A stretch of 64,000 nucleotides of DNA, taken from positions 1 to 64,000 of the forward strand of contig BOKC01000001.1 of assembly GCA_016860785.1 (NCBI GenBank), in the 5' to 3' direction. The number at the start of each line of letters is the position of its first letter. The stretch's first letter is position 1. Under the pieces are notes generated by a model. That model was not told where the DNA came from and searched no databases. It worked only from the letters and a program-made list of their open reading frames with translations. The stretch comes from Patescibacteria group bacterium. Lineage in GTDB: Bacteria; Patescibacteriota; Minisyncoccia; Phycocordibacterales; BOKC01. Both the position numbers and the translations under genes were made by a program. Shown here in pieces: positions 1-64,000 of this stretch.

Positions 1-1
1 T

Positions 2-1167
<1,166 letters not shown>

Positions 1168-1171
<4 letters not shown>

Positions 1172-4100
1172 TTTTCTACACCTCCTTTCTCATCTTCACG
1201 GTTTATAGTCTTTATTTTTTCAACCACAATACTTTTTTCTCCATTTCGGTCTGAAAGACGGCCTTTTAGAGCGATGCAGTTTTCTGGTCTTATTATATCT
1301 TTATAATTTTGAAAAACTTTTGGGAAGACCACCGCTTCAATGCTGCCGGTCAGATCAGAAAGTTTAATAAAAACCATTAAATCTCCAGATTTTGTCGCGA
1401 TTTGTTTTACTTCTTCTATTATACCTCCGGCAATAACCGTTAGTCCGTTCAACTGATTTTCTTTTAAAATTTTTATTTTACTAAAGTATTTTTCTTTAAC
1501 TTCTGGAGTAAAATTTTCCAGTGGATGACCGGAAACGTAAAGTCCTAAAAGCTCTTTTTCCCATCCAAGTTTTTCAAATTCACTTGCCGGGTCTTTTTGT
1601 TCAAGGCGTAGGGCGGAAAAACTTGAATTTTTAGCTAGTCCGAAAAGAGAGCTTTGATTAGAATTTTGGTCGGCGATTTTTTCTTTGTGAAAAGCCAACA
1701 AATTGTCTAAGTTTTGAAGCATTTGTCCTCTTTCACCAAAATCATCAAGCGCCCCACACTTTATCAGTGCTTCAAGTGATTTCTTATTTAAATTTTTATC
1801 TTTAATTCTCTCTAAAAAGTCCGCTAAGTCTTTAAATTTGCCACCTCGATCCCTTTCTTGAATTATTGCTTCAGAAATTCCCGCCCCGAAATTCTTTATT
1901 GTCATCAATCCGAATCTTATCTTATCTTTTTCGTCAGCTTTTTCTTTGATGACTGTAAAGACGCTGAAACTTTCGTTTATACTTGGAGGCAAAACGGAAA
2001 TCCCCATTCTTTTGCATTCAGATACCGCTTCCGCGACTTTTTCAGTGTCGCCGGAATCAGCTGTTAAAACCGCCGACATATAAATCACTGGAAAATTGGC
2101 TTTCATGTAAGCGGTTTGATAAGCAACTCTTCCATAACTTGCTGCGTGGGCTTTATTAAAACCATAAGCGGCGAAAGGCTCAATCAATTTCCAAAGCACC
2201 TCGGCTCTTTTTTCGGTCATTCCGTTTTTTTTCAATCCCTCAATCAGTTTTTCTTTTTGGGCTTCCATTTCTTCCGGAATTTTTTTACCCATGGCTTTGC
2301 GCAATTTGTCGGCTTCAAGCCAAGAATAGCCGGCTAGTTTAATGGCAATCATCATGACGTCGTCTTGATAAGTGATAACGCCGTAGGATTCAGATAGAAT
2401 CTCCTTCATTCTTGGATCAAGATAGGCGATTGTATGAGGTTCTCTTTTTCTTTCAATATAAGTTGGGATTGATTCAATCGGTCCGGGGCGATAAAGGGCG
2501 ACCATGGCGTTTATGTCGTGGATTGCTGTCGGCTTCAGATCCTTCAGGTATTTAGTCATCCCCGAACCGTTTAATTGGAACAGCCCTGAAGTTTCGCCGC
2601 GTGAGAGCATCTCAAAAGTTTTTTTATCATTTAGCGGTATGTTTTCAATCTCAACTTTTTTATTTTCAAGTTTTTCAACCAGTTTGACCGAGTCAGCCAA
2701 GATCGAGAGATTTTTAATTCCTAAAAAATCAAATTTTAAAAGCCCGGCGTCTTCGACGGAATGCATGTCATATTGAGTTATAACTTTACCCTCGCCTTTT
2801 GGATCGTATTGAAGTGGCACAAAATTAGTCAAAGGTGTAGGCGAAATGACAACTCCGGCGGCATGAACCGAAATGTGGCGAGCGCAACCCTCAATTTTTT
2901 TAGCCATGTCCATTATCTCTTTAACATCTTTTTCTTCCTTATAGATTGACTGGAGTTCCGGAATTTGACTCAAAGCTTTGTCAATTGTCATCGGAAAACC
3001 TTGAGCTCCGAATGGGATGAGCTTGGCGATTCTGTCTCCTACGCTATATGGAAAATTTAAAGCCCTAGCAACGTCTCTGACCGCGGCTCTAGCCATCATC
3101 GTTCCGAAAGTTCCAATTTGGGCCACCTGATTCTCGCCGTATTTTTGTTTTGCGTAAGCAATAACTTCGTCTCGGCGACTGTCGGCAAAATCCATGTCAA
3201 TGTCGGGTGCCGACGGCCTTTCCGGATTCAAAAATCTTTCAAATGGCAATTTGTATTCAATTGGATTGACAGTGGTGATAAAAGTCAGATATGAGACCAT
3301 TGAACCGGCGGCCGAGCCACGGGTAGTGCTGAAAATGTTATTTTTTCTAGCAAATTTCAGAAGGTCGGCAACTACCAAAAAATATGGCGCGTACCCTTTC
3401 TTTTTTATTATCTCAAGTTCGTATTCAATTCGATTTTTAATTTCGTCCGTCTCTTTCAGGTTTCGCTCTTTTAATCCCTCATAGACCAAGTTCTTTAATT
3501 CAGTGTCATGAGTTAAGTTATTTTCGGTTTTGTAATTTGGAAAAACCCATTTGCCGAGTTCAAGCTCGAGATTACATTTCTCGGCAATTGCAAGGGTGTT
3601 TTCCAGAGCATTAGGGAAATCTTTGAAGTATTCTTCAGCTTGTTTTTCAGAAATGAAAGAGAAATCTTCTTCTTCGTTAAAACTGCCAGAAAAATTTTCA
3701 GAATTTGTCTGAATTGAGAGCATTGTCTTTCTGGCCATTTTGTCTTCCGGCTTTAAATAAAAAACTTCTTGACCGGCGACCATTGGTGTCTGACTTTGTT
3801 CCGAAAGTTTTTTTAGAGCCAGCATTTTTTCTTGGTGTCCGGAGATTTCCGGATGATGGGTTATCTCTAAGTAAAAGTTTTCTTGCCCGAATATTTTTTT
3901 GTGCCAGCTGATTATCTCTTCAGTTTTTTCAAAGTCGCTGTAGGCCAGAGCTTGGGAAATCTCGCTACTCAAAGCCGGAGAAATACAGACCAAATTTTGC
4001 CCGTATTTTTCCAAGAGTTCTTTGTCAACTCGCGGTTTGTAATAAAAACCTTCTAAATGAGAAAGGGTAACTAGCTTAATAAGATTTAAATAACCCTCGT

Positions 4101-4386
4101 AATTTTTAGCCAGAAGCAGGAGACGAGTTCTTTTGTTGTCTATGCCGGCTTGTTTGTCATTTCGAGAACGGAGGGCGACATAAAAATCAACACCAACAAT
4201 CGGCTTTATGTTTTCTTTCTTGCACTCTTTATAAAACTCAATAGCGCCGTAAAGATTACCGTTGTCGGTTAGAGCTAAAGCTCTCATATTTTCCGCCTTG
4301 GCGGAAGCTACCAGTTCTTTAATTTTCGGCAGAGCCGAAAGCAGGGAGTAGTGGGAATGAGTATGGAGATGGATAAACTTTCTCAT
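1168..4386 (-). CDS. dnaE: DNA polymerase III alpha subunit
   Basis: Replicative DNA polymerase catalytic subunit. From the ATG at 4386 the protein is 1072 residues and opens with the PHP-domain signature HLHTHSHYS at residues 5-13. The catalytic palm contains PDIDMDF near residues 393-399, and the C-terminal part carries the finger, helix-hairpin-helix and OB-fold regions, with an OB-like strand set in the last ~100 residues. A longer in-frame reading to 4662 adds 92 residues, but these lie antisense to rnhB and look non-coding, so the start before the PHP motif is preferred. A TAAAAT box lies 11 bases upstream. Length is slightly below the usual ~1150. The His-rich PHP motif is intact, so intrinsic 3'-5' proofreading is possible. 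Divergent from rnhB. Confidence 0.96.
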
Positions 4387-4397
4387 GTTTAATCGGT

Positions 4398-4403
4398 ATT
4401 TTA
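4398..4403 (-). promoter_or_regulatory. -10 box of dnaE (TGC-TAAAAT)
   Basis: On the minus strand a TGn-extended TAAAAT ends 11 bases before the dnaE ATG. There is no Shine-Dalgarno sequence in the gap, so the message is probably leaderless or nearly so. Confidence 0.6.
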
Positions 4404-4430
4404 GCACAAACTTATTTATAGTCTGGCTGT

Positions 4431-4436
4431 TATAAT
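4431..4436 (+). promoter_or_regulatory. -10 box of rnhB (TATAAT)
   Basis: A perfect TATAAT ends 8 bases before the rnhB ATG. The expected transcription start falls on or next to the start codon, which implies a leaderless message. It sits back-to-back with the dnaE promoter in a 58-base divergent spacer. Confidence 0.65.
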
Positions 4437-4444
4437 TATTATTA

Positions 4445-5041
4445 ATGATTAAATATCTGATTGGCATTGACGAAGTGGGGAGGGGACCTTTGGCCGGGCC
4501 TTTGGTGGTTTGTGCTTTTTGTGTCGAGAGGAGTAAAAGCGTTTTACCAAAACAGGTGAAAGATTCAAAAAAGATGAGCGCGAAACAAAGAGAAAATTGT
4601 GTGACCGAAATGAAAAAGTTAAAAAATCTTGGCCGTGTCGATTTTTCTTTTGCCTCTGCCAATCATTCCACCATTGATAAAATTGGACTTGCAAAAGCTG
4701 TTGAGTTGGCAGTCAGGCGGGCGATTTGTCGGCTAAAAATAAAACCATCGGAATGCCGAGTTCTTTTAGACGGGGGATTAAAAGCGCCGGAAGAATTTGT
4801 TTTTCAAAAAACCATCATAAAAGGCGACGAGAAAATAAAAGTCATTAGTTGCGCTTCGGTTTTGGCCAAAGTCCGGCGGGACAAGTTGATGGAAAGAATG
4901 GCAAGAATTTATCCGAAATACGGTTTTGAAGGCCATAAGGGCTATGGTACCAAACTTCATTTTTCAAAAATAAAAAAGCACGGATTAACCCCCATTCATC
5001 GCAGAAGTTTCTTGGGTCTGAAATCGGCGTTTGATTCATAA
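4445..5041 (+). CDS. rnhB: Ribonuclease HII
   Basis: Cleaves the RNA strand of RNA-DNA hybrids, removing misincorporated ribonucleotides and primer remnants. The 198-residue protein has the family signature GIDEVGRGPLAGP at the N terminus, with D9 and E10 as the first catalytic acids. D109 lies in LLDGG and D128 in IKGDEK, matching the four-acid metal site of RNase HII. The typical YGFEGHKGYGT segment is present near the C terminus. Length is normal. It is transcribed divergently from dnaE from a TATAAT box 8 bases upstream of the ATG, with no ribosome binding site. A promoter for the next gene appears to lie inside its 3' end. Confidence 0.95.
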   Translation: MIKYLIGIDEVGRGPLAGPLVVCAFCVERSKSVLPKQVKDSKKMSAKQRENCVTEMKKLKNLGRVDFSFASANHSTIDKIGLAKAVELAVRRAICRLKIKPSECRVLLDGGLKAPEEFVFQKTIIKGDEKIKVISCASVLAKVRRDKLMERMARIYPKYGFEGHKGYGTKLHFSKIKKHGLTPIHRRSFLGLKSAFDS

Positions 5042-5058
5042 TGTTTTTTTGTTATTCT
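5031..5058 (+). promoter_or_regulatory. Promoter for the 164-residue orphan gene
   Basis: TTGATT at 5031-5036 and TATTCT at 5053-5058 are separated by 16 bases, partly inside the end of rnhB. The leader to the ATG at 5124 is about 60 bases and ends in a strong Shine-Dalgarno sequence. Confidence 0.5.
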
Positions 5059-5123
5059 TAATTCAGAAGTTCTAATCGATTCCGTGTGGATTGAACCGGA
5101 ACATTAAGCCAAAGGAGGAAATA

Positions 5124-5618
5124 ATGCAGATGCAAACGCAGATGCAGAGGATAATTGCCGCTACCTGTTTCCAGATCAGAGACGGACGTTCTGGAAAACC
5201 GGAAGTTCAACTTCTTGTCAGAAGAGGGGGGACCTCTGCGGGTGGCCCATCAACTTACTCTTTTTTGTGTGCCGAATTTGTCCAAGAGAAAACTATCAGA
5301 GTGACTGATTTCTCGCCGTTGGCCAAGGGGATTTTGTCCAATGCGGGCATTATAATCCCCAAGAGGTCGAAGCATCCGCCGGATTTTATCTCAGGCTGGC
5401 ATTCCTGTCCTTTCCTGGGGGTTCATCGCTATTTGATCTTCCTGTTTTTGCGTTGGTCTATGCCACAGAAAGGTCTGTTGAATGGCAATCTCTGGGTGTC
5501 GGCTTCTGAATTGGCTAATTGCCAACCGGTCCAAGAAGTTTTGCAATACATTGCCAAGATCGATCCGCAATCGTGCGAAATACTTCGCCCGCTTCTCTGC
5601 GAAAAGGAAGAGAGATAG
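5124..5618 (+). CDS. Orphan protein, 164 residues
   Basis: No family recognised. The start at 5124 (MQMQTQMQR) is preferred over the ATG at 5091 because AAAGGAGG at 5111-5118 sits five bases before it. The protein is soluble by eye, with no membrane segment or signal peptide. Visible features are the segments QLLVRRGGTSAGGPS and FISGWHSCPFLGVHRY and five cysteines, without a clear zinc pattern. It is a stand-alone unit with its own promoter, leader and hairpin terminator, unlike the tightly packed genes around it, and its codon choice is more GC-rich than that of rnhB. The Gly-rich and WHSCPF segments may be active-site-like but this is only an impression. Confidence 0.75.
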   Translation: MQMQTQMQRIIAATCFQIRDGRSGKPEVQLLVRRGGTSAGGPSTYSFLCAEFVQEKTIRVTDFSPLAKGILSNAGIIIPKRSKHPPDFISGWHSCPFLGVHRYLIFLFLRWSMPQKGLLNGNLWVSASELANCQPVQEVLQYIAKIDPQSCEILRPLLCEKEER

Positions 5619-5627
5619 TGACCTCCA

Positions 5628-5660
5628 AGACCCCGAAGCCGGCAGGCAGGGGTCTTTTCA
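5628..5660 (+). terminator. Rho-independent terminator
   Basis: AGACCCC at 5628-5634 pairs with GGGGTCT at 5649-5655, with a GCCGGC element in the loop, followed by a short T run. It ends the orphan gene that stops at 5618. Confidence 0.75.
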
Positions 5661-5686
5661 TACTTGTTTTTTCCTTTTCATTGCTT

Positions 5687-5692
5687 TATACT
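5687..5692 (+). promoter_or_regulatory. -10 box of rpmF (TATACT)
   Basis: TATACT ends 9 bases before the ATG at 5702, with TTGTTT 17 bases upstream as a possible -35. No Shine-Dalgarno sequence lies between, so the message is probably leaderless. Confidence 0.5.
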
Positions 5693-5701
5693 CTCGGTTA
5701 T

Positions 5702-5962
5702 ATGGTAGTAAGAATGAGACATACAAGGGGGCATACCCGAAACCGTCGATCGCACCATGCCCTGAAAATAGTCAAGAGGGGTCTTTGCCCGGATTGCAAT
5801 TCACCAAAAGAAAGCCACAAAGCATGCCTTAATTGCGGTAAATATAAAGGACGACAAGTCTTGAATGTTTTGGCTAAGGTGGAGAAAAAAGAGAAAAAAG
5901 AGAAGAAGAAACGGATAGAGCAAGGCAAGAAAGAAAAAGACAATACTGAAAAAGATTCTTAA
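5702..5962 (+). CDS. rpmF: 50S ribosomal protein L32
   Basis: Small zinc-ribbon protein of the large ribosomal subunit. The basic N terminus (RMRHTRGHTRNRRSHHAL) is the L32 signature region, and CPDC with CLNCG downstream supplies the four zinc ligands. The protein is 86 residues, longer than the usual ~57, because of a Lys/Glu-rich charged tail after the zinc ribbon. A long in-frame extension upstream to 5519 runs through a terminator and another gene and is not real. The start at 5702 fits a TATACT box 9 bases upstream; the alternative ATG at 5714 would shorten the N terminus by four residues. Confidence 0.85.
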   Translation: MVVRMRHTRGHTRNRRSHHALKIVKRGLCPDCNSPKESHKACLNCGKYKGRQVLNVLAKVEKKEKKEKKKRIEQGKKEKDNTEKDS

Positions 5963-6039
5963 TCCTTAGCTTCGATAATTCAAAGCGCCTTCTTATTATT
6001 GGATGGTATTGAGGATAAAAGATTTAAGATCGTTAATTT

Positions 6040-6936
6040 ATGTCTAATCGGCACCTTTTCAGATCAATTGTTCTTCAAACGCTATTTGAAATAGATTTCA
6101 GAAAAGCTGATTCTTCAGAGGGGTTGAAGATATTTAAAAGAAATATTGAAGAATTCGCGGCTGAATCAAATGACAATGAATTCCTGAACAATCTTTATAA
6201 TGGAGTTCTAGAAAAGAGGGAGAAATTGGACGAGATAATTTCCAAAGCGGCTCCTGATTGGCCTCTTGATAAAATATCAGTCGTTGACAGAAACATCTTA
6301 CGTCTTGGGCTTTACGAGCTTTTATTTTCCGACCGCGACCAAGTGCCTCCTAAGGTTGCGATTAACGAAGCGATTGAGTTGGCTAAATCATTCGGTGGGG
6401 AAAACAGCGGGAAGTTTGTTAACGGAGTTCTTGGTACTGTCTATAAAGAGCTTGGCGAGCCGGGGAAAGATGAAGATTCAAATTATGCAAAGAGTAAGGA
6501 TAGTAAGAATTTGCCAAAAGAAATACTGGTAGGCGCGGTTGTTTACGCTAAAGACAATGAACAAGTCTATCTTGCCTTGGTGCACGACGTCTTTGGTCAT
6601 TGGACTCTGTCAAAAGGCAAAGTAAAAGATGATGAAGATCCTGTCGAGGGCGTGAAAAGAAAGGCGAAGGAAGAAGTCGGTTTGGATGTTATAGTAGAAA
6701 AAGAGCTCGGTTCAAACGAATACGTGGCTCATGATCCGGAAAGAGGCAGAGTTAAGAAGCAGGTGAAATATTTTTTGGCTAGGTCTGATTTTGGCGATAT
6801 AAAACTGGGAGAAAGTGGCGGACTTGATGATGCTAAATGGTTTAAGCTTAAAGATATTTTGGAACTTAATTTTTATGATGACGTAATGCCGATTGTGATA
6901 AAAGCAGTTAAAATTTTAGCTGAGAATCAATCCTAA
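6040..6936 (+). CDS. nusB: NusB domain fused to a Nudix hydrolase domain
   Basis: Residues 1-140 are NusB, an RNA-binding antitermination and ribosome-biogenesis factor: [17 protein letters not shown] at the start, then [14 protein letters not shown] and [19 protein letters not shown]. After a charged linker, residues 160-298 form a Nudix domain. Its box runs G193-x5-E199-x7-R207 followed by K208, A209, K210, E211, E212, V213, G214, L215. The canonical catalytic glutamate after the arginine is therefore lysine, while the two metal-binding glutamates remain. The reading frame is continuous across the join with no internal stop or start-like context, so this is a genuine single coding frame. 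The substrate of the Nudix part cannot be told. It lies just upstream of rnc, whose product also works on ribosomal RNA. Confidence 0.88.
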
Positions 6937-6953
6937 TTGAATGATTTTGGAAT

Positions 6954-7640
6954 ATGGATTTTTTAGAGTTTGAAAAAAAAGCCGGAATAAATTTCAAAAA
7001 TAAGGAACTTTTGAAGCAGGCCTTTACCCATCGTTCCTATCTTAATGAAGTCCGGAATTTCAAAATCCAACACAATGAAAGGTTGGAGTTTTTGGGTGAT
7101 GCGGTTTTGGAGCTTGCCGTAACCGAGTATCTGTTTAACCGATTTCCGGAAAAAACCGAAGGTGAATTGACAAGTTATCGTGCAGCACTCGTTAACGCTC
7201 TGACTTGTGCCAAAGTTGCAATTGAACTTGGTGTGAATAATTTTCTCCTACTTTCAAAAGGTGAAGCAAAGGATGTTGGTCGGGCCAGGCAATATATTTT
7301 GGCAAATACTCTGGAAGCGATAATCGGCGCTATTTACCTTGACCAAGGTTATGAATTCGCCAAAAAATTTATTTTAGAACATGTAACTCCTTTGACCGAT
7401 GAAATTTTGCAGACAAAATCGTGGATTGATGCCAAGAGTCGGTTTCAAGAGAGAGCGCAGGAGATAACCGGCACCACTCCGTCTTATAAGGTAATAAAAG
7501 AAGTCGGTCCGGATCACGACAAACATTTTACATCGGCGGTTTTCCTTGGCGAAGAAAAGATTGCGGAGGGCCAAGGTGTTTCAAAGCAGGAGGCCGAACA
7601 AGAGGCGGCGGCCTCGGCTTTAGAAGAGAAGGGTTGGTAA
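6954..7640 (+). CDS. rnc: Ribonuclease III
   Basis: Double-strand RNA endonuclease for rRNA processing and mRNA turnover. The 228-residue protein has the catalytic signature HNERLEFLGDAVLEL at residues 40-54, with metal ligands E43 and D49. A second acidic patch lies in ANTLEAIIGAIYLDQGY. The C-terminal ~70 residues are a double-strand RNA binding domain ending in KQEAEQEAAASALEEKGW. Length is normal. It follows the nusB fusion by 17 bases and precedes smc by 15, so the three are probably co-transcribed; rnc-smc is a common bacterial gene pair. Confidence 0.96.
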   Translation: MDFLEFEKKAGINFKNKELLKQAFTHRSYLNEVRNFKIQHNERLEFLGDAVLELAVTEYLFNRFPEKTEGELTSYRAALVNALTCAKVAIELGVNNFLLLSKGEAKDVGRARQYILANTLEAIIGAIYLDQGYEFAKKFILEHVTPLTDEILQTKSWIDAKSRFQERAQEITGTTPSYKVIKEVGPDHDKHFTSAVFLGEEKIAEGQGVSKQEAEQEAAASALEEKGW

Positions 7641-7655
7641 TTTTTTGTTTTTAGC

Positions 7656-9902
7656 ATGCGCTTAAAATCCATAGAACTTTCAGGTTTTAAATCTTTTGCC
7701 AAAAAAAGCCAGCTGGAATTCGGCAGCCCGGTAACGGCTATTGTCGGACCAAACGGTAGTGGTAAATCAAACATTACCGAATCATTTCGGTTTGTTTTGG
7801 GCGAGCAATCAATGAAATCTTTGCGATCTAAGAAGGGTGAGGATTTGATTTGGAACGGTTCTCAAGAGTTGCCGAGGGGAAATAAGGCCTCTGCCAAAAT
7901 TATTCTGGATAACCGCAAGCGCTTAATGAACATAGATTTCGACGAAGTTGTGGTAGAGAGAGTTGTTTTCAGGGATGGCGTCAATCAGTATTTTTTGAAT
8001 GACAGCCAGGTCAGGTTGAAAGACATTTTGGAGGTTCTGGCTCCGACAAATATCGGTCCTTCTGGACACCACATAATTTCGCAAGGCGAAGCCGATAAAA
8101 TTTTGAATACCAATAGCCGCGAGCGTCGGGAAATGATTGAAGATGCTTTGGGTCTCCGGCTTTATCAGTACCGGAAACAAGAAAGTCGAAGAAAATTGGA
8201 AAAGACTGAAGAGAATTTAAAACAGGTTGAGCTTTTGAGAAAGGAAATTTCGCCTCACATCAAGTTTTTAAGAAGGCAATACGAAAAGTTGCAAAAGACC
8301 AAAGAATTAAGAAATGACCTTTTGCAGAAATATCTAGAATTTTTTTCTTTGGAAAATGTTTATTTGGCCCAAAAGAAAAAAGAAGTTGAAAATCTGAAAG
8401 AAAAACCGGAGGAGCGCCTGATCTCTTTGAGGTTGGAATTACAAAAGGTTGCTTCGTCTTTAAAGAATTTCTCGCAAGACGAGAAAAGCGAGAAACTCCT
8501 TCAATTAGAGTCGGAATTGAGACGGCTTCGTCAAGAAAAGGAGGAATTATCTAGAAAACTTGGCATGATTGAGGGTCAAGAAATTTCTCTTAGACGGATT
8601 TTGGATAGTCAAAAAACATCCGGAGATAATTTGCCTATTGATAGGGCGAAAATTGAAGTATTGAGAGAAGAGCTAAAAGGACACTGGGAGGTGGTTGAAA
8701 ATAGTAGTGACCTTGGTTTGATAAAATCTCTTTTCAAAAAAATTTTTGAGTCAATCTCAAATATTTTGACAAAAGAAAATTATGTCGGCGACACTGCTTC
8801 TGAACACTTGGGATTGATAAAAAAACTTGAAAATGAAAGGGAGGAATTGGAAGAGAAGCAACAAAAAACCGGAATTGAAGAAAAAGAACTTACAGAATCA
8901 TTCAAGTCTTTGCAAAGTGAAATTGAAAAAGAGAAGGATGTTAATCGAGATTTGGAAAAAAATATTTTTCGCTTGAGAGCCGAAGAGAGTGAAATTTTGG
9001 CCGGCATTGCCCATTTTAACGATGTTTTAAGAAATATAAACTCGGCGGAAGAAGATTTTGAAAGAGAGTTAAAAGAGGCAAGAGTGCTTTCCGGGGAATC
9101 GGTTATGGCTTATGAGAAGTTTTCTGTGAACCTAACGCCGGACTATGAATCAGTTCTCCGTCCGTCTTTAAAAAAAGAGATCGAGAAGATGAAGATTCGA
9201 CTGGAAGACGCAGGTGGGATTGGCGAAGAGGTGGAACGTGAGTATCGGGAAATTGCTGAACGAGACGCTTTCTTAGAAAAAGAATTGTTTGATTTGCAAA
9301 AATCTAGCGAATCTTTAAAACAGCTCATTAAAGATTTGGAATCCCAGCTTGATCAAAATTTTAAAGTTGGTATTGAAAATATAAACAAGCATTTTCAAGA
9401 ACTTTTTTCTTCTATGTTTTCCGGTGGCACTGCTCGTCTGTCGGTTGTCAAAGATGAGAAAAAGAGGAAAAGGTTGGACGAAAATTTACAATTAGACCAG
9501 ATAGAATCAGAAATTCCGTCTTTAGGGGACGAGGAAGAAGAGATTGAAGAGGGACTTGATATCAAAGTTAATTTGCCGAGGAAGAAAATCCGTGGATTGG
9601 AGATGTTGTCTGGTGGGGAGCGAGCTCTGACTTCAATCGCTCTGATTTTTGCCCTATCCCAGGTCAACCCGCCGCCATTTTTGGTTTTGGACGAGACTGA
9701 TGCGGCACTTGATGAAGCGAATTCAAAACGTTACGGCGACATGATAGAATCGCTCTCCAAACATTCCCAATTAATTTTAGTTACTCACAACCGAGAGACA
9801 ATGTCGCGGGCCGGGGTGATCTATGGCGTGACAATGGGTAAAGAGGGCTATTCAAAAATTCTATCGGTAGCTTTTGAAGAAGCCGTAGCAGTTGCTAAAT
9901 AG
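7656..9902 (+). CDS. smc: SMC-type chromosome segregation ATPase, shortened
   Basis: Chromosome-organising ATPase. Walker A (GPNGSGKSN) is at residues 31-39, and the ABC signature LSGGERA near 650 and Walker B FLVLDETDA near 674 form the second half-site. The head halves are typical SMC, including GFKSFAKK at the N terminus. The protein is 748 residues against about 1150-1200 for ordinary SMC. Long Lys/Glu-rich coiled coils lie on either side of a short central stretch near residues 330-390, and I cannot see a full ~150-residue hinge with its glycine pattern. It may dimerise through a reduced hinge or resemble Rad50-type proteins. The frame is uninterrupted, so this is not an obvious pseudogene. 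Probably in an operon with rnc. Confidence 0.85.
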   Translation: MRLKSIELSGFKSFAKKSQLEFGSPVTAIVGPNGSGKSNITESFRFVLGEQSMKSLRSKKGEDLIWNGSQELPRGNKASAKIILDNRKRLMNIDFDEVVVERVVFRDGVNQYFLNDSQVRLKDILEVLAPTNIGPSGHHIISQGEADKILNTNSRERREMIEDALGLRLYQYRKQESRRKLEKTEENLKQVELLRKEISPHIKFLRRQYEKLQKTKELRNDLLQKYLEFFSLENVYLAQKKKEVENLKEKPEERLISLRLELQKVASSLKNFSQDEKSEKLLQLESELRRLRQEKEELSRKLGMIEGQEISLRRILDSQKTSGDNLPIDRAKIEVLREELKGHWEVVENSSDLGLIKSLFKKIFESISNILTKENYVGDTASEHLGLIKKLENEREELEEKQQKTGIEEKELTESFKSLQSEIEKEKDVNRDLEKNIFRLRAEESEILAGIAHFNDVLRNINSAEEDFERELKEARVLSGESVMAYEKFSVNLTPDYESVLRPSLKKEIEKMKIRLEDAGGIGEEVEREYREIAERDAFLEKELFDLQKSSESLKQLIKDLESQLDQNFKVGIENINKHFQELFSSMFSGGTARLSVVKDEKKRKRLDENLQLDQIESEIPSLGDEEEEIEEGLDIKVNLPRKKIRGLEMLSGGERALTSIALIFALSQVNPPPFLVLDETDAALDEANSKRYGDMIESLSKHSQLILVTHNRETMSRAGVIYGVTMGKEGYSKILSVAFEEAVAVAK

Positions 9903-9923
9903 TTTTGTTTTTATATTGCGAGA

Positions 9924-11894
9924 TCAAATTGGTTCGTAATCAATTTGTTTTGAGTCAAGGTCAACTCGTTTGATCTTGAATCTTATTTTGTCAGCCAGCT
10001 GAAATTTTCTTTTGGTTTTTTGTCCGATCAGAGCGTATTGTTTTTCGTCAAGTTGGTAAAAATCATCCCCAATGTCACGTAGCTTTATCATTCCTTCAGA
10101 GCGAGTGTTTTTTTCCTCAACGTAGATACCCCATTCGGTAATGCCGGAAATTATTCCTTCGAAGTTTTCTCCGATTCTTTGCGCCATATATTCAACTTGC
10201 TTAAACTTTATTGATTCTCTTTCCGCTTCAGTCACTTGTATTTCTTTTTCTGACAATTCTTCCGACAGCCGGCGGTATTTTTCAAAATCAACACTATCAA
10301 TTTTTCCAGCGAGACACTTATCAAGAAAACGGTGGACCAATAAATCCGGATATCTTCTGATCGGTGAAGTAAAGTGGGTGTAATATTGAAATGCTAGTCC
10401 GAAATGACCAATGTTTTTGACCGAATAGACTGCCTTGGCCATAGCCCTAACAGCTGCAGTTTTTATTAAAGATTCTTCCGCCCGACCCTCAATTTTTGCA
10501 AAAAGAGCATTCAGGTCTTTTGAAGAAACCCCCGTTCGATCGTTAAAAGGAAGCGAGTAGCCGAGGGCTCTTAGGAAAATAGACAAGCTTTTTATTTTTT
10601 CTCTGTTTGGCAAGTCATGGATTCTAAAGATAAAACCGTTGTCTCCGCTTTTTGATTTGGCTTTGCGATGGACAAATTCCGCCACTTCTCGGTTGGCAAG
10701 TAGCATCATTTCTTCAACAAGTTTATTGGTGTCCATTCGTGGTTTTTTGAATACTCTTATCGGCCGTCCGTTTTTGTCGAGTTCAAACTTTATTTCATCA
10801 GTATCAAAATCTATGGCCCCCATTTTGAACCTTTCTTTTTTCAGGGTTTTTGCGAGGTTGTTTAAAATATTAAGTTCTTTAAAAAAAATTCCATTTTTAT
10901 CATCCAATATCTTCTGTGCTTCTTCATAAGTGAATCTTTTTTGGGAAGAAATTATCGTGCGTCCGAAGAATCTATCTAAAACTTTTCCGCTTTCTGAAAT
11001 CTTAAAAATCGCTGAAAAAGCCAGCTTATTTTCGTTCGGATTTAAGCTACAAAGGTTGTTTGAAAGGACTTCCGGCAACATCGGTATTGTCCGGTCGACA
11101 AGATAGATTGAGAACCCTCTTTTCTTAGATTCCGTGTCCAAAGATGATCCTTCTGTAACGTAATAAGATACATCTGCGATATGGATTCCGATCTCATAGA
11201 TTACCCCTTTGAACTTTGGATCTTTGATTTCGCGGAGTGATATTGCGTCGTCAAAGTCCTTGGCATCAACTGGGTCAATTGTGAAAGTCGGTATTCCCCG
11301 AATATCTTTTCTTTTGCGCACCTCGTCTTCAAAATTGATCTTTGCCACTTCAGCAACTTTTCTTGCCTCTTCCTCAACTGCTTCGGAAAAGGATGACTCA
11401 AAACCTTTGTTGAATATTATTGATTGGATTTCAGCTTCATGCTCGCCCTTTGGACCAAAAACTTTGACGATTTTGCCTTCCGGGTTCTTTTTTTGGTTTC
11501 CCCAGTTCGTAATTTTCACCAAAACCTTTTGCCCGGTCAGTTTTTTGAGTTGGGGATTTGGGGGAATAATTATATCTCGGTACATTCTTCTGTCATCGGC
11601 TTTTAGAAAAAAGATTTCTCCGTCTTTTTCAACGACTCCAGTGAATTGTTCTTTGGCCCTTTCTAATATCTTTATAACTTCACCTTTCTGCCTGTCATTT
11701 TTTTTGGGCGGGTGGATGGATATTAATACTTTGTCGTTGTCTAACGCCCCCTTTAAGAAATAAGATTCGATTTCAATATCGTCTCTAATACCTTCTTTTG
11801 CCACATATCCAACTCCGCGGGAATTGACCTTGATTATTCCGGAGAGAACACTCTCTCTTTCTTTTCCTCTATTCTTTCCTTGTTTTTTTTGCAT
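9924..11894 (-). CDS. rnr: Ribonuclease R (RNB family exoribonuclease)
   Basis: Processive 3'-5' exoribonuclease. The 656-residue protein has cold-shock-like domains in the first ~180 residues (GIIKVNSRGVGYV). The catalytic RNB domain starts with FTIDPVDAKDFDDAIS near residue 205, containing the metal-binding aspartates. The segment HFTSPIRRYPDLLVHR and a C-terminal S1 domain (FEGIISGITEWGIYVEEKN) follow. It is shorter than the ~810 residues of enterobacterial RNase R but in the range for RNase R/VacB of small genomes. Its gene is divergent from rpsP, with a TGA-GATAAA -10-like element a few bases before its ATG. Confidence 0.94.
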   Translation of the reverse strand: MQKKQGKNRGKERESVLSGIIKVNSRGVGYVAKEGIRDDIEIESYFLKGALDNDKVLISIHPPKKNDRQKGEVIKILERAKEQFTGVVEKDGEIFFLKADDRRMYRDIIIPPNPQLKKLTGQKVLVKITNWGNQKKNPEGKIVKVFGPKGEHEAEIQSIIFNKGFESSFSEAVEEEARKVAEVAKINFEDEVRKRKDIRGIPTFTIDPVDAKDFDDAISLREIKDPKFKGVIYEIGIHIADVSYYVTEGSSLDTESKKRGFSIYLVDRTIPMLPEVLSNNLCSLNPNENKLAFSAIFKISESGKVLDRFFGRTIISSQKRFTYEEAQKILDDKNGIFFKELNILNNLAKTLKKERFKMGAIDFDTDEIKFELDKNGRPIRVFKKPRMDTNKLVEEMMLLANREVAEFVHRKAKSKSGDNGFIFRIHDLPNREKIKSLSIFLRALGYSLPFNDRTGVSSKDLNALFAKIEGRAEESLIKTAAVRAMAKAVYSVKNIGHFGLAFQYYTHFTSPIRRYPDLLVHRFLDKCLAGKIDSVDFEKYRRLSEELSEKEIQVTEAERESIKFKQVEYMAQRIGENFEGIISGITEWGIYVEEKNTRSEGMIKLRDIGDDFYQLDEKQYALIGQKTKRKFQLADKIRFKIKRVDLDSKQIDYEPI

Positions 11895-11914
11895 GAATTG
11901 AGTTTATCTCAAAT

Positions 11915-11943
11915 TTGACCAAAAAACCAATCTTTGCTAGGAT
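11915..11943 (+). promoter_or_regulatory. Promoter of rpsP
   Basis: TTGACC at 11915-11920 and TGC-extended TAGGAT at 11938-11943 are separated by 17 bases. The ATG at 11954 is 10 bases after the -10 box, so the message is probably leaderless. Confidence 0.65.
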
Positions 11944-11953
11944 ATTTTTCACT

Positions 11954-12409
11954 ATGTTGAAGATTAGATTACAGAGGGTTGGCAGAAAACACGAGCCGGT
12001 TTTTCGGTTGGTTCTGACTGATTCAAAAAATGGTCCAAAGAGCGGAAAATTTTTAGAAATTTTGGGAAACTACGATTCACGTCGAGGTGAAGATTTCAAA
12101 TTTGACGGCGATAGAATAAAATATTGGATTTCCAAGGGTGCCCAAACCTCCGGCACTGTTCACAATCTTTTGATTTCAAAGAGCTTGCTTGAAGGTAAAA
12201 AAATAAATGTCTTGCCAAAGAAAAAGCCAATAAAGAAAGATCAGCCAGAAGCCCAAAGCACTTCTTCAGTAAGCGAATCTCCAGATAAAAAGGAATCCAA
12301 GTCTCCGGTCCAAAACAGCGAACCCTCACCGACTTCTGATGAGAATTCAGAACAAGAAACAAGTTCTCCGGAAAAAACCGAAGAAACTGCAAGCGCCCCG
12401 TCTGCCTGA
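11954..12409 (+). CDS. rpsP: 30S ribosomal protein S16 with acidic tail
   Basis: Small-subunit ribosomal protein. MLKIRLQRVGRKHEPVFRLV at the start, then SKNGPKSGKFLEILGNYDSR and DRIKYWISKGAQTSGTVHNLL, are the S16 core over about 80 residues. A further ~70 residues form a low-complexity Ser/Glu/Pro tail that is not part of normal S16. The ATG at 11954 is chosen because the S16 core starts exactly there and a promoter sits just upstream; the in-frame reading from 11915 runs back through the promoter. S16 upstream of a KH protein and trmD follows the common rpsP-ylqC-(rimM)-trmD order, but rimM is missing here. Confidence 0.93.
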   Translation: MLKIRLQRVGRKHEPVFRLVLTDSKNGPKSGKFLEILGNYDSRRGEDFKFDGDRIKYWISKGAQTSGTVHNLLISKSLLEGKKINVLPKKKPIKKDQPEAQSTSSVSESPDKKESKSPVQNSEPSPTSDENSEQETSSPEKTEETASAPSA

Positions 12410-12440
12410 TTTTCCTAATCAAATTATTATAAATCAGCTG

Positions 12441-12468
12441 TTGACAAGGATTGTCGTCAGTGTATTAT
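12441..12468 (+). promoter_or_regulatory. Promoter for the KH-domain gene
   Basis: Consensus TTGACA at 12441-12446 and TATTAT at 12463-12468 with a 16-base spacer. The leader to the ATG at 12543 is about 65-70 bases, so this gene, unlike rpsP, has a real 5' untranslated region. Confidence 0.7.
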
Positions 12469-12542
12469 CTTTTTAGTGCAGAAAGAGCCATAGTCGGGAT
12501 TCTCTTGCACATTAATAGGGGTTAATTTATAGAAACCTAGTT

Positions 12543-12863
12543 ATGGAAAGTGACGCAGTTTTTTTAGAACATGTCGTAAAGTCTTTGGTCGATAATCCTC
12601 AAGATGTAAAAATTAACAGAACTGTTGACGAAATGGGTGTTTTGATAACTTTGGATGTTAATCCCGCCGATATGGGAAAGATCATCGGTCGGGACGGTAA
12701 CACTGCTAAAGCTATTAGAACTCTTTTGCGTGTTGTCGGTATGAAAAATAACGCCAGAGTCAATCTGAAAATTAACGAACCAGAAGGGGGTCAGAGAAGA
12801 GAAAGACCCGCAGAGAATAGAGAGAAGAGCGTAGATGAATCACTAAATGACCTTAAAATATAG
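12543..12863 (+). CDS. khpA: KH-domain RNA-binding protein (KhpA family)
   Basis: Small RNA-binding protein of 106 residues. A single KH domain fills residues 5-80, with the GxxG loop as IIGRDGNTAKAIRTLL. The remainder is a charged Arg/Glu tail. The family is the YlqC/KhpA type, which sits between rpsP and trmD in many bacteria and in some species forms a complex with KhpB that affects cell-wall growth. The position here supports that assignment. It has its own promoter with a long leader, followed by a strong hairpin terminator. Confidence 0.88.
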   Translation: MESDAVFLEHVVKSLVDNPQDVKINRTVDEMGVLITLDVNPADMGKIIGRDGNTAKAIRTLLRVVGMKNNARVNLKINEPEGGQRRERPAENREKSVDESLNDLKI

Positions 12864-12867
12864 AGTA

Positions 12868-12970
12868 TTAGGCGCTAGGCTCTAGGTGCTAGAAAAAGTA
12901 AAACTCCGCTAAGCGGAGTTTTACTTTTTAAGAATTTGGCTTTATCCTAGAGCCTAAGGCCTAATTTTCT
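12868..12970. terminator. Terminator hairpin inside a larger inverted repeat
   Basis: The core AAGTAAAACTCCG-CTAAG-CGGAGTTTTACTT (about 12896-12928) is a perfect hairpin with A/T runs on both sides, able to stop transcription in both directions. It is flanked by mirrored copies of a CTAGGCTCTAGG-type motif: TTAGGCGCTAGGCTCTAGG on the left and CCTAGAGCCTAAGGCCTAA on the right. These extend the pairing; a further CTAGAGCCTAA copy follows. Confidence 0.8.
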
Positions 12971-12982
12971 AGAGCCTAATTT

Positions 12983-13663
12983 ATGACTTTCCACGTAATT
13001 ACAATTTTTCCAAACAGCATTAACTCCTACGTAGAAACTTCGGTTCTTCGCAAGGCGCAAGAACAGAAAAAAGTTAAGTTGTTTTTTTACACCCCAAGGG
13101 ATTTTACAAAGGACAAACACCGACAAGTTGATGATAAACCATATGGTGGCGGAGCCGGTATGGTAATGAAAGCTGAACCGATTCTCAAAACAATTGATTC
13201 TATTCTTAAGAAAGTTAAGAAAAATGAAAGTTATAAAATTGTTATTTTGTCGGCAAAAGGTAAGCAGTTTGACCAAAAGTTAGCTCTAAATTATTCAAAA
13301 AAATATGACCATCTTATTCTGATCGCCGGTCGGTATGAAGGCATTGACGAAAGAGTTCGGTTGGCTTTAAAAGCCCAAGAAATCTCTATTGGCCCATATG
13401 TCTTAACCGACGGCGAACTGCCGGCTGCGGTTTTGATTTCAACCATAACCCGTCTTATTCCCGGAGTCATTAAATTTGAATCTCTAATAGAAGAATCTTT
13501 TTTTAATAAAACAAAAAAAGGTGAAGAAAAGACTCTAGAATACCCGCACTATACCCGACCAGAGGTTTTGGTTTATAAAGGCACAAAATATCAAACTCCA
13601 AAAGTTCTTCTCTCCGGCGATCATAAAAAAATCAATAAATGGAGGGAGGGGAAGAAGAGGTGA
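12983..13663 (+). CDS. trmD: tRNA (guanine-N1-)-methyltransferase TrmD
   Basis: Methylates G37 of tRNAs next to the anticodon to prevent frameshifting. The 226-residue protein opens with MTFHVITIFPNSINSYV and has DDKPYGGGAGMVMKAEPI, the cofactor-knot segments LILIAGRYEGIDERV and ISIGPYVLTDGELPA, and the C-terminal YTRPEVLVYKG. All are TrmD signatures of the SPOUT trefoil fold. Length is typical. It lies downstream of rpsP and khpA but is separated from them by a terminator hairpin. No clear Shine-Dalgarno sequence is seen before its ATG. Confidence 0.95.
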   Translation: MTFHVITIFPNSINSYVETSVLRKAQEQKKVKLFFYTPRDFTKDKHRQVDDKPYGGGAGMVMKAEPILKTIDSILKKVKKNESYKIVILSAKGKQFDQKLALNYSKKYDHLILIAGRYEGIDERVRLALKAQEISIGPYVLTDGELPAAVLISTITRLIPGVIKFESLIEESFFNKTKKGEEKTLEYPHYTRPEVLVYKGTKYQTPKVLLSGDHKKINKWREGKKR

Positions 13664-13667
13664 AACC

Positions 13668-13695
13668 TTGACTTTTTAGACTGTTGTGATACTCT
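13668..13695 (+). promoter_or_regulatory. Promoter for the 70-residue orphan gene
   Basis: TTGACT at 13668-13673 and TACTCT at 13690-13695, spacer 16 bases, followed by a short leader with AGGAGG. Confidence 0.55.
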
Positions 13696-13717
13696 GAAAA
13701 TAGAAAGGAGGTGAAAT

Positions 13718-13930
13718 GTGGCTTATAACAAAGTCCGTTTCCGTCGAGATGTCAGAAAAGGTTGGGGCGTGTTCTGGCTTAGTGCCAAGAAATTCATCAA
13801 AGATGAGTGGCAAAACAGCTTCAACCCGTTTAAGTGTTTGCGGTCATGTTTTACGATGGTGGCTAAACTTGGCTTCCTGTTAATCTTCAAGCTACCTTTC
13901 TTCTGCCTTCGACTCGCTCTAAGAGTTTAG
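13718..13930 (+). CDS. Small basic protein with hydrophobic C terminus
   Basis: No family recognised. The GTG at 13718 lies six bases after AGGAGG (13706-13711). A competing ATG at 13716 in another frame has only four bases of spacing and gives a less protein-like product. The 70-residue product has an Arg/Lys-rich aromatic first half (NKVRFRRDVRKGWGVFWL) and a hydrophobic C-terminal stretch (MVAKLGFLLIFKLPFFCL) that could insert in a membrane. It is a stand-alone unit with its own promoter and terminator. The combination of positive charge and an amphipathic or membrane helix would suit a small membrane-associated protein; this is inference. Confidence 0.65.
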   Translation: MAYNKVRFRRDVRKGWGVFWLSAKKFIKDEWQNSFNPFKCLRSCFTMVAKLGFLLIFKLPFFCLRLALRV

Positions 13931-13932
13931 CT

Positions 13933-13961
13933 TGCCCCGGTCTTGCCCGGGGCGGTTTTTT
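13933..13961 (+). terminator. Rho-independent terminator
   Basis: GCCCCGG pairs with CCGGGGC, followed by GGTTTTTTT. It ends the 70-residue gene and its T run touches the stop of the convergent gene. Confidence 0.85.
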
Positions 13962-14161
13962 TACTGGCTTTTTATCTGTTTCAACCAAAGTCGTAGGATG
14001 TAAAAGCCGCCGACTAAGAAAACAATAAGAAAGAAGATAACCCAATTTTCAAAAAAGCTTGCGAAGCGTGCGCCGATTAAAATACCAAGCGAAATCATCG
14101 CCGTTTCGTAAATCCCCGCTTGCCACCATTTCAATTCCAGACTGTGTAGAAACTTAAACAT
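13961..14161 (-). CDS. Small two-helix membrane protein
   Basis: A 66-residue protein beginning MFKFLHSLELKWWQAGIYE. Two hydrophobic segments (AMISLGILIGARF and WVIFFLIVFLVGGFYIL) predict two membrane helices. The longer reading to 14347 is antisense to the next gene and is not supported. It is divergent from the YihY-family gene, with starts about 30 bases apart. No function can be given; such short paired-helix proteins are common in reduced genomes. Confidence 0.7.
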   Translation of the reverse strand: MFKFLHSLELKWWQAGIYETAMISLGILIGARFASFFENWVIFFLIVFLVGGFYILRLWLKQIKSQ

Positions 14162-14191
14162 TTTATTTTTTGATGTTATACAATTAAGTTT

Positions 14192-15031
14192 GTGACCTCT
14201 TACTTTAAGTTTATCAAAAAAATCAGTCAAGAAGCAAGGCGGGTGGAAATTCCAAGGCATGCCGCGGCTTTGGCTTTTTACGCCATCTATGCACTGGCGC
14301 CGATAATAATTATATTCGTTTCTCTTAGTGGCTTTATCGTGGGCCAAGGATTGGTTGAAGATCAGATTGTTGGTTATTTTGAATTGAGGACCGGTGGCAA
14401 AGCTGTTCCTTTTGTAGAGGATTTTTTGAACGGTCTAAAAGAGTCTAGGGCCCACTTTCTTTTTTCAGCTGTCGGATTGCTCATTCTTTTTTACGGCTTG
14501 TCTCATTTTTTCAACACTTTGAAAAAGGCATTTTTTGATATTTTCGGAATCCACTTTGGGCCAGTTAGGGGTGTCAACCAGACTCTGTTCAATATTTTAA
14601 AATCGGTGTATTACTCGGTTTTTTTGGCCGGTTTCATAATTCTGTTGACCTTTCTAAATATTGTTATACCTTTTTTTACACGCTCCGCTTTTAGCTCCCT
14701 AAATTCGTCGATTGCCAGTTCGCCGTTTTTGATTTTTTTTGTGGTTTTTGTCCTTATGGTTTTTTCTTTAGCTTTCATGTACAAGGTTGTATCAGTCGGA
14801 CGTGTGAATTGGCGCGATTCATTTTTTGGCGGATTTCTCGGCGCACTTCTTTTTTCTGTATTAAACATTCTTTTGTCTTTATACTTCAGTTTGTTTTATT
14901 CGGCCCATGCTATATATGGCGCCTCGTCTTCACTTATTGCCTTTTTGCTCTGGATTTACAGTGTCAGCCAGATTTTACTTTTCGGTGCTCTAGGATCCCT
15001 GCTTTCCAAAGAATTTAGAAATGACCAATAA
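14192..15031 (+). CDS. YihY/BrkB-family inner membrane protein
   Basis: Predicted multi-pass membrane protein of 279 residues with about six hydrophobic helices. RHAAALAFYAIYALAPIIIIFVS near the N terminus, GLSHFFNTLKKAFFDIFGI in the middle and YGASSSLIAFLLWIYSVSQILLFGA near the end are typical of the YihY/BrkB family, once misnamed RNase BN. The exact role is unsettled; transport and envelope functions have been suggested. The start is a GTG at 14192, with no in-frame ATG upstream. Its end overlaps the start of the transporter gene by 11 bases, which suggests translational coupling. Confidence 0.85.
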   Translation: MTSYFKFIKKISQEARRVEIPRHAAALAFYAIYALAPIIIIFVSLSGFIVGQGLVEDQIVGYFELRTGGKAVPFVEDFLNGLKESRAHFLFSAVGLLILFYGLSHFFNTLKKAFFDIFGIHFGPVRGVNQTLFNILKSVYYSVFLAGFIILLTFLNIVIPFFTRSAFSSLNSSIASSPFLIFFVVFVLMVFSLAFMYKVVSVGRVNWRDSFFGGFLGALLFSVLNILLSLYFSLFYSAHAIYGASSSLIAFLLWIYSVSQILLFGALGSLLSKEFRNDQ

Positions 15032-16037
15032 TCAAGAAAATCAAAATCCAAAAAATATCAGAAGTTTTCCGACAGACAGCGTCGGTAGGATTTTGACCGA
15101 CAAAGTGCCGACAGCGTTAAGGGATTCAACTGTTGGGCAGATAGAAGACCTCTTGTTGAAGGGCGTGAGAGGTTTTGACAATATCAATTATATTTACATT
15201 TTAGATAACAAAAATTCTCTTGTCGGGGTTATCTCAATCAAAGAGGTTTTCCGTTTGCCCAAGAGCGCCAAGATTTCATCGGTAATGATCTCAAATCTGG
15301 TCTCGGTTCGGCCTAGTACAGACCAAGAAAGAGCGGCGATGCTTGCTGTAAAACACAATATTAAAAATATCCCAGTTGTTGATAAAAACGGCGCATTTTT
15401 AGGCGTGGTTACTTCCGATGTCATTTTTGATGTTCTACATCAAGAAGGGATTGAAGATGTTTTGCGTTCTGAAGGTATATTAAAAAATTATTCGGTTAGT
15501 GGTTTTCTTGCGACCAAAACTTCTGATCACTTCAAGAAGCGTCTACCATGGCTTTTGGTCGGACTTTTAGGCGGTATGCTCGCAGCTTTTGTTGTCGGTT
15601 TCTTCGAGCAGACCCTTTCACAGATTATTTTGCTTGCGGCTTTTATTCCGGCAGTAGTTTATATGGCGGACGCTGTCGGTTCTCAAACTCAAACTCTTTT
15701 TGTCAGAACACTTTCTTTGCCTGACAAAGTTAAAATAAAAAGCTATTTAAAAAAGGAATCGACCATAAGTTTTTTACTTGCCGTATTTCTTGGCCTCATT
15801 GCTTTTATTTTAGTTTTTTGGTGGTGGCGTGATTTTCGAATATCTTTAATTATTGGATTTTCTTTTGTTTTGACGATTTTTATCGCCGCTTTATCCGGAA
15901 TATTTTTTCCATGGCTGTTTTTCAGATTAAAGCTTGACCCAGCAATTGCTTCTGGACCACTCTCAACTGTTGTTAGGGATATTTTTAGTATTCTTGTTTA
16001 TTTCTTGGTGGCCTACACTGTTACCGGTATTTTTTAA
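15021..16037 (+). CDS. mgtE: MgtE-like magnesium transporter
   Basis: Predicted divalent cation transporter of 338 residues. The first ~150 residues hold a pair of CBS domains (IYILDNKNSLVGVISIKEV and NIKNIPVVDKNGAFLGVVTSDVIF), which sense Mg2+ or nucleotides in this family. About five membrane helices follow (LPWLLVGLLGGMLAAFVVGF; GPLSTVVRDIFSILVYF), with the conserved ..DP..A.GPL.T..RD segment. The N-terminal superhelical MgtE_N domain of classic MgtE is missing or very short. Overlaps the YihY-like gene. Confidence 0.85.
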   Translation: MTNNQENQNPKNIRSFPTDSVGRILTDKVPTALRDSTVGQIEDLLLKGVRGFDNINYIYILDNKNSLVGVISIKEVFRLPKSAKISSVMISNLVSVRPSTDQERAAMLAVKHNIKNIPVVDKNGAFLGVVTSDVIFDVLHQEGIEDVLRSEGILKNYSVSGFLATKTSDHFKKRLPWLLVGLLGGMLAAFVVGFFEQTLSQIILLAAFIPAVVYMADAVGSQTQTLFVRTLSLPDKVKIKSYLKKESTISFLLAVFLGLIAFILVFWWWRDFRISLIIGFSFVLTIFIAALSGIFFPWLFFRLKLDPAIASGPLSTVVRDIFSILVYFLVAYTVTGIF

Positions 16038-16127
16038 GCTGAATAATACTAAGTTGGAAGGGTTGATATCAGCCAGTAGAAGAAGAAAAATATTTTATTT
16101 AGTAAAGTAAGTTATCCACAGTTTCGC

Positions 16128-16155
16128 TTGACAAACAAAATTTGATCCCTATACT
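16128..16155 (+). promoter_or_regulatory. Promoter of the rpoB-rpoC operon
   Basis: Consensus TTGACA at 16128-16133 and TATACT at 16150-16155, spacer 16 bases. The leader to rpoB is about 145 bases. Right at the expected start an inverted repeat CTTGTC-TAGTT-GACAAG spans 16153-16169. The remainder of 16038-16127 shows no gene. Confidence 0.7.
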
Positions 16156-16275
16156 TGTCTAGTTGACAAGATTGAGTTGATGATGACTATCTGGATACTT
16201 TAAAGGGCTTATAAATTAAGTGCTTAAAGAGCTTAATTAAATTCTTTTTATAAGTATTTTTAAAAACCTTTATAT

Positions 16276-16294
16276 AGCAAGGTTAAGTCTTGCT
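16276..16294 (+). promoter_or_regulatory. Small hairpin with T-rich tail just before rpoB
   Basis: AGCAAG pairs with CTTGCT across a seven-base loop, followed by TTTGTTGATTTTT and the rpoB ATG at 16308. It resembles a weak attenuator but the stem is only six base pairs. Function is inferred only. Confidence 0.35.
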
Positions 16295-16307
16295 TTTGTT
16301 GATTTTT

Positions 16308-19300
16308 ATGGCTTCAAATCAAATAGTTATCAAGAAAGAACAGTTGAAGAAAAAATATTTTAGTCGCTATAAGGACCCAATCGCCCCCCTCTCTTATTTA
16401 GTTGAACCACAAATCAAATCTTTTGAGTGGTTTTTGAAAGATGGCTTAAAAGAAGTTTTTTCGGAATTCTCCAAAATCAAAGATTTTACTGAAAAGAAAT
16501 TTCAATTTGATTTCTTGGGTTTTGAAATCGGTGAACCAAAATTTGATGAATACTTTGCCAAGGAAAACAAACTAACTTACGAAGCGCCACTTAAGGTTAA
16601 GGTTAGATTAAATAATCTTGGCTTGAAAACTGAAAAAGAGCAGGAGATTTTTATGGCTGATATGCCACTTATGACGAATCACGGCACTTTCATTGTAAAC
16701 GGTATAGAGAGAGTCGTTGTTCCACAACTTGCCAGAGCTTTTGGGGTACTCTTCAATTCACAATATATTCGTGGACATAGGTATTTTGGGGCCAAAATCA
16801 TTCCTTCACGAGGGGCTTGGATTGAAATTGAAACTGATCAAGACGGGGTTATATATGCCAGAATTGATAGGAAAAGAAAATTCGCTATCACCTCTCTTTT
16901 TAGAGTTCTTGGCGCCTCTACCGATAAAGAGATTCTTGCTCTTTTTAAAGATAAAAAAGAAGCAAAAGAGCATATCGAAAAAACTTTGGCCAAAGATCCG
17001 GCTAAAAGTTTAGAGCAGTCTGTTATTGAGATTCACAGACGTCTTAGGGATGGCGATATGGCGACAGTTGATAACGCCAAAGATTTTTTGAATTCTATTT
17101 TCGGCGAAGAAAGATACGACCTCTCAAAGGTCGGGCGATACATGTTTAATAAAAGATTTGGGTTAGGGTCTTCTGTCAGTGATTTGAAAAAGAAAGTTAT
17201 AAGTTTGTCTGATTTGACAGTCATCATTAATCACATTGCCGAATTAAACAATAACCCAGATGCTAAAGAAGACGATGTTGACCATCTAGGTTCAAGGCGC
17301 GTTAGATATGTCGGAGAATTGTTCCAACAGAAAATCCGAATCGGACTGGCACAGATAAAAAGGAATATTCAAAACCGAATGTCCACCATTGATAGCGAAA
17401 CCGTCTTGCCGGTAAATTTCATTTCTCCTAAGCCCTTGCAGGCTAGGATTAAGGAATTTTTTGCTACAAATCAGCTCTCGCAGTTTATGCAACAAGAGAA
17501 CGTTCTGTCTGAAATAGAACATCTTAGAACTCTCTCGGCTCTTGGTCCAGGAGGTCTCAATCGCGCTCGCGCCGGTTTTGAAGTCCGCGATGTCCATCCT
17601 ACCCATTACGGCCGACTCTGCCCGATCCATACTCCTGAAGGTCAAAACATCGGATTAATCTTGCGTTTGGCGCTTTATGCCAGAGTTAATGAATTTGGAA
17701 TAATTGAAACGCCGTATGTCAAAGTCAAAGATGGAAAAATTTTAGGCCAGATTGACTATATGGATGCCCACGAAGAAGAAAAATACAAAATTGCCCACGC
17801 TGCAACTCCCTATGATGAAGGTGGTCGTTTAATACCTGACCATGTCGATGTTAGGGTAAAAGGTGTGCCGGGACTTGTCGAAAGAAATGACGTTGATTAT
17901 ATCGATGTTTCAGCCACCCAAGCTTTTTCTGTTGCCACCTCGATGATTCCTTTTCTAAATCATGATGATGCTAACCGCGCGCTCATGGGTTCAAACATGC
18001 AGAAACAAGCGACCCCCTGCGTTATTCCTGAAGCGCCACTTGTCGCAACCGGCATTGAAGAGGCCGCGGCTTTAGACACTGGACGACTTGTAGTTTCGAG
18101 CGAAGAAGGAGAGGTTTCCTATGTCGATGGCCGACTAATAAAAATAAAAAACAAGAAAGGTAAGACAGATGAATATCGTTTGGTCAATTTTTCAAGAACT
18201 AACGGCTTTACCGCTTTTCATCAGCGACCGATAGTTGAAGTTGGGCAAAAAGTCAAAAGAGGTGAAATTTTGGCTGACACCTCATCGTCTGAAAATGGCC
18301 AAATTGCTTTGGGCCAAAATGTTCTAGTCGCTTTCATGTCTTGGTCCGGGGCCAATTATGAAGACGCGATTATTGTTAACGAAAGGTTGGTAAAGAACAG
18401 CAAATTTACAAGTATTCATATTGAAGAATTTGTCGTCAATGTCCGAGACACAAAGCTCGGGCCGGAAGTTACGACCTGCGATATTCCTAATGTTGGAGAA
18501 ACCAAACTTAGAAATTTGGCAGAAGATGGAATTATCCGGGTGGGGGCCGAAGTTCGCTCGGGCGATATATTGGTCGGCAAGATTACTCCAAAAGGTGAGA
18601 CTCAACTGACTCCTGAAGAGCGTCTGCTTCGCTCTCTTTTCGGTGAAAAGGCCAGAGATGTAAAAGATACCTCAAAGAGAATGGAAGTCGGAAAAAGAGG
18701 CAGGGTAGTAAAGGTCCAGGTTTTTTCTAGGGAAAATGGTGACAAACTCGAATCAGGAATTATAAAAAGAATTCATATCGAAGTTGCTCAATTGAGAAAT
18801 GTTTCTGTGGGTGACAAGCTTGCCGGAAGGCACGGCAATAAGGGTGTAATTTCTAGAATTCTACCAGAGGAAGATATGCCTTACACCAAAGACGGTCAGC
18901 CGGTCGATATTATTTTGACCCCTCTTGGCGTACCTTCTAGAATGAATTTGGGGCAAATTTTGGAAATGCATTTGGGTCTAGCCGCTAACACTTTGAATTA
19001 TCAAGCCATTGTGCCACCATTTTTTGGCGCGACTGGGGAAGAAATAAAAGACGAGCTTGAAAAAGCTGGATTTCCAAGGTCGGGCAAAATGATTCTTCAC
19101 GACGGCCGAACAGGAGAAGCTTTTAATCAGCCGATTGCTGTTGGCTATATGTATATTCTAAAACTTCACCATATGGTTGAAGATAAAATCCACATGCGCT
19201 CGATTGGCCCTTACTCGCTTATTACCCAACAACCGCTTGGTGGTAAAGCCCAAGGTGGCGGACAAAGATTCGGCGAGATGGAAGTCTGGGCGCTTCTTGG

Positions 19301-19517
19301 TTACGGTTCCGCACATACCTTGCGGGAAATGTTGACGATTAAATCTGACGATATCATTGGAAGAAGTGCGGCTTTTGATGCGATTGTTAGGGGTGAGAAA
19401 ATAAGGGAACTTAACACCCCCGCGTCTTTTAATGTCTTGCTAAGTAATTTACGCGGTTTAGCTTTAGACGTTGAACTTAGAAAAAAAGATGAAAAAAGAA
19501 GGGGTGCGGAGAAATAG
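16308..19517 (+). CDS. rpoB: RNA polymerase beta subunit
   Basis: Core RNA polymerase subunit, 1069 residues. The start at [12 protein letters not shown] is preferred over an ATG-less extension from 16290. Typical segments include [25 protein letters not shown] (quoted in two parts: [11 protein letters not shown] and ERVVVPQL), [45 protein letters not shown] and [19 protein letters not shown]. The rifampicin pocket reads [24 protein letters not shown], an unusual version: the usual Asp and His positions differ (QFM.[12 protein letters not shown]). It lies 36 bases upstream of rpoC and is driven from a consensus promoter. Confidence 0.97.
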   Translation: [1069 protein letters not shown]

Positions 19518-19553
19518 ATTTTTCGTTTTAACAATATTTTCTTTTTAAAATTT

Positions 19554-22500
19554 ATGAGAACAAAATTATCGGCAAATATAAACGACTTTGACTCTATCGC
19601 TCTACGTCTGGCTTCGCCTGACAGCATTAGGCAGTGGTCTTTTGGTGAAATTACCAAACCCGAGACAATAAATTACAGAACTCAAAGAAGCGAGAGAAAC
19701 GGTCTCTTTGACGAAAAAATATTCGGACCCGACAAGGACTATGAGTGCTATTGTGGCAAATATCGCGGAATTCGCTATAAAGGAATTGTTTGTGAGAAGT
19801 GCGGTGTTGAAATCACAAGAAGCATTGTTAGGCGAGAAAGAATGGGACACATTGAGTTGGCAAGTCCGGTTTCTCATATTTGGTTTTTAAAAAGCGTACC
19901 TTCAAGAATCGGAATGGTTTTAGGAATTCCAGCCGGTGACTTGGAGAAAGTTATTTATTTTGCTGGTTATATAATCACTTCTGTAAATGAAGAAGAACGA
20001 AAGAGGGTTCTGAAGGATTTGGACAGTGAATTCAACAGCAAGCTTAAATCGGCCCAAAACCAGAAAGAAAAAGACGCTCTGAAAGAAATGTGGGTCAAGA
20101 CCAGAAACGATATTGAAGGTCTTTCCGAAGGACAAGTCCTTGACGAGGTGGCTTTCCATAACTATTCGGTTCGTTACGGGACAATATTTGAGGCCGGTAT
20201 TGGCGCTGAAGCTATTTATAAAATCTTAAGCAATGTTGATTTAAAAATTCTTGAAAGCAATTTGGAACAAGAACTTGAGGAAGCTGGATCGGTTGAGAGA
20301 GAAAAAATCAAAAAAAGAATTTCTCTGGTTAAATCAATGATTAAAAACAGTTTGCGTCCGGAGTGGATGTTTTTGACTAGAATCCCGGTCATTCCTCCGG
20401 CTTTGCGACCAATGGTCCCGCTCGATGGTGGGCGATATGCGACTTCTGACGTCAATGATCTTTATCGCCGGGTGATAAATAGAAACAATCGTCTTAAGAA
20501 ACTTAAAGAAATCAACGCACCTGAAGTTATTTTAAGGAACGAAAAAAGAATCTTGCAAGAAGCAATAGATGCTTTGCTTGATAACACTTTGCGTCAAGGT
20601 ACCGCCCAGTCATCAATGATCGGCCAAGGTCAAAAGCGAGAATTAAAATCGATCGCTGACAATCTGAAAGGTAAAAGAGGGTTCTTCAGACAGAATCTTT
20701 TGGGTAAGCGTGTTGATTATTCCGGCCGGTCTGTGATTGTTATTGGTCCGGAGCTTAAGCTCAATCAGTGTGGTCTACCAAAGCATATGGCTCTTGAGCT
20801 TTTCAAGCCGTTTGTTATTTCTCAAATTCTAAAGAAAGAACTAGCTTTCAACATAAAAGGTGCTGGTAAGTTGATAGAAGAAGGAGTGCCGGAAGTCTGG
20901 GCAATTTTAGAAGAGGTGATCAGGGGACGATATGTTCTTCTGAATCGAGCTCCGACTTTGCACCGTCTTGGAATCCAAGCTTTTCAGCCGATTTTGATTG
21001 AAGGTAATGCCATTCAAGTTCACCCCTTAGTCTGTACCGCTTTCAATGCGGACTTTGATGGTGATCAGATGGCGGTTCATGTTCCTTTGTCCGCAGAAGC
21101 TCAAATGGAAGCTAGAAATATTATGGCGGCCGATAAAAATATTTTAAAGCCGGGAAGCGGCGATCCGATTGTCTCGGCCAAAATGCTTGATATTGTTTTG
21201 GGCTGTTTCTGGATGACAAGAATTATTCCTGATGAAAAAGGTGAGGATAAACATTTCTCAAGTCCGAACGAAGCGATTGGTGCTTTTGACTATGATATAG
21301 TCGGATTTCGAGCCAAAATAAAAGTCTTGGCGACAGACACTCCGAAATACAAAGAATTCAATGGACAAATTTTTGAGACTTCCGTCGGACGTTTGTTGTT
21401 TAACAGTATTTTGCCAAAAGATTATCCTTTCTTAAACTCCGAAATAGACAGGAAAAAGATGTCGGCTTTGGTTGAAGACCTTATTGAAAAATATGGCATT
21501 GGAGAGATCCCGCCGATAATGGACAAGATAAAGTCTTTTGGTTTTAAGTATGCAACTTATGCTGGTATTACTTGGGGTATTGATGAGATTTCGGTGCCGG
21601 CGCAGAAAAAAGATATAATAGATGCCGCTCATAAAAAAGCTGAAGAGGTTTTGGGTCAGTACAACGACGGTCTTATTTCCAGTGAAGAACGTTTGAGGAA
21701 AAATATAGAAATTTGGCATTGGGCTAAGGGTGAGTTGGAAAAAATTATTCCGGACAGTCTTGATAAAAAGGGTTCGGTTTACGACATGGTTAAGTCCGGC
21801 GCCAGAGGTTCTCTTTCTCAAATTACCCAGATGGCCGGTATGAAAGGTCTCATCCAAAATGCTCTCGGAGAAATTATTGAATTTCCGGTAATCTCTTCTT
21901 CGAAAGAAGGGTTGACTCCGATTGAGTACTTTATTACCACCCACGGCGCCAGAAAAGGCTTGACCGATACGGCTTTGAATACCGCAAAGGCAGGTTACTT
22001 AACTCGACGTCTGTTTGATGTGGCGCAAGATTCAATAATTACTGAAGAAGATTGCGGAACAAAAGACGGTATAAAAATCAGCCGTGATTCAGATTCAGAA
22101 ATTGAGGTCCCACTGTCCAAAAATTTAAAAGGCAGATTTTTAGCTGAAGATGTGGTTGACTCTGAAGGAGAAATTATTTTCAAGAAAGGCCATTTTTTGA
22201 CCAAAAAAGATGCCTTATTAGTTGAGTCGTCCAAAGTCAGCGAGGCGATCGTTCGCTCACCAATGTCGTGTAAGTCTATAAGCGGGGTTTGTGCCAAGTG
22301 TTATGGGGCGGATCTTGGTTCCGGTAAATCAATTGAGATTGGTGAAGCGGTCGGAACCGTCGCGGCCCAAGCTATTGGTGAGCCGGGAACCCAATTGACG
22401 ATGAGAACCTTTCATTCCGGAGGTACCGCTTCTGTGGGTGGGGACATTACCACTGGTTTGCCTAGAGTGGAAGAGGTTTTTGAGAAGAGAAAGCCGAAAA

Positions 22501-23219
22501 ATCCAGCTGTTATTTCAACTGTCGATGGAGTTATTTCCAGCATAAAGAACGAAAAGGGTGAGAAATCAATTGTTGTTCTGTCTTCAGAAGCTAAAGTTCC
22601 AAAATCAAAAAGTGCCGAAATTGAATATCCAGTCAGCTTCCAGCGATCGGTTTTGGTGAAGGTTGGCGATGGGGTTAAAAAAGGCCAGATTTTAACCGAC
22701 GGTTCTGCAGATTTGGACGAACTTTTCAAATATGCCGGCAAAGAAGCGACTGAAAATTATATTATTAAGGAGATAAACAAGCTCTACGAATTACAGGGTG
22801 AGCCGATTTCAAGAAAACATATAGAAGTAATTGTTCGCCAAATGTTTTCTAGACGCAGAGTTAAAGATAGCGGTGATACAAATTTATCAAACGGTGATGT
22901 TGTTGAGGAGCGGGAATTGACTTTGGCTAACGAGTCAGCTGCGAATTTAGGCAACAAAGAGGCCAAAGCTGAAAAAGTTCTGATGGGTATCTCCGAAGTT
23001 TCTCTAACCAGAAAGAGCTTCCTTTCCGCCGCTTCCTTTCAGCACACCACAAGGATTCTCATAAACGCGGCTATTCGAGGTTATGAGGATAATTTGAGAG
23101 GGTTAAAAGAGAATGTCATAATCGGCCGATTAATTCCGGCCGGCACCGGATTTATTGGAAGTCCAAAGCAGAAGATGATAGAAGATTCCCAACAAGATCA
23201 GGAGGTTCTTAGCTCTTAA
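19554..23219 (+). CDS. rpoC: RNA polymerase beta-prime subunit
   Basis: Core RNA polymerase subunit, 1221 residues. The N-terminal zinc site reads CYCGKYRG with CEKCGVEI. The catalytic NADFDGDQMAVH loop, with the three magnesium-binding aspartates, lies near residues 499-510. RAPTLHRLGIQAFQP precedes it, and the bridge and trigger regions include GARGSLSQITQMAGMKG and TMRTFHSGG. Length is in the range for small bacterial genomes without the large lineage-specific insertions. Co-transcribed with rpoB, followed 61 bases later by dnaG. Confidence 0.97.
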   Translation: MRTKLSANINDFDSIALRLASPDSIRQWSFGEITKPETINYRTQRSERNGLFDEKIFGPDKDYECYCGKYRGIRYKGIVCEKCGVEITRSIVRRERMGHIELASPVSHIWFLKSVPSRIGMVLGIPAGDLEKVIYFAGYIITSVNEEERKRVLKDLDSEFNSKLKSAQNQKEKDALKEMWVKTRNDIEGLSEGQVLDEVAFHNYSVRYGTIFEAGIGAEAIYKILSNVDLKILESNLEQELEEAGSVEREKIKKRISLVKSMIKNSLRPEWMFLTRIPVIPPALRPMVPLDGGRYATSDVNDLYRRVINRNNRLKKLKEINAPEVILRNEKRILQEAIDALLDNTLRQGTAQSSMIGQGQKRELKSIADNLKGKRGFFRQNLLGKRVDYSGRSVIVIGPELKLNQCGLPKHMALELFKPFVISQILKKELAFNIKGAGKLIEEGVPEVWAILEEVIRGRYVLLNRAPTLHRLGIQAFQPILIEGNAIQVHPLVCTAFNADFDGDQMAVHVPLSAEAQMEARNIMAADKNILKPGSGDPIVSAKMLDIVLGCFWMTRIIPDEKGEDKHFSSPNEAIGAFDYDIVGFRAKIKVLATDTPKYKEFNGQIFETSVGRLLFNSILPKDYPFLNSEIDRKKMSALVEDLIEKYGIGEIPPIMDKIKSFGFKYATYAGITWGIDEISVPAQKKDIIDAAHKKAEEVLGQYNDGLISSEERLRKNIEIWHWAKGELEKIIPDSLDKKGSVYDMVKSGARGSLSQITQMAGMKGLIQNALGEIIEFPVISSSKEGLTPIEYFITTHGARKGLTDTALNTAKAGYLTRRLFDVAQDSIITEEDCGTKDGIKISRDSDSEIEVPLSKNLKGRFLAEDVVDSEGEIIFKKGHFLTKKDALLVESSKVSEAIVRSPMSCKSISGVCAKCYGADLGSGKSIEIGEAVGTVAAQAIGEPGTQLTMRTFHSGGTASVGGDITTGLPRVEEVFEKRKPKNPAVISTVDGVISSIKNEKGEKSIVVLSSEAKVPKSKSAEIEYPVSFQRSVLVKVGDGVKKGQILTDGSADLDELFKYAGKEATENYIIKEINKLYELQGEPISRKHIEVIVRQMFSRRRVKDSGDTNLSNGDVVEERELTLANESAANLGNKEAKAEKVLMGISEVSLTRKSFLSAASFQHTTRILINAAIRGYEDNLRGLKENVIIGRLIPAGTGFIGSPKQKMIEDSQQDQEVLSS

Positions 23220-23280
23220 ATTTCTATCATTGGAGGTCTTTCGAGCTTAGTTTTTGTGTCAAAACCACTTTAGGAAGCTT

Positions 23281-24984
23281 ATGTCTAATGTAGACAAAAT
23301 CAAAGAGCGACTTTCAATTGTTGATGTAGTGGGGAGTCACTTAAAGCTTCAAAAGGCCGGTTCAAATTTTAAAGCTAATTGTCCTTTTCACAACGAAAAG
23401 ACTCCATCATTTTTTGTCTCGCCGGACAGAGATTCTTATTACTGCTTTGGTTGCGGAGCTAAAGGTGATATTTTTACTTTTGTTCAGGAGATGGAGGGGT
23501 TGGATTTTCTCGGCGCTTTGAAAATTTTGGCTCATCGTTCTGGTGTTGATTTGGACTTTGAAAAGAAGCAGGACAGAGGAGAGAAAGAACGGATGCTTGA
23601 GCTTATTGATCACGCCGCTTCCTTTTTTGAAGAAAACTTAAGGAATGATAAACTTGCTAGAGAGTATCTAAAAAAGAGATCCGTTGAGGAAAAAACACTT
23701 TCAAGTTGGCGAATTGGTTATGCCAAAGACAGGTGGCAGGACTTAATAGATTTTTTAAAGAACAAAGGTTTTAAAGAGTCTGAATTGCAGAAAACAGGTC
23801 TTGCTAAGAAAACTGAAGATGGCAAGTTATATGACGTCTTCAGAAATCGAATCATCTTTCCGATTTTTGATAGCGCCGGACGAATAATTGCTTTTTCAGG
23901 CAGATTGTTTCCGGAAAAAGAAAATGCGCCAAAATATTTGAATAGTCCGGAGACCGAGTTTTTCAACAAGTCGGAAATTCTCTACGGCTTTGATCGGGCA
24001 AAAAACGAAATTAGGACAAAGAATTATTCAATTTTGGTTGAGGGCCAAATGGATTTGATTTTGTCGCATCAGGCGGGATTTTGTAACACTGTCGCTACCT
24101 CCGGAACTGCTTTGACAGAAAAACAACTTCAAAGATTGAAAAGACTTTCGGAAAGAATAATTTTCGCTTATGATGGAGACGCGGCCGGATTCAAGGCAAT
24201 AGAGCGGGCGGCTAAACTGGCGATTCCTTTTCATATGAATGTCAGAGTTGCCGCTTTGCCGAACGGTGAGGACCCGGCTTCATTTATTGCCAAAGATAAA
24301 AACGAATATCTAAAAATCTTGAAAGACTCGCGTCACATAATTGATTTCTATCTTGATAAAATTTTGGAAGCTAAAATGGACAGACGTCGACAAGACCAAG
24401 AGATTATGAAAAAAGTTCTGCCATTTTTAAAGCTTTTGCCCTCAAGCATTGAGCAGGCGCGTTTTGTTGCCTCGGTTTCCGAGAGAGTAAACATCCCGGA
24501 GGCAGCTGTTTGGAGCGATTTACAAAAGGTTGATCTTGAGCTTGATTCGGTTGAGTCTGAAATCTCGGTTCCGGATAAGTCATTGACAGATAGAAAATCA
24601 AGTATAATGTTGAGACTGGCTGGCATCGCTTTCTGGCTTGATGGCAAAGGACAGAAACCAACCATTTCTGATATTAAAGGCAAGATAGAAGAATTTTCAG
24701 ATCTGGATTTCGAGCATTTTTTAAAGCAGAACGATTCTAAAAAAGACGAGCTTACTTTTGAAGCTGAAGCGTATTTTTCTGATAGAGACGACATTGGAGA
24801 CATTGTTGAGGATTTAATTTTTAATTTGCATGAAGAGGTTTTAAAAAACGCCTTGACCGAAGTCTTTAAAGAAATTCAGCAAGCCGAGAATGGTCGAGAT
24901 AGAGATAAGGTTGAGACATTGCTTCTCAAGAGTCAGGATTTGAGCAAAAAAATAAATCAGTTGAAACTGGAAAGACAAAAATAA
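23281..24984 (+). CDS. dnaG: DNA primase
   Basis: Synthesises RNA primers at the replication fork. From the ATG at 23281 it has 567 residues. The zinc-binding domain has C34, H37, C55 and C58 (CPFH and CFGC). TOPRIM motifs include [10 protein letters not shown] and [11 protein letters not shown]. The C-terminal helicase-interaction region is present but divergent. An in-frame GTG at 23254 would add nine residues without similarity, while AGGAAG precedes 23281. dnaG followed immediately by the primary sigma factor is the classic macromolecular-synthesis arrangement; here it is appended to rpoBC. Confidence 0.95.
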
Positions 24985-24991
24985 AATTTTT

Positions 24992-26239
24992 ATGAAAAGA
25001 AAAAAAACCAAAGCTATTAAAAAGAAAAACCTTCGGAACAAATCTCTGAAAAAGGGCCGAAAGTCGACGAAGGTTAAAAATAAAAAGAAGGTTGCTGTAA
25101 AAGCCAAGAAATCTTCTATCAGAAAGACACGGGGTGCCCGGGCTCTTTCTCCTAAGACACAGAAAACCAAGGAGAGTATTGAATCGGCAGTAGAGAAGAT
25201 TTTGAACAAAGGCAAAGAAAGAGGTTTTGTTACTTACGATGAAATCTTAAAAGAATTTCCAAATATCGAAAGCGATATAATGCTGCTTGACGACCTTTAT
25301 TCCAAAATTGAGGTCGCTGGCATTGACCTTTTGGAAGGTGGAAATCTCTTAGAATCCAGCGATGAATTGATGAAGGAGAAGGACATATACAAATCTTCTT
25401 TGTCCGCAGATTCAATTCAGATGTATTTGAAAGAAATCGGACAATACCCTCTGATCTCCGGTGCTCAAGAAAAAGAATTGGCCCAAAGAATCGTAAGGGG
25501 GGACATGGAGGCAAAAAATATTTTGGCTAGGTCAAACTTGCGTCTTGTAGTCTCAATTGCCAAGAAATATGTTGGCCGAAGTCCTGATTTGACACTTTTG
25601 GACTTGATTCAGGAAGGCAATCTTGGCCTCTTTAAGGCAGTTGATAAATTTGATTGGGAAAAAGGATTTAAGTTTTCAACTTATGCTACTTGGTGGATTA
25701 GGCAAGCTATTACAAGAGCGCTTGCCGACCAATCACGCACCATTCGTGTTCCGGTTCATATGGTTGAGACAATCGCGAAATATAAGCAAATCGTCCGACG
25801 ACTGTCGCAGGATTTGGGGCGCGATCCGATGCCAGAAGAAGTGGCGATTGAAATGGGAATGGACGTTGACAAAATTCACAACATTACCAAAATTGACCAA
25901 GCAACAGTGTCTTTGGAAAGTCCGGCTGGCCCTGACGATGACGATGGCAAATCCACTCTCGGGGACTTTATTGCTGATGATAAAATTCTTTCTCCGGCTG
26001 AAGAAACATCAAGAAGAATTGTAGCGGATCAAGTCAAAGAAATTCTTTCTGACTTGCCACCGAAAGAAAGGCGGATTCTGGAAATGCGCCACGGTTTACT
26101 TGACGGTATTACCCACACTCTTGAAGAGGTTGGTAGGGAATTTGGTGTGACTCGCGAGAGAATAAGACAAATTGAAGCTAAGGCGCTTGAAAAATTAAGG
26201 AATCACCAAAAGATAGAACGTCTCAAAAATTACCTTTAA
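24992..26239 (+). CDS. rpoD: Primary RNA polymerase sigma factor (sigma-70)
   Basis: Housekeeping sigma factor of 415 residues. A very Lys/Arg-rich N terminus of about 45 residues precedes a short region-1.1-like segment. Region 1.2 is [20 protein letters not shown], region 2 includes [20 protein letters not shown] (the -10 binding helix), and region 4 has [17 protein letters not shown] for the -35. The spacer between regions 1 and 2 found in proteobacterial RpoD is absent. The basic N-terminal tail is unusual. It starts seven bases after dnaG. This protein should recognise the -10-dominated promoters seen throughout the window. Confidence 0.96.
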
Positions 26240-26244
26240 AAAGG

Positions 26245-26272
26245 ATAAGCCGACTCAAATGCCGGCTTGTTG
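26245..26272 (+). terminator. Weak hairpin after rpoD
   Basis: AAGCCG and CGGCTT pair around a loop of about 14 bases between the convergent rpoD and the 103-residue gene. The T tract is poor, so termination here is uncertain. Confidence 0.4.
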
Positions 26273-26282
26273 ATGTTTCGGA

Positions 26283-26594
26283 TCACCCAACCTCTTCTTT
26301 AAAGATTTTCCGTAGTTGTGACTTGATTGCTTTCCGGTTAAGCGACTTAGGGAAAATGATACAGAATTCCTGCCTGCCGCTACTTATGGCCGCGACAATT
26401 TTAAACCCAGTTTCCATATCAGTTACTTTCATGGAGGGTTGACCTGACTTGTTCCCACTTCCTGTTAACTTTCCAGTTCTGACCCTTATTCCGCCAATCT
26501 TTGAGATAGCTCTCAAAAAAGATTCTAGCCCCCTTAGGATTGTTGAATGTCCGCCGGAATTTACCCCCTTCAGTAATCTTGGTCTAGTTGACAC
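26283..26594 (-). CDS. Conserved-looking basic protein, possibly DUF2103-like
   Basis: A 103-residue protein starting at a GTG with GAGAGG five bases upstream. It contains NSGGHSTILRGLESFLRAI, then VRTGKLTGSG, KVTDMETGFKIVAAISSGRQEFCIIF and a basic C terminus. The GGHST and late GRQEF patterns remind me of DUF2103, a predicted metal-binding family, but I cannot confirm this. No membrane segments. It is convergent with rpoD and divergent from the helicase-nuclease. The strong basic character fits nucleic-acid binding; this is inference. Confidence 0.6.
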   Translation of the reverse strand: MSTRPRLLKGVNSGGHSTILRGLESFLRAISKIGGIRVRTGKLTGSGNKSGQPSMKVTDMETGFKIVAAISSGRQEFCIIFPKSLNRKAIKSQLRKIFKEEVG

Positions 26595-26687
26595 TTTAAC
26601 CTCTCTTTTCTTTTTACAAGATGGATTATCCTGCAGTCTTTTTTCATAATATCATTTTTCTAAAAAAAGCCAAGAATTGTTTTGTGT

Positions 26688-26693
26688 TAAAAT
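26688..26693 (+). promoter_or_regulatory. Extended -10 box of the helicase-nuclease gene (TGT-TAAAAT)
   Basis: A TGn-extended TAAAAT ends 10 bases before the ATG at 26704, with no ribosome binding site. Leaderless transcription is likely. Confidence 0.6.
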
Positions 26694-26703
26694 CTATCAG
26701 AAT

Positions 26704-29700
26704 ATGTTTTCTAAATTCAAGACTTATTATGACAAATTAAATCCTGAACAGAGAAGGGCGGTTGATGCGATTGAGGGGCCGGTTATGGTTATTGCCGGTC
26801 CAGGCACTGGCAAGACCCAGGTTCTAGGATTAAGGATTGCCAATATCTTGCGCAAAACCGATACTCCACCTGATGGTATTTTGGCGCTAACTTTTACCGA
26901 ATCCGGGGTCTATTCGATGCGTGGACGTTTGGTAGAGATAATCGGTGCCGACGCCTATCGAGTCAATATTTTTACTTTTCACAGTTTTTGTAATGAGGTG
27001 ATAAGAAGTTATCCGGATTTTTTTCCAAGGGTTGTTGGTGGCAACACCGCTTCGGAGGTTGAGCAGATTCAGATTTTGGAAGAGATAATTGATAATTCAA
27101 ATTTTGATAAAATCAAACCCTTCGGAAATCCTATTTTTTACATAAAACCAATTCTTTCGGTAATCAGGGAATTGAAAAGAGAAAACATCGGGGTTTCTGA
27201 TTTTAAAAAATCTATTCTTGATTATGAAAAAAGAAACAGGCCAGAAACCTCCTCTTCATTAAAAAGAAAGTCAATCGAAGACGAAGATTCAGAACACCTT
27301 AGAAAAAACCGAGAGCTTTGCGAGGTTTATGAGCGTTATGAAAAAGCTCTTCACGAACGCTCGCTTTACGATTACGAAGATATGATACTTGAGGTGGTTC
27401 GGGCCTTGGGAAAAAACAAAAAGCTTTTAGCAGAGCTTCAAGAGCAATATTTGTATATTTTGGCCGATGAACATCAAGATGCTAACCGCGCCCAAAATCG
27501 GATTCTGGAACTGCTTTTAGGTTTTCATAAATCACCGAATATTTTTATTGTTGGCGATGAGAAGCAGGCGATTTTTCGGTTCCAAGGCGCCTCTTTGGAG
27601 AATTTTCTCTACTTTAAAGAAATTTATCCTGATGCTTTAATTTTAACTTTGGAAAAAAATTATCGCTCGCCGCAAGGGATTTTGGACGCCTCACATTCTT
27701 TGATAGAAAAAAATTCAGTAAATGATCCAATGTTGCGTCGACGCCTTGTTTCTGTTTCCGACCCGCTTTCAAATAATCCAAAAATTTTTCTGCGGGAGTT
27801 TAGCAAGCCAATTTTTGAAGAATCGTTTATTGCTGAAGATATATCAAAAAAAATTAAAAGTGGGATTAAACCTTCCTCAATTGGAGTTTTTTACCGAGAC
27901 AATAATGATGTTTTTTCGATTGCAAACGCTTTGCAAAAAAAAGGTGTTCCGTTTGAAATATATTCTGGTCAACGTTTGTTTCTAGATGAAAACATTAGAA
28001 AAATACTTTCTTTACTTCGTGCGATTGACCGTTTTGGTGACGACGAACTTTTGGCCGAAACTCTTTTTATAGATTTTCTAAATATTGATATTTTGGATGT
28101 TTTTAAGATTTTGGAATATTGCCGGCGAAAAAAAATTAGCTTGCACGACTGTCTCCGTTCTCCAAAAATTTTAGAAAAAATAAATCTGGAAGATCAAAAA
28201 AATATTCTGTCTTTTTATGAATTACTGAAAGACTTGTCCAGAAAGGCTGATAACCAAAATCTAATGGATTTTCTGGAGAACTTGATTGAGCGTTCTGGAT
28301 ATATTAAATTTGCTTTATCCAACAAAAATTCGTGGGAGGAATTAAATAAGCTCGAAGCTTTCTTTGGGCAGGCCAGAAAATTAGCGCAAAATCATAAAGA
28401 TGCGAAATTGTCCGATTTTGTAAGTTTTTTAAATTTACTAAAACGTTATGATGTCTTTTTAAAGGTCCCAGACTCTTATGGACCGAAAAAGGAAGCTGTA
28501 AATTTAATGACGGCCCACAGCGCTAAGGGGTTGGAATTTGATTACGTTTATATTACCGGACTTTTTGACGGTCATTGGGGGCATCGTAAAAGGAGGAAGA
28601 ATTTTAATCTTCCAATCGATGTCTTTTTAGAAGTCGGACTTGAGGATGAACGCCGGCTTTTCTATGTGGCTTTGACTCGAGCCAAGAGAGAGATCTTTTT
28701 GAGCTTTTCCCGTGAAGACCAAAATCAAAAACTTCGTTTACCTTCCCAGTTTATTTCGGAAATTAATCCAAAACTAGTCAAGGAAATTAAGACCGCCTCA
28801 CTTGAATCCGAATTCTTGAAAAAAGTTGTTTTGAAAAAGCCGGTGAAAAAGCCCGCAGAGAACGATATTTTTAAAGACGAAGTCTTTTTGGCAAATATGT
28901 TTTTTGATCAAGGGCTTTCGGTCAGTGCTTTGAATAATTATCTAGAATGTCCGTGGAAATATTTTTTTGAAAATCTCCTGCGACTTCCTAAGGCGCCGAA
29001 CAAAAATCAGATGTATGGCACCGCGGTCCACTTGGCTTTTGAAGAATTTTTTAAACGATATCGCAACAATGAAAAACCAAACTCCAAAGACTTAATAGTT
29101 TTTTTTGAAAATGCCTTAAGAAGACAATCTTTAGATAAAAATGATTACGAAGATGCTTTGAAAAAAGGTAGAAAATCACTTTCAGCTTATTATGATTTTT
29201 ATAAAAACAGTTGGCCAAAAAATATCAAGACCGAGTTTACTATAAATGGTGTGATTTTGGGTGAGGTAAAAATTGGTAGTAAAAAAAGGGAATTAGTCCT
29301 GCGCGGCAAGCTTGATAAGCTAGAATTTATTGGGGTGTCTGATAGGGAAGTTAATGTCGTTGATTACAAGACTTCTAAACCAAAGAGTCGTAATGATATA
29401 CTCGGAAAAACCAAACATTCTTCGGGCAATCTTTACCGTCAGCTCGTATTCTACAAACTACTTTTAAATCAATTTGCCGATGGGCGATACAAAATGGTGT
29501 CTGGCGAGATTGACTTTATTGAGCCGAATCAAACCGGTCGTTTCAAGAAAGAGAAGTTTTTTATTGGAGATAATGAAGTCGAAGATTTAGTATCGCTTGC
29601 AAAAGAAAAAGCGACGGAAATCGCCACTCTTTCTTTTTGGGATAAGACCTGCTCTGACTCACACTGTAAATATTGTCTCTTGAAGAAGTCTGTTGTATCA

Positions 29701-29709
29701 AGACGCTAG
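26704..29709 (+). CDS. UvrD/RecB-like helicase fused to Fe-S PD-(D/E)XK nuclease
   Basis: A 1001-residue superfamily 1A helicase-nuclease. Walker A is AGPGTGKTQ near residue 30, motif II reads DEHQDANRAQ near residue 254 (the usual DEFQD is DEHQD), and VALTRAKREIFLSFS is motif VI. After residue ~735 a RecB/AddB-type nuclease begins: LECPWKYFFEN, GTAVHLAFEEFF and the catalytic VDYKTSK. Its first cysteine (near 750) and three C-terminal cysteines in CSDSHCKYC (about 983-991) fit the four-cysteine iron-sulphur staple of AddB and Cas4 nucleases. The single chain could process double-strand breaks in place of AddAB or RecBCD. The start at 26704 follows the promoter; an upstream TTG at 26677 lies within it. 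Confidence 0.92.
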   Translation: MFSKFKTYYDKLNPEQRRAVDAIEGPVMVIAGPGTGKTQVLGLRIANILRKTDTPPDGILALTFTESGVYSMRGRLVEIIGADAYRVNIFTFHSFCNEVIRSYPDFFPRVVGGNTASEVEQIQILEEIIDNSNFDKIKPFGNPIFYIKPILSVIRELKRENIGVSDFKKSILDYEKRNRPETSSSLKRKSIEDEDSEHLRKNRELCEVYERYEKALHERSLYDYEDMILEVVRALGKNKKLLAELQEQYLYILADEHQDANRAQNRILELLLGFHKSPNIFIVGDEKQAIFRFQGASLENFLYFKEIYPDALILTLEKNYRSPQGILDASHSLIEKNSVNDPMLRRRLVSVSDPLSNNPKIFLREFSKPIFEESFIAEDISKKIKSGIKPSSIGVFYRDNNDVFSIANALQKKGVPFEIYSGQRLFLDENIRKILSLLRAIDRFGDDELLAETLFIDFLNIDILDVFKILEYCRRKKISLHDCLRSPKILEKINLEDQKNILSFYELLKDLSRKADNQNLMDFLENLIERSGYIKFALSNKNSWEELNKLEAFFGQARKLAQNHKDAKLSDFVSFLNLLKRYDVFLKVPDSYGPKKEAVNLMTAHSAKGLEFDYVYITGLFDGHWGHRKRRKNFNLPIDVFLEVGLEDERRLFYVALTRAKREIFLSFSREDQNQKLRLPSQFISEINPKLVKEIKTASLESEFLKKVVLKKPVKKPAENDIFKDEVFLANMFFDQGLSVSALNNYLECPWKYFFENLLRLPKAPNKNQMYGTAVHLAFEEFFKRYRNNEKPNSKDLIVFFENALRRQSLDKNDYEDALKKGRKSLSAYYDFYKNSWPKNIKTEFTINGVILGEVKIGSKKRELVLRGKLDKLEFIGVSDREVNVVDYKTSKPKSRNDILGKTKHSSGNLYRQLVFYKLLLNQFADGRYKMVSGEIDFIEPNQTGRFKKEKFFIGDNEVEDLVSLAKEKATEIATLSFWDKTCSDSHCKYCLLKKSVVSRR

Positions 29710-30393
29710 TTAGATATTTTTTAGCGCTTCCTCCACGACTTGCTTGGCGCTTTCGTAAGGTAGGGCACCCGGAATAACTGCCATCGGTTCATTTTTAGCG
29801 TTTACAATCAAAGTGTAAGGTGTGCCTTGCGCACCGGCATTTGCGGCATTTTGTCTTTCAGCCAAAATCTTTTCTTCAAATTTTCTGCTTTCTTGGCATG
29901 TTCTGAATTTTTCCATATCTAGCCCTACTCCTTTTGCAACAGTTTCTATCGAAGCACCCACAGGAAATCTAGCGTTGTCGTTTTTAGCGGTAAACATGGC
30001 GTCAATAAATTTCCAGAACATTTCATCTCCTCCTTGGTCGGCGGCGCATTCCGTAGCATGGGCTTCAGTGACTGATTCGGATCCCAATATTGCAAAGTGA
30101 CGATAGACCCAAGCTACTTTGCCTTCCGGCGCGAATTCAGCCATCAACATTTTCATTGTTTGGTGGAAGGCTCGGCAATAAGGGCATTGGGTATCAGAAT
30201 ACTCGACAAGTTTTATTGGAGCACTCGGGTTACCAAATATGTGATCACCCTCACTAACGGGGCTCATCTTTTCGAAAGAGGGCTCTTCAGCGTCATTACT
30301 TACTCTGTCACCATTTCCTCCAAAATATAAAGCTCCGGCTATCAATCCTCCGGCAATGATTATTGCCAAAGGCAGAAAAATTTTATTTTGCAT
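29710..30393 (-). CDS. Membrane-anchored DsbA-family thiol oxidoreductase
   Basis: Extracytoplasmic thioredoxin-fold protein of 227 residues. An N-terminal helix (FLPLAIIIAGGLIAGALYF) anchors or exports it. The active site is CPYC, C70 and C73, after VEYSDTQ, and the cis-proline loop is GAQGTPYTLIV. A second cysteine pair (C in ATECAAD and in FRTCQES) lies in the helical insert. The family introduces or moves disulphides in exported proteins. Several secreted proteins in this window have conserved cysteines (39942, 43965 and 44444) and are plausible substrates. It is convergent with the helicase-nuclease, one base apart. Confidence 0.9.
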   Translation of the reverse strand: MQNKIFLPLAIIIAGGLIAGALYFGGNGDRVSNDAEEPSFEKMSPVSEGDHIFGNPSAPIKLVEYSDTQCPYCRAFHQTMKMLMAEFAPEGKVAWVYRHFAILGSESVTEAHATECAADQGGDEMFWKFIDAMFTAKNDNARFPVGASIETVAKGVGLDMEKFRTCQESRKFEEKILAERQNAANAGAQGTPYTLIVNAKNEPMAVIPGALPYESAKQVVEEALKNI

Positions 30394-30474
30394 AGTTTTT
30401 ATTTATTTAAATTTTAAAAGGTAAACGAATCTTATCATACAAAAAAATAAAGTCCATTTTGGTGTTTTAGCCGT

Positions 30475-31050
30475 TTAAAACGGCAGTGCCCCAGTTGTTC
30501 CGTTTTGTTCAGATTCTTGCCAGCTTTTAACATCTAGCTTAATTTCCATAATTTTGCCACCCTCGGCAAATTTGAGTTCGCTGTTTTTTAATGCATATTC
30601 GTAGATTTCTTTGGTAATTTTTACATCATCAAGGCAGTATTTTTTGACTTTTTCAACCTCACCTTTTTTCCACCACTCGGTAGCTTGCAGTCCAAAACCT
30701 GATTTTCTAATTCCCAACGTACCTTCGGCAATTTGATCAAGCTTCATGCGTCTTCCGAAACTTTCTTTTATCTCTTTCAGAATATCCAAACTTTTGATTT
30801 TAGTCAGGTCTCCCGGATAATATTTGTTTAAGAGCGGGATATCAAAGTGGTCGCTGTTAAAGCCGATTAACAGATTGGCACGGCTTAAAATTGGCCACAG
30901 TTTGTTAAATTCTTCTTCTAAAAAAGTTTTATATTCTCCGCTTCGGTAATCGTATATTCCGACGACCGAAATATCCAGCGCCGCCGGGTTTCTTTCGCCG
31001 ACATCAGAAAATATATTTTTGGTTTCAATATCAAAAACAATCTTGGACAT
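30475..31050 (-). CDS. DEDD-type 3'-5' exonuclease (RNase H-like)
   Basis: A 191-residue RNase H-fold exonuclease. The three exonuclease motifs are visible: FDIETK near the start, LLIGFNSDHFDIPLLN in the middle and YCLDDVKITKEIYEYA later. Together they supply the four metal-binding acids of the DEDD superfamily. It resembles the stand-alone YprB/DnaQ-like ribonuclease H-like group rather than a polymerase-linked proofreader. DnaE here retains a PHP domain, so this enzyme might assist proofreading or repair; that is inference. It lies 15 bases downstream of hisS and is probably co-transcribed. Confidence 0.82.
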   Translation of the reverse strand: MSKIVFDIETKNIFSDVGERNPAALDISVVGIYDYRSGEYKTFLEEEFNKLWPILSRANLLIGFNSDHFDIPLLNKYYPGDLTKIKSLDILKEIKESFGRRMKLDQIAEGTLGIRKSGFGLQATEWWKKGEVEKVKKYCLDDVKITKEIYEYALKNSELKFAEGGKIMEIKLDVKSWQESEQNGTTGALPF

Positions 31051-31065
31051 AAGAATTCGGATTTT

Positions 31066-32358
31066 TTAGCTCAAATTTTTCTTTACAAAATCTGCTATTT
31101 CTCCCGCGCTTAAATCTGTTTCCTCTCCGCTTTCAAGATTCTTAACCTTAAATCTGTTTGATTTTATCTCATTTTCTCCGAGACAGACAATGAAAGGTAT
31201 TTTCTTTTTAGCTGCAGTTTTTATCTGGTCACCGGTTTTTTTGGTGGTTAAATCTACTGCTGAATTTATTCCTTGTTTTCTTAAATCTTGGGCAAGTCTA
31301 TTTGCTTCATCAGTAAATTTCTGATCAAGTCGGCAAATATAGATTTGAGTCTGACTTCTGTAATCAGGAAGCAGGTTGTGGGTTTCTAGAAAATCAAGCA
31401 GGGTTACATCTCCGGCGCCAAAGCCCACTGCCGGTATGCTTGCCTCACCAAAAATTTGCAGAAGTTCGTCAAATCGTCCGCCACCAAATAGTGATCGGCT
31501 GTTTTTAGGATTGGTATCAAATATTTCAAAAATCGTGCTGGTGTAATAATCAAAACCTCGCATCAGATTTTGATTGAACTCAATGTTTTTGATTCCGAAC
31601 TTGTATAGTCCGTCGATTAGTGTGGTCAATTCTTTGATTTCCGGACTTTGTTCCCCGAGTAGATCAGTCATTTTTTTATTTGAATCCATGATCTCTATAA
31701 ATCTTTCAGCTTTTTCTTGTAGTAGAGTTTCTGCTGCGGTTTTAAATTCGTTTTCCGAAATTTTGTCTCTTTTGTCTATAACTTTTGAGATTTTATATTT
31801 TTGTTCAGAATTAAGGCCGAGTTTTTCAAAAGTCATTTCGGCGACCTTTCTGTTATTGATGATTATTTTGAAATCCTCATCTTTGGCGCCAAGGTTTTTT
31901 AGAAGTGAGTAGGCCAGTATTAAAATTTCCAAATCGGCCTCTCTCGGCTCTCCACCAAAAATATCGACATTTAGTTGGAAGTGTTCTCTCAAGCGACCTC
32001 TTTGAGTATTTTCGTATCGGAAGAGGTTGGGGATTGAGTACCAGCGTAAGGGGAAAGTCAAATCCCTTTTTCTTTTTGCCACCATTCTGGCCAAAGTCGG
32101 CGTCATCTCTGGGCGCAGTGTTACCTCTCTTTCTCCACGGTCTAAAAAAGTATAGGTTTGCTCATTAACTATTTCTTCACCACTTTTGGCGCGATAGAGT
32201 TCGGCCGGCTCAAGAATCGAAGCCCCGTATTCTTCGTAGCCAAAACTTTCTACCGTTTCTCTCATTTTTTGGAAGAGGTATTTCTGAATAAATAAGTCCT
32301 CGGGATAAAAATCCCGGACCCCTTTGTATGGTTCGGTGTTAACCATTTTTTTGCTCAT
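31066..32358 (-). CDS. hisS: Histidyl-tRNA synthetase
   Basis: Class II aminoacyl-tRNA synthetase, 430 residues. KGVRDFYPEDLFIQ starts the class II core. Motif 2 is RYENTQRGRLREHFQLNVDIFG, the histidine-specific segment is GFDYYTSTIFEIF, and motif 3 is PAVGFGAGDV. The C-terminal anticodon-binding domain follows (QIYICRLDQKF to GEIADFVKKNL). The ATG at 32358 is nine bases downstream of a TGA-TATTAT extended -10 box; a second ATG four codons later is possible. Normal length. Confidence 0.96.
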   Translation of the reverse strand: MSKKMVNTEPYKGVRDFYPEDLFIQKYLFQKMRETVESFGYEEYGASILEPAELYRAKSGEEIVNEQTYTFLDRGEREVTLRPEMTPTLARMVAKRKRDLTFPLRWYSIPNLFRYENTQRGRLREHFQLNVDIFGGEPREADLEILILAYSLLKNLGAKDEDFKIIINNRKVAEMTFEKLGLNSEQKYKISKVIDKRDKISENEFKTAAETLLQEKAERFIEIMDSNKKMTDLLGEQSPEIKELTTLIDGLYKFGIKNIEFNQNLMRGFDYYTSTIFEIFDTNPKNSRSLFGGGRFDELLQIFGEASIPAVGFGAGDVTLLDFLETHNLLPDYRSQTQIYICRLDQKFTDEANRLAQDLRKQGINSAVDLTTKKTGDQIKTAAKKKIPFIVCLGENEIKSNRFKVKNLESGEETDLSAGEIADFVKKNLS

Positions 32359-32367
32359 TTGTCGTCT

Positions 32368-32373
32368 ATAATA
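32368..32373 (-). promoter_or_regulatory. Extended -10 box of hisS (TGA-TATTAT)
   Basis: On the minus strand the box ends nine bases before the hisS ATG, without a ribosome site between. Confidence 0.65.
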
Positions 32374-32477
32374 TCACTTTGCCTATTTCCGGCAAATCGT
32401 TGATTATTGATTTATGGTATATAATTGTAGAATGTTTTAGTCATAGTTTTCGTTTTTTATTAGTTTTAATTTTTAAT

Positions 32478-32858
32478 ATGAGTATTATGAACATTGTTTT
32501 AAATTGGTTGATTTCTGCCGTAATTATTCTGGCAATTGCTTATATTTTGCCGGGTGTTACAGTCGCCACTTTTTGGGTAGCTTTAGTCGTAGCTTTAGTT
32601 CTGGGCTTGATAAATGCTTTCATTAGGCCGATTGTTATTTTATTGACTCTGCCGATTAACATTCTGACTCTTGGGCTCTTTACTTTAGTCATAGACACCA
32701 TTCTTGTTATCTTGGCAGCTTGGATTGTTGAGGGCTTTAGTATTGATAGTTTTTGGTGGGCGCTTGTCTTTGCGCTCGTGCTTTGGTTGGTTAATTCTTT
32801 TGTCAAAAAGACCGCTAAAAATAAAGCCATAAGTTTTAACGACAATTCAGCTAAATAA
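32478..32858 (+). CDS. Phage holin family IV-like four-helix membrane protein
   Basis: A 126-residue membrane protein starting at MSIMNIVLNW, with four hydrophobic segments. It has the family pattern of a first helix pair with ILPGVTVATFWVAL, then GLINAFIRPIVILLTLPINILTLGLFTLVID and a final FWWALVFALVLWLVNSF. This is the small membrane protein family labelled mycobacterial-type phage holin (superfamily IV), found in many bacteria outside prophages. There is no phage context here, so holin activity should not be assumed. An alternative start is the ATG at 32487. Confidence 0.85.
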   Translation: MSIMNIVLNWLISAVIILAIAYILPGVTVATFWVALVVALVLGLINAFIRPIVILLTLPINILTLGLFTLVIDTILVILAAWIVEGFSIDSFWWALVFALVLWLVNSFVKKTAKNKAISFNDNSAK

Positions 32859-32918
32859 ATCTTCCCGCCTTAAGGTTTCGGTGGTAAGTATCTCTGTCAT
32901 TAAATTTGAGTTTTGAAA

Positions 32919-32954
32919 GAGCCCCGCTGACGTGTTTACACGCCAGCGGGGCTC
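32919..32954 (-). terminator. Strong hairpin ending the 55-residue minus-strand gene
   Basis: GAGCCCCGCTG pairs with CAGCGGGGCTC, extended by an inner CGTG/CACG pairing. On the minus strand it is followed by TTTCAAAACTCAAATTT, a poor but AT-rich tail. Confidence 0.65.
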
Positions 32955-32972
32955 GAAGAAAGAGCTTGACAG

Positions 32973-33140
32973 CTACAGGCCGGCCGAAATTGTCCGGTCG
33001 TGCGGATCAATCCGCACTGTTCTAGACCTGTCTGGTCTTTTCGTTTTCTCTCCACCCCTGTTCTTAAGTCCCCCTTTCTTTTCCTCTCTCTTGCGGTCAT
33101 TGGGCGGTTTGGACTTTGTGCCGTCTTTGGCCTGGTCCAC
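32973..33140 (-). CDS. Small basic, highly charged orphan protein (55 residues)
   Basis: A GTG at 33140 lies six bases after AGGAG on the minus strand and opens a 55-codon frame ending in TAG at 32973, just before a strong hairpin. The product starts MDQAKDGTKSKPPND and is dominated by Lys, Arg, Glu and Gly, ending in RTVRIDPHDRTISAGL. It looks intrinsically disordered and nucleic-acid-binding. An overlapping ATG frame of 25 codons starts at about 33173 but lacks a good ribosome site. The strong Shine-Dalgarno sequence plus terminator matches the other orphan units of this window. Confidence 0.6.
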   Translation of the reverse strand: MDQAKDGTKSKPPNDRKREEKKGGLKNRGGEKTKRPDRSRTVRIDPHDRTISAGL

Positions 33141-33254
33141 GAGTCGCTCCTTTCTTTTGTCGTCTTGTTTCCATCCTTAAATTTATAATTTAATTTTGGT
33201 TGTGTCCAGGAAAATTTCCACAGTTTTTTTCAACCTCCTATAAATTTTTTGTGA

Positions 33255-33260
33255 TATTAT
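33255..33260 (+). promoter_or_regulatory. Extended -10 box (TGA-TATTAT) of the 85-residue gene
   Basis: It ends seven bases before the ATG at 33268; there is no ribosome site, so the message is probably leaderless. Confidence 0.6.
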
Positions 33261-33267
33261 TCATAAT

Positions 33268-33525
33268 ATGGAAGAGGGGACTTTAGAAAATTCTCTGAAT
33301 TTTAACTTGGGTTTCCCGAGCTCGAGCTTTGTTGTAAACAGTGATTTCTTGTGGCTCATTTTGTCTGTAGTTTTTTTAGTTTTTCTAGTTTTAAGCTTAA
33401 TTCTTATTTTCCACTGGAATAAATTTGGTTTGCACGCTACTGCCGTTGGTACAGCTGAGATAGTTTATTTTTCTGTTTCTGCTTTTCTTATTCTCGGCGC
33501 TGTCGCTTCTATCTTGTTGTTTTAG
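33268..33525 (+). CDS. Two-helix membrane protein
   Basis: An 85-residue protein with two clear membrane helices, FLWLILSVVFLVFLVLSLILIFHW and IVYFSVSAFLILGAVASILLF, linked by a short loop. No family recognised. It is 14 bases upstream of the PH-domain membrane protein and probably shares its transcript, so the two may act together at the membrane. Confidence 0.7.
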   Translation: MEEGTLENSLNFNLGFPSSSFVVNSDFLWLILSVVFLVFLVLSLILIFHWNKFGLHATAVGTAEIVYFSVSAFLILGAVASILLF

Positions 33526-33539
33526 AAAAATGATTAAAT

Positions 33540-34094
33540 ATGTTTAAACTTGATTCAGACGAGAAGGTGGTTTTGGAGCTTCGCAAGCACTGGTTTGTAA
33601 TTTTTGTCCAGGGTTTTATATTGTCTATAATTGCTTTATTGCCCGGCATTTTGGTGTTTGTGGTTTTGAAATTTTTCCCAACTATCAAACAAATTGATTT
33701 TGGCGGAAGTCTGGTCTATCTTTTTTCTTTCGGATATTTTATTTGGCTTCTTATTTTGTGGCTAATATTTTTTCTTGAATGGACCGACTATTATCTAGAT
33801 GTTTGGTATGTAACTCCAACCAGAATTATTGCTATTGAACAAAAAGGCCTTTTTCGGCGAGAAACTATAAACCTGCGCTTTGAAAAAGTTCAAGATGCGA
33901 CAGTGGAAATCAGCGGTATCATCCCGACCTTTTTGGGATTTGGTGAAATTCATGTTCAAACTGCCGGCGCTGGACGAGAAATTATACTGAAAGACGCAAA
34001 AAATCCTCACGAGGCGAAGAAGATTATTCTTGACCTCCATTCAAAAATTCTTGAGAAAGAAAGCGGTCATGACCATTTGGTCCGTCATGAATAG
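33540..34094 (+). CDS. Membrane protein with bacterial PH domain
   Basis: A 184-residue protein. Two membrane helices (FVIFVQGFILSIIALLPGILVF and LFSFGYFIWLLILWLIFFLEW) are followed by a bPH2/YdbS-like pleckstrin-homology fold. That fold includes YVTPTRIIAIEQKGLFRRETINL, VQDATVEISGIIPTFLGFGEI and a C-terminal helix. The W-x-T/V-x-x-R-I-I pattern followed by KGLF is characteristic of the family. Function in this family is generally unknown; a role in membrane stress or secretion has been proposed for some members. Confidence 0.85.
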   Translation: MFKLDSDEKVVLELRKHWFVIFVQGFILSIIALLPGILVFVVLKFFPTIKQIDFGGSLVYLFSFGYFIWLLILWLIFFLEWTDYYLDVWYVTPTRIIAIEQKGLFRRETINLRFEKVQDATVEISGIIPTFLGFGEIHVQTAGAGREIILKDAKNPHEAKKIILDLHSKILEKESGHDHLVRHE

Positions 34095-34141
34095 TTCCGT
34101 TTAGGACTTGATTTTTGTCCGACTTTTGCCATTCTTTAGTA

Positions 34142-34735
34142 ATGGAATTTGAATTTAAAGGTAAAACTCTGTCGTTTGATCCCAATAAGCCGAGAAACCG
34201 ACCGGATTATTTGAAATGGATGTCTGACGAAGAGGTAAAAAAGTATCTGGATGGTCGTAAGTTGAATTTTGGCGTCTTAATAGCCAACCTTCTTTATGAT
34301 AATAATGCCGGAAATATAATTCGTACCGCCAACGCTTTTGGGGCGAAAGAAATTATTCTCTACGGCCGGAAAAAATTTGATCGGCGGGCAAGTGTTGGCA
34401 CCGAGTTTTATATGAAGTTTAAGCACGTCAAATTTATTGAAGACTTGGATGAAATTTTTTCCGGCTACGACTTGGCGGTGGCGGCCGAAAACACGGAAGA
34501 TTCAACGACGCTTAATGAATTTGAATGGGACGTTTCAAAAAAGACCTTACTTGTCTTTGGCCAAGAGAGCGATGGTATTCCTAAAGAAGTTTTGGAGAGG
34601 TGTGATTATAAAGTCCAAATTATCCAATTTGGTAGTGTCCGCTCACTTAACGTTTCAGTCGCCGCCGGAATAGTAATGCATGACTATTGCTTGAAAACCG
34701 GCGCACTCGATAAATTTAAAAAACAAACGTTCTAG
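34142..34735 (+). CDS. SpoU/TrmH-family RNA 2'-O-methyltransferase
   Basis: A 197-residue SPOUT methyltransferase starting at MEFEFKGKTLSF. The three SpoU motifs are visible: LLYDNNAGNIIRTANAFGAKEIIL, LLVFGQESDGIPKEVLERCD and SLNVSVAAGIVMHDY. The N-terminal ~45 residues form a short extra segment that may help bind RNA. Substrate (tRNA or rRNA ribose) cannot be assigned from sequence. A nine-residue extension from 34115 lacks support. It is convergent with uppP, overlapping by four bases. Confidence 0.9.
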   Translation: MEFEFKGKTLSFDPNKPRNRPDYLKWMSDEEVKKYLDGRKLNFGVLIANLLYDNNAGNIIRTANAFGAKEIILYGRKKFDRRASVGTEFYMKFKHVKFIEDLDEIFSGYDLAVAAENTEDSTTLNEFEWDVSKKTLLVFGQESDGIPKEVLERCDYKVQIIQFGSVRSLNVSVAAGIVMHDYCLKTGALDKFKKQTF

Positions 34736-35526
34736 AGAAAATTTGCGATTAAAAGCAAGATTCCGAAAAAGATAGCAAAATAACCAAAATTTATTTTTCT
34801 CGCTAGTCTAAGGAGTATGTCAATTGTCAGTATGCCGGCGAGAAAGGAGACGATGAGTGCGACAATGAGTTCTAAAGACACGCTGAATGATCTAAAGTTT
34901 AAGAAAAGGTTGCCTAAAAAAACTATAGGTAAACTCAAAAGGAAACTCAAACGCAAAGCGGTTGTGTCATTAAATTTTTTCAAAAGCAGGGCGGAGACTG
35001 TCAATCCGGAGCGCGAAAGTCCCGGAACTACTGATAATCCTTGCATTATTCCCAAGGCAAGACCGTCCCAGATATTAAGATTTTTTTCTTCTTTCAGTCC
35101 GGTTTTTTTCGAGCTTAATTGTAAAGTTGCGGTTATAAAAAGCATCAGAGCGATTAGGGTATTTGCAAAGACACTGCCGAGCTTTAATTTTTCTTCAAAC
35201 CTACCGATAAATTGAAGTAGTAAAAATCCAAAAAGCCCGCTAACCAAGGTGACTATAAAAATAAATCTAAAAATTTTACGGTCTTCTTCTGAAGATTCTT
35301 TCGGACGAAAGGCGGTTTTGGTCAGATTGAAAACATCTTTTCTGAAATAAACCAAGGCCGAAAGAAAAGTCCCGAAGTGTAAAAAGAGCGCCAACCTGAT
35401 TAAGTCAACAATAGTTTTATCTCCAGAAAAAAAATTGCTTTTTATAGCAACAATCAATCCTTCTGAGCTGATTGGGATCCATTCAGCTAGTCCTTGAGCT
35501 AGACCTAAAATAACCGCTTCAAGCAT
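34732..35526 (-). CDS. uppP: Undecaprenyl-diphosphatase
   Basis: Integral membrane phosphatase that recycles the C55 lipid carrier for peptidoglycan and other envelope polymers. The 264-residue protein has about eight hydrophobic helices. It contains the two family motifs, GLAQGLAEWIPISSEGLIV at the N terminus and PGLSRSGLTVSALL in the second half. It belongs with murA, mrdA and the VanY-like peptidase in cell-wall synthesis. A TGA-TAAAAT extended -10 box ends six bases before the ATG, so the message is probably leaderless. Confidence 0.95.
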   Translation of the reverse strand: MLEAVILGLAQGLAEWIPISSEGLIVAIKSNFFSGDKTIVDLIRLALFLHFGTFLSALVYFRKDVFNLTKTAFRPKESSEEDRKIFRFIFIVTLVSGLFGFLLLQFIGRFEEKLKLGSVFANTLIALMLFITATLQLSSKKTGLKEEKNLNIWDGLALGIMQGLSVVPGLSRSGLTVSALLLKKFNDTTALRLSFLLSLPIVFLGNLFLNFRSFSVSLELIVALIVSFLAGILTIDILLRLARKINFGYFAIFFGILLLIANFL

Positions 35527-35532
35527 ACTTAA

Positions 35533-35538
35533 ATTTTA
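35533..35538 (-). promoter_or_regulatory. Extended -10 box of uppP (TGA-TAAAAT)
   Basis: It lies six bases upstream of the start codon at 35526 on the minus strand, with no ribosome site. Confidence 0.65.
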
Positions 35539-35557
35539 TCATAACTTTTTGCTGACT

Positions 35558-35586
35558 TTGCTTTAAATTACTCGTTTTGTTATAAA
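35558..35586 (+). promoter_or_regulatory. Promoter of the FabZ-like gene
   Basis: TTGCTT at 35558-35563 and TATAAA at 35581-35586, spacer 17 bases. AAGGAG at 35604-35609 then precedes the ATG by six bases. Confidence 0.55.
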
Positions 35587-35615
35587 TATGGCAGACAAAG
35601 CACAAGGAGAAGAAG

Positions 35616-36116
35616 ATGCTGAATGGCGAAAATCTGATGGAAATCTTCGAAAGGCAGATGGGGGCTGGTTTCAGGTTTGTGGATAAGGTGGTTAAGATTG
35701 ATGGGGAAGCAGGAACTATAATCACAACATTCGACTACTCGCTTGAAGGCGAATCCAAACCCTTCCTGCACGACCATTTTTTGGGTAGACCGGCCATGCC
35801 GCTTTCTCTCATCATTGAGATGATGGCACAGACCTGCGGTTTGTTTGTCGCAAGTGTTCTCGGAAACGGCAAGTGTTTCGTTGTCCGTTATGACAAGTGT
35901 CAGTCCGGTAGCGAGCTCGTTACTCCGCCGGTTCAGCTAGTTATCACAGCGAATTTGTTGAAAAGGTGGGGGCGGGGCACTAGAAGTATTTGGAAGTTTT
36001 TCGTTATGGTGGAAACTAATCAGGCGAAGAGTGTCGGCCAGGGCGAGATCACACTTTTCGCCGGAGTTAGTTCCTCAAGATCTTCGGAAGAGCTTCAAGA
36101 CGAGATTAGAGACTGA
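35616..36116 (+). CDS. FabZ-like hotdog-fold dehydratase
   Basis: A 166-residue hotdog-fold protein. The segment FLHDHFLGRPAMPLSLIIEM with AQ following matches the FabZ/FabA active-site pattern (GHFPG-P-MPG-x4-E-AQ). H54 and E68 have the same 14-residue spacing as the catalytic His and Glu of FabZ. The usual GHFPG is DHFLG and the MPG glycine is a leucine, so the substrate pocket differs. FabZ removes water from 3-hydroxyacyl-ACP in fatty-acid synthesis. An ACP gene of the same transcriptional style lies at 58304. No other fatty-acid synthesis gene is visible. It is a stand-alone unit with strong ribosome site and terminator. Confidence 0.8.
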   Translation: MLNGENLMEIFERQMGAGFRFVDKVVKIDGEAGTIITTFDYSLEGESKPFLHDHFLGRPAMPLSLIIEMMAQTCGLFVASVLGNGKCFVVRYDKCQSGSELVTPPVQLVITANLLKRWGRGTRSIWKFFVMVETNQAKSVGQGEITLFAGVSSSRSSEELQDEIRD

Positions 36117-36123
36117 AATCCCT

Positions 36124-36157
36124 CCCCGCGCCCACAAGGCGCGGGGATTTTGATTTT
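36124..36157 (+). terminator. Rho-independent terminator of the FabZ-like gene
   Basis: CCCCGCGCC pairs perfectly with GGCGCGGGG over a five-base loop, followed by ATTTTGATTTT. Confidence 0.9.
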
Positions 36158-36165
36158 ATATAGTC

Positions 36166-36186
36166 CCTCGGGGCTCTGCCCCGAGG
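36166..36186. repeat. Perfect GC-rich hairpin CCTCGGGG/CCCCGAGG
   Basis: An eight-base-pair stem with loop CTCTG between the FabZ terminator and the minus-strand RNA unit. The following bases to 36230 hold a GACG-AACTA-CGTC element and nothing coding. Confidence 0.7.
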
Positions 36187-36229
36187 TAATGTCGGAACCC
36201 TCCGCCAGCTGACGAACTACGTCGTTTAT

Positions 36230-36460
36230 AAAAAGAAAAAGGCCCCACGCGCGACAGGATGACACGCGGGGGCCGGAGGGCTGGGCGGAAAGAGGGTAGA
36301 GGTTGGTTTACGATTCAGGAATCGCTCTAGAACGACTCAACCGGTTCGCTTTACCGCTACACCCAATCAATTTTTTTATTGGGTGCCGGATTAACCGGAG
36401 GCGGCTCCCATGGGGGACCGACCGCGACCTTTTTCCGCCCAAGCCAAAGGGAGAGTCTCT
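36230..36460 (-). ncRNA. Candidate structured small RNA (about 230 nt)
   Basis: On the minus strand a promoter-like pair (TTGCTT and CATAAT, spacer 16) lies near 36470-36500. A transcript starting near 36460 has no reading frame longer than a few codons. Long-range pairing of GGGCGGAAA with TTTCCGCCC closes a domain between 36283 and 36440. Inside it are a perfect hairpin CACCCAAT/ATTGGGTG, a CGGT/ACCG hairpin and a CGATTC/GAATCG hairpin. The unit ends in a perfect terminator with a T-rich tail at 36231-36274. I do not recognise tmRNA, RNase P, SRP or a tRNA. A 6S-like rod is possible but unproven. Confidence 0.6.
36231..36274 (-). terminator. Terminator of the 36.3-kb RNA unit
   Basis: GGCCCC and GGGGCC plus an inner CGCG/CGCG pair; on the minus strand it is followed by TTTTTCTTTT. 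Confidence 0.9.
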
Positions 36461-36494
36461 AATCTAATATTATGCATATTCTGTAAAAAAAAGC

Positions 36495-36533
36495 AACTCC
36501 AGACTCTTTTTTAAACTGATTTCAGAAGAGCTG
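36495..36533 (-). terminator. Terminator overlapping the stop of the 35-residue gene
   Basis: On the minus strand CCAGCTCTT pairs with AAGAGTCTGG (one bulge), followed by AGTTGC and eight T. The stem includes the stop codon region of the small gene. Confidence 0.65.
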
Positions 36534-36629
36534 GAAAATCAGCCATGCCAAGGAGTAAATAGTAGCGCCTATAGCAAATCCGGTGATCTTCCGCCTGATG
36601 ATTTCTGATGCACTGTATGGGGCGTTCAT
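36522..36629 (-). CDS. Tiny single-helix membrane protein (35 residues)
   Basis: An ATG at 36629 follows GAGGAGAG by two to five bases. The frame encodes MNAPYSASEIIRRKITGF, then a hydrophobic helix (AIGATIYSLAWLIFQLF) to a TGA at 36522. A promoter (TTGAAA/TACAAT, spacer 16) lies upstream and a terminator follows directly. The layout of an Arg/Lys-flanked single helix suggests a small membrane protein with a cytoplasmic N terminus. No family recognised; it is one of several short, strongly initiated minus-strand units here. Confidence 0.7.
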   Translation of the reverse strand: MNAPYSASEIIRRKITGFAIGATIYSLAWLIFQLF

Positions 36630-36676
36630 TTCTCTCCTCTTTTATTTAAGATGTCTTTTGAAGAACACTTGCGATA

Positions 36677-36704
36677 TTGTATTTGAAATATTAAAAATTT
36701 CAAG
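36677..36704 (-). promoter_or_regulatory. Promoter of the 35-residue gene
   Basis: Minus strand TTGAAA (36699-36704) and TACAAT (36677-36682) with a 16-base spacer. Confidence 0.6.
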
Positions 36705-36755
36705 AGAAAAACCCGCCATCGTGTGCGCCTACAAGTCGCAAGCGATGGCGGGTTA
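36705..36755 (-). terminator. Terminator of the 114-residue gene
   Basis: AACCCGCCATCG and CGATGGCGGGTT form a perfect 12-base-pair stem, followed on the minus strand by a T-rich stretch. The 129 bases between it and the stop of the gene at 36885 hold no evident frame. Confidence 0.9.
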
Positions 36756-36884
36756 AAGGGACGGGCCGAAGAATTACACTGCCGGAAAGGGGGATAGACT
36801 GGGGTGTTTTTGTCTTCCCCCGCCGTATCGTGTAGTGGGGGTGGGACGATATTCCGCCAGATTCTTTCAGCCCCTGGTTCCTCT

Positions 36885-37229
36885 TCAGTCTTCGATAACC
36901 CTCCTGACGACTCCATCACAGACCAGCCACTGTTTCGGCAGGTTTCGGTCGTCGTATAGTTCATCAATCCGAACCACCAAGAGGCGGCTTTCATCTGCTT
37001 TGAATTTGAAAACCGCTACACTGTTTGGTTCAGACGGGAAGTCTCGGCCGTGTTTTTTCTCGTATTCCGAGACAGCCGAAAATGCTGCAGTAGCGCTGTT
37101 TTTGACTGTCGGACCCTCACCGAATTCGATGAGGTTGATGCTTTGCCAAATGATATGGCCAATTGCCAGTATCAAAATAACGACAATGACGATGTTTATC
37201 ACGATCGTCGGGTTAGATTTTCTTCGCAT
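36885..37229 (-). CDS. Membrane-anchored orphan protein (114 residues)
   Basis: GGGAGG five bases upstream of the ATG gives a strong start at 37229. A Lys/Arg-rich N terminus (MRRKSNPT) leads into a membrane helix (IVINIVIVVILILAIGHIIW). About 80 residues of soluble domain follow, containing YEKKHGRDFP, AVFKFKADESRLLVVRIDEL and QWLVCDGVVRRVIED. This layout is type II membrane or anchored extracytoplasmic. Extracytoplasmic binding or a regulatory role is plausible but cannot be shown. It lies in a run of minus-strand orphan units. Confidence 0.7.
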   Translation of the reverse strand: MRRKSNPTIVINIVIVVILILAIGHIIWQSINLIEFGEGPTVKNSATAAFSAVSEYEKKHGRDFPSEPNSVAVFKFKADESRLLVVRIDELYDDRNLPKQWLVCDGVVRRVIED

Positions 37230-37292
37230 TTTTGCCTCCCGTTCGTGTGTGTTTGTGTACAGAAATCTATGCTCTTTATATCATTTTCTAGA

Positions 37293-37445
37293 AAAAAGAA
37301 AAACCCGTCCTGGCGCGGGTGGGCTGGGGAAGATGGGCAAGTGGCCCGACCAGGACGGGTCGAATGGGGGCTTACAAACCGGGGAGTTGGAATGGGCGAC
37401 ACAGTCGAATCAGTGTGTCGTTTTCCCACGGCGCCCCCTTTCTAA
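37293..37445 (-). ncRNA. Candidate structured small RNA (about 150 nt)
   Basis: A good minus-strand promoter (TTGTCT/TATTAT, spacer 16) directs a transcript starting near 37443. Its first half is closed by GGGGGC/GCCCCC and contains a perfect hairpin CGACACA/TGTGTCG. It ends in an 11-base-pair terminator stem (CCAGGACGGGT with its complement) followed by TTTTTCTTTTTT. A GTG with an AAAGGGGG upstream opens a frame of 76 codons, but this runs through the terminator without a stop before it. A non-coding RNA is therefore preferred. It is not a class I recognise. Confidence 0.6.
37303..37360 (-). terminator. Terminator of the 37.4-kb RNA unit
   Basis: Perfect stem ACCCGTCCTGG/CCAGGACGGGT with a large structured loop and a T-rich tail on the minus strand. 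Confidence 0.85.
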
Positions 37446-37449
37446 AGTG

Positions 37450-37477
37450 ATAATAACAAATTATGTTTTAAAGACAA
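37450..37477 (-). promoter_or_regulatory. Promoter of the 37.4-kb RNA unit
   Basis: Minus strand TTGTCT at 37472-37477 and TATTAT at 37450-37455, spacer 16 bases. Confidence 0.65.
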
Positions 37478-37487
37478 GTGGAGTGTG

Positions 37488-37709
37488 TCAGAAACTGGTC
37501 AAGACAATTTTGTTTGGTTGGCGCTGACCTTTTGTAATTTTTAGCTTTTTTATAGGTAAGTTTAGATGTTCAGCAAGGAGAGCTAGCATTTTTTTGTTGG
37601 CTAAATTATTTTCCGGTTTTTCTCTGATAAAACACTGAAATCTGCCTTCTGAAATTTTTTCCAACCTGTCTTTTTTTGCGTCGGTGAAAACCTTTACTTT
37701 AAGATGCAT
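37488..37709 (-). CDS. DUF167/YggU-family protein
   Basis: A 73-residue protein beginning MHLKVKVFTDAKKDRLEK. It has the family pattern FQCFIREKPENNLANKKMLALLAEHLNLPIKKLKITKG followed by Lys-Ile-Val at the end (split here: ENNLANKKMLALLAEHLN and IKKLKITKGQ). This is the small alpha/beta DUF167 (YggU) fold, whose function is unknown but which is widely conserved. A TAAAAT box ends eight bases before the ATG and no ribosome site is present, so the message is probably leaderless. Confidence 0.85.
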   Translation of the reverse strand: MHLKVKVFTDAKKDRLEKISEGRFQCFIREKPENNLANKKMLALLAEHLNLPIKKLKITKGQRQPNKIVLTSF

Positions 37710-37763
37710 ATGTTCACATTTTAACTCAATTTTGATATTATTTTTACGTTCTTTTAAAAAAAT

Positions 37764-37838
37764 TCCGGCGTAGCTCAGTGGTAGAGCAAGCGACTGTTAA
37801 TCGCTGGGTCGTAGGTTCGAATCCTACCGCCGGAGCCA
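37764..37838 (+). tRNA. tRNA-Asn (GUU)
   Basis: Full cloverleaf with encoded CCA: acceptor TCCGGCG/CGCCGGA, D arm GCTC-AGTGGTA-GAGC, anticodon arm AGCGA-CTGTTAA-TCGCT with anticodon GTT at 37796-37798. The T arm is GTAGG-TTCGAAT-CCTAC, followed by discriminator G and CCA. No separate promoter box is obvious. The gene cassette downstream is bounded by direct repeats. Confidence 0.97.
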
Positions 37839-37946
37839 GTAAACTAGATACGAACTCATTTTTTGAAGATGAGAGTGTTCGCTCCGCCTTCGCTAAAGCT
37901 ATGGCGGACACGTCGTTTAGCCCCGAGAGTGGCGGGGCTGTTGAGA

Positions 37947-37981
37947 CACAGCAAGGAAATTCCTTGATATGATGTTAATCT
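37947..37981 (+). repeat. 35-base direct repeat, copy 1
   Basis: Identical over 35 bases to 39764-39798 and in the same orientation. It contains the inverted repeat AAGGAA-A-TTCCTT. It lies about 110 bases after tRNA-Asn. Between them (37839-37946) is a palindromic GC-rich stretch (GCTCCGCC..GGCGGAC; TAGCCCCG..CGGGGCT) with no gene. Confidence 0.85.
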
Positions 37982-38010
37982 TAGGATAAATCGCCACAAG
38001 TAAAAATATT

Positions 38011-38469
38011 ATGATAGACACGTTATGGATAGATGTTATCGGACTGTTTCTTTTTCTCACTGGTTTTGTTGTCGGGCTTGGTGCAGTAACGGTCATAGAC
38101 ATCCACGGCTTTCTTGGACGAAAGTCAACATACTGGACCGAGGCCACCACTCGGACGCATAAAGTGACCAAGCCGATGATTTGGATCGGCATAACGCTCG
38201 CTGTAGTTGGCGGAATAATTTTTTATCGTGCCGAAAGTTTTGCCGGTATCCCGCTTATTCACGCTGTTATCGCTGTTGTCCTGATTGCTAACGGTTATTT
38301 TCTCTCATTTAAAGTTAGCCCGTTTTTATTAAAACGGGAGAAAGATGGCCTGTCCGGAGAACTCTTGCCTGCTTCTTGGCAAAATAAAATTATGGCCGGA
38401 TTAATAGTGTCCGACATCGGCTGGTGGGGTGGATTGCTTTTGCTGGTTGTACACATTGTTAGTAAATAG
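38011..38469 (+). CDS. Four-helix membrane protein
   Basis: A 152-residue membrane protein. Hydrophobic helices are LWIDVIGLFLFLTGFVVGLGAV, MIWIGITLAVVGGIIFY, LIHAVIAVVLIANGYFLSF and IVSDIGWWGGLLLLVVHIV. Loops contain DIHGFLGRKSTYWTEATTRTHKVTK and a charged KREKDGLSGELLP. The histidine/threonine-rich loop after helix 1 might bind heme or metal, but I cannot assign a family. It is the first gene of the repeat-bounded cassette after tRNA-Asn. Confidence 0.7.
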   Translation: MIDTLWIDVIGLFLFLTGFVVGLGAVTVIDIHGFLGRKSTYWTEATTRTHKVTKPMIWIGITLAVVGGIIFYRAESFAGIPLIHAVIAVVLIANGYFLSFKVSPFLLKREKDGLSGELLPASWQNKIMAGLIVSDIGWWGGLLLLVVHIVSK

Positions 38470-38537
38470 ATTTATAAGACTCTTTATTTGCTGTGCTAAA
38501 CTTTAAAAGTCGATTTAAAAACTAATTTATTATCTAT

Positions 38538-38681
38538 ATGAAAAATATTTTTGTTATCGCGGGGTTTATCGCATTTTTGTTGGCCGTCTATTTATGGTTT
38601 ACCGGACAGCAAGATGCGGGTATCTTTGTCGGTCTCTGGGTGCCATCTATTTTAAGCTTAGGCGTTCTTTTGCGAAAATAA
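38538..38681 (+). CDS. Small two-helix membrane protein (47 residues)
   Basis: A short frame with ATG at 38538 and TAA at 38681 encoding MKNIFVIAGFIAFLLAVYLW, a Thr-Gly-Gln-Gln turn, then a second helix (IFVGLWVPSILSLGVLL) and a basic end. Codon use and the hydrophobic pattern look real. No clear ribosome site is present. It stands alone between a four-helix protein and another tiny membrane protein. Confidence 0.65.
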   Translation: MKNIFVIAGFIAFLLAVYLWFTGQQDAGIFVGLWVPSILSLGVLLRK

Positions 38682-38705
38682 TTTTAAGTTTTTTACAACT
38701 TTAAT

Positions 38706-38789
38706 ATGAGCAACGCAACTATTTTTATAATAGGATTTTTAATCTCCTTACTTGTTGCCTACGGCGTTTATTTGGAATACAAAAAATAG
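38706..38789 (+). CDS. Tiny single-helix membrane protein (27 residues)
   Basis: ATG at 38706, TAG ending at 38789. The product starts MSNATIFIIGFLISLLVAYG and ends in Tyr-Leu-Glu-Tyr-Lys-Lys. One membrane helix with a short polar N terminus and a basic C terminus. Coding status is likely but the frame is short and the start has no strong ribosome site. Confidence 0.5.
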   Translation: MSNATIFIIGFLISLLVAYGVYLEYKK

Positions 38790-38816
38790 AATCGTGAGAA
38801 CAAGCGCGTATTATCT

Positions 38817-39329
38817 ATGAGAAAAAAGACTGTAAAAGTAAACGATAAATTCCAGAAGGGTTACAAATACCAACTTACCGAACCGGCAGGACGGAATTTT
38901 CATCCGAACTTTAAGCCAGAGCTTACGCCAAAACAGATGCTCGCGCTCGGTGTCTTTGGTGGCAAATACATGACCGATTGCAAAAAGGAGTTTCCAAATG
39001 ATTGGTTTACGCGCGCCAAGCTTTCACCCGAACATCACGACGACACGCTTAACTTTTTTCATAAACACGCAAGCTCTCCGCTCAAAGTCTGGATTGATAA
39101 AGGTTGGATCAACGAAGAGCATGATCCGCGCGGCTGGTTCCAGTGGTATTGCCGCTATTACATGGGCAGAAGGCTTCCGGGCGAAGACGAACGGCAGATC
39201 AAACGCTGGAAAGCCATCCGCCGGCACATATCGCAGATCCAAAAGAATTGCCGGCCGAAAGATTTGACCTGCCGGCCGACGCAAAGGCAAGCCGTTCTAC
39301 ACTGGGCATATGATAGCAGAAAAATTTAA
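38817..39329 (+). CDS. Conserved-type protein of unknown function (170 residues)
   Basis: A soluble, aromatic and charged protein. Blocks that look highly constrained are PAGRNFHPNFKPELTPKQML, GVFGGKYMTDCKKEFPNDWF, WFQWYCRYYMGRRLPGEDER, QIKRWKAIRRHISQIQKNC and QRQAVLHWAYDSRKI. I recall this pattern as a widely distributed uncharacterised family in bacteria and some eukaryotes, but cannot name its function. The dense Arg/Trp/His/Tyr content and DPRGW motif suggest nucleic-acid or metal binding; this is inference. It sits inside the repeat-bounded cassette after tRNA-Asn. Confidence 0.78.
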   Translation: MRKKTVKVNDKFQKGYKYQLTEPAGRNFHPNFKPELTPKQMLALGVFGGKYMTDCKKEFPNDWFTRAKLSPEHHDDTLNFFHKHASSPLKVWIDKGWINEEHDPRGWFQWYCRYYMGRRLPGEDERQIKRWKAIRRHISQIQKNCRPKDLTCRPTQRQAVLHWAYDSRKI

Positions 39330-39360
39330 ATGCTTAATTAAAACTTGAGATAATATTTTT

Positions 39361-39753
39361 ATGAAAGGATACGTAACAAACATCGAAAAGTTCTCACTTG
39401 AAAACGATAATTTCCGCAAAGTTTTATACACCGACAAAAACAGCCAACTAGTTTTGATGTCGCTTCTTGCCGGAGAAGAGATTGGTGAAGAAGTACATGA
39501 TGTCGATCAGTTCTTGCGTATTGAGAAAGGGACAGGAACAGCAATTTTGAGCGATATCCCTCACGATCTTGCTGATGGCAGTGTCATCGTTGTCCCTGCT
39601 GGTACTAAACACAACATCATCAATACTGGAAGCGAAGCGATGAAGCTTTATACTCTATACATACCACCGCATCACAAAGACGGGGTGATCCACAAAACCA
39701 AAGCCGAAGGTGAGGCTGATACTGAACATTTTGACGGCAAGACAACTGAGTAA
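39361..39753 (+). CDS. Cupin-domain protein
   Basis: A 130-residue single-domain cupin. The metal-binding motifs are visible as GEEIGEEVHDVDQFLRIEKGTG (first cupin motif, with a His and Glu) and VPAGTKHNIINTG (second, with a His). The family ranges from isomerases to dioxygenases and sugar-binding proteins, so the reaction is unknown. It is the last gene before the second copy of the 35-base repeat, ten bases downstream of its stop. Confidence 0.88.
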   Translation: MKGYVTNIEKFSLENDNFRKVLYTDKNSQLVLMSLLAGEEIGEEVHDVDQFLRIEKGTGTAILSDIPHDLADGSVIVVPAGTKHNIINTGSEAMKLYTLYIPPHHKDGVIHKTKAEGEADTEHFDGKTTE

Positions 39754-39763
39754 AGATGAAAGG

Positions 39764-39798
39764 CACAGCAAGGAAATTCCTTGATATGATGTTAATCT
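39764..39798 (+). repeat. 35-base direct repeat, copy 2
   Basis: Identical to 37947-37981. The copies bracket the 1.8-kb stretch with the four-helix protein, two tiny membrane proteins, the 170-residue protein and the cupin. The following 39799-39941 holds no gene. Confidence 0.85.
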
Positions 39799-39941
39799 CA
39801 AAAAACCCCTGCTTGATATTCGGTAGCCAAATGTCAGCTTTATCCGTCTTCCAAAAGGCTCCGATATTCCGCATAATGTTGAGCTATTATAAAGCGAAGT
39901 AAAATATCTTTTTATTTTCATTTTTGCTAATATAGATAAGT

Positions 39942-40802
39942 ATGAAAAAAACTATAATTATATTGATTTTAATTTTTATTGTCGGCGGGATTTGGTGGCT
40001 CTTATCGAAAGAACAAAATCCATTACCAAGCTCATCTCAGACTTATTTATCGGAAGAATTTGTATTATTTTTTGAATATCCAAACGAGTATTTTATTAAC
40101 GAGGTAGATATTGATACCGGCGAAAGAGAGAGGCATGCAATTGTTATATTTGAGGATAATCAATTTAATCGTGATTTGGTTGCTGGAAAAATCAAAGAAA
40201 CTGATTCCCCGCCAACTATTACAATCAGTATTTTCCAGAATAATCTGGACAACTACACCGCCAGGAGCTTTGTTGAAGGAACTAATTTCTCAAACTTTAA
40301 ACTCTCTGACGGAAATATAGAAGAGATTAAAATCGCTGACGAAACGGCATTAAAATATAAAGCTGACGGACTTTGGCAAAATTATAATGCCGTAGTTGCC
40401 AGACCAGATTATGTCTATATGTTTACCGTCTTCTTTAACTCGCCGAAAGATAAACTAGTTTCAGTCTTTGAAGATCTCTTAAAGACAGTGGAATTTAGAA
40501 CTGAAACTCCGACTTCGGCTGATAACGCCCCTCCGGGAAGTATTCACAACTTACCACTACCAGAAGCTGTCTCTAAGGTAAAGAAGCTTGTTGCCGAAAC
40601 TTATAATGTGGAGGAAAGGAAAGTCATTGTTATGACTGCATTTGAAAAAGAATGGACAGATTCCTGTCTCGGTCTTGGTGAAGCTCATGAAAGCTGTGCT
40701 CTAGTAATAACTCCGGGATATGAAGTAGTAGTCCAAGCTGGAGGAAAAAGTTACACCTATCGAATTGATATAAACGGAAGTCAGATAAGATTAGAGAAAT
40801 AA
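39942..40802 (+). CDS. Exported protein with a C-terminal Cys-pair domain
   Basis: A 286-residue protein with a short Lys-rich N terminus and membrane helix (IIILILIFIVGGIWWLL), then a proline/serine-rich linker. Residues ~30-190 form a soluble domain resembling a lipoprotein-type surface domain (VLFFEYPNEYFINEV). The last ~90 residues repeat a domain found also at 43965: it contains KEWTDSCLGLGEAHESCALVI, then TPGYEVVVQAGGKSYTYRID and a terminal IRLEK. The two cysteines of SCLGL and SCA could form a disulphide. A TAATAT-type -10 box sits about eight bases before the ATG. Function unknown. Confidence 0.8.
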   Translation: MKKTIIILILIFIVGGIWWLLSKEQNPLPSSSQTYLSEEFVLFFEYPNEYFINEVDIDTGERERHAIVIFEDNQFNRDLVAGKIKETDSPPTITISIFQNNLDNYTARSFVEGTNFSNFKLSDGNIEEIKIADETALKYKADGLWQNYNAVVARPDYVYMFTVFFNSPKDKLVSVFEDLLKTVEFRTETPTSADNAPPGSIHNLPLPEAVSKVKKLVAETYNVEERKVIVMTAFEKEWTDSCLGLGEAHESCALVITPGYEVVVQAGGKSYTYRIDINGSQIRLEK

Positions 40803-41169
40803 AGTTTTGTCTCGTCCTATCCCCGCGCTAATCCGCTAGCTGGCGGAACGGGCATAGGACGAGACATCAGGGAAAACTTTGTTGCAGAAGTGTCGGCTCC
40901 GCCGACTCTTTGCACGACTCGCCTCCTCATCCCCGTGCTAAAAGCACGGGGATGAGGAGGCGAACTACAATAAAAAACTTGCTTAATTTTTCAAATAATT
41001 TTAAAAATCTTAAACTTCCCAATCTCTCTTTTGATCTTCCTCTAGGTTGCAGTTTTCCTTCAATAAATTCAGGATAAAAGAACTCATCTAAGCACAGGAT
41101 CAAGCCAAAACAAAAGCCCCGGAAAGGCGCTTTTGTTTTGGCAGAATTGTAATTTATTTTAAGTTTTTT
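40803..41169. other. Intergenic stretch with nested palindromes
   Basis: No gene seen. It contains GTCTCGTCCTAT paired with ATAGGACGAGAC (about 40808-40865), a GTCGGC-TCC-GCCGAC hairpin near 40893, and at 40920-40962 a perfect 20-base-pair stem with loop AAA. A 13-base-pair hairpin CCAAAACAAAAGC/GCTTTTGTTTTGG lies at 41105-41141 and probably ends the minus-strand gene at 41170. Confidence 0.7.
41105..41141 (-). terminator. Hairpin after the YeaQ-type gene
   Basis: Stem CCAAAACAAAAGC/GCTTTTGTTTTGG (13 base pairs). The T-rich 3' arm may act as the terminator tail. Confidence 0.6.
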
Positions 41170-41418
41170 CTACCTTCGTATTGCTTTAACAATCCAAATA
41201 AGGACGACTGCGCCGAGAAGCGCTACGAGAAAACTGTAGATATTGAAGCCACCTACGCCAGTTTCTCCAAAAAGACTCATAAGCCAACCGCCGATAACTG
41301 CACCAACAATACCAACAACCACGTTGAGGATGATGCCTTGTTGAGCATCGGTTTTCATAATAAGAGACGCGATCCAGCCGACAAGCCCGCCAAATACAAT
41401 CCAGAGAATAATTCCCAT
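41170..41418 (-). CDS. GlsB/YeaQ/YmgE family membrane protein
   Basis: An 82-residue protein with three hydrophobic helices. [20 protein letters not shown] at the start, [24 protein letters not shown] in the middle and [20 protein letters not shown] at the end are characteristic of the transglycosylase-associated (GlsB/YeaQ/YmgE) family. Members are small stress-related membrane proteins of unknown mechanism. Its start and the start of the next gene face away from each other across a 200-base spacer that holds the 13-base tandem repeat ATGAATATTACA near 41493-41518. Confidence 0.88.
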
Positions 41419-41618
41419 ATATTTATTTCATTAAATTACTATTAATAGTTGTGCTGTGAACACAAACTATATGCTATATGCCGAACAATCTATATGAATA
41501 TTACAAATGAATATTACAGAAAGTTGAGATGATTGTAATTATTTGTGTAATACAACCTTAGTCGAGTCGGCTCCATTTGTAGGTCACATTTATTAAAAGT
41601 TAATGTTTGTAAAATATC

Positions 41619-41849
41619 ATGACAACAGTAATTAATACTCCTCCAAACAGAGAACGTGCTGATGGTGGTGGTTGGGCTTTATCCGTTATTATGCTAATTG
41701 TGGTTATCGGAATTGGTGTGTTTTTCTGGCTAAATTTTCGCGACACTTCAACAGCGCAAACCCCAGAAACAATGGACACCTCGACCAACATAAGCATCAC
41801 ACTCCCGAGTGCAAATACTCTAGCGCCGGAGACCGCCCAGTTAGAATAG
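41619..41849 (+). CDS. Small single-helix membrane protein
   Basis: A 76-residue protein with a polar N terminus (MTTVINTPPNRERADGGG), one membrane helix (LSVIMLIVVIGIGVFFWLNF) and a Ser/Thr/Pro-rich outer tail. The MTTVxNTPP N terminus resembles a small conserved membrane family seen in several bacteria; no function known. The region after it (41850-42077) holds an imperfect hairpin CAAAAACACG/CGTGTTTTTG near 41918-41955 that may terminate it, and no other gene. Confidence 0.7.
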   Translation: MTTVINTPPNRERADGGGWALSVIMLIVVIGIGVFFWLNFRDTSTAQTPETMDTSTNISITLPSANTLAPETAQLE

Positions 41850-42077
41850 TTACTAAATTAAGTGGAAACATTAGTAAAAGCAGATATTTTTTTCTTCATT
41901 GCCAACCTAGGCGCATTCAAAAACACGCTCCGCCACTGCAGGTCGTGTTTTTGGTTGGAAAAACCCGTAAAAATATAAAGTGGCAATAATGCTATGTGAC
42001 GTAGACCAAACTTACCTAAAGAATTAGAGAAAAAACTTTAACTTGAGGTTTGGAAATGTTAAAATCTATTCGTAGAT

Positions 42078-42275
42078 ATGAAGGTTAAGAAAAATCAAAA
42101 GTTGATTTTGGCGGAAATTGCTCTGATTGTTGCCTCTGTTTTTATATTTCGAGGCCTCTGGCTTTTTTTGGACAGCGTTAAATTTATGAATAATACTCAA
42201 GCTCTATTAATCTCAATTGTTGTGGGTATTGTTGTCTCTATTCCGGCCCTGCGATATATCATAAGAAATTCATAA
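42078..42275 (+). CDS. Small two-helix membrane protein
   Basis: A 65-residue protein: basic N terminus (MKVKKNQKL), helices LAEIALIVASVFIFRGLWLFL and ALLISIVVGIVVSIPALRYII, and a short polar tail. A TGT-TAAAAT extended -10 box ends 12 bases before the ATG. No family recognised. Confidence 0.7.
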   Translation: MKVKKNQKLILAEIALIVASVFIFRGLWLFLDSVKFMNNTQALLISIVVGIVVSIPALRYIIRNS

Positions 42276-42383
42276 TATCAACGATTTTTTGCGAAGAGAA
42301 GTCTTAGAAACAGTAATTGATTTTTTAGATCCAAAACATTGATCATTTAAAGTTGGTGCATTAAATTTAAAAATTAAAATCAT

Positions 42384-43424
42384 ATGGACAAAAAACATCA
42401 ATCTCACTATTTCCTTTTTATCGCGCTTTCGGTGTCAATTGTCGTCGTGTATTTTATAATCAAGCCGTTCTTGGGTCCGCTTATTTTAGCGGCCGTATTT
42501 GCGTTTCTTTTTCAACCGATTTATAAAAAGTTTTTGAATTATCTAAAGAAACGAGAAAGTGTGGCGGCGTTTTCTACAACCATCGTCGCTATTTTTTTAA
42601 TCTTATTACCAATTTCAATTTTGGGAACTCAAATTTTTAAGGAATCCAGTCAACTGTATCAAACGTTAACAAGCGAAAACAATAACTTTGTCAGCTCGAT
42701 GGAAGAAATACTAAACCGAACCCGCACTGTCCTACCGATCCCAGCAGATTTTAAACTTGACTTTGGTCAATACGCCAAGCAGGGGCTTGATGTTTTGATT
42801 CAAAACTTTGGCGCCGTGTTCTCGAGTTTTGCTAAAATAATAATCAATGCATTTGTGTTCCTTACGGCCTTTTATTTTTTCATCAAAGATGGCAATAGGT
42901 TAAAAAATTATTTTGTGGATTTAAGTCCACTAGATGATACAGATGATGAGTTTATCGTGTCACGGTTAAAATCGGCGGTGTCGGCGGCTATGAAGGGCAA
43001 TCTTGCTATTGGGATTATTCAGGGCGCTTTGACAGGTATCGGTTTTGCGATTTTTGGCGTGCCGAATCCTGTTCTTTGGGGAGGTGTTGCAGCTATTGCC
43101 GCTTTTCTTCCAGGTATTGGCACGTCGCTTGTCATTATTCCGGCGATTATCTTTCTGTTTCTTGCGGGCAGTACATTTGGCGGAGTCGGGCTTTTGGTGT
43201 GGGGAGTGACCGCTGTAGGTCTTGTTGATAATTTCCTAGGTCCAAAGCTTGTTGGTCGTGGCATGCAGTTGCACCCCCTTGCTGTGTTTATCGCTGTTTT
43301 GGGCGGTTTAGTTTTTTTTGGTCCGTTAGGATTTCTCTTGGGACCGCTTGCCATGAGTGTTTGTCTTGCTCTATTTGATATCTATTCTTCACTTAAATTA
43401 AAGGAAAGTCAGATATCACATTGA
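42384..43424 (+). CDS. AI-2E/PerM family transporter
   Basis: A 346-residue polytopic membrane protein of the PerM/AI-2E transporter family. Paired N-terminal helices (YFLFIALSVSIVVVYFIIKP) and FLGPLILAAVFAFLFQP lead to a soluble segment. The C-terminal helix cluster contains GAVFSSFAKIIINAFVFLT, GVPNPVLWGGVAAIAAFLPG and DNFLGPKLVGRGMQLHPL, all typical. Some members export autoinducer-2, others exchange Na+ and H+ or transport other solutes; the substrate here is unknown. No strong ribosome site precedes it. Confidence 0.9.
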   Translation: MDKKHQSHYFLFIALSVSIVVVYFIIKPFLGPLILAAVFAFLFQPIYKKFLNYLKKRESVAAFSTTIVAIFLILLPISILGTQIFKESSQLYQTLTSENNNFVSSMEEILNRTRTVLPIPADFKLDFGQYAKQGLDVLIQNFGAVFSSFAKIIINAFVFLTAFYFFIKDGNRLKNYFVDLSPLDDTDDEFIVSRLKSAVSAAMKGNLAIGIIQGALTGIGFAIFGVPNPVLWGGVAAIAAFLPGIGTSLVIIPAIIFLFLAGSTFGGVGLLVWGVTAVGLVDNFLGPKLVGRGMQLHPLAVFIAVLGGLVFFGPLGFLLGPLAMSVCLALFDIYSSLKLKESQISH

Positions 43425-43500
43425 CATCGTGAGTAAATTTTTATAACTTTATTTTTGGAACATTTTAAATAATAACTGGCTGTGATAGAAAGGGGAATGT

Positions 43501-43902
43501 ATGCTGGAAGCCATCCTGCTACTTGAGGTCATTGCGATTCTTGTTATTGTCATCTCTTACTCTTTGAAGATTGTTGAGGACACGGCAAAGAAAAAAAGAA
43601 ATTACAAAGAACACAGATTTAGGGCGTGGCTTCTTTTCTTCTTGCTGACAGGGGTTGTTGCGTCTCTTGAGGCGCTGATTCGTTTTGGTCTTGTGGAATT
43701 CTTCTCCCCTCGTCCTCTCTACTGGACCCACCTGATTTCGGCCATGCTTTTCTACATTACCTTTGTTGCCAAGGGATTGACGGCTTCCACAGGGCTTCAG
43801 AAGCTTCACATCGCTCTCTCCAAGCCCCTGTGGTTCTTGTGGTCTATGACGGGGGTGACTGCGCTCTGTATTGGTCTCTGGAATCTCTTAATACAAAGGT
43901 GA
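43501..43902 (+). CDS. Four-helix membrane orphan protein
   Basis: A 133-residue protein with helices MLEAILLLEVIAILVIVISY, FRAWLLFFLLTGVVASLEALI, YWTHLISAMLFYITFVAKGL and WFLWSMTGVTALCIGLWNLL. An AAAGGGG lies seven bases before the ATG, a strong ribosome site. It has its own hairpin terminator. The tryptophan- and leucine-rich helices and the basic loop KKKRNYKEHRF suggest an integral membrane protein with cytoplasmic loops. No family recognised. Confidence 0.72.
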   Translation: MLEAILLLEVIAILVIVISYSLKIVEDTAKKKRNYKEHRFRAWLLFFLLTGVVASLEALIRFGLVEFFSPRPLYWTHLISAMLFYITFVAKGLTASTGLQKLHIALSKPLWFLWSMTGVTALCIGLWNLLIQR

Positions 43903-43916
43903 CCGACCTTCTCCAT

Positions 43917-43945
43917 CCGGGGCTTCAACCCCGGTTTTCTTTTTA
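43917..43945 (+). terminator. Rho-independent terminator
   Basis: CCGGGG and CCCCGG separated by a six-base loop, followed by TTTTCTTTTT. Confidence 0.9.
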
Positions 43946-43964
43946 TTTAGAAAACTAAATTTTA

Positions 43965-44351
43965 TTAATATGATTCTCTAATTTGACTGCCGTCGGAGTT
44001 AGTTCGGTAGGTATGGTCTTGTCCGCCAATTTCAAAAACTACTTCATAGCCAGAAGTTATGACTTGGGCACACATTTCTTCTGCTCCGGGCAAACCAAGA
44101 CAGCTGTCCGGCCAACTTTTTTCTTGAGCACTTGTGACGATAATGTTTTCCTCTCCAATCTCACGAGCTTCGGCAATTGATTTTCTAGCCACCAAGACTG
44201 CTTCCGGTAAGGATTCATCGTCTGTGCCGTTCATGTCACCCGTTGAGGAACCGTTGGGAGAAACCGGCTCTCCTTGTGGAGCAAACCACCAGATAGCGCC
44301 AAGAACAATCACAATCGCCAAAACAATCAGAAAATTTTTCATATTTTTCAA
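43965..44351 (-). CDS. Exported protein, paralogue of the C-terminal domain at 39942
   Basis: A 128-residue protein with a membrane helix or signal anchor (MKNMKNFLIVLAIVIVLGAIWW) and a Ser/Gly/Asp linker. Its domain is nearly colinear with that at 40520-40800: SLPEAVLVARKSIAEA, KSWPDSCLGLPGAEEMCAQVI, TSGYEVVFEIGGQDHTYRT and DGSQIRESY. The two cysteines are conserved, supporting a disulphide-stabilised extracellular domain. It lies divergently from the following exported protein. Function unknown. Confidence 0.8.
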   Translation of the reverse strand: MKNMKNFLIVLAIVIVLGAIWWFAPQGEPVSPNGSSTGDMNGTDDESLPEAVLVARKSIAEAREIGEENIIVTSAQEKSWPDSCLGLPGAEEMCAQVITSGYEVVFEIGGQDHTYRTNSDGSQIRESY

Positions 44352-44431
44352 AACTTTATTTTCTTAACTTTTAAATAATAGATTAGCAGTGATTATATAT
44401 CAAAGATATTTTTTGCAAAGTCTTTTTAGTG

Positions 44432-44437
44432 TATGAT
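44432..44437 (+). promoter_or_regulatory. -10 box (TATGAT) of the cysteine-rich exported protein
   Basis: It ends six bases before the ATG at 44444, consistent with a leaderless message. Confidence 0.5.
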
Positions 44438-44443
44438 TATTTT

Positions 44444-44893
44444 ATGAAGGGACTTTTTTTACTTATATTTGTTTTTTTGGCGGTTGCCGCAGGTGGTTTA
44501 TTTTTAGATATGCTTAAACAAGGCGGGGGCGGGGGACCAAGAGTCGCTTGCACCCTTGAGGCGCTTTTGTGTCCGGACGGTTCATCTGTCGGACGAGTCG
44601 GCCCGCTTTGCGAATTCAGTCCTTGTAAAAATCAAGAATATTTTTCCGGCAAACTCTCTAGCCAAGGTGGAGAATTTAGCTTAATTACCCCTATGCCTTT
44701 CGGAGACAGTCTTCACGGGACATTCTATTCTTTACCTCTTAAGTTTTCGCGTATCAGCAATGCTTTGTCAGATTTTATTGGAAAAGAAGTTTTAGTTAGA
44801 GGAGATTTTTCATTTGGAAATACTTTACAAGTTTCCGAGATTGAATTATTGCAGACTATTAAAAGTGAAGAAGTCGAGTCGGTTCAACCATAA
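44444..44893 (+). CDS. Exported cysteine-containing protein
   Basis: From the ATG at 44444 a 149-residue protein with a signal or anchor helix (MKGLFLLIFVFLAVAAGGLFL). It then has a cysteine knot-like segment (ACTLEALLCPDGSSVGRVGP with CEFSPC following): four cysteines in the CxxxxxxCPDGS...CEFxxC pattern. The rest is beta-rich (YFSGKLSSQGGEFSLITPMP, FSFGNTLQVSEIELLQTI). A five-residue upstream extension is unlikely because the -10 box lies there. The CPDGS..GP.CEF..C pattern is reminiscent of small extracellular Kazal-type domains. Confidence 0.75.
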   Translation: MKGLFLLIFVFLAVAAGGLFLDMLKQGGGGGPRVACTLEALLCPDGSSVGRVGPLCEFSPCKNQEYFSGKLSSQGGEFSLITPMPFGDSLHGTFYSLPLKFSRISNALSDFIGKEVLVRGDFSFGNTLQVSEIELLQTIKSEEVESVQP

Positions 44894-44911
44894 TCTTTGC
44901 GTCTAGAAGCT

Positions 44912-45391
44912 ATGGGAAAAATAAATTTCAAAAAACTTCTTATTTCTTTTCTTTTGCCTTTTGTTGCTGGTTTTATTGGTTCATTTTTTACTGTGTCAGC
45001 AATTTCCGTTTGGTATGAAAATTTATTAAAACCCTCGCTTAATCCGCCAAGCTGGGTCTTTGCTCCGGTTTGGACAATTCTCTATTTCTTGATGGGTCTT
45101 TCTTTGTATCTCGCTTGGAGTAAAGTTGGTACTAAAATGAGATTGACTCGTCGGCCGATTTTTGTTTTTTTGATTCAGATTTTTCTGAATACCAGCTGGT
45201 CTCTATTTTTCTTCGGTTTACAAAATCCGCTTTTAGCCCTCATAAATATTGCTTTGCTCTGGCTTTCTATAATCTGGATGATTTCGGTGTTTAGTAAATT
45301 TTCAAAAACAGCTTCTTGGCTTATTATCCCTTATTTCTTTTGGGTCAGTTTTGCTTTCTATCTGAACATCGCGATTTGGTTTTTGAATTAG
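44912..45391 (+). CDS. tspO: TspO/MBR family membrane protein
   Basis: A 159-residue five-helix membrane protein of the TspO/translocator family. The conserved segments are WYENLLKPSLNPPSWVFAPVW, ILYFLMGLSLYLAW and NTSWSLFFFGLQNPLLALIN. TspO binds porphyrins and related molecules and is linked to stress responses in other bacteria. The ATG at 44912 is preferred over a TTG 15 bases earlier; it starts 18 bases after the previous gene, so the two may be co-transcribed. Confidence 0.9.
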   Translation: MGKINFKKLLISFLLPFVAGFIGSFFTVSAISVWYENLLKPSLNPPSWVFAPVWTILYFLMGLSLYLAWSKVGTKMRLTRRPIFVFLIQIFLNTSWSLFFFGLQNPLLALINIALLWLSIIWMISVFSKFSKTASWLIIPYFFWVSFAFYLNIAIWFLN

Positions 45392-45418
45392 TAAAATTCT
45401 TTTTTTGTCTATTTTTTG

Positions 45419-45446
45419 TTGGCAAACACGGATAGTCCGTGATAGT
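45419..45446 (+). promoter_or_regulatory. Promoter with an operator-like palindrome
   Basis: TTGGCA at 45419-45424 and GATAGT at 45441-45446 with a 16-base spacer almost filled by the perfect inverted repeat CACGGA-TAG-TCCGTG (45427-45441). Repressor binding there would block the promoter. AAAGGAG follows, then the ATG at 45487. Confidence 0.55.
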
Positions 45447-45486
45447 CTTTGCTTTAGATAGAACACCAAAAAGAAAGGAGCGAAAC

Positions 45487-46353
45487 ATGGAGATGAAGAC
45501 TGACGGGACTCTTGATGCTTTCGCTCAAATCCCGGAGTTTCTCAAAGCAAACCGGAGAATCGTTGACGGCTGGATTTCTCAAATAACCTCCAGAATCACA
45601 AGAGTACTTTTTGTGGCCCATGGAGACTGGACTACGATTCGTCTCTTCCTTGAGGCTCGAAAGGAGAAATTTTTGCCGCCTCCGACCCTGTATTGTCTTG
45701 ACAGCTCTAGCTTGGCCCTTCAACTGGCGAAAAAGAACTTGGCTGATGTTTTGCCGGAAGAGAAGCTCAAGATGGTTCATGCCGACGTCCGGCAACTTGA
45801 TCGCAGTCAGATTGGCGGGTGCGTTGACCTCGTCATTTGGGGCAACGGTATCCATTGCCTCTCTTCGAAAGATCAAGATGAAGCGTTTCGTCGGATTGCC
45901 GAAGCACTTCGACAGAGTGGTCTCTTTGGATTTTCTACTGCTTTTCACGAAGAAGCTCGGCCGGAAAATACCTTATCTTTCTACAGAAGGCATGTTGCTC
46001 TTTCGATGAGAACTCTCAAAGAAAAGGGCATCACTCTAGATTCTAGAGTGGGGGTAACGAAAACAGCAAGCTTCCTGCCTCCAAGCCACTACCTTGCGCT
46101 TCTGGAATCGCATCGTTTCCGTCCCGTTCTAACCGAGACTCTTCCGGTCGATACAACTCTGGGTTTCTGGGAGGCCGTTAGCAGTTACTATCAGTACGTA
46201 TCTAGCGCTCTCCCTGGCTATCCGACGGATGAAGCCGTCCGAGCACTCGTCAAGAATGCTGATCCGGCTCTTGAAAAGTGTGGAAAGCGGGACGAAAACA
46301 AAAACCCCCTCATTCGCTTGGACTGGTTCTCTGTCCTTGCAGTGAAGATCTGA
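45487..46353 (+). CDS. SAM-dependent methyltransferase-like protein
   Basis: A 288-residue protein. Start chosen at 45487 from AAAGGAG six bases upstream. The Rossmann core is visible: RVLFVAHGDWTTIRLFLEAR in place of the usual GxGxG motif I, then YCLDSSSLALQLAKKNL (acidic end of strand 2), MVHADVRQLD and CVDLVIWGNGIHCLS. FRRIAEALRQSGLFGFSTAF is the typical post-methyltransferase helix-strand. Motif I is degenerate, with the glycine-rich loop replaced by AHGDW, so SAM binding is uncertain. The N-terminal ~35 residues are helical. Substrate unknown. Stand-alone with palindromic promoter and terminator. Confidence 0.78.
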   Translation: MEMKTDGTLDAFAQIPEFLKANRRIVDGWISQITSRITRVLFVAHGDWTTIRLFLEARKEKFLPPPTLYCLDSSSLALQLAKKNLADVLPEEKLKMVHADVRQLDRSQIGGCVDLVIWGNGIHCLSSKDQDEAFRRIAEALRQSGLFGFSTAFHEEARPENTLSFYRRHVALSMRTLKEKGITLDSRVGVTKTASFLPPSHYLALLESHRFRPVLTETLPVDTTLGFWEAVSSYYQYVSSALPGYPTDEAVRALVKNADPALEKCGKRDENKNPLIRLDWFSVLAVKI

Positions 46354-46359
46354 ATCATG

Positions 46360-46398
46360 ATCCCGCGATGGCGCCAAACGCCGACGCGGGATTTTTCT
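46360..46398 (+). terminator. Rho-independent terminator
   Basis: ATCCCGCG and CGCGGGAT with a GGCG/CGCC element in the loop, followed by TTTTCTTTT. Confidence 0.9.
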
Positions 46399-46421
46399 TT
46401 TCCGAATTCTCTGTTTTTTGG

Positions 46422-46427
46422 TATAAT
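46422..46427 (+). promoter_or_regulatory. Extended -10 box of the MscS-like gene (TGG-TATAAT)
   Basis: Consensus TATAAT with TGn extension, six bases before the ATG at 46434. The message is probably leaderless. Confidence 0.7.
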
Positions 46428-46433
46428 TAAAAA

Positions 46434-46985
46434 ATGTTTTTAAATCTCTTGCCGCAAATTTTTGAAAAAGCAGAAAAAATTATTTTCAACGTTCTAATTT
46501 TTCTCCTGATTTTTGTCTTGGCTTATTTTATCGCGCAAATTGCAAGGACAATAACCAGAAACCGGGTTTTTAACTACTTACCGCAAAAAGAAGTTGCGAC
46601 GTTTTCTTCAGACTTGCTTTTTTATTTGATAATGGTCGTCGGTGTGGGTATCGGGTTGACGGCGGTTGGCGCCAACATTAATGCCGTTATTGCTGGCTTG
46701 GGGCTTGGTGGTTTTGCTTTAGGTTTTGCTCTACGGGATATAATTGGTAATTTTGTCAGCGGGCTTTTGATAATTTTAACTAAGACTGTTAAAGCCGGCG
46801 ATTCTTTGAAAATCATGAATTTTGAAGGCACTGTTCGCTCTGTCAATTTGCGACATACAATTCTTTCCAGAGATTCCGAAGATGGTACCCCCGAAAGCGT
46901 CTTGGTGCCGAACAATAGCATTTTTTCTTCGGTAGTGATTGTTAAAAAGAAAAAAAATTCAAAGAAAACCGAAAAGAAAAATTAA
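46434..46985 (+). CDS. Small-conductance mechanosensitive channel (MscS-like)
   Basis: A 183-residue protein with two or three N-terminal membrane helices (IIFNVLIFLLIFVLAYFIAQ; LLFYLIMVVGVGIGLTAV). It then has the pore-helix and beta-domain signature of MscS: NAVIAGLGLGGFALGFALRD followed by IIGNFVSGLLIIL. The beta domain continues with VRSVNLRHTIL, ending in PNNSIFSS. The C-terminal alpha-beta domain is short or absent, as in minimal MscS variants. It gates on membrane tension to protect against hypo-osmotic shock. Confidence 0.9.
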   Translation: MFLNLLPQIFEKAEKIIFNVLIFLLIFVLAYFIAQIARTITRNRVFNYLPQKEVATFSSDLLFYLIMVVGVGIGLTAVGANINAVIAGLGLGGFALGFALRDIIGNFVSGLLIILTKTVKAGDSLKIMNFEGTVRSVNLRHTILSRDSEDGTPESVLVPNNSIFSSVVIVKKKKNSKKTEKKN

Positions 46986-47015
46986 TTTTTATTAATCTTT
47001 TTTAAAATTAAAAAT

Positions 47016-47237
47016 ATGTCTTGGTCATCAAAAAGAATTCAAGAATACAAAGAGGGTAGGGAAGCTAGTTGGCTGGAGAAACGCGCTTTAGAGCATGCCG
47101 AACCAATTCACTTGATTTTAATAATTTTAAGTTTACCACTTTTGGTCTATGGCCTTTGGGAGCACAGCTGGTTTTTTATCGGAATTGGGATTGCCTTGAA
47201 TTTTGTCGGCCACATAAACACTTGGATTAGGAAATAG
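47016..47237 (+). CDS. Small two-helix membrane protein
   Basis: A 73-residue protein: a basic N-terminal half (MSWSSKRIQEYKEGREASWL) with a possible amphipathic helix, then two helices IHLILIILSLPLLVYGL and WFFIGIGIALNFVGHINTW. Its TGA/TAG end is one base before the next gene's start. No family named; the N-terminal SWSSKRIQEY-KEGREASWLEKR pattern looks well constrained. Confidence 0.72.
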   Translation: MSWSSKRIQEYKEGREASWLEKRALEHAEPIHLILIILSLPLLVYGLWEHSWFFIGIGIALNFVGHINTWIRK

Positions 47238-47238
47238 T

Positions 47239-47691
47239 ATGGGAAAACTGATTGGTGAAATAGACAGACGGATTATCGGTGAATTTAAGAAATTGGAATC
47301 ATTTGTTGCCAGACTGGCGATTTTTGTAGTTTATTTCTGGTTTGGTCTTTTGAAATTTATTGGTTTAAGTCCGGCTGAACCACTAGTCTACGGCTTGTTT
47401 GATAAAACTTTGAGTTTTTTGAATTTCCCTGTGTTTTTTAGTTTTTTCGCACTTTTTGAAATGGCGATAGGAATCTTGTTTTTGGCTAAGGGGTTTGAAC
47501 GGTTGGCAATTTTATTTATCGGCGTGCATGTTTTTACAACTATTTTGCCACTCGTTCTTCTTCCGGAAATAGCATGGCAGGCGGCTTTTGTGCCGACTTT
47601 GGCTGGTCAGTACATTATTAAGAACATCCTGATTGCTGCACTTGCGATTGTAATTGGCTCAAGACTTGCGCCAATAAAAAGCCGAAACTGA
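47239..47691 (+). CDS. DoxX/DUF417-like membrane protein
   Basis: A 150-residue membrane protein with four helices: FVVYFWFGLLKFIGLSPAEP, FPVFFSFFALFEMAIGILFLA, LAILFIGVHVFTTILPLVLLP and YIIKNILIAALAIVIG. The pattern (KFxGlxxaEp, fxxxEmxigxlfl, YIIKNilia) resembles the DUF417/YkgB branch of the DoxX-like superfamily. It overlaps or nearly touches the upstream 73-residue gene, so the two are co-transcribed. Confidence 0.75.
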   Translation: MGKLIGEIDRRIIGEFKKLESFVARLAIFVVYFWFGLLKFIGLSPAEPLVYGLFDKTLSFLNFPVFFSFFALFEMAIGILFLAKGFERLAILFIGVHVFTTILPLVLLPEIAWQAAFVPTLAGQYIIKNILIAALAIVIGSRLAPIKSRN

Positions 47692-47717
47692 TTATTTTAG
47701 GGTAAGAATTTGTGTGA

Positions 47718-47723
47718 TAAAAT
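47718..47723 (+). promoter_or_regulatory. Extended -10 box (TGA-TAAAAT) of the VanY-like gene
   Basis: Six bases upstream of the ATG at 47730; leaderless message likely. Confidence 0.65.
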
Positions 47724-47729
47724 ACAGGA

Positions 47730-48626
47730 ATGCTCGGCCGGTTTAAAAACAAAAGTCTGCCTCTTGTCTGGGCGCTTTCTGCCTCGATAATTCTTTCTCT
47801 TATTTTAAGTTATAGCTATTTTGTCTTGGACAATAAATTTTCTGCTTCCAAGAAAGAGCTGTCGCTTGAGATTTTAGATTTACAAAAAAAGGTTGTTGGT
47901 TTGGAAGAGGTGTTAAGAAATAAGGAAGAAGAAAATCGTTATCTTTCTGAAGCACTTTATTCAGAAAGAAGTAAAAATCAGATGTTCGAACAACAGATAG
48001 GCGATATTGCTAGCACGGTTGGGATTTTGGACAAATTACGAAAGATCGACCCAGAACTTCTCCAGAAATATTCAAAAGTTTATTTTTTGAATGAACACTA
48101 TGTACCAAGCGAGCTTGATAGTATAAAATCTGAATTTATTTACGAGACAAATCGGCCAATGCTTATCCATTCGGGTGTTAATCCTTTTCTAGAGAGAATG
48201 ATGAGGGAGGCGTTTGGTCGCGGTATTAATTTGCGAATTCTTTCGGCCTTCCGTTCTTTTGATGACCAAGAATTTTTGAAATCAAATTACAAAACTATAT
48301 ATGGCAGTGGTGCTAATCAGTTTAGCGCTGACCAAGGATATTCTGAACATCAGCTCGGCGCGGCGGTTGATTTTACAACTCTTGAACGGGGCGCGACTTT
48401 TTCTGATTTTGAAAAAACCGAAGCTTTTAAATGGCTTTCTCAAAATGCCCACCGCTTTGGCTTCACACTGTCTTACCCAGAAAACAACAGATATTATCAA
48501 TTTGAGCCTTGGCACTGGCGGTTTGTTGGGGTGGGCTTGGCGACAAAACTTTATTCGGAAGGTAAATACTTTTATGATTTAGACCAGAGGGAAATTGATG
48601 AATATCTTGTTCATATTTTTGACTAG
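47730..48626 (+). CDS. D-alanyl-D-alanine carboxypeptidase, VanY/M15 family
   Basis: A 298-residue exported zinc peptidase. A signal-anchor helix (PLVWALSASIILSLILSYSYF) is followed by a coiled-coil stretch of about 50 residues. The M15 catalytic domain has ILSAFRSFDDQ, YSEHQLGAAVDFT (the SxHxxGxAxD zinc motif) and FEPWHWRFVG (HWRF). It trims D-Ala from peptidoglycan peptides. The coiled coil may place the enzyme at the right distance from the membrane. It fits with the other cell-wall genes in the window. Leaderless promoter upstream. Confidence 0.92.
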   Translation: MLGRFKNKSLPLVWALSASIILSLILSYSYFVLDNKFSASKKELSLEILDLQKKVVGLEEVLRNKEEENRYLSEALYSERSKNQMFEQQIGDIASTVGILDKLRKIDPELLQKYSKVYFLNEHYVPSELDSIKSEFIYETNRPMLIHSGVNPFLERMMREAFGRGINLRILSAFRSFDDQEFLKSNYKTIYGSGANQFSADQGYSEHQLGAAVDFTTLERGATFSDFEKTEAFKWLSQNAHRFGFTLSYPENNRYYQFEPWHWRFVGVGLATKLYSEGKYFYDLDQREIDEYLVHIFD

Positions 48627-48652
48627 TTGTAGCAAGTATAGGCAAACAAACC

Positions 48653-48931
48653 ATGACAAGAGAAGAAGAGGTGTCTAGTAAGAGAAAGCCGTTTTGTGAC
48701 AAAGATAGGTGCCAAGGAGGTGGTGACTTAAGATTACCCTCGAATAAAAAAAATCGTCTTTCAAAAAAAATTATTGGTTTACTTCTTATTCTTATCGGCT
48801 TTTTTGCTCTTATTACCCCCTTTACTCCCGGCTCCTGGTTGATTTTTGTTGGGCTTGGAATGTTTGGTCTTAATATTGTTTTTTGGAATAAAATAAAAAT
48901 CTTTTTGAATAAGATGAGAGACAAGTTATAA
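48653..48931 (+). CDS. PGPGW-type small membrane protein
   Basis: A 92-residue protein with a Lys/Arg-rich N-terminal half (about 37 residues, two cysteines) and two helices. KIIGLLLILIGFFALITPFTPGSWLIFVGLGMFG is split here as LLLILIGFFALITPFTPGSW and IFVGLGMFGLNIVFW. This resembles the putative PGPGW membrane motif family (here PFTPGSW). The ATG at 48653 is weakly supported. No known function. Confidence 0.7.
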   Translation: MTREEEVSSKRKPFCDKDRCQGGGDLRLPSNKKNRLSKKIIGLLLILIGFFALITPFTPGSWLIFVGLGMFGLNIVFWNKIKIFLNKMRDKL

Positions 48932-48965
48932 TAGTAAAAGTTTAAAATTTTTTTAAAAAATAAAA

Positions 48966-49340
48966 ATGCAATTAAATATAAAAACTTCAGGTATCAGTTT
49001 AACTCCAGAAATTTCAACTTATGTTGAAAAGAAGCTTGATGCGGTTAGAAAACTTATAAACAAAGAAGATTCCGGCGCACTCTGTGAATTTGAAGTCGGG
49101 CGAACTACTCGTCATCATAAAAGTGGAGACGTTTTCAGGGCGGAAATTAATTTGACTACAGAAGGTAAGAGCTTTTATGCAGCTTCGGAAAAAGAAGATT
49201 TGTACGCAGCGATTGACGAGGTTAAAGATGAAATAAGAAGTCGTTTATTGAGTCATAAGACCAAAAAAGAAACCCTCTTTAAAAGGGGTGGTCGGCAAAT
49301 GAAATCGTTGGTTAAAAATCTCCGTTGGCCTAAACGTTAA
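48966..49340 (+). CDS. hpf: Ribosome hibernation promoting factor (HPF/RaiA family)
   Basis: A 124-residue protein of the HPF/RaiA family. MQLNIKTSGISLTPEISTYVEKKLDAV is the family beta-alpha start (split: QLNIKTSGISLTPEIST), then SGDVFRAEINLTTEGKSFYA and the helix EDLYAAIDEVKDEIRS. It binds the 30S decoding site and stops translation in stationary phase. Only the short N-terminal domain is present, followed by a basic tail (KTKKETLFKRGGRQMKSLVK). It overlaps the end of the convergent fmt by four bases. Confidence 0.92.
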   Translation: MQLNIKTSGISLTPEISTYVEKKLDAVRKLINKEDSGALCEFEVGRTTRHHKSGDVFRAEINLTTEGKSFYAASEKEDLYAAIDEVKDEIRSRLLSHKTKKETLFKRGGRQMKSLVKNLRWPKR

Positions 49341-50167
49341 TTAGATCTTAAAAATTGTTCGTATTCTACCTCCTTTTTGCCCTCTGGCACAACCTTGTTT
49401 ATTATGAATTTTCCATCTTGTAAAGAGGTGTCTGTTATTTTTATTCTTTTATCTTTTTCAAAAAAATAAATTCCCGGGGAAGGGTGGTAGGCCAAAAACT
49501 TTCGATAGTTTAATTCCGGTTCATCGTCAAAATTGATCAAGCCGTCCTCCTTTTTAATTTTTTTGGTGTAAGTGGCGTTTTGGTGGTTTTGTTCTTGCGG
49601 TTTGATTTTGTCTGCCAGCCAATCTTTCATTGCTTCTGCTAAAAGCTGGCCACCGATTTCATTTAGTTTTTTGAAAACTTTTTCCTTGGACAAAGGCCAG
49701 TTTTCAAAATAAATTTCTTTTTGGGCCAGAATCGGTCCGTGATCCATCTTTTCGTCCATTAGCATTACCGATACTCCGGTCGGGTTGATGTTTTCCAAAA
49801 TGGCGGTTTCAACGGGCGAAGCCCCGCGCAAGTGAGGTAGTAGGGAATAGTGGAGATTTAAAACGCCTTTCTTGGGAATTTGAAGAATCTCTTTCGGTAA
49901 AATTTTTCCATAAGCGACAACGGCAAATAGGGTATAGCCACTAGGGTCTAGGGTTTTAATAAATTCGGAATCAAGTTTTTCGGGTTGTAAAACCGAAATG
50001 TTGTTGTTTTTTGCCCAGATTTTTACTGGCGGGGAAGCAAGCTTCAGACCTCGACCTTGCGGTCTGTCTGGGGAAGTTATGATAAGAGACGGTAATAAAC
50101 CTTTTGATTTTAGAATTTCCAGAATTTCAACTGACACCTGTGGAGTGCCGAAAAATATAAAGTTCAT
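49337..50167 (-). CDS. fmt: Methionyl-tRNA formyltransferase
   Basis: Formylates initiator Met-tRNA for translation initiation. The 276-residue protein has FFGTPQVSVEILEIL at the N terminus and SPDRPQGRGLKLASPPVK. The catalytic NLHYSLLPHLRGASPV (Asn, His) and MDEKMDHGPILAQ (Asp) follow. The C-terminal tRNA-binding domain is shortened (NATYTKKIKKEDGLINFDD). It is downstream of def in the same direction, the usual def-fmt pair. Formylation fits with the deformylase present. Confidence 0.95.
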   Translation of the reverse strand: MNFIFFGTPQVSVEILEILKSKGLLPSLIITSPDRPQGRGLKLASPPVKIWAKNNNISVLQPEKLDSEFIKTLDPSGYTLFAVVAYGKILPKEILQIPKKGVLNLHYSLLPHLRGASPVETAILENINPTGVSVMLMDEKMDHGPILAQKEIYFENWPLSKEKVFKKLNEIGGQLLAEAMKDWLADKIKPQEQNHQNATYTKKIKKEDGLINFDDEPELNYRKFLAYHPSPGIYFFEKDKRIKITDTSLQDGKFIINKVVPEGKKEVEYEQFLRSN

Positions 50168-50185
50168 ATTTAAATTAATTTAATT

Positions 50186-50737
50186 TTAAGTATTTTGTTC
50201 AGGTAAGATTTCTTCAATACTCTGGGCTTTATCTATAAAAAGAATTCCATCAAGATGGTCAATTTCGTGCTGGAAAATCTGGGCTAAAAGTCCGGAAGCG
50301 CCGCGTTTGATTTTTTTACCCTTTTCGTTGTAGGCCTCTATACTGACTTTTTCAGCTCTTTTAACTTCGCCGTAAAGCCAGCGAACAGAAAGACACCCCT
50401 CTTCCATCATTTCTGTTTTTCTGGATTTTTTAATTATGACCGGATTTATATAAATTTCATCCGGTTTTTCTTTTTTTATTTTTGTGAAATCGGTTTCCAA
50501 ATCCGGATTGTTTTTTGAGAGTTCCAAAATTTGCTTAACTTTTCCGGAGACGATAAAAATTCGCCAAAGTTCTCCGATCTGCGGAGCGGCGATAGCAACG
50601 CCGTCATCTTGAGAATCAAGAGCGTCTTGCATTTTTTTAAAAACCTTCTTTATTTTTTCAGATGAGATTTCGGAAGTCGGAACCTCTTTTGATTTTTGCC
50701 TCAAGACGGGGCTTTCTTTCTGTAAAATTTTAATCAT
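50186..50737 (-). CDS. def: Peptide deformylase
   Basis: Removes the formyl group from nascent proteins; 183 residues. The three motifs are GVAIAAPQIG (near residue 46), EEGCLSV and QHEIDHLDGILF, giving the Cys and two His of the iron or zinc site. An insertion of ~25 residues between motifs 1 and 2 (KQILELSKNNPDLETDFTKI) is a little longer than usual. It is upstream of fmt. A TGA-TATATT extended -10 box ends six bases before the ATG, so the message is probably leaderless. Confidence 0.96.
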   Translation of the reverse strand: MIKILQKESPVLRQKSKEVPTSEISSEKIKKVFKKMQDALDSQDDGVAIAAPQIGELWRIFIVSGKVKQILELSKNNPDLETDFTKIKKEKPDEIYINPVIIKKSRKTEMMEEGCLSVRWLYGEVKRAEKVSIEAYNEKGKKIKRGASGLLAQIFQHEIDHLDGILFIDKAQSIEEILPEQNT

Positions 50738-50743
50738 AAGATA

Positions 50744-50749
50744 AATATA
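50744..50749 (-). promoter_or_regulatory. Extended -10 box of def (TGA-TATATT)
   Basis: Minus strand, six bases upstream of the start at 50737. Confidence 0.6.
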
Positions 50750-50796
50750 TCACAAACAAATATCATCTAAATTTAATAAAGGATGTCAGACACCCC

Positions 50797-50835
50797 TTTT
50801 AATATTAAGGACTTGCGATGTCCTTAATATTAAAA
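50797..50835. repeat. AT-rich perfect 16-base-pair inverted repeat
   Basis: TTTTAATATTAAGGAC at 50797-50812 pairs perfectly with 50820-50835 over a seven-base loop. It lies between def and the terminator of the next minus-strand gene; it may be a second terminator or a protein site. Confidence 0.8.
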
Positions 50836-50878
50836 AAGAAAAATTCGCGCCAGCCGGCTCTTACGAGCGACTAGCGCG
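50832..50878 (-). terminator. Terminator of the 155-residue gene
   Basis: On the minus strand CGCGCTAGTCG pairs with CGGCTGGCGCG (with wobble) and CTC/GAG at the loop end, followed by AATTTTTCTTTTTT. Confidence 0.85.
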
Positions 50879-50891
50879 GGGGTACGGCTCA

Positions 50892-51359
50892 TCAAGCAGT
50901 TGCTTTCTGTCGCCGGAACAGGCCCAGAAGGAATCGGGTTGAGAAGAACCCGATTCCCCAAATCGTTCCGACGCCCGGCAATGCCGTAAGCCACAGGACC
51001 CAGAACGGCTCCTTAGCCCCTTCGTTCTTGGCGGAGCTGGAGGCGACAGCAGTAATGAGGGCAACGAGGACGAGGAGGCCGACGGTGGAGATCACACTGG
51101 AGGTTGCGGTGCGGAGAGCGAGAGCGGCGATTGCGGCGGCAAAGCCGGCAAAGGCGGTGGGGTTGAGGAGGGCGAAGGTGCGAGAGGTGAGGGTGCCGGA
51201 GACGAAGTTGGCGACGAAGAGGGCGAAGGCGGTGATGTAGGCGGCGAGGGCGGCGGAGGTAGAGGCAGTTCTGAAATCGCCGGTAATGGCGTATACACCA
51301 CCCCCTACGATACACTGAAGGCCGAGTACGAACGTCGTATAGATCCACAGCTTCTTCAT
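50892..51359 (-). CDS. Four-helix membrane orphan protein (155 residues)
   Basis: Start at 51359 from GGGAG five bases upstream; the reading to 51413 would run through the leader hairpin. Helices are LWIYTTFVLGLQCIVGGGVYA, STSAALAAYITAFALFVANF, AFAGFAAAIAALALRTATSSV with VISTVGLLVLVALITAVASS, and FWVLWLTALPGVGTIWGIGFF. The Ala/Thr/Ser-rich small-residue helices and GC-rich codons differ strongly from neighbours. No family recognised. Stand-alone, with a leader hairpin and a strong terminator. Confidence 0.7.
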   Translation of the reverse strand: MKKLWIYTTFVLGLQCIVGGGVYAITGDFRTASTSAALAAYITAFALFVANFVSGTLTSRTFALLNPTAFAGFAAAIAALALRTATSSVISTVGLLVLVALITAVASSSAKNEGAKEPFWVLWLTALPGVGTIWGIGFFSTRFLLGLFRRQKATA

Positions 51360-51388
51360 TTCGTTCTCCCTTTCTTTTTTTCTCATTG

Positions 51389-51408
51389 CCGAAATCACAT
51401 GATTTCGG
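51389..51408 (-). promoter_or_regulatory. Leader hairpin or operator of the 155-residue gene
   Basis: The palindrome CCGAAATCA-CA-TGATTTCGG (plus-strand reading) lies about 30 bases upstream of the start, downstream of a TTGATA/TAAAAT promoter near 51426-51460. Confidence 0.5.
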
Positions 51409-51518
51409 AACACTTTTCACTTAAGATTTTAATAGATGTTATACGTGTTATCAAATTTAATTTTGTAAAAATTTATGACCCGAAGTTTGAAATTTGAAAT
51501 CAAAAATCTCAAACAAAA

Positions 51519-53414
51519 TTACAGAATGTTCTCCGGATCTACCTTGACCAAAAAATTAGGTGGTAACTCGCGCAGTTTTTCCACAAGTTCGCCATCAGGC
51601 CACTTTTTCGGATCTATTTTTAGGAGCACATTAATTAAGTGTTTGCCTTTAACTTTTGAAGTAAAGGCCGGATAGGAAACTAATTGATATTCAGCCATTT
51701 TTTCTTTTATTTCTTCCGCTTCTTTTTCTGCCACCGATTTTTGCGCGCTTTGAATGGTTATTTTTATAAAAAGTGAGAAGGGTGGGTAATTGAATTCTCG
51801 ACGTGCCTCAAGTTCACTTCTGTAAAAATCAATTAAATTTCCGGAAAGCAAATATTGCCAGAGTGGTAAATCCGGAAGTCTGGTCTGGATCAAAAATTTC
51901 TTTGCTGATAAATTTTTCAAGCGCAAGAGTAGTGAAAAAATTCTTTCATTGATGCGAAAATCAGGTATGGAAAATAGGGAATCAGTTGAAGCGCAAATTA
52001 CATTATCAATTTTTTTATTGAGATAAAATACCGCCATTTCATTACTAACAAGAATACTACCTGGAGTTTTCAAGAAATCAGATATTATTTTTACCGCTTG
52101 TTTGCCAGTTCTAGCTTTTTCTTTGTCTAGTCGGAAAACCGAAGCTTTGGGGTAGGTCTTTTTTATTTCTTTCTCCAAAGCTTCCAGCCCGACACCAAAG
52201 CCCTGGATTCTCCACCCTCCGCAATTTTTGCATTTGTCCACCGCTTTCTTTTTTAGCCCGCATTTGTGGCAAGAAATCTTTCTTTCATTATTTTCTTCAT
52301 GAAGAACAATTGGAGCCGAGCAGTTGGAGCACTCCATTATTTGACCGCAGTCAAGACAGGACAAAAGCGGAGACAGACCCTTGCGCGCGCCGAAGACAAA
52401 AGTTGTTTCTTTGTTTTTTTGTGATTCTTCAAGGATATCTTTAGCTGTATTAGACAAAAGAGAAAACTCTTTCTCTTTTGTCTCTTTTTCTCTATCTCTT
52501 AAATCCACAAGGTTTTGATTGGCATTGGTTAAAATTCTAAATTTAAGCGGTATCAATTCTGAAAAATCCAAATTTTCTTGTCGCCAGAGAGTTTCAGTTC
52601 TTAAGAAAAAATCGCCGAACAAAAGCCGTATTCCAAGCTTTTTTGAAAAAATCTCGGCAAAAGTTCTGATATCAAGATACGGCCGACGCAGGTCTTTGTA
52701 TGCCGAAGAGTTCTCCCTCTCAACAATCATGGTTCCAAAATCACTTCTCGGTAGATACATAAATTGCGCAGTGGTTATGATTAGAACCGGGTGTTTCAAA
52801 GACACTGCTGTGTTCCAATTCTTTTCAATTTCTTTGCCTGTCATTGAGCCGTTGAAACAAAAAACAAAGTTCTCTATGCCTTTCTCAAGAATTTTTTTAG
52901 AGCGATTCAACTCTTCTATGGTGGGGACGATAAAAATTACAGAAAGATTTTTGGCAAACTCTTCTCGTATCAAATTTCTGTAAGTTGAAAATCTTTCATC
53001 TTCGCCGGCTTGCAGTAGCAGTTTTTCATGACGGTCTCTCGGGCTGTCTTTGTTGGTGTTTAAAATTTTCAACTTATCGGCTCTCTCTAATGTTTGTTTT
53101 GAGACAAGGTTGTTTAAAATCGCGCCGGTTGAAGATGCGAAATAATTACCGGCTTCTTCCACACTTTCTACAAAAGCCGTCGGTAAAAATTTCTTTACTT
53201 TTACCGATTTTATTTTTTTTACCGCAAAATCAGCTTTTTTAAGTTGGCTTTTTATTTCAATCACCTTCGTTTTGCCGGAAACCAAAGCTTTCACTGTTTT
53301 CCTTCTTAAGGGAACTTCAACGATTGCTCCAAGTGGAATATCTTTGTTGCTAAAGTAGGTTAATTTCTCTTTTAAGATGCCTTTGGCGATGGGAATGACT
53401 TCGATCGTATACAT
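51519..53414 (-). CDS. priA: PriA-like primosomal protein with degenerate helicase motifs
   Basis: A 631-residue protein colinear with PriA. The N-terminal DNA-binding domain is MYTIEVIPIAKGILKEKLTYF with GAIVEVPLRRKTVKALV. The zinc region has eight cysteines (CLDCGQIMECSNC and CHKCGLKK with CKNCGG). The C-terminal domain includes LEARREFNYPPF. Yet the ATPase motifs are gone: the Walker A position reads LLLQAGEDERFSTY instead of GxTGSGKT, motif II reads IVERENSS for DEEH, motif V ILVSNEMAVFYLNK for GTQMIAKGHDF, and motif VI KNLSAKK for QxxGRxGR. The reading frame is intact and 631 residues long, so it probably has a structural rather than helicase role in restart. Leaderless -10 box upstream. 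Confidence 0.85.
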   Translation of the reverse strand: MYTIEVIPIAKGILKEKLTYFSNKDIPLGAIVEVPLRRKTVKALVSGKTKVIEIKSQLKKADFAVKKIKSVKVKKFLPTAFVESVEEAGNYFASSTGAILNNLVSKQTLERADKLKILNTNKDSPRDRHEKLLLQAGEDERFSTYRNLIREEFAKNLSVIFIVPTIEELNRSKKILEKGIENFVFCFNGSMTGKEIEKNWNTAVSLKHPVLIITTAQFMYLPRSDFGTMIVERENSSAYKDLRRPYLDIRTFAEIFSKKLGIRLLFGDFFLRTETLWRQENLDFSELIPLKFRILTNANQNLVDLRDREKETKEKEFSLLSNTAKDILEESQKNKETTFVFGARKGLSPLLSCLDCGQIMECSNCSAPIVLHEENNERKISCHKCGLKKKAVDKCKNCGGWRIQGFGVGLEALEKEIKKTYPKASVFRLDKEKARTGKQAVKIISDFLKTPGSILVSNEMAVFYLNKKIDNVICASTDSLFSIPDFRINERIFSLLLRLKNLSAKKFLIQTRLPDLPLWQYLLSGNLIDFYRSELEARREFNYPPFSLFIKITIQSAQKSVAEKEAEEIKEKMAEYQLVSYPAFTSKVKGKHLINVLLKIDPKKWPDGELVEKLRELPPNFLVKVDPENIL

Positions 53415-53420
53415 TAGTTA

Positions 53421-53426
53421 ATATTA
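53421..53426 (-). promoter_or_regulatory. Extended -10 box of priA (TGA-TAATAT)
   Basis: Minus strand, six bases upstream of the start at 53414; leaderless message likely. Confidence 0.65.
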
Positions 53427-53498
53427 TCATCAAGCTCGTCTTTAAGACCAATTCTTACTTCTGCTGATTTTCAATTTGTAAAAAAACGGCTGTACCCT

Positions 53499-53504
53499 TA
53501 ATAT
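53499..53504 (+). promoter_or_regulatory. -10 box of murA (TAATAT)
   Basis: It ends eight bases before the murA ATG at 53513, with no ribosome site. Confidence 0.5.
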
Positions 53505-53512
53505 GAGTATAA

Positions 53513-54805
53513 ATGAAGAAAGAAAGTTTTTTCATAAAAGGCCTGGCTGGGAAAAGAAAATTGAGTGGCGAAATTGTGGTCAATGGCGCAAAAAATGCTT
53601 GCTTGCCTGTCATGGCGTCATCCTTGCTTTTTGAGGGTGGAATTTCTATTTCTAATGTTCCAAAAATTGAAGATGTGTCCAGGATGTCTGAACTTTTAGA
53701 AAATCTCGGCGCTAAGATTAATTCTAGCGAAGACCAGATGAATATTAGCTTTAGTAAGGAAATATCCGGAGACTTGGACGAGGAAATATCAAAAAGAATG
53801 CGCGCCTCTATTTTTTTAATCGGGCCTTTGCTCTCCAGAGTAGGAGCGGTATCTTTTCCACATCCAGGAGGATGTGTTATCGGTGAGAGGCCAATCGATC
53901 TTTTTCTCTTTGGTTTTGAGAAAATGGGCGCAAGTGTTGAAGAAAAAAACGGCAAATATTTTTTGAAAGCCGGCAGAGGAGGTCTTAAGGGGGCGGAAAT
54001 CTTTTTCCCTTTTCAGAGCGTTGGGGCAACTGAAACTCTTATGATGGCAGCTGTTTTAGCCAAAGGAAAGACTATTTTGAAAAATGTGGCTTTGGAGCCG
54101 GAAGTTGTATCACTTGGCAAATTTCTTTCTTCTTGTGGTGCAAAAATAAAGGGTCTTGGGACAACAACTCTTGAAATAGAAGGCGGGGGACTTTTAAAAA
54201 GTAACAAGCGCGAGCATAAAATTATTCCGGACCGGATTGAGGCCGGCTGTTTCTTGATTCTTGGTGCTCTTTCTGCCACCGATCTTTTAATCAAAAATTG
54301 TGAACCAAATCATCTTGAAGCCCTGATCGCGCTTCTGGGTTCTTCTGGAGTAAATATTGAAATTGGAGAAAATTGGATTCGTGTTAAAAATGATATTTTG
54401 TCAAAAAGTTTTTCAGGTTTTAATGTTAAGACTCATGAATATCCGGGTTTTCCAACCGACTTGCAGGCGCCGATTACCGTATTTTTGACACAAGCAAACG
54501 GCTCATCTGTTGTTTTTGAAACACTTTTTGATAGCCGTTTAAACTACACCGCCGATTTAATTAAAATGGGCGCGGACATTACTCTCTGGGATGCTCATCG
54601 GGCAATGGTGAAAGGACCGACCCCGCTAAAGGGTCGCGAGCTTGATGGGCCCGACATCAGGGCTGGTCTGGCATTTGTCATTGCGGCAATTGTTGGAAGA
54701 GGTAATTCGACTATAAACAACATATACTATATTGACCGTGGATATGAGAAAATAGAGGAAAGATTAAGAAAAATAAAAGTAAATATTGAAAGAGTTGGTT
54801 CGTAA
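53513..54805 (+). CDS. murA: UDP-N-acetylglucosamine 1-carboxyvinyltransferase
   Basis: First committed enzyme of peptidoglycan synthesis, 430 residues. VNGAKNACLPVMASSLL starts the first domain, RASIFLIGPLLSRVGAVSFP precedes the catalytic loop HPGGCVIGERPIDL, and C121 matches the fosfomycin-target cysteine (C115 in E. coli). EYPGFPTDLQAPITVF and ADIRAGLAFVIAA-like DGPDIRAGLAFVIAA close the second domain. It is followed 12 bases later by mreB, linking wall synthesis and shape. Confidence 0.96.
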   Translation: MKKESFFIKGLAGKRKLSGEIVVNGAKNACLPVMASSLLFEGGISISNVPKIEDVSRMSELLENLGAKINSSEDQMNISFSKEISGDLDEEISKRMRASIFLIGPLLSRVGAVSFPHPGGCVIGERPIDLFLFGFEKMGASVEEKNGKYFLKAGRGGLKGAEIFFPFQSVGATETLMMAAVLAKGKTILKNVALEPEVVSLGKFLSSCGAKIKGLGTTTLEIEGGGLLKSNKREHKIIPDRIEAGCFLILGALSATDLLIKNCEPNHLEALIALLGSSGVNIEIGENWIRVKNDILSKSFSGFNVKTHEYPGFPTDLQAPITVFLTQANGSSVVFETLFDSRLNYTADLIKMGADITLWDAHRAMVKGPTPLKGRELDGPDIRAGLAFVIAAIVGRGNSTINNIYYIDRGYEKIEERLRKIKVNIERVGS

Positions 54806-54817
54806 GATTACAAAAAA

Positions 54818-55831
54818 ATGAGTATTTTTACAAAAAAACTTGGAATTGACCTTGGGACGACAAGCGTTCTTGTTTATGTTCCGGGCAAAGGAGTGGTTTT
54901 GAATGAGCCTTCTGTGGTCGCGGTGTCAGAAGATGACAATAAAATTTTGGCGATTGGTGTTGAGGCCAAGAAGATGATAGGTAGGACGCCGGAAAATATT
55001 ATTGCTTACCGGCCGATGAAAGATGGAGTAATTGCCGACTATCGAGTTACAGAAGCTATGTTGCGCTACTACATCAGGAAAGCTCTTGGTCGTTTTAATA
55101 TCGCAAAGCCGGATGTTTTGGTTTCAGTTCCGGCTGGCGTTACTTCTACCGAAAGGCGAGCGGTGGTGGAGGCAGCACTTAAGGCCGGCGCCAAAAACGC
55201 CTACATTGTCAAAGAGCCGATTTTGGCGGCGATTGGTGCTGGTATTCCGATTTATGAATCAATGGGGCACATGATTGTGGACATTGGCGGAGGCACAACT
55301 GACGTAGCGGTTATTTCTTTAGGTGGAATCGTTGCCGCAACTTCCGTAAAATGCGCCGGTAACAAAATTGATACCGCGATTGCGGACTATGTCAAAAAGA
55401 CTTTTAATTTGGCGATTGGCGATAAGACCGCCGAGGATATAAAAATTACAATCGGATCGGCTATTCCGCTAGACGAAGAACTTTCAATGAATATAAAAGG
55501 CCGAGATTTTATAACCGGTCTCCCGCGTTCTATTGAAATCAAAACTAATGAAATAGTTAAAGCTATTCATCGTGAATTAAAAGAAATAGTTAAAGCCATT
55601 AAAGATGTTTTTCAAGAAACTCCGCCCGAACTTGCTTCGGACATTATTGACCAAGGAATAATTATGACTGGCGGGACCTCTCAACTACGAAATTTGCCAG
55701 AATTGATATATCGTCGAACGGGAGTCAAAGCGATTCTGGCTGACAATCCGGTCTATTGCGTGGCGCGTGGCACTGGCATTGCTCTGGATCATTTGAATGT
55801 CTATAAAAAATCAATAATTTCTAAAAAGTAG
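54818..55831 (+). CDS. mreB: Rod-shape determining protein MreB (first copy)
   Basis: Actin-like ATPase that organises cell-wall synthesis, 337 residues. The phosphate loops are LGIDLGTTSVLVYVPGKG and VDIGGGTTDVAVISLGG; ADYRVTEAMLRYYI and GGTSQLRNLPELI are further family signatures. A second copy at 59966 differs over much of its length (for instance here TSVLVYV, there ANTLVYL), so they are diverged paralogues, not a recent duplication. It lies between murA and the delta-prime gene, in one operon. Confidence 0.94.
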   Translation: MSIFTKKLGIDLGTTSVLVYVPGKGVVLNEPSVVAVSEDDNKILAIGVEAKKMIGRTPENIIAYRPMKDGVIADYRVTEAMLRYYIRKALGRFNIAKPDVLVSVPAGVTSTERRAVVEAALKAGAKNAYIVKEPILAAIGAGIPIYESMGHMIVDIGGGTTDVAVISLGGIVAATSVKCAGNKIDTAIADYVKKTFNLAIGDKTAEDIKITIGSAIPLDEELSMNIKGRDFITGLPRSIEIKTNEIVKAIHRELKEIVKAIKDVFQETPPELASDIIDQGIIMTGGTSQLRNLPELIYRRTGVKAILADNPVYCVARGTGIALDHLNVYKKSIISKK

Positions 55832-55836
55832 AAATA

Positions 55837-56520
55837 ATGTCTTCGGTTTTAAATTTGAAAAAACACCATGCTTATTTGGTTTTGTCGGTAAACGGCAATG
55901 GTTTGGAGTTGTTGAAAAAAATTGTTCAGTCTGGTTTGGATATTGAGACTACGGGTAATCCTGACTATTGGGAAAAACAAATTGAAACCTTTGGTATAGA
56001 TGATAGCCGAGATTTGAAAAGGATATATTTAAGTCGGGCTTTAAAAGAAAACAACCCTAAGGTTATTTTGGTAAAGACCTCTTTTATAACTACTGAAGCT
56101 CAAAATGCGCTTTTGAAAATTCTTGAGGATCCCAGTCCGCAGACCTTTTTCTTTTTTTTGATGCCCTCAAAAGAAGGTCTTATCCCGACTTTGTTGTCGC
56201 GTTTTATGGTTTTGGAAAAAGCGATAGTGGGAGAAGAAGAAAAACCCCCACTCGATCCAGAGATTTTTTTGAGTTTAAGTGTTCCGGCTAGATTAAAATC
56301 AGTAGCTAAAATTATTGCAGTTAAAGACAGGGCGGTGGCCGAAAAAGCAATTGATGCCTTGGAAACCTGTCTTTATAGAAAAGTTGATTGGCTGTCTTTA
56401 GATTTAAAACAAGCCGAAATATTTAAAATATTTGCTGAAAGTCGGAATTATTTGCGAAGCCGTGGTGGTTCAATAAAGCTCGTTCTAGAAAATCTATGCT
56501 TGGTTTTGCCGAAAGTCTGA
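55837..56520 (+). CDS. holB: DNA polymerase III delta-prime-like subunit
   Basis: A 227-residue AAA+-like clamp-loader protein. The characteristic segment is TEAQNALLKILEDPSPQTFFFFL followed by LIPTLLSRFMVL (split: AQNALLKILEDPSPQTFFFF). The N-terminal P-loop is not visible; in this position the protein has HHAYLVLSVNGNGLELLKKI. Delta-prime subunits are often ATPase-inactive. The protein is shorter than the usual ~330, lacking most of the C-terminal oligomerisation domain. It may be an unusual or minimal clamp-loader subunit. It is six bases from mreB. Confidence 0.8.
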   Translation: MSSVLNLKKHHAYLVLSVNGNGLELLKKIVQSGLDIETTGNPDYWEKQIETFGIDDSRDLKRIYLSRALKENNPKVILVKTSFITTEAQNALLKILEDPSPQTFFFFLMPSKEGLIPTLLSRFMVLEKAIVGEEEKPPLDPEIFLSLSVPARLKSVAKIIAVKDRAVAEKAIDALETCLYRKVDWLSLDLKQAEIFKIFAESRNYLRSRGGSIKLVLENLCLVLPKV

Positions 56521-56551
56521 ATTAAAGCTTGGAATTTTAGGGTTCGTAGTT

Positions 56552-56557
56552 TATGAT
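56552..56557 (+). promoter_or_regulatory. -10 box of frr (TATGAT)
   Basis: Nine bases before the ATG at 56567; leaderless message likely. Confidence 0.5.
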
Positions 56558-56566
56558 GTTTAACAA

Positions 56567-57115
56567 ATGTATAATTTTTCAAATTTAAAAATCAAAACTC
56601 AAGAGGTCGTAGATTGGTTAAAAAAAGAATTTCAACTAATTCGTACCAGTCGGGCAACTCTAGCGATCTTGGATGGTGTGCGAGTGGAGGCCTATGGCTC
56701 GCGGATGCCGATAAGCCAGATGTCAACAATAACCGGCGAAGATCCGAAGACGCTTAGAGTTTCGCCTTGGGATATGAGCCAGAGTAAGGCGATAGAGAAG
56801 GCCATTCAAGATTCTGGTTTGGGGTTGTCGGTGACTTCTGACGATCGTGGGGTGCGAGTTCATTTTCCGGAATTATCAGACGAACGACGAGCTACTCTCA
56901 TAAAACTTTGCAAACAAAAGCTTGAGGAGGCCAGAATTAGTGTAAAAGCGGAGAGGGAAAAAATTTGGGAAGAAATACAAAAAAAGGAAAAAGATGGGGT
57001 GATTAGTGAAGACGATAAGTTTCGATTGAAAAATGACATGCAAAAGATTATTGACGAGACAAATAAAAGGCTTGAAGAAATGGCAGAATCCAAAGAAAAA
57101 GAAATTTCTAATTAG
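56567..57115 (+). CDS. frr: Ribosome recycling factor
   Basis: Splits post-termination ribosomes with EF-G. The 182-residue protein has LKKEFQLIRTSRATLAILDGV near the N terminus, VRVHFPELSDERRATLIKL and the long helices EEARISVKAEREKIWEEI and DDKFRLKNDMQKIIDETNKRL (split as RLKNDMQKIIDETNKRLEEM). All are RRF signatures. Length is normal. It lies just upstream of rseP. Confidence 0.96.
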   Translation: MYNFSNLKIKTQEVVDWLKKEFQLIRTSRATLAILDGVRVEAYGSRMPISQMSTITGEDPKTLRVSPWDMSQSKAIEKAIQDSGLGLSVTSDDRGVRVHFPELSDERRATLIKLCKQKLEEARISVKAEREKIWEEIQKKEKDGVISEDDKFRLKNDMQKIIDETNKRLEEMAESKEKEISN

Positions 57116-57121
57116 ACTACT

Positions 57122-58207
57122 ATGACTATTTTTATTTTTGTAATAGTTTTGGCTGTTTTAATTCTCGTTCATGAATTTGGGCATTTTATCTCTGCCAAGA
57201 AATTAGGAATTCGGGTTGATGAATTTGGCATCGGTTTTCCGCCACGCTTACTGACTCTTTTTAATTGGCAAGGGACAAAATTTTCGCTTAATGCTTTGCC
57301 GTTTGGCGGATTTGTAAAAATTTTTGGAGAAAATCCACTGGAAACTCCGACTTCAGAAGAAGAAAAACAGAAACATTTTTCTCACAAGCCGAAAATTGTG
57401 CAGGCCTGGGTTTTAAGCGCCGGCGTAGTCTTCAATATTTTATTTGCTTGGATTTTAATTTCTCTTGGTTTTATGCACGGTCTGCCAACGCCAATAGACC
57501 ACAGTGATAATGTCTCTGATGCGCGTCTTGTTATAACTTCTATCTTGCCTAACTCTCCAGCCCAAGAAGCTGATTTGAAAGTCGGAGACACAGTCTCCGG
57601 AGTTTCTTTTTCCGGAGAAGAGTTGTTAGAAATCAGCCCAGAGAGTTTTTCAGATTTTTTAAGTGATAAGGATGGGGTGGTGGTATTAAAAATTTCAAGA
57701 GGGCAAGAAATTTTGGAAAAAGAAATTGAGCCAGCCGTCGGTATTTTAGAAGACCGGCGGGCGATTGGGATTTCTATGGGTATGATAGGCACTTTGCGTC
57801 TGCCCATCCACTTGGCTTTTTGGGAAGGAGGGAAGACAACACTAAATCTTCTTGGCGCTATTGTTGTCGGCTTGTTTTCTTTTTTAAGTCAGGCGATTAT
57901 CGGACAAGCTGATTTGTCGCAGGTTGCCGGTCCGGTTGGCATTGTTGGTCTTGTTGGTGATGCCACGAGTCTTGGCTTTATATATCTTTTGCAATTTACA
58001 GCCTTTATTTCTTTGAATTTGGCGGTGATAAATCTTTTACCGTTTCCAGCGCTTGATGGTGGACGTCTACTGTTTTTGGCAATTGAAGCAATTACAAGAA
58101 GAAGTATCAATCCGAAAGTTGCCGGCGCGCTGAATGCTATCGGCTTTCTTCTCCTGATTCTGCTTATGGTTGTAATAACTATTAGCGACATTTCTCGATT
58201 TTTCTAA
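57122..58207 (+). CDS. rseP: Site-2 protease RseP-type zinc metalloprotease
   Basis: An intramembrane protease that cleaves membrane-anchored anti-sigma factors or signal peptide remnants, 361 residues. The zinc motif is VHEFGHF with H17, E18 and H21. A PDZ domain lies in the middle (SPAQEADLKVGDTVSGVSF), and NLLPFPALDGGRLLF near the C terminus provides the third zinc ligand. Four membrane helices are visible. It follows frr by six bases, so frr-rseP are co-transcribed. No RseA-like partner is obvious in the window. Confidence 0.94.
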   Translation: MTIFIFVIVLAVLILVHEFGHFISAKKLGIRVDEFGIGFPPRLLTLFNWQGTKFSLNALPFGGFVKIFGENPLETPTSEEEKQKHFSHKPKIVQAWVLSAGVVFNILFAWILISLGFMHGLPTPIDHSDNVSDARLVITSILPNSPAQEADLKVGDTVSGVSFSGEELLEISPESFSDFLSDKDGVVVLKISRGQEILEKEIEPAVGILEDRRAIGISMGMIGTLRLPIHLAFWEGGKTTLNLLGAIVVGLFSFLSQAIIGQADLSQVAGPVGIVGLVGDATSLGFIYLLQFTAFISLNLAVINLLPFPALDGGRLLFLAIEAITRRSINPKVAGALNAIGFLLLILLMVVITISDISRFF

Positions 58208-58210
58208 GGG

Positions 58211-58238
58211 TTGCCGGAGTTTGAGATTTATGTATAAT
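58211..58238 (+). promoter_or_regulatory. Promoter of the acyl carrier protein gene
   Basis: TTGCCG at 58211-58216 and consensus TATAAT at 58233-58238 with a 16-base spacer. A leader of about 60 bases carries AGAGGA before the ATG. Confidence 0.65.
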
Positions 58239-58303
58239 CATATTAGAGTTTTGTACTGCCCCCACATCCAATTAGGTTCCTAGAGGACCAGAGAGAGGAA
58301 ATA

Positions 58304-58612
58304 ATGGACGACACCACCAATCTCGCTCCGGACGGTGTGCCTCCGAAAATTTGGGCAACAATCGTGGAGGTGGTGGCTAAAGGACTTGGTTGTCCGGAAT
58401 CAGACATTAAACCCCAATCTACCTTTGAAGAACTCGGAGCTGATTCTCTCGAGAGGGTTGAAGTGAACATGACGATTGAAGAGAATTTTCTTGGGAAAGG
58501 GACGATTCCGGACGAAGACCTAGAGAAGGTCAGAAATCTCGGCGAGTACGCTCTTCTTATTGTCAACAAAATGTCCCAGCTCTCGAAACCGGACAAAGAT
58601 GTTCAGACCTGA
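58304..58612 (+). CDS. acpP: Acyl carrier protein
   Basis: A 102-residue ACP. The phosphopantetheine attachment motif is LGADSLERVEV with S48 as the modified serine. The helices around it follow the ACP pattern (VVAKGLGCPESDIKPQSTFEE before, IEENFLGKGTIPDEDLEKV after). The N terminus has ~18 extra residues and the C terminus about ten. It is a stand-alone unit with its own promoter and terminator, like the FabZ-like gene at 35616. The two might belong to one acyl-modification route; there is no acyl chain synthesis gene in the window. Confidence 0.9.
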   Translation: MDDTTNLAPDGVPPKIWATIVEVVAKGLGCPESDIKPQSTFEELGADSLERVEVNMTIEENFLGKGTIPDEDLEKVRNLGEYALLIVNKMSQLSKPDKDVQT

Positions 58613-58653
58613 TGTTCGGCAGGGTCTTTCCCCGGGACTCTGTCGACTCATCG

Positions 58654-58694
58654 CCCCGTCGTGTGTTGCATTTGTAGCGCCGGCGGGGTTTTTC
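58654..58694 (+). terminator. Terminator of the ACP gene
   Basis: CCCCGTCG pairs with CGGCGGGG (one wobble), followed by TTTTTC. Confidence 0.8.
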
Positions 58695-58717
58695 ATTTGT
58701 TTTAGAATTCTTGTTGA

Positions 58718-58723
58718 TATAAT
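58718..58723 (+). promoter_or_regulatory. Extended -10 box of proS (TGA-TATAAT)
   Basis: Consensus TATAAT, eight bases before the ATG at 58732, no ribosome site between. Confidence 0.7.
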
Positions 58724-58731
58724 ATTGTTCT

Positions 58732-59973
58732 ATGCGCCAATCAGCTATATTTTCTAAAACCAGAAAGGAAGCACCCAAGGACGAGGTTTCTCAAAACGCC
58801 GCTCTTTTAATCAGAGCTGGTTTTGTCCACAAAGAGATGGCTGGAGTTTATTCTCTTCTACCTTTTGGCTTGAGAGTCTTAAACAAAATTGCCGGAATTA
58901 TAAGAGAGGAAATGAACACGCTCGGAGGACAGGAAATATCTTTGACCTCTCTTCAAGAGCCATCAATTTGGAACAGTACCGGACGTTGGGAAGAGATTGA
59001 TGTTTGGTTTAAGACTAAATTTAAAAATGGTGCGGATGTTGGTCTTGCGACGACTCATGAAGAGCCTTTGACCAATCTTCTCAAAGAACACTTATCTTCT
59101 TACAAAGATCTACCATTTTCAGTCTTTCAAATTCAGACAAAATTTAGAAACGAAATTCGTGCGAAAAGCGGTCTTATGAGGGGAAGAGAGTTTTTAATGA
59201 AAGATCTATATTCTTTTTCTAGAGATGAAGCCGAGCATCAGAAATTTTACGAAAAGGTTAAGAAGGGTTATTTGAAAATTTTTAAAAAAGTCGGGCTGAA
59301 AGAATTCTATCTAACTTTTGCTTCTGGTGGTAGTTTTTCAAAATTCAGCCATGAATTTCAGGCGCTCTCGGAAGCTGGCGAAGATACGATTTATCTTCAC
59401 TCAAAAAAGAAAATCGCCGTAAATAAGGAGGTTATGGAGGATTCAGTTTTGGCCGAACTTGGTTTGGAAAGAGAATCTCTTGAAGAACGTCGGTCCATAG
59501 AAATCGGTAACATTTTTTCTCTCGGTACTAAATTTTCTGAGCCACTCGGCCTTTTGTATCTTGATGAAAAAGGCGAAAAGAAACCGGTAATTATGGGAAG
59601 CTATGGGATTGGTTTGGGACGGCTTATGGCAACTGTTGCAGAAACTCTTTCTGACAGTCGGGGTCTAGTTTGGCCCGAGACAATCGCACCTTTTAAAATC
59701 CACCTTTTGGTTTTAGGTACAAATAAAAAAACACGCAAAAAAGCTGAAGTGATTTACAATCAATTTCTTAAAAAGAACATTGAAGTTCTTTTTGACGATC
59801 GAGAGGCAACGGCTGGAGAGAAGTTTGCAGATGCAGATTTAATAGGTATTCCTTGGCGAATTATTATTAGCGAAAAAACTGAAGCGACAGGAAAGTTGGA
59901 GGTCAAAGAAAGAAAAAGTGGCAAAATAAGTTTTCTAACCGAGAGTCAATTATTTAAAAAATTCGATGAATAA
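58732..59973 (+). CDS. proS: Prolyl-tRNA synthetase without editing domain
   Basis: Class II synthetase, 413 residues against about 570 for the usual bacterial form. LLPFGLRVLNKIAGIIREEM and the motif-1/2 region (FQIQTKFRNEIRAKSGLMRG, REFLMKDLYSF) are intact. Motif 3 is GSYGIGLGRLMATV, and the anticodon domain is FKIHLLVLGTNKKTRKK to IPWRIIIS. Between motifs 2 and 3 only ~50 residues replace the ~180-residue insertion (YbaK-like) that hydrolyses Ala-tRNA(Pro). Such mini-ProRS enzymes exist in other bacteria, where a free-standing YbaK-like protein may do the editing; none is seen in this window. It overlaps mreB by eight bases. Confidence 0.92.
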   Translation: MRQSAIFSKTRKEAPKDEVSQNAALLIRAGFVHKEMAGVYSLLPFGLRVLNKIAGIIREEMNTLGGQEISLTSLQEPSIWNSTGRWEEIDVWFKTKFKNGADVGLATTHEEPLTNLLKEHLSSYKDLPFSVFQIQTKFRNEIRAKSGLMRGREFLMKDLYSFSRDEAEHQKFYEKVKKGYLKIFKKVGLKEFYLTFASGGSFSKFSHEFQALSEAGEDTIYLHSKKKIAVNKEVMEDSVLAELGLERESLEERRSIEIGNIFSLGTKFSEPLGLLYLDEKGEKKPVIMGSYGIGLGRLMATVAETLSDSRGLVWPETIAPFKIHLLVLGTNKKTRKKAEVIYNQFLKKNIEVLFDDREATAGEKFADADLIGIPWRIIISEKTEATGKLEVKERKSGKISFLTESQLFKKFDE

Positions 59974-61024
59974 TCTTTTTAAAAAGATTAGTGGAACTTT
60001 TTCAAACGATATTGGTATTGATCTTGGGACAGCCAATACTTTGGTCTATTTGCGTGGTAAGGGAATTGTCATAAACGAGCCATCCGTTGTTGCTCTCAAT
60101 CAAAAGACTGGAAGGGTGGTCGCGGTTGGTGAACAAGCCAAGCAAATGCTCGGCCGGACACCGGCTCATATTACTGCCGTCCGACCACTTGTAGATGGAG
60201 TTATTTCTGATTTTGAAGTGACCGAAGAAATGATTTCTTATCTTGTTAATAAAGCGCAGAAGGGTGCACAGAAATTTTTTGGTCCACGAGTGGTTGTTGG
60301 TGTACCGTCTGGAATCACCTCGGTTGAAATTCGGGCGGTAAGAGATGCCACTAAAAACGCTGGCGCTAGAGAAGTTCACATTGTTGAGGAACCGGTGGCA
60401 GCCGCCATTGGAATTCATCTACCGGTAATGGATCCGGTTGGCTCAATGGTTATTGATATCGGAGGAGGAACAACCGACATCGCTGTGATTTCTCTTGGCG
60501 GTGTTGTTCGTTCAAAAAATCTAAGGATTGCCGGAGACAAATTAAATTCAGACATAATTTCTTATATTAGGAGCGAATTTAAAATTTTAATTGGTGAGAA
60601 AACAGCTGAAGCTGTGAAAATTGCAGTCGGGTCAGTTGCTGATGGCGAGACGATTGAATCTGTCATAAAGGGCCGAGATTTAGTGACGGGTCTGCCGAAA
60701 GAAGTGATAATTACCAGTTCAGACATAAGAGAGGCAATCTCATCTTCAATCGCCGCTCTTCTTGACGCAATTAAGGAAGTCTTGGAGACAACTCCTCCAG
60801 AAATCTTGTCGGATGTTATGCAACGCGGTGTTTACCTGGTCGGTGGCGGCTCTCTTATACGAGGATGGTCAGAGCTTCTGAAAAGCCAGCTAAAAATTCC
60901 GGTCTTTATTGCTGATGAGCCGATGACGGCGGTAGCTCGGGGCGCCGGAATAATTTTGGAGAACTTGGATTATTATAAAGAGGTCTTGATTGTAAATGAC
61001 AATGAATTACCTCCGGCCCGCTGA
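59966..61024 (+). CDS. mreB: Rod-shape determining protein MreB (second copy)
   Basis: A second actin-like shape protein, 352 residues, heading the mreB-mreC-mreD-mrdA operon. FSNDIGIDLGTANTLVYLRGKG carries the phosphate-1 loop (split: IGIDLGTANTLVYLRGKG), VIDIGGGTTDIAVISLGG phosphate-2 and VGGGSLIRGWSELL the adenosine motif. It is closer to canonical MreB (DLGTANTLVY) than the copy at 54818 (DLGTTSVLVY). Two MreB paralogues occur in other rod-shaped bacteria. It overlaps proS by eight bases and mreC by 29. Confidence 0.95.
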   Translation: MNNLFKKISGTFSNDIGIDLGTANTLVYLRGKGIVINEPSVVALNQKTGRVVAVGEQAKQMLGRTPAHITAVRPLVDGVISDFEVTEEMISYLVNKAQKGAQKFFGPRVVVGVPSGITSVEIRAVRDATKNAGAREVHIVEEPVAAAIGIHLPVMDPVGSMVIDIGGGTTDIAVISLGGVVRSKNLRIAGDKLNSDIISYIRSEFKILIGEKTAEAVKIAVGSVADGETIESVIKGRDLVTGLPKEVIITSSDIREAISSSIAALLDAIKEVLETTPPEILSDVMQRGVYLVGGGSLIRGWSELLKSQLKIPVFIADEPMTAVARGAGIILENLDYYKEVLIVNDNELPPAR

Positions 61025-61799
61025 CAAAAGACCGAAGAGAGCCACGAAGTTTGTGATTGTGGTGGTTTTTCTTGTACTTATCGCTTTCTTTTTTTCCGGC
61101 GCAATCGGGAGCTTAGGCAAAAACTTTTTAAACTCACTTGGTTTTCCTGTTTGGAAAGCCGGACTTGCATCGTCGGAAAAATTTTATTATCTCGGTTCGT
61201 TCTTCAGTTCTAGGATTAAGCAAGCCGAAGAGATTAGAGTTTTAAAAGACGAACTTCTGCTTGCAAATTTAAACTTGAAAGAGTTTGAATCAATGGCAGA
61301 GGAAAACAGGAATCTGAAAGCCCTCTTGAATCGTGAGGATAATCAAGAGGCGATTTCAGCTTCTGTTTTGGTCAGACCCCCACAGTCGCTTTATGATGTA
61401 TTTATAATTGATATTGGCAGAAGGCACGGGCTTGTCGGTGGGGAAAAAGTTTTTTTTGAAAATGTTTTACTCGGGTTTGTTGACGAGGTTTTTAACAAAA
61501 CTTCAAAAGTTAAAATTGTTTCTTCTCCCGGTTTTGAAATCTCTGCTTTCATTGAGAGAGTTAATCTGCCGGTTGTAGTTGTTGGTCGAGGTGGCGGAAA
61601 TTTTCAGGCAAGTCTACCACAAGAGGTAGAAGTGGAAGTTGGTGATTTTTTGGTTGTGCCCGGATTGCCACAAAAACTTTTGGGTCAGATTGAGGAAGTT
61701 GAACAGACCGAAACTGGTTCTTTTAAGAAAATACTTTTCAGGTTGCCGGTCAATCTTTCAGAAATAAGGTGGGTAGCGGTTGAAATAGGGGCGGACTAA
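60996..61799 (+). CDS. mreC: Rod-shape determining protein MreC
   Basis: A 267-residue membrane-anchored scaffold. One N-terminal helix (KFVIVVVFLVLIAFFFSGAIG), a coiled coil (DELLLANLNLKEFESMAEEN) and the paired beta-barrel domains (ISASVLVRPPQSLYDVFIID, IGRRHGLVGGEKVFFENVLL and LVVPGLPQKLLGQIEEVEQ) follow MreC. It links MreB inside the cell to penicillin-binding proteins outside. It overlaps mreB and precedes the short mreD and mrdA, so it is in the same operon. Confidence 0.92.
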   Translation: MTMNYLRPADKRPKRATKFVIVVVFLVLIAFFFSGAIGSLGKNFLNSLGFPVWKAGLASSEKFYYLGSFFSSRIKQAEEIRVLKDELLLANLNLKEFESMAEENRNLKALLNREDNQEAISASVLVRPPQSLYDVFIIDIGRRHGLVGGEKVFFENVLLGFVDEVFNKTSKVKIVSSPGFEISAFIERVNLPVVVVGRGGGNFQASLPQEVEVEVGDFLVVPGLPQKLLGQIEEVEQTETGSFKKILFRLPVNLSEIRWVAVEIGAD

Positions 61800-61825
61800 A
61801 TCATTGTTATTTTGTATTTAAAGAT

Positions 61826-62107
61826 ATGAGTTTTTTACTCAACAAACATTTTTTAAGAATTCTAGCCAATTTGCTAGTTTTGGCATCCGTCTTTATTCTG
61901 CCTTGGTGGACACTTTTTTTGCTTTCCATTTTTTTTCTATTTTATTTTCATCTTTATCTAGAAGCAGTTTTAGTCGCTTGGTTTTTTGATATTTTGTATT
62001 CAACTGAAAGTTGGTTTTTAGGTATGTATTGGGTAACTTTTGTTATGTTCCTAATTTTTTTATTATCAGAATTCTTGAAACGTAAAATAATATTTATCAA
62101 TGATTAG
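61826..62107 (+). CDS. mreD: Short MreD-like membrane protein
   Basis: A 93-residue protein in the mreD position between mreC and mrdA. Hydrophobic segments are LRILANLLVLASVFILPWWT, LLSIFFLFYFHLYLEAVLVAW and YWVTFVMFLIFLLSEFL; the YLEAVLVAWFFDILYSTESW segment resembles MreD. Normal MreD is about 160-170 residues, so it is roughly half size, with probably three helices. It overlaps mrdA by eight bases. The assignment leans on position and hydrophobicity. Confidence 0.65.
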   Translation: MSFLLNKHFLRILANLLVLASVFILPWWTLFLLSIFFLFYFHLYLEAVLVAWFFDILYSTESWFLGMYWVTFVMFLIFLLSEFLKRKIIFIND

Positions 62108-63791
62108 CTGGTGGAGTAAAAAAATAAAATACTGGTTTAAGAGAAGGCACAATATTGAAATTACTCCGGATGAGATACTTTTGGATGCGAGTAATCTGCC
62201 GAATTTTGACACTGATCAATTCGAAGGTCGGCTTGAAAAACCAATTTCCAAAAAATCTTTGAAGCTGGTGTTTGTGTTTTTTGTTACCATAAGTGTTTTA
62301 CTTTTTGCTCGAACTTGGTTTTTACAGGTCCAACAGGGCGAAGCTTTTCTTGAAAGGAGCGAGAATAATCGTCTTCGTTACACTTTTATATTTTCTAATC
62401 GCGGAATAATTTATGACCGTAACGGTCAGGAGTTGGTCTTTAATGTCAGGGATGACACTGAAGATTTTTCAAAAAGAAAGTATCTTGAAATCCCGGGTTT
62501 CTCTCACCTTTTAGGTTATGTTAAATATCCAAGTAAAGACAAGCACGGTTTTTACTGGGAAACCAATTATGTTGGTAAGAGCGGTGTTGAACTTGCTTTT
62601 AACGAAATCTTACTTGGAGAAAATGGTTTGAAGATTGTTGAAACCGATGCTTTTAATGAAATTCATTCTCAAGCTGTTACCAAACCGCCGAAAGATGGCA
62701 ATAATGTTTATTTATCTATTGATGCTGGAATCCAAGCTAAATTATTTGAAATAATTTCTAAAACTGCTGGGACCTTCAACTATCAAGGTGGGTCCGGTGC
62801 AATTATGAATGTCAAAACCGGCGAGCTTATCGCCGCGACAAGTTTTCCAGAATATAGTTCAGAGATTCTAAGTAACGGTAAACAGGAGGAGATTGAGAGT
62901 TATTTGAACGACAAGAATAACCCTTTTCTTTATCGACTAATTGGCGGTCTTTATGCTCCGGGTTCAGTGGTCAAGCCCTTCCTCTCGGTCGCTGCTTTGA
63001 ATGAAGGAGTCATAGATCCAAAAAAACAGATTTTAAGCACTGACCGAATGGCAGTACCGAACCCATATGTCCCCGGACAATTCTCATATTTTACTGATTG
63101 GAAAGCGCATGGCTGGGTGGATATGATTGACGCCCTAGCTTTTTCTTCAAATATTTATTTCTACCACATTGGCGGTGGGTTTGGTGAACAGAGAGGTCTT
63201 GGAATCAGTAAAATTAATAAATATCTTTCGGACTTTGGGATTGGCGAAATAACCAAAATTAAATTGTCAGGCGAAGTTTCCGGCACTATTCCGAATCCAG
63301 AGTGGAAGAAATCTCGTTTTGACGATGACTGGAGACTTGGTGATACCTATAATACCTCAATCGGACAATACGGTTTTCAGGTTACTCCAATTCAAATTTT
63401 AAGAGCCGTTTCGGCTTTGGCTAATGGTGGCAATCTTTTAACACCATCTTTACTGAAGGGAGGAGAAGGGAAAAAAGACTCTTATAGTCTGTCACTGACA
63501 AGGGAATCTTTTGAAATTACAAGATTGGGAATGAGGCGGGCTGTTGAAAAAGGAACAGCGTCTGGGTTAAATGTTCCTTACGTTTCAGTGGCGGCAAAAA
63601 CAGGAACAGCTGAAATAGGCAGGTCCTTTATCCACTCTTGGATTGTTGGATTTTTTCCGTTTGAAAATCCGAAATATGCTTTTGTTGTAGTTATGGAAAG
63701 TGGTCCGTATAGTAATACCACCGGTGGGGTTTATGTGATGAGGCAGTTGTTGGATTGGATGAATCAGAATACACCGGAGTATTTTAAATAA
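62100..63791 (+). CDS. mrdA: Penicillin-binding protein 2 (elongasome transpeptidase)
   Basis: A 563-residue class B penicillin-binding protein. One N-terminal anchor helix (LKLVFVFFVTISVLLFARTW), a pedestal region (NRLRYTFIFSNRGIIYDRNG) and the transpeptidase domain are seen. The active-site SxxK is GSVVKP near residue 290, SxN is SSN in LAFSSNIYFYHIGG, and KTG is KTGTAEI near 500. Slightly shorter than the usual ~630. It performs side-wall peptidoglycan cross-linking with a RodA partner, which is not in the window. It ends the mre operon; no terminator on its own strand is obvious. Confidence 0.94.
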   Translation: MISWWSKKIKYWFKRRHNIEITPDEILLDASNLPNFDTDQFEGRLEKPISKKSLKLVFVFFVTISVLLFARTWFLQVQQGEAFLERSENNRLRYTFIFSNRGIIYDRNGQELVFNVRDDTEDFSKRKYLEIPGFSHLLGYVKYPSKDKHGFYWETNYVGKSGVELAFNEILLGENGLKIVETDAFNEIHSQAVTKPPKDGNNVYLSIDAGIQAKLFEIISKTAGTFNYQGGSGAIMNVKTGELIAATSFPEYSSEILSNGKQEEIESYLNDKNNPFLYRLIGGLYAPGSVVKPFLSVAALNEGVIDPKKQILSTDRMAVPNPYVPGQFSYFTDWKAHGWVDMIDALAFSSNIYFYHIGGGFGEQRGLGISKINKYLSDFGIGEITKIKLSGEVSGTIPNPEWKKSRFDDDWRLGDTYNTSIGQYGFQVTPIQILRAVSALANGGNLLTPSLLKGGEGKKDSYSLSLTRESFEITRLGMRRAVEKGTASGLNVPYVSVAAKTGTAEIGRSFIHSWIVGFFPFENPKYAFVVVMESGPYSNTTGGVYVMRQLLDWMNQNTPEYFK

Positions 63792-63794
63792 AAA

Positions 63795-63821
63795 AACACT
63801 CCAACTACGTGTCGGAGTGTT
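63795..63821 (-). terminator. Terminator on the minus strand at the window edge
   Basis: AACACTCC/GGAGTGTT form an eight-base-pair stem; on the minus strand it is followed by TTTTTTTATTT. It ends a minus-strand unit from beyond 64000, not mrdA. Confidence 0.85.
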
Positions 63822-64000
63822 GCGGGCTGTCGTGAACCAGAACTCTCGTTCTTGTGCTGTTCTCTTTTCCCTCCGTGTTATTTGGATCTGGAAGGGCAGC
63901 GGCTATTTGCTGAGCACTGTTGCCTCACGATGTACCTCCGACAGTTGCGGAGAAGTGCTTCGATTGTAAAACCAACCATGGTGCCTATACCCTAACCCCT
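63822..64000 (-). ncRNA. Unassigned minus-strand unit (RNA or short peptide), partial
   Basis: The stretch from the window edge to the terminator has no long reading frame. A 33-codon frame (ATG near 63981, TAA near 63880) begins MVGFTIEALLRNC and has only a weak ribosome site. Several hairpins are visible, among them CTCCG/CGGAG near 63935-63955 and GAAC/GTTC near 63840-63855. The strong terminator and lack of protein signal suggest a structured RNA whose 5' end lies outside the window. It is not a class I can name. Confidence 0.35.

Follow-up and report, generated by a model that had tools for sequence, protein, structure and literature searches.

Type I toxin-antitoxin loci of the TxpA/RatA type combine the gene of a short one-helix peptide, equipped with a strong ribosome-binding site, with a convergent structured stretch that covers the 3' region of this gene. 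Together with 6S RNA and with structured 3' untranslated regions and the small RNAs derived from them, they are the closest described counterparts of the locus analysed here. To our knowledge, few or no small RNAs have been described in candidate-phyla bacteria, and we know of none in the Paceibacter-like lineage; our literature search for described small RNAs of candidate-phyla bacteria found none. Positions 36230 to 36460 of the window (the whole 64-kb stretch of DNA analysed) had been put forward as a possible novel structured RNA. Our analysis agrees that this stretch is structured, non-coding, ended by a terminator and without an Rfam match, and it does not sustain the step to an RNA family, since no homologues were found and the paired bases are not conserved in the one relative compared. 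Most likely, the stretch represents either the 3' untranslated tail of a micro-ORF message or a small RNA peculiar to this lineage, and a new RNA family is the less probable reading.

The genome (G000) comprises 574 kb in eight contigs with a G+C content of 40%, and the structured stretch reaches 55% G+C. An identical 127-bp sequence occurs at three contig ends (L011 1-127, L013 1-127 and L033 7925-8051) and probably broke the assembly. The structured stretch is situated in a 718-nt spacer in which a plus-strand FabA/FabZ-like dehydratase gene (35616-36116; PF07977, E 6e-8), followed by its own plus-strand terminator (36123-36147), faces minus-strand genes. The first of these is a 35-aa micro-ORF (36522-36629, minus strand; MNAPYSASEIIRRKITGFAIGATIYSLAWLIFQLF) that is preceded by a GAGGAG ribosome-binding site, encodes one hydrophobic, membrane-helix-like stretch and has no Pfam match. 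Farther upstream lies a gene whose 114-aa product has a single hydrophobic stretch (37229-36885, minus strand). A perfect 12-nt inverted repeat, AGATTAGAGACT/AGTCTCTAATCT, connects the end of the fabZ-like gene (36103-36114) to the far side of the structured domain (36454-36465); its arms are 339 nt apart, and such a repeat appeared in 5 of 2000 shuffles.

The stretch from 36230 to 36460 has no convincing reading frame, and its core is a closed structured domain of 168 nt (36279-36446) that consists of a closing helix and internal hairpins. We tentatively assign this domain to the minus strand, where it folds with a z of -4.83 (-6.79 on the plus strand); the whole stretch, read on the plus strand, has a folding z of -4.6. 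The closing helix is formed by arms at 36282-36295 and 36428-36441 (inverted repeat I1), which are 93% complementary and separated by 132 nt, and among 500 dinucleotide-shuffled versions of the region only one gave an equally good extended-arm score. Within it, the CACCCAAT/ATTGGGTG hairpin (36360-36385; inverted repeat I9) is predicted on both strands, and further hairpins are CCGG-ATTAA-CCGG and CGATTC-AG-GAATCG. The long-range closing helix, the perfect internal hairpins and the absence of a reading frame are thus present as the original prediction described them. The G-U pairs of the domain, five on each strand, prefer neither orientation, and the 5' segment is mostly unpaired in the centroid fold.

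This fold is significant locally and not exceptional for the genome, because windows overlapping the stretch ranked about 26th in a small-scale, minus-strand-only survey of the spacers by z, in which some 25 windows had a z at least as low, and because long-range inverted repeats of the closing-helix class (score of at least 14) number 97 in the genome versus 48 in shuffles. The top fold of that survey (z about -15.5) occupies positions 40806-40965, where two large near-perfect hairpins, including CGCCTCCTCATCCCCGTGCT/AGCACGGGGATGAGGAGGCG, stand back to back; it has no other copy in the genome.

The strand of the RNA is most likely the minus strand. The stretch has a single strong intrinsic terminator, GGCCCCCGCGTG...CGCGCGTGGGGCC-TTTTTCTTTTT, which runs on that strand from 36274 to 36230 (-26.4 kcal/mol, z -6.4) and presents the features of the end of a terminated transcript: a stable hairpin rich in G+C, with a run of T behind it, that is conserved at its site. 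At the plus-strand 3' end (36447-36515), only a long-loop hairpin followed by T6 was found, which does not stand out from shuffles (z -1.5). The strong terminator proposed earlier is therefore real, on the minus strand instead of the plus strand. In this genome, no hairpin terminator separates the micro-ORF from the domain (-2.6 kcal/mol, z +0.6).

The promoter-like boxes of the original prediction fared less well when scored against random spacer windows, for which the two-box score has a median of 4.3 and a 90th percentile of 6.9. Those on the plus strand fall below the median, and the weak minus-strand boxes adjoining the domain just upstream (36461-36493; TTTACA-15-TAGATT or TTGCTT-16-CATAAT, scores 6.1 and 5.5) lie only at about the 75th to 90th percentile. 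Upstream of the micro-ORF, the minus-strand sequence TTGAAA-16-TACAAT (36676-36703) agrees at 10 of 12 positions and is the sole such match between 36000 and 36900, where 0.8 are expected by chance.

Covariance searches of the window against Rfam yielded no family at the gathering score except a tRNA, and at a relaxed threshold the stretch itself gave only sub-threshold hits at chance level, which bears out the earlier statement that no known RNA could be recognised. RNase P RNA and tmRNA were rejected as candidates, as their models do not match here and their genes lie elsewhere in the genome (contig C8, L034 1670-2119, and contig C4, L022 1666-2079, respectively). The ribosomal RNA genes of contig C2 follow the order 23S, 5S (L017 16221-16327), 16S (L018 5734-7222), the latter about 12 kb away, and the 23S match spans 3610 nt (L017 10032-13641), suggesting an insertion of several hundred nucleotides. 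SRP RNA was likewise rejected, as its model does not match here. Both SRP RNA (RF00169) and the M domain of Ffh (PF02978) were undetectable in 41 of the 41 genomes of the order sampled (this one and 40 relatives), with positive controls, so the domain is not the overlooked SRP RNA of a cell that has an SRP. The absence of SRP in Parcubacteria has already been published (PMC4508563). A retron- or DGR-like template was also considered; among the nine neighbouring proteins scanned there is no reverse transcriptase.

Homologues of the domain were sought at several depths. A BLAST search of 60 relatives including its own genome recovered only the domain itself, with no DNA homologue in the 59 others. 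A covariance model (R1), built from the single sequence and its predicted structure and run on 148 genomes of the order and on its own genome, matched nothing in the other 147 genomes and gave no second copy at home. No exact 21-mer was shared with viral contigs. The one informative relative is G001, the sole same-genus genome compared, whose contig is named Candidatus Paceibacter sp. BE2012_4_43_20. A neighbouring protein with a bPH_2 domain, when searched against the GTDB species genomes, matched only this same contig and a distant Taylorbacteria contig. The fabZ-like protein was not found in other families of the order, so there was no further synteny to compare.

Both genomes share the same gene order, namely the 114-aa gene, a terminator, a micro-ORF with a ribosome-binding site, the non-coding RNA region, a terminator and the convergent fabZ-like gene. 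The counterpart of the 114-aa protein has 113 aa and is 35% identical, and the fabZ-like gene is 41% identical. The micro-ORF of G001 (39 aa; L004 9872-9753, minus strand) has an AGGAGG site and one hydrophobic stretch; it occupies an equal syntenic place with the same architecture as the 35-aa one, and BLASTP detected no sequence similarity between the two. The minus-strand terminator has a counterpart in G001 (L004 9572-9540), where position, shape and partly sequence are kept, and no other part of the two spacers aligns as well locally (score 33, whereas 300 mononucleotide shuffles did not exceed 28). The non-coding region of G001 measures about 85-110 nt, contains two small hairpins and does not align with the domain. 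Whether relatives keep the paired bases had been named beforehand as the test of the structure; at the syntenic G001 locus neither the closing helix nor the CACCCAAT hairpin is present, and this single-relative comparison speaks against conservation. The C-rich 5' segment CUCUCCCUUU is not in the transcript region of G001 either, and the spacer there is shorter. Furthermore, the micro-ORF of G001 has its own strong terminator ahead of the non-coding region, so that an RNA there would need its own promoter; the boxes TTTGCA-17-TATTAT found for it score 8.1, at about the 95th percentile.

Among the explanations weighed, we tentatively favour, at somewhat less than even confidence, the one in which a short minus-strand transcript, most likely started upstream of the micro-ORF, runs as far as 36230 and has the stretch as its folded, untranslated distal portion. 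This reading is supported by a minus-strand terminator that G001 keeps at the corresponding place, by the best promoter match of the spacer lying upstream of the micro-ORF, by the synteny with G001, by the lack of an Rfam match and by a closing helix and folding beyond those of shuffles. It is favoured in this genome because the intermediate terminator is missing. Against it stand the terminator that precedes the non-coding region in G001, the better fold of the plus strand (z -6.8) and a promoter match within chance expectation. The arrangement in G001, where a terminator parts the micro-ORF from the non-coding RNA, favours instead a close variant, a small RNA in its own right that would be transcribed on the minus strand from the boxes at 36493-36461, stop at the 36230 terminator and measure about 220-230 nt. 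Such an RNA would act in trans, and purine-rich ribosome-binding sites are conceivable partners for base pairing with its C-rich, unpaired 5' end (CUCUCCCUUU). The better-scoring promoter of G001, the conserved terminator and the largely unpaired 5' segment of the centroid fold agree with such an RNA, but the boxes next to the domain here make a weak promoter, the C-rich segment is missing in G001, the closing helix is unconserved and the model finds no match in the order; we regard this alternative as possible and rather unlikely. A serious rival, to which we give a slightly smaller chance, is that there is no functional RNA and that a nest of inverted repeats and terminators, decayed or piled on one another, fills a convergent-gene spacer of a genome in which strong folding of spacers is frequent. 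The roughly 25 survey windows that fold as well or better, the excess of inverted repeats over shuffles (97 versus 48 at a score of at least 14) and the unconserved body of the domain point in this direction, yet a multi-part closed domain with a conserved terminator exceeds one hairpin, and the closing helix is locally rare (1 in 500).

The remaining explanations appear less probable. A genus-specific, fast-evolving structured RNA of about 230 nt on the minus strand, regulatory and tied to the one-helix microprotein, possibly in the manner of a type I toxin-antitoxin system, is in our judgement improbable. Still more doubtful is a plus-strand RNA (about 36236-36516) that would lie antisense to the untranslated 3' part of the micro-ORF message, after the fashion of TxpA/RatA-like type I toxin-antitoxin pairs: the plus-strand fold is the more stable one (z -6.3 to -6.8), the micro-ORF is small and contains a single hydrophobic stretch, and a long-loop hairpin precedes T6 at 36447-36515, but the plus-strand boxes score less than the median spacer window, that terminator does not surpass shuffles (z -1.5) and such a structure is absent in G001. 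An inserted or rearranged MITE-like inverted-repeat element, bounded by the perfect 12-bp AGATTAGAGACT/AGTCTCTAATCT, finds support in the rarity of this repeat at a distance of 339 nt (5 of 2000 shuffles) and in the shorter spacer of G001; we consider it very improbable, given that it has no second genome copy and no visible target-site duplication and that the minus-strand terminator inside it also occurs in G001. Least probable of all, and hardly credible, is the divergent 6S RNA that the original prediction had suggested. Its similar length and long closing helix recommend it, but RF00013 found no match in the region up to E 10, none in the genome and none above the cut-off among 99 relatives, and the closing helix encloses several hairpins, not the one central bubble of a 6S rod.

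Returning to the 3' untranslated reading, transcription would start upstream of the 35-aa micro-ORF from the promoter at 36703-36676, and the 35 codons would be translated, with a folded 3' region of about 290 nt carried behind them. The fold may keep exonucleases from degrading the message or a 3' fragment processed from it, and it may separate the message from the convergent fabZ-like gene. That the locus is transcribed, where transcription begins, that the micro-ORF is translated and what role any of this might play are inferences. Strong folding and a terminator without conservation are common in such spacers and do not constitute evidence for a new RNA family, and a novel structured RNA family is unproven here because covariation support is absent. 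If transcribed, the locus would represent a concrete lineage-specific small RNA or a structured 3' end adjoining a microprotein.

In comparison with known systems, the domain resembles 6S RNA (RF00013) in its length of about 200 nt and its long-range closing helix, whereas it differs in lacking a covariance-model match and in its multi-hairpin interior, predicted on both strands. With TxpA/RatA-type loci it shares a one-helix micro-ORF, a strong ribosome-binding site and a structured stretch over the 3' region, whereas here the plus-strand promoter and terminator are unsupported, homology is absent and toxicity is putative. Unlike the bacterial structured 3' untranslated regions and 3'-derived small RNAs, the domain, a candidate transcript end, is without homologues and has a body unconserved within the genus; like them, it is non-coding, lies downstream of a small ORF and ends in an intrinsic terminator.

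Follow-up and report, generated by a model that had tools for sequence, protein, structure and literature searches.

Is a PriA that has lost every motif of its helicase motor still a PriA, and for what role would selection keep it? This is the question raised by a gene on the minus strand of the window, by which we mean the whole 64,000-nucleotide stretch of DNA that was analysed. A sequence-only reading of this gene had claimed that the Walker A, DEEH, motif V and motif VI positions can be aligned with those of PriA and are all replaced, while eight zinc-binding cysteines and the terminal domains persist over 631 intact residues. The features on which the argument depends are as follows.

51519-53414, minus strand: priA pseudohelicase gene, 631 amino acids (profile, PDB sequence and fold matches)
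53085-53414, minus strand: 3′ DNA-binding domain (3′BD), about residues 1-110 (PF17764, E 5e-4, slightly under the cut-off; AlphaFold2 strands)
52515-53024, minus strand: former helicase lobe 1, about residues 131-300, motifs I-III replaced (alignment, AlphaFold2; no DEAD or ResIII match)
52974-53009, minus strand: former Walker A, residues 136-147 (AGEDERFSTYRN), with R141 in the column of E. coli K230 (alignment, AlphaFold2)
52710-52721, minus strand: former Walker B / DEEH, residues 232-235, EREN (alignment)
52209-52382, minus strand: cysteine-rich region (CRR) with two predicted Zn sites, about residues 345-402 (alignment)
51825-52208, minus strand: former helicase lobe 2, about residues 403-530, motifs V-VI replaced (alignment; no Helicase_C match)
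51519-51824, minus strand: PriA C-terminal domain (CTD), about residues 531-631, and stop (PF18074, E 5.5e-4, slightly under the cut-off; AlphaFold2)
50892-51413, minus strand: 173-amino-acid ORF between priA and def, no family match
50186-50737, minus strand: def (peptide deformylase), conserved priA neighbour (TIGR00079)
49337-50167, minus strand: fmt (methionyl-tRNA formyltransferase), conserved priA neighbour (TIGR00460)

The reading frame begins with ATG and runs through 631 uninterrupted codons, with its stop inside 51519-53414. Its product shows full-length similarity to the NCBIfam profile NF004066 (E 6e-66), matches TIGR00595 (E 6e-63) and is covered by NF004069 over residues 14-601, with all three matches falling below the curated cut-offs. 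A PDB sequence search returned PriA entries only (4nl4, E 3e-24), and among named relatives the closest come from MAGs of Candidatus Paceibacter (68% identity) and Candidatus Nomurabacteria (38%), which places the window in Patescibacteria, class Paceibacteria. A PriA-profile search found no second PriA in the 574-kb, 91.6%-complete genome to which the window belongs; the other TIGR00595 matches of this genome, UvrB (C1:127930) and RecG (C4:10678-11571), were considered as second copies and are not PriA. The gene lies upstream of def and fmt, with one ORF without a family match between them, and def and/or fmt flank most of the pseudo-priA loci of the order as well as many canonical patescibacterial priA loci. 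This common flanking argues for vertical descent and not for a divergent paralogue. Because the gene is the only detectable PriA of its genome and sits in the conserved priA-x-def-fmt neighbourhood, the window protein is a true PriA orthologue. The intervening ORF has a GTG start and encodes a hydrophobic, membrane-like protein that matches neither Pfam nor NCBIfam, and on the other side of priA a short, 227-amino-acid HolB-like DNA polymerase III delta′ (55837-56520, plus strand), well under its family cut-off, follows mreB.

The state of the motor was assessed in an alignment of 121 PriAs including that of E. coli, with 58 sequences from the order (the window protein and 57 others) and 30 canonical patescibacterial sequences. 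From E. coli to the window protein, motif I changes from GVTGSGKT to QAGEDERF, motif II from DEEH to EREN, motif III from SATP to DFFL and motif V from GTQMLAKG to SNEMAVFY, and the GRAGR of motif VI is gone; all five motifs are likewise replaced in the other 57 members of the order. Because motif I aligns without a gap, the loss represents substitution in place and not deletion. The column of the catalytic lysine, E. coli K230, holds Arg in 58/58 sequences of the order, where it is R141 of the window protein; all 30 canonical patescibacterial sequences have Lys there. At position two of DEEH, Glu is found in 30/30 canonical proteins and mostly Arg or Lys in the order, and SATP has become D-x-x-L. 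Certain neighbours of the motifs survive in the order, namely the Tyr that follows motif I, the Glu at position three of DEEH (E234) and, in most members, the G-T of motif V, whose K-G is lost; the window protein itself has S-N at this place. The claim that every helicase motif was lost is therefore correct in that all motifs, including motif III, are replaced, but the change was one of substitution in place, and the order has kept some of the residues beside the motifs.

A search of the whole window protein for Walker A, DExH, SATP or GRxGR strings finds none. Its sole GKT, at residue 47, lies inside the 3′BD and is not a missed ATP site, and the alignment recovers no site that the first reading had overlooked. 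The Pfam scan finds no DEAD, ResIII or Helicase_C domain, whereas a canonical patescibacterial PriA is matched by all three (E 1e-11 to 1e-16). Judged by motifs I, II, III, V and VI, the window protein does not qualify as an active helicase, and by analogy with the PriAs of D. radiodurans and E. coli it is expected to be without ATPase activity.

The remainder of the protein is kept. AlphaFold2 places strands of the 3′BD at residues 2-8, 18-22, 30-36 and 39-50; all eight cysteines of the CRR are present (C353, C356, C362, C365, C382, C385, C395 and C398), and the CTD follows, so that this part of the sequence-only reading is borne out. The Pfam matches to the 3′BD, PriA_C and Zn-ribbon are weak. 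Because the 3′BD, CRR and CTD all score under the Pfam cut-offs, the partner surfaces of the protein may have changed. The Zn1 cysteines (E. coli 436, 439, 476 and 479) are present in 58/58 PriAs of the order and the Zn2 cysteines in 53-54/58, with all eight found in approximately 90% of the sequences. Five PriAs of the order (L068, L085, L088, L118 and L125) have just four or five CRR cysteines; the Zn2 four are largely lost together while Zn1 stays, and the two zinc sites are therefore separable. A winged-helix domain is absent from the window protein and also from canonical patescibacterial PriA, and its loss is thus not a hallmark of the pseudohelicase.

An AlphaFold2 model built on 56 sequences of the order (pLDDT 90.5, pTM 0.89) predicts with confidence a complete PriA fold, with the 3′BD, two RecA-like lobes, the CRR inserted in lobe 2, and the CTD. 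The nine best Foldseek matches of this model are all PriA, and the best is the fork-bound E. coli PriA 8fak_H (TM 0.83, 17% identity). This match should not be taken as a sign of a locked 'on' state because the model of a canonical control yields the same best match, 8fak (TM 0.89). In lobe 1, the helix that follows the first strand begins at the P-loop lysine, K154, in the control and at residue 138 in the window model, three residues before R141. According to the model, this early start would mean that a tight turn has replaced the P-loop.

Open frames are found in all 58 priA sequences of the order that were used. Among 24 within-genus pairs, many of which are dS-saturated, 16 have a finite dS, and the median dN/dS of these 16 is about 0.1; where dS is below 1, in three pairs, the values are 0.109, 0.034 and 0.078. 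Between the window and its congener dS is saturated, with dN 0.216 and pS 0.76, and their identity in priA (69%) is comparable to that in def (69%) and fmt (67%). Relative to the gene mean, dN is 0.85x in the dead lobe 1 and 0.85x in lobe 2. Seven residues are invariant in the order family (R141, D248, C353, C356, C395, C398 and R538), and E234, Y145, R150, R244-P245 and R250 are nearly so. The priA of the order is under purifying selection. It is not decaying: its frames are open, its dN/dS is near 0.1, and the rate of lobe 1 does not exceed that of the other parts. The open frames together with dN/dS rule out a pseudogene. A second, normal priA beside a relaxed copy would have spoken against the first reading; what the genome holds is a sole detectable copy under purifying selection.

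The loss extends across the order and is conserved. In a TIGR00595 search, 247 genomes of the order yielded no canonical PriA (best score 267 bits), and among the order matches listed, nearly all start past the Walker A part of the profile. Phylum-wide, 88/287 genomes reach at least 430 bits with TIGR00595, and the motif-bearing examples that were inspected are canonical. With an alignment-based profile, a PriA-like match of any kind occurs in 163/287 genomes of the phylum; approximately 124 genomes, many of them near-complete, have none. Many Patescibacteria are therefore without a recognisable PriA, which appears, from these searches, to have been lost or to have changed beyond recognition in many of their lineages. 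Three near-complete genomes of the order (G025, G027 and G058) also have no detectable PriA, and PriA function is therefore dispensable. Reduced forms occur as well. In family f82, five genomes (G067, G089, G107, G125 and G167) carry PriA-like ORFs of about 310-330 amino acids with lobe 2, CRR and CTD alone; two of these ORFs, and a related match in G139, have one in-frame stop each. It is possible that the short ORFs are half-PriAs or decaying copies. A 281-amino-acid ORF of the same order (G028:C1:3935-4297) matches the N-terminal region of PriA alone (query 1-121) and is possibly a PriA reduced to its 3′BD.

The PriAs of the order form one clade in both of our trees (support 99 and 100), and one loss at or before its ancestor therefore suffices. 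The pseudohelicase state is most likely as old as the last common ancestor of this Paceibacteria order, or older. L090, from another order of the same class (G337), keeps GKT, DEEQ, SATP and GRTGR with the odd changes GPAAAGKT and TKNW, and may represent an ancestral state or a transfer. An earlier tree suggested a single loss for all motorless patescibacterial PriAs, and it was built without close canonical relatives. When the canonical members of family f132 were included, the motorless L099 clustered with these members of its own family (100), and a single clade of all motorless proteins was rejected (AU p = 0.0009). These placements indicate that at least one further patescibacterial lineage shed its PriA motor independently. 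Both trees come from quick searches and have long branches, and the number of losses in the phylum is therefore best given cautiously as two or more.

What, then, does the motorless protein do? In D. radiodurans, PriA has no ATPase or helicase activity and binds ssDNA, forks and DnaB, and this species has no clear PriB and DnaT (PMC4504706). In E. coli, K230R abolishes the ATPase and leaves PriA primosome-competent (PMC4504706), the ATPase-dead K230A, together with PriB, DnaT and DnaC, still loads DnaB in vitro (PMC10175261), and in fork-bound PriA a pore formed by the CRR, lobe 2 and CTD opens around the lagging-strand ssDNA (PMC10175261). By analogy with these two proteins, fork binding and recruitment of DnaB can be expected of the window PriA, and we consider the best explanation, with a probability of roughly 0.7, to be that it is a fork-binding, ATP-independent scaffold that reloads the DnaB helicase. 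The earlier suggestion of selection for a role without ATP use is supported by the order-wide loss, the purifying selection, the absence of a second PriA in its genome and the complete predicted fold. Most likely, the motorless PriA would recognise abandoned forks and D-loops through its 3′BD, two inert RecA-like lobes, CRR and CTD; the lagging-strand ssDNA would probably thread the CRR/lobe 2/CTD pore, as in E. coli PriA, and the protein would serve as a platform to which DnaB is recruited without ATP. A motorless PriA cannot unwind the nascent lagging strand and would therefore be limited to places where lagging-strand ssDNA is already exposed or where a second helicase has first cleared the nascent strand; RecG, present in its own genome, could be such a helicase.

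DnaB is present in 19/21 genomes of the order; the DnaB that goes with the window PriA lies at G000 C3:14846-15616. In the same 21 genomes (G000-G020), no clear homologue of DciA was found, the one sub-threshold match being 120 amino acids long (G003), and no DciA lies at the dnaA locus of the window's own genome. A DnaD-type loader gave no matches in these 21 genomes. Nearly all of the DnaC/DnaI-type matches resemble cross-matches to DnaA by ORF size and position, and one, in G013, is a true IstB. A standard DnaB loader, that is, a clear DciA, DnaC/DnaI or DnaD, was thus not recognised in G000-G020. In a bolder reading, which we hold to be rather unlikely, the motorless PriA would for this reason be the main, ATP-independent DnaB recruiter at the forks of the order, perhaps the sole dedicated one, and its former ATP pocket would have been rebuilt around the invariant R141 into a conserved site for a partner or DNA.

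The same missing partners could be read in another way. The PriA fold may have been kept while the protein left replication restart, with the pocket (R141, E234 and D248) and the lobes serving as a scaffold for another DNA or RNA job, such as that of a recombination or repair adaptor, and the lineage-specific residues that replace the motifs (R141, D248, R250, Y145 and R244-P245) would suit such a role. However, the fork- and primosome-binding parts, 3′BD, CRR and CTD, and the predicted fold are retained, and D. radiodurans PriA shed its motor yet kept fork and DnaB binding (PMC4504706), which makes this reading improbable. We see little chance that the pocket is an unorthodox nucleotide site that binds without canonical hydrolysis and acts as a conformational switch, with R141 in place of Lys. 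Although R141 is invariant in the former catalytic-lysine column, E234 is nearly so, and Deinococcus-Thermus PriA has the same Lys to Arg change at this place (PMC4504706), the P-loop glycines are gone, the modelled helix starts early with a tight turn for the loop, the motif VI arginines and the motif II Glu are lost, and K230R kills the ATPase of E. coli PriA (PMC4504706). Least credible, and already largely refuted by the dN/dS analysis, is a slowly decaying relic without importance: the order family has diverged further (mean column identity 37%, vs 48% phylum-wide for canonical PriA), PriA is missing from some genomes of the order, and broken or truncated copies occur in certain other lineages of Patescibacteria, but the 58 open frames, the low dN/dS, a lobe 1 that is no faster, the invariant Zn1 cysteines and R141, and a priA as conserved as def and fmt all speak against it.

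The helicase activity of PriA is usually presented as an advantage in replication restart. If the protein is the ATP-independent scaffold that we favour, an order-wide, selected, motorless PriA, together with a further loss in the phylum and the case of Deinococcus-Thermus, would indicate that fork recognition and helicase recruitment, and not unwinding, are the selected part. The PriAs of the order would then be natural separation-of-function proteins for asking which steps of helicase reloading need ATP, and such tests would fall in bacteria without a recognised standard DnaB loader.

Among known systems, actinobacterial PriA (PRK14873/NF011451-NF011455 models) is annotated without helicase motifs. 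Four of these five models match the window protein (E 1e-11 to 1e-18), far more weakly than other PriA models do. With canonical PriA (E. coli and the patescibacterial L052), it shares the domain order 3′BD-lobe 1-lobe 2 with CRR-CTD, the eight cysteines and the fold, and, with many canonical patescibacterial PriAs, the priA-def-fmt neighbourhood; canonical PriA differs in keeping GxTGSGKT, DEEH, SATP, TQMxxKG and GRxGR and its helicase Pfam matches, of which the window protein has none. As in the E. coli K230A and K230R proteins, the fold and primosome assembly would not depend on ATP hydrolysis, a likeness that for the window PriA is drawn from the model and by analogy; the E. coli proteins, however, are engineered single substitutions in a host that has PriB, DnaT and DnaC. 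The closest parallel in kind is D. radiodurans PriA. This orthologue has lost Walker A/B, with the motif I Lys changed to Arg (PMC4504706), and the window protein is a pseudohelicase in this manner, that is, an orthologue with an inactivated ATP site, under selection and in sole copy. An ATP-dead PriA is therefore already known from Deinococcus, and the view that the window protein would be a clear departure from known PriA biochemistry does not stand, because the D. radiodurans pseudohelicase (PMC4504706) and E. coli K230A (PMC10175261) precede it. There are differences: the D. radiodurans study stresses motifs I and II, whereas here motifs III, V and VI have been replaced as well; the window family has new conserved residues specific to the order; and D. 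radiodurans PriA was measured, whereas the window PriA is known from sequence. Because Deinococcus belongs to a different phylum, its motor loss is, by distance, separate from that of the order. A literature search that covered few subscription journals found no paper on an ATP-dead PriA in Patescibacteria. The apparent novelty lies in the lineage, in the completeness with which the motifs are replaced, in the conserved residues that stand in their place and in the lack of recognisable loaders; the order-wide fixation and the second independent loss in the phylum can be added.
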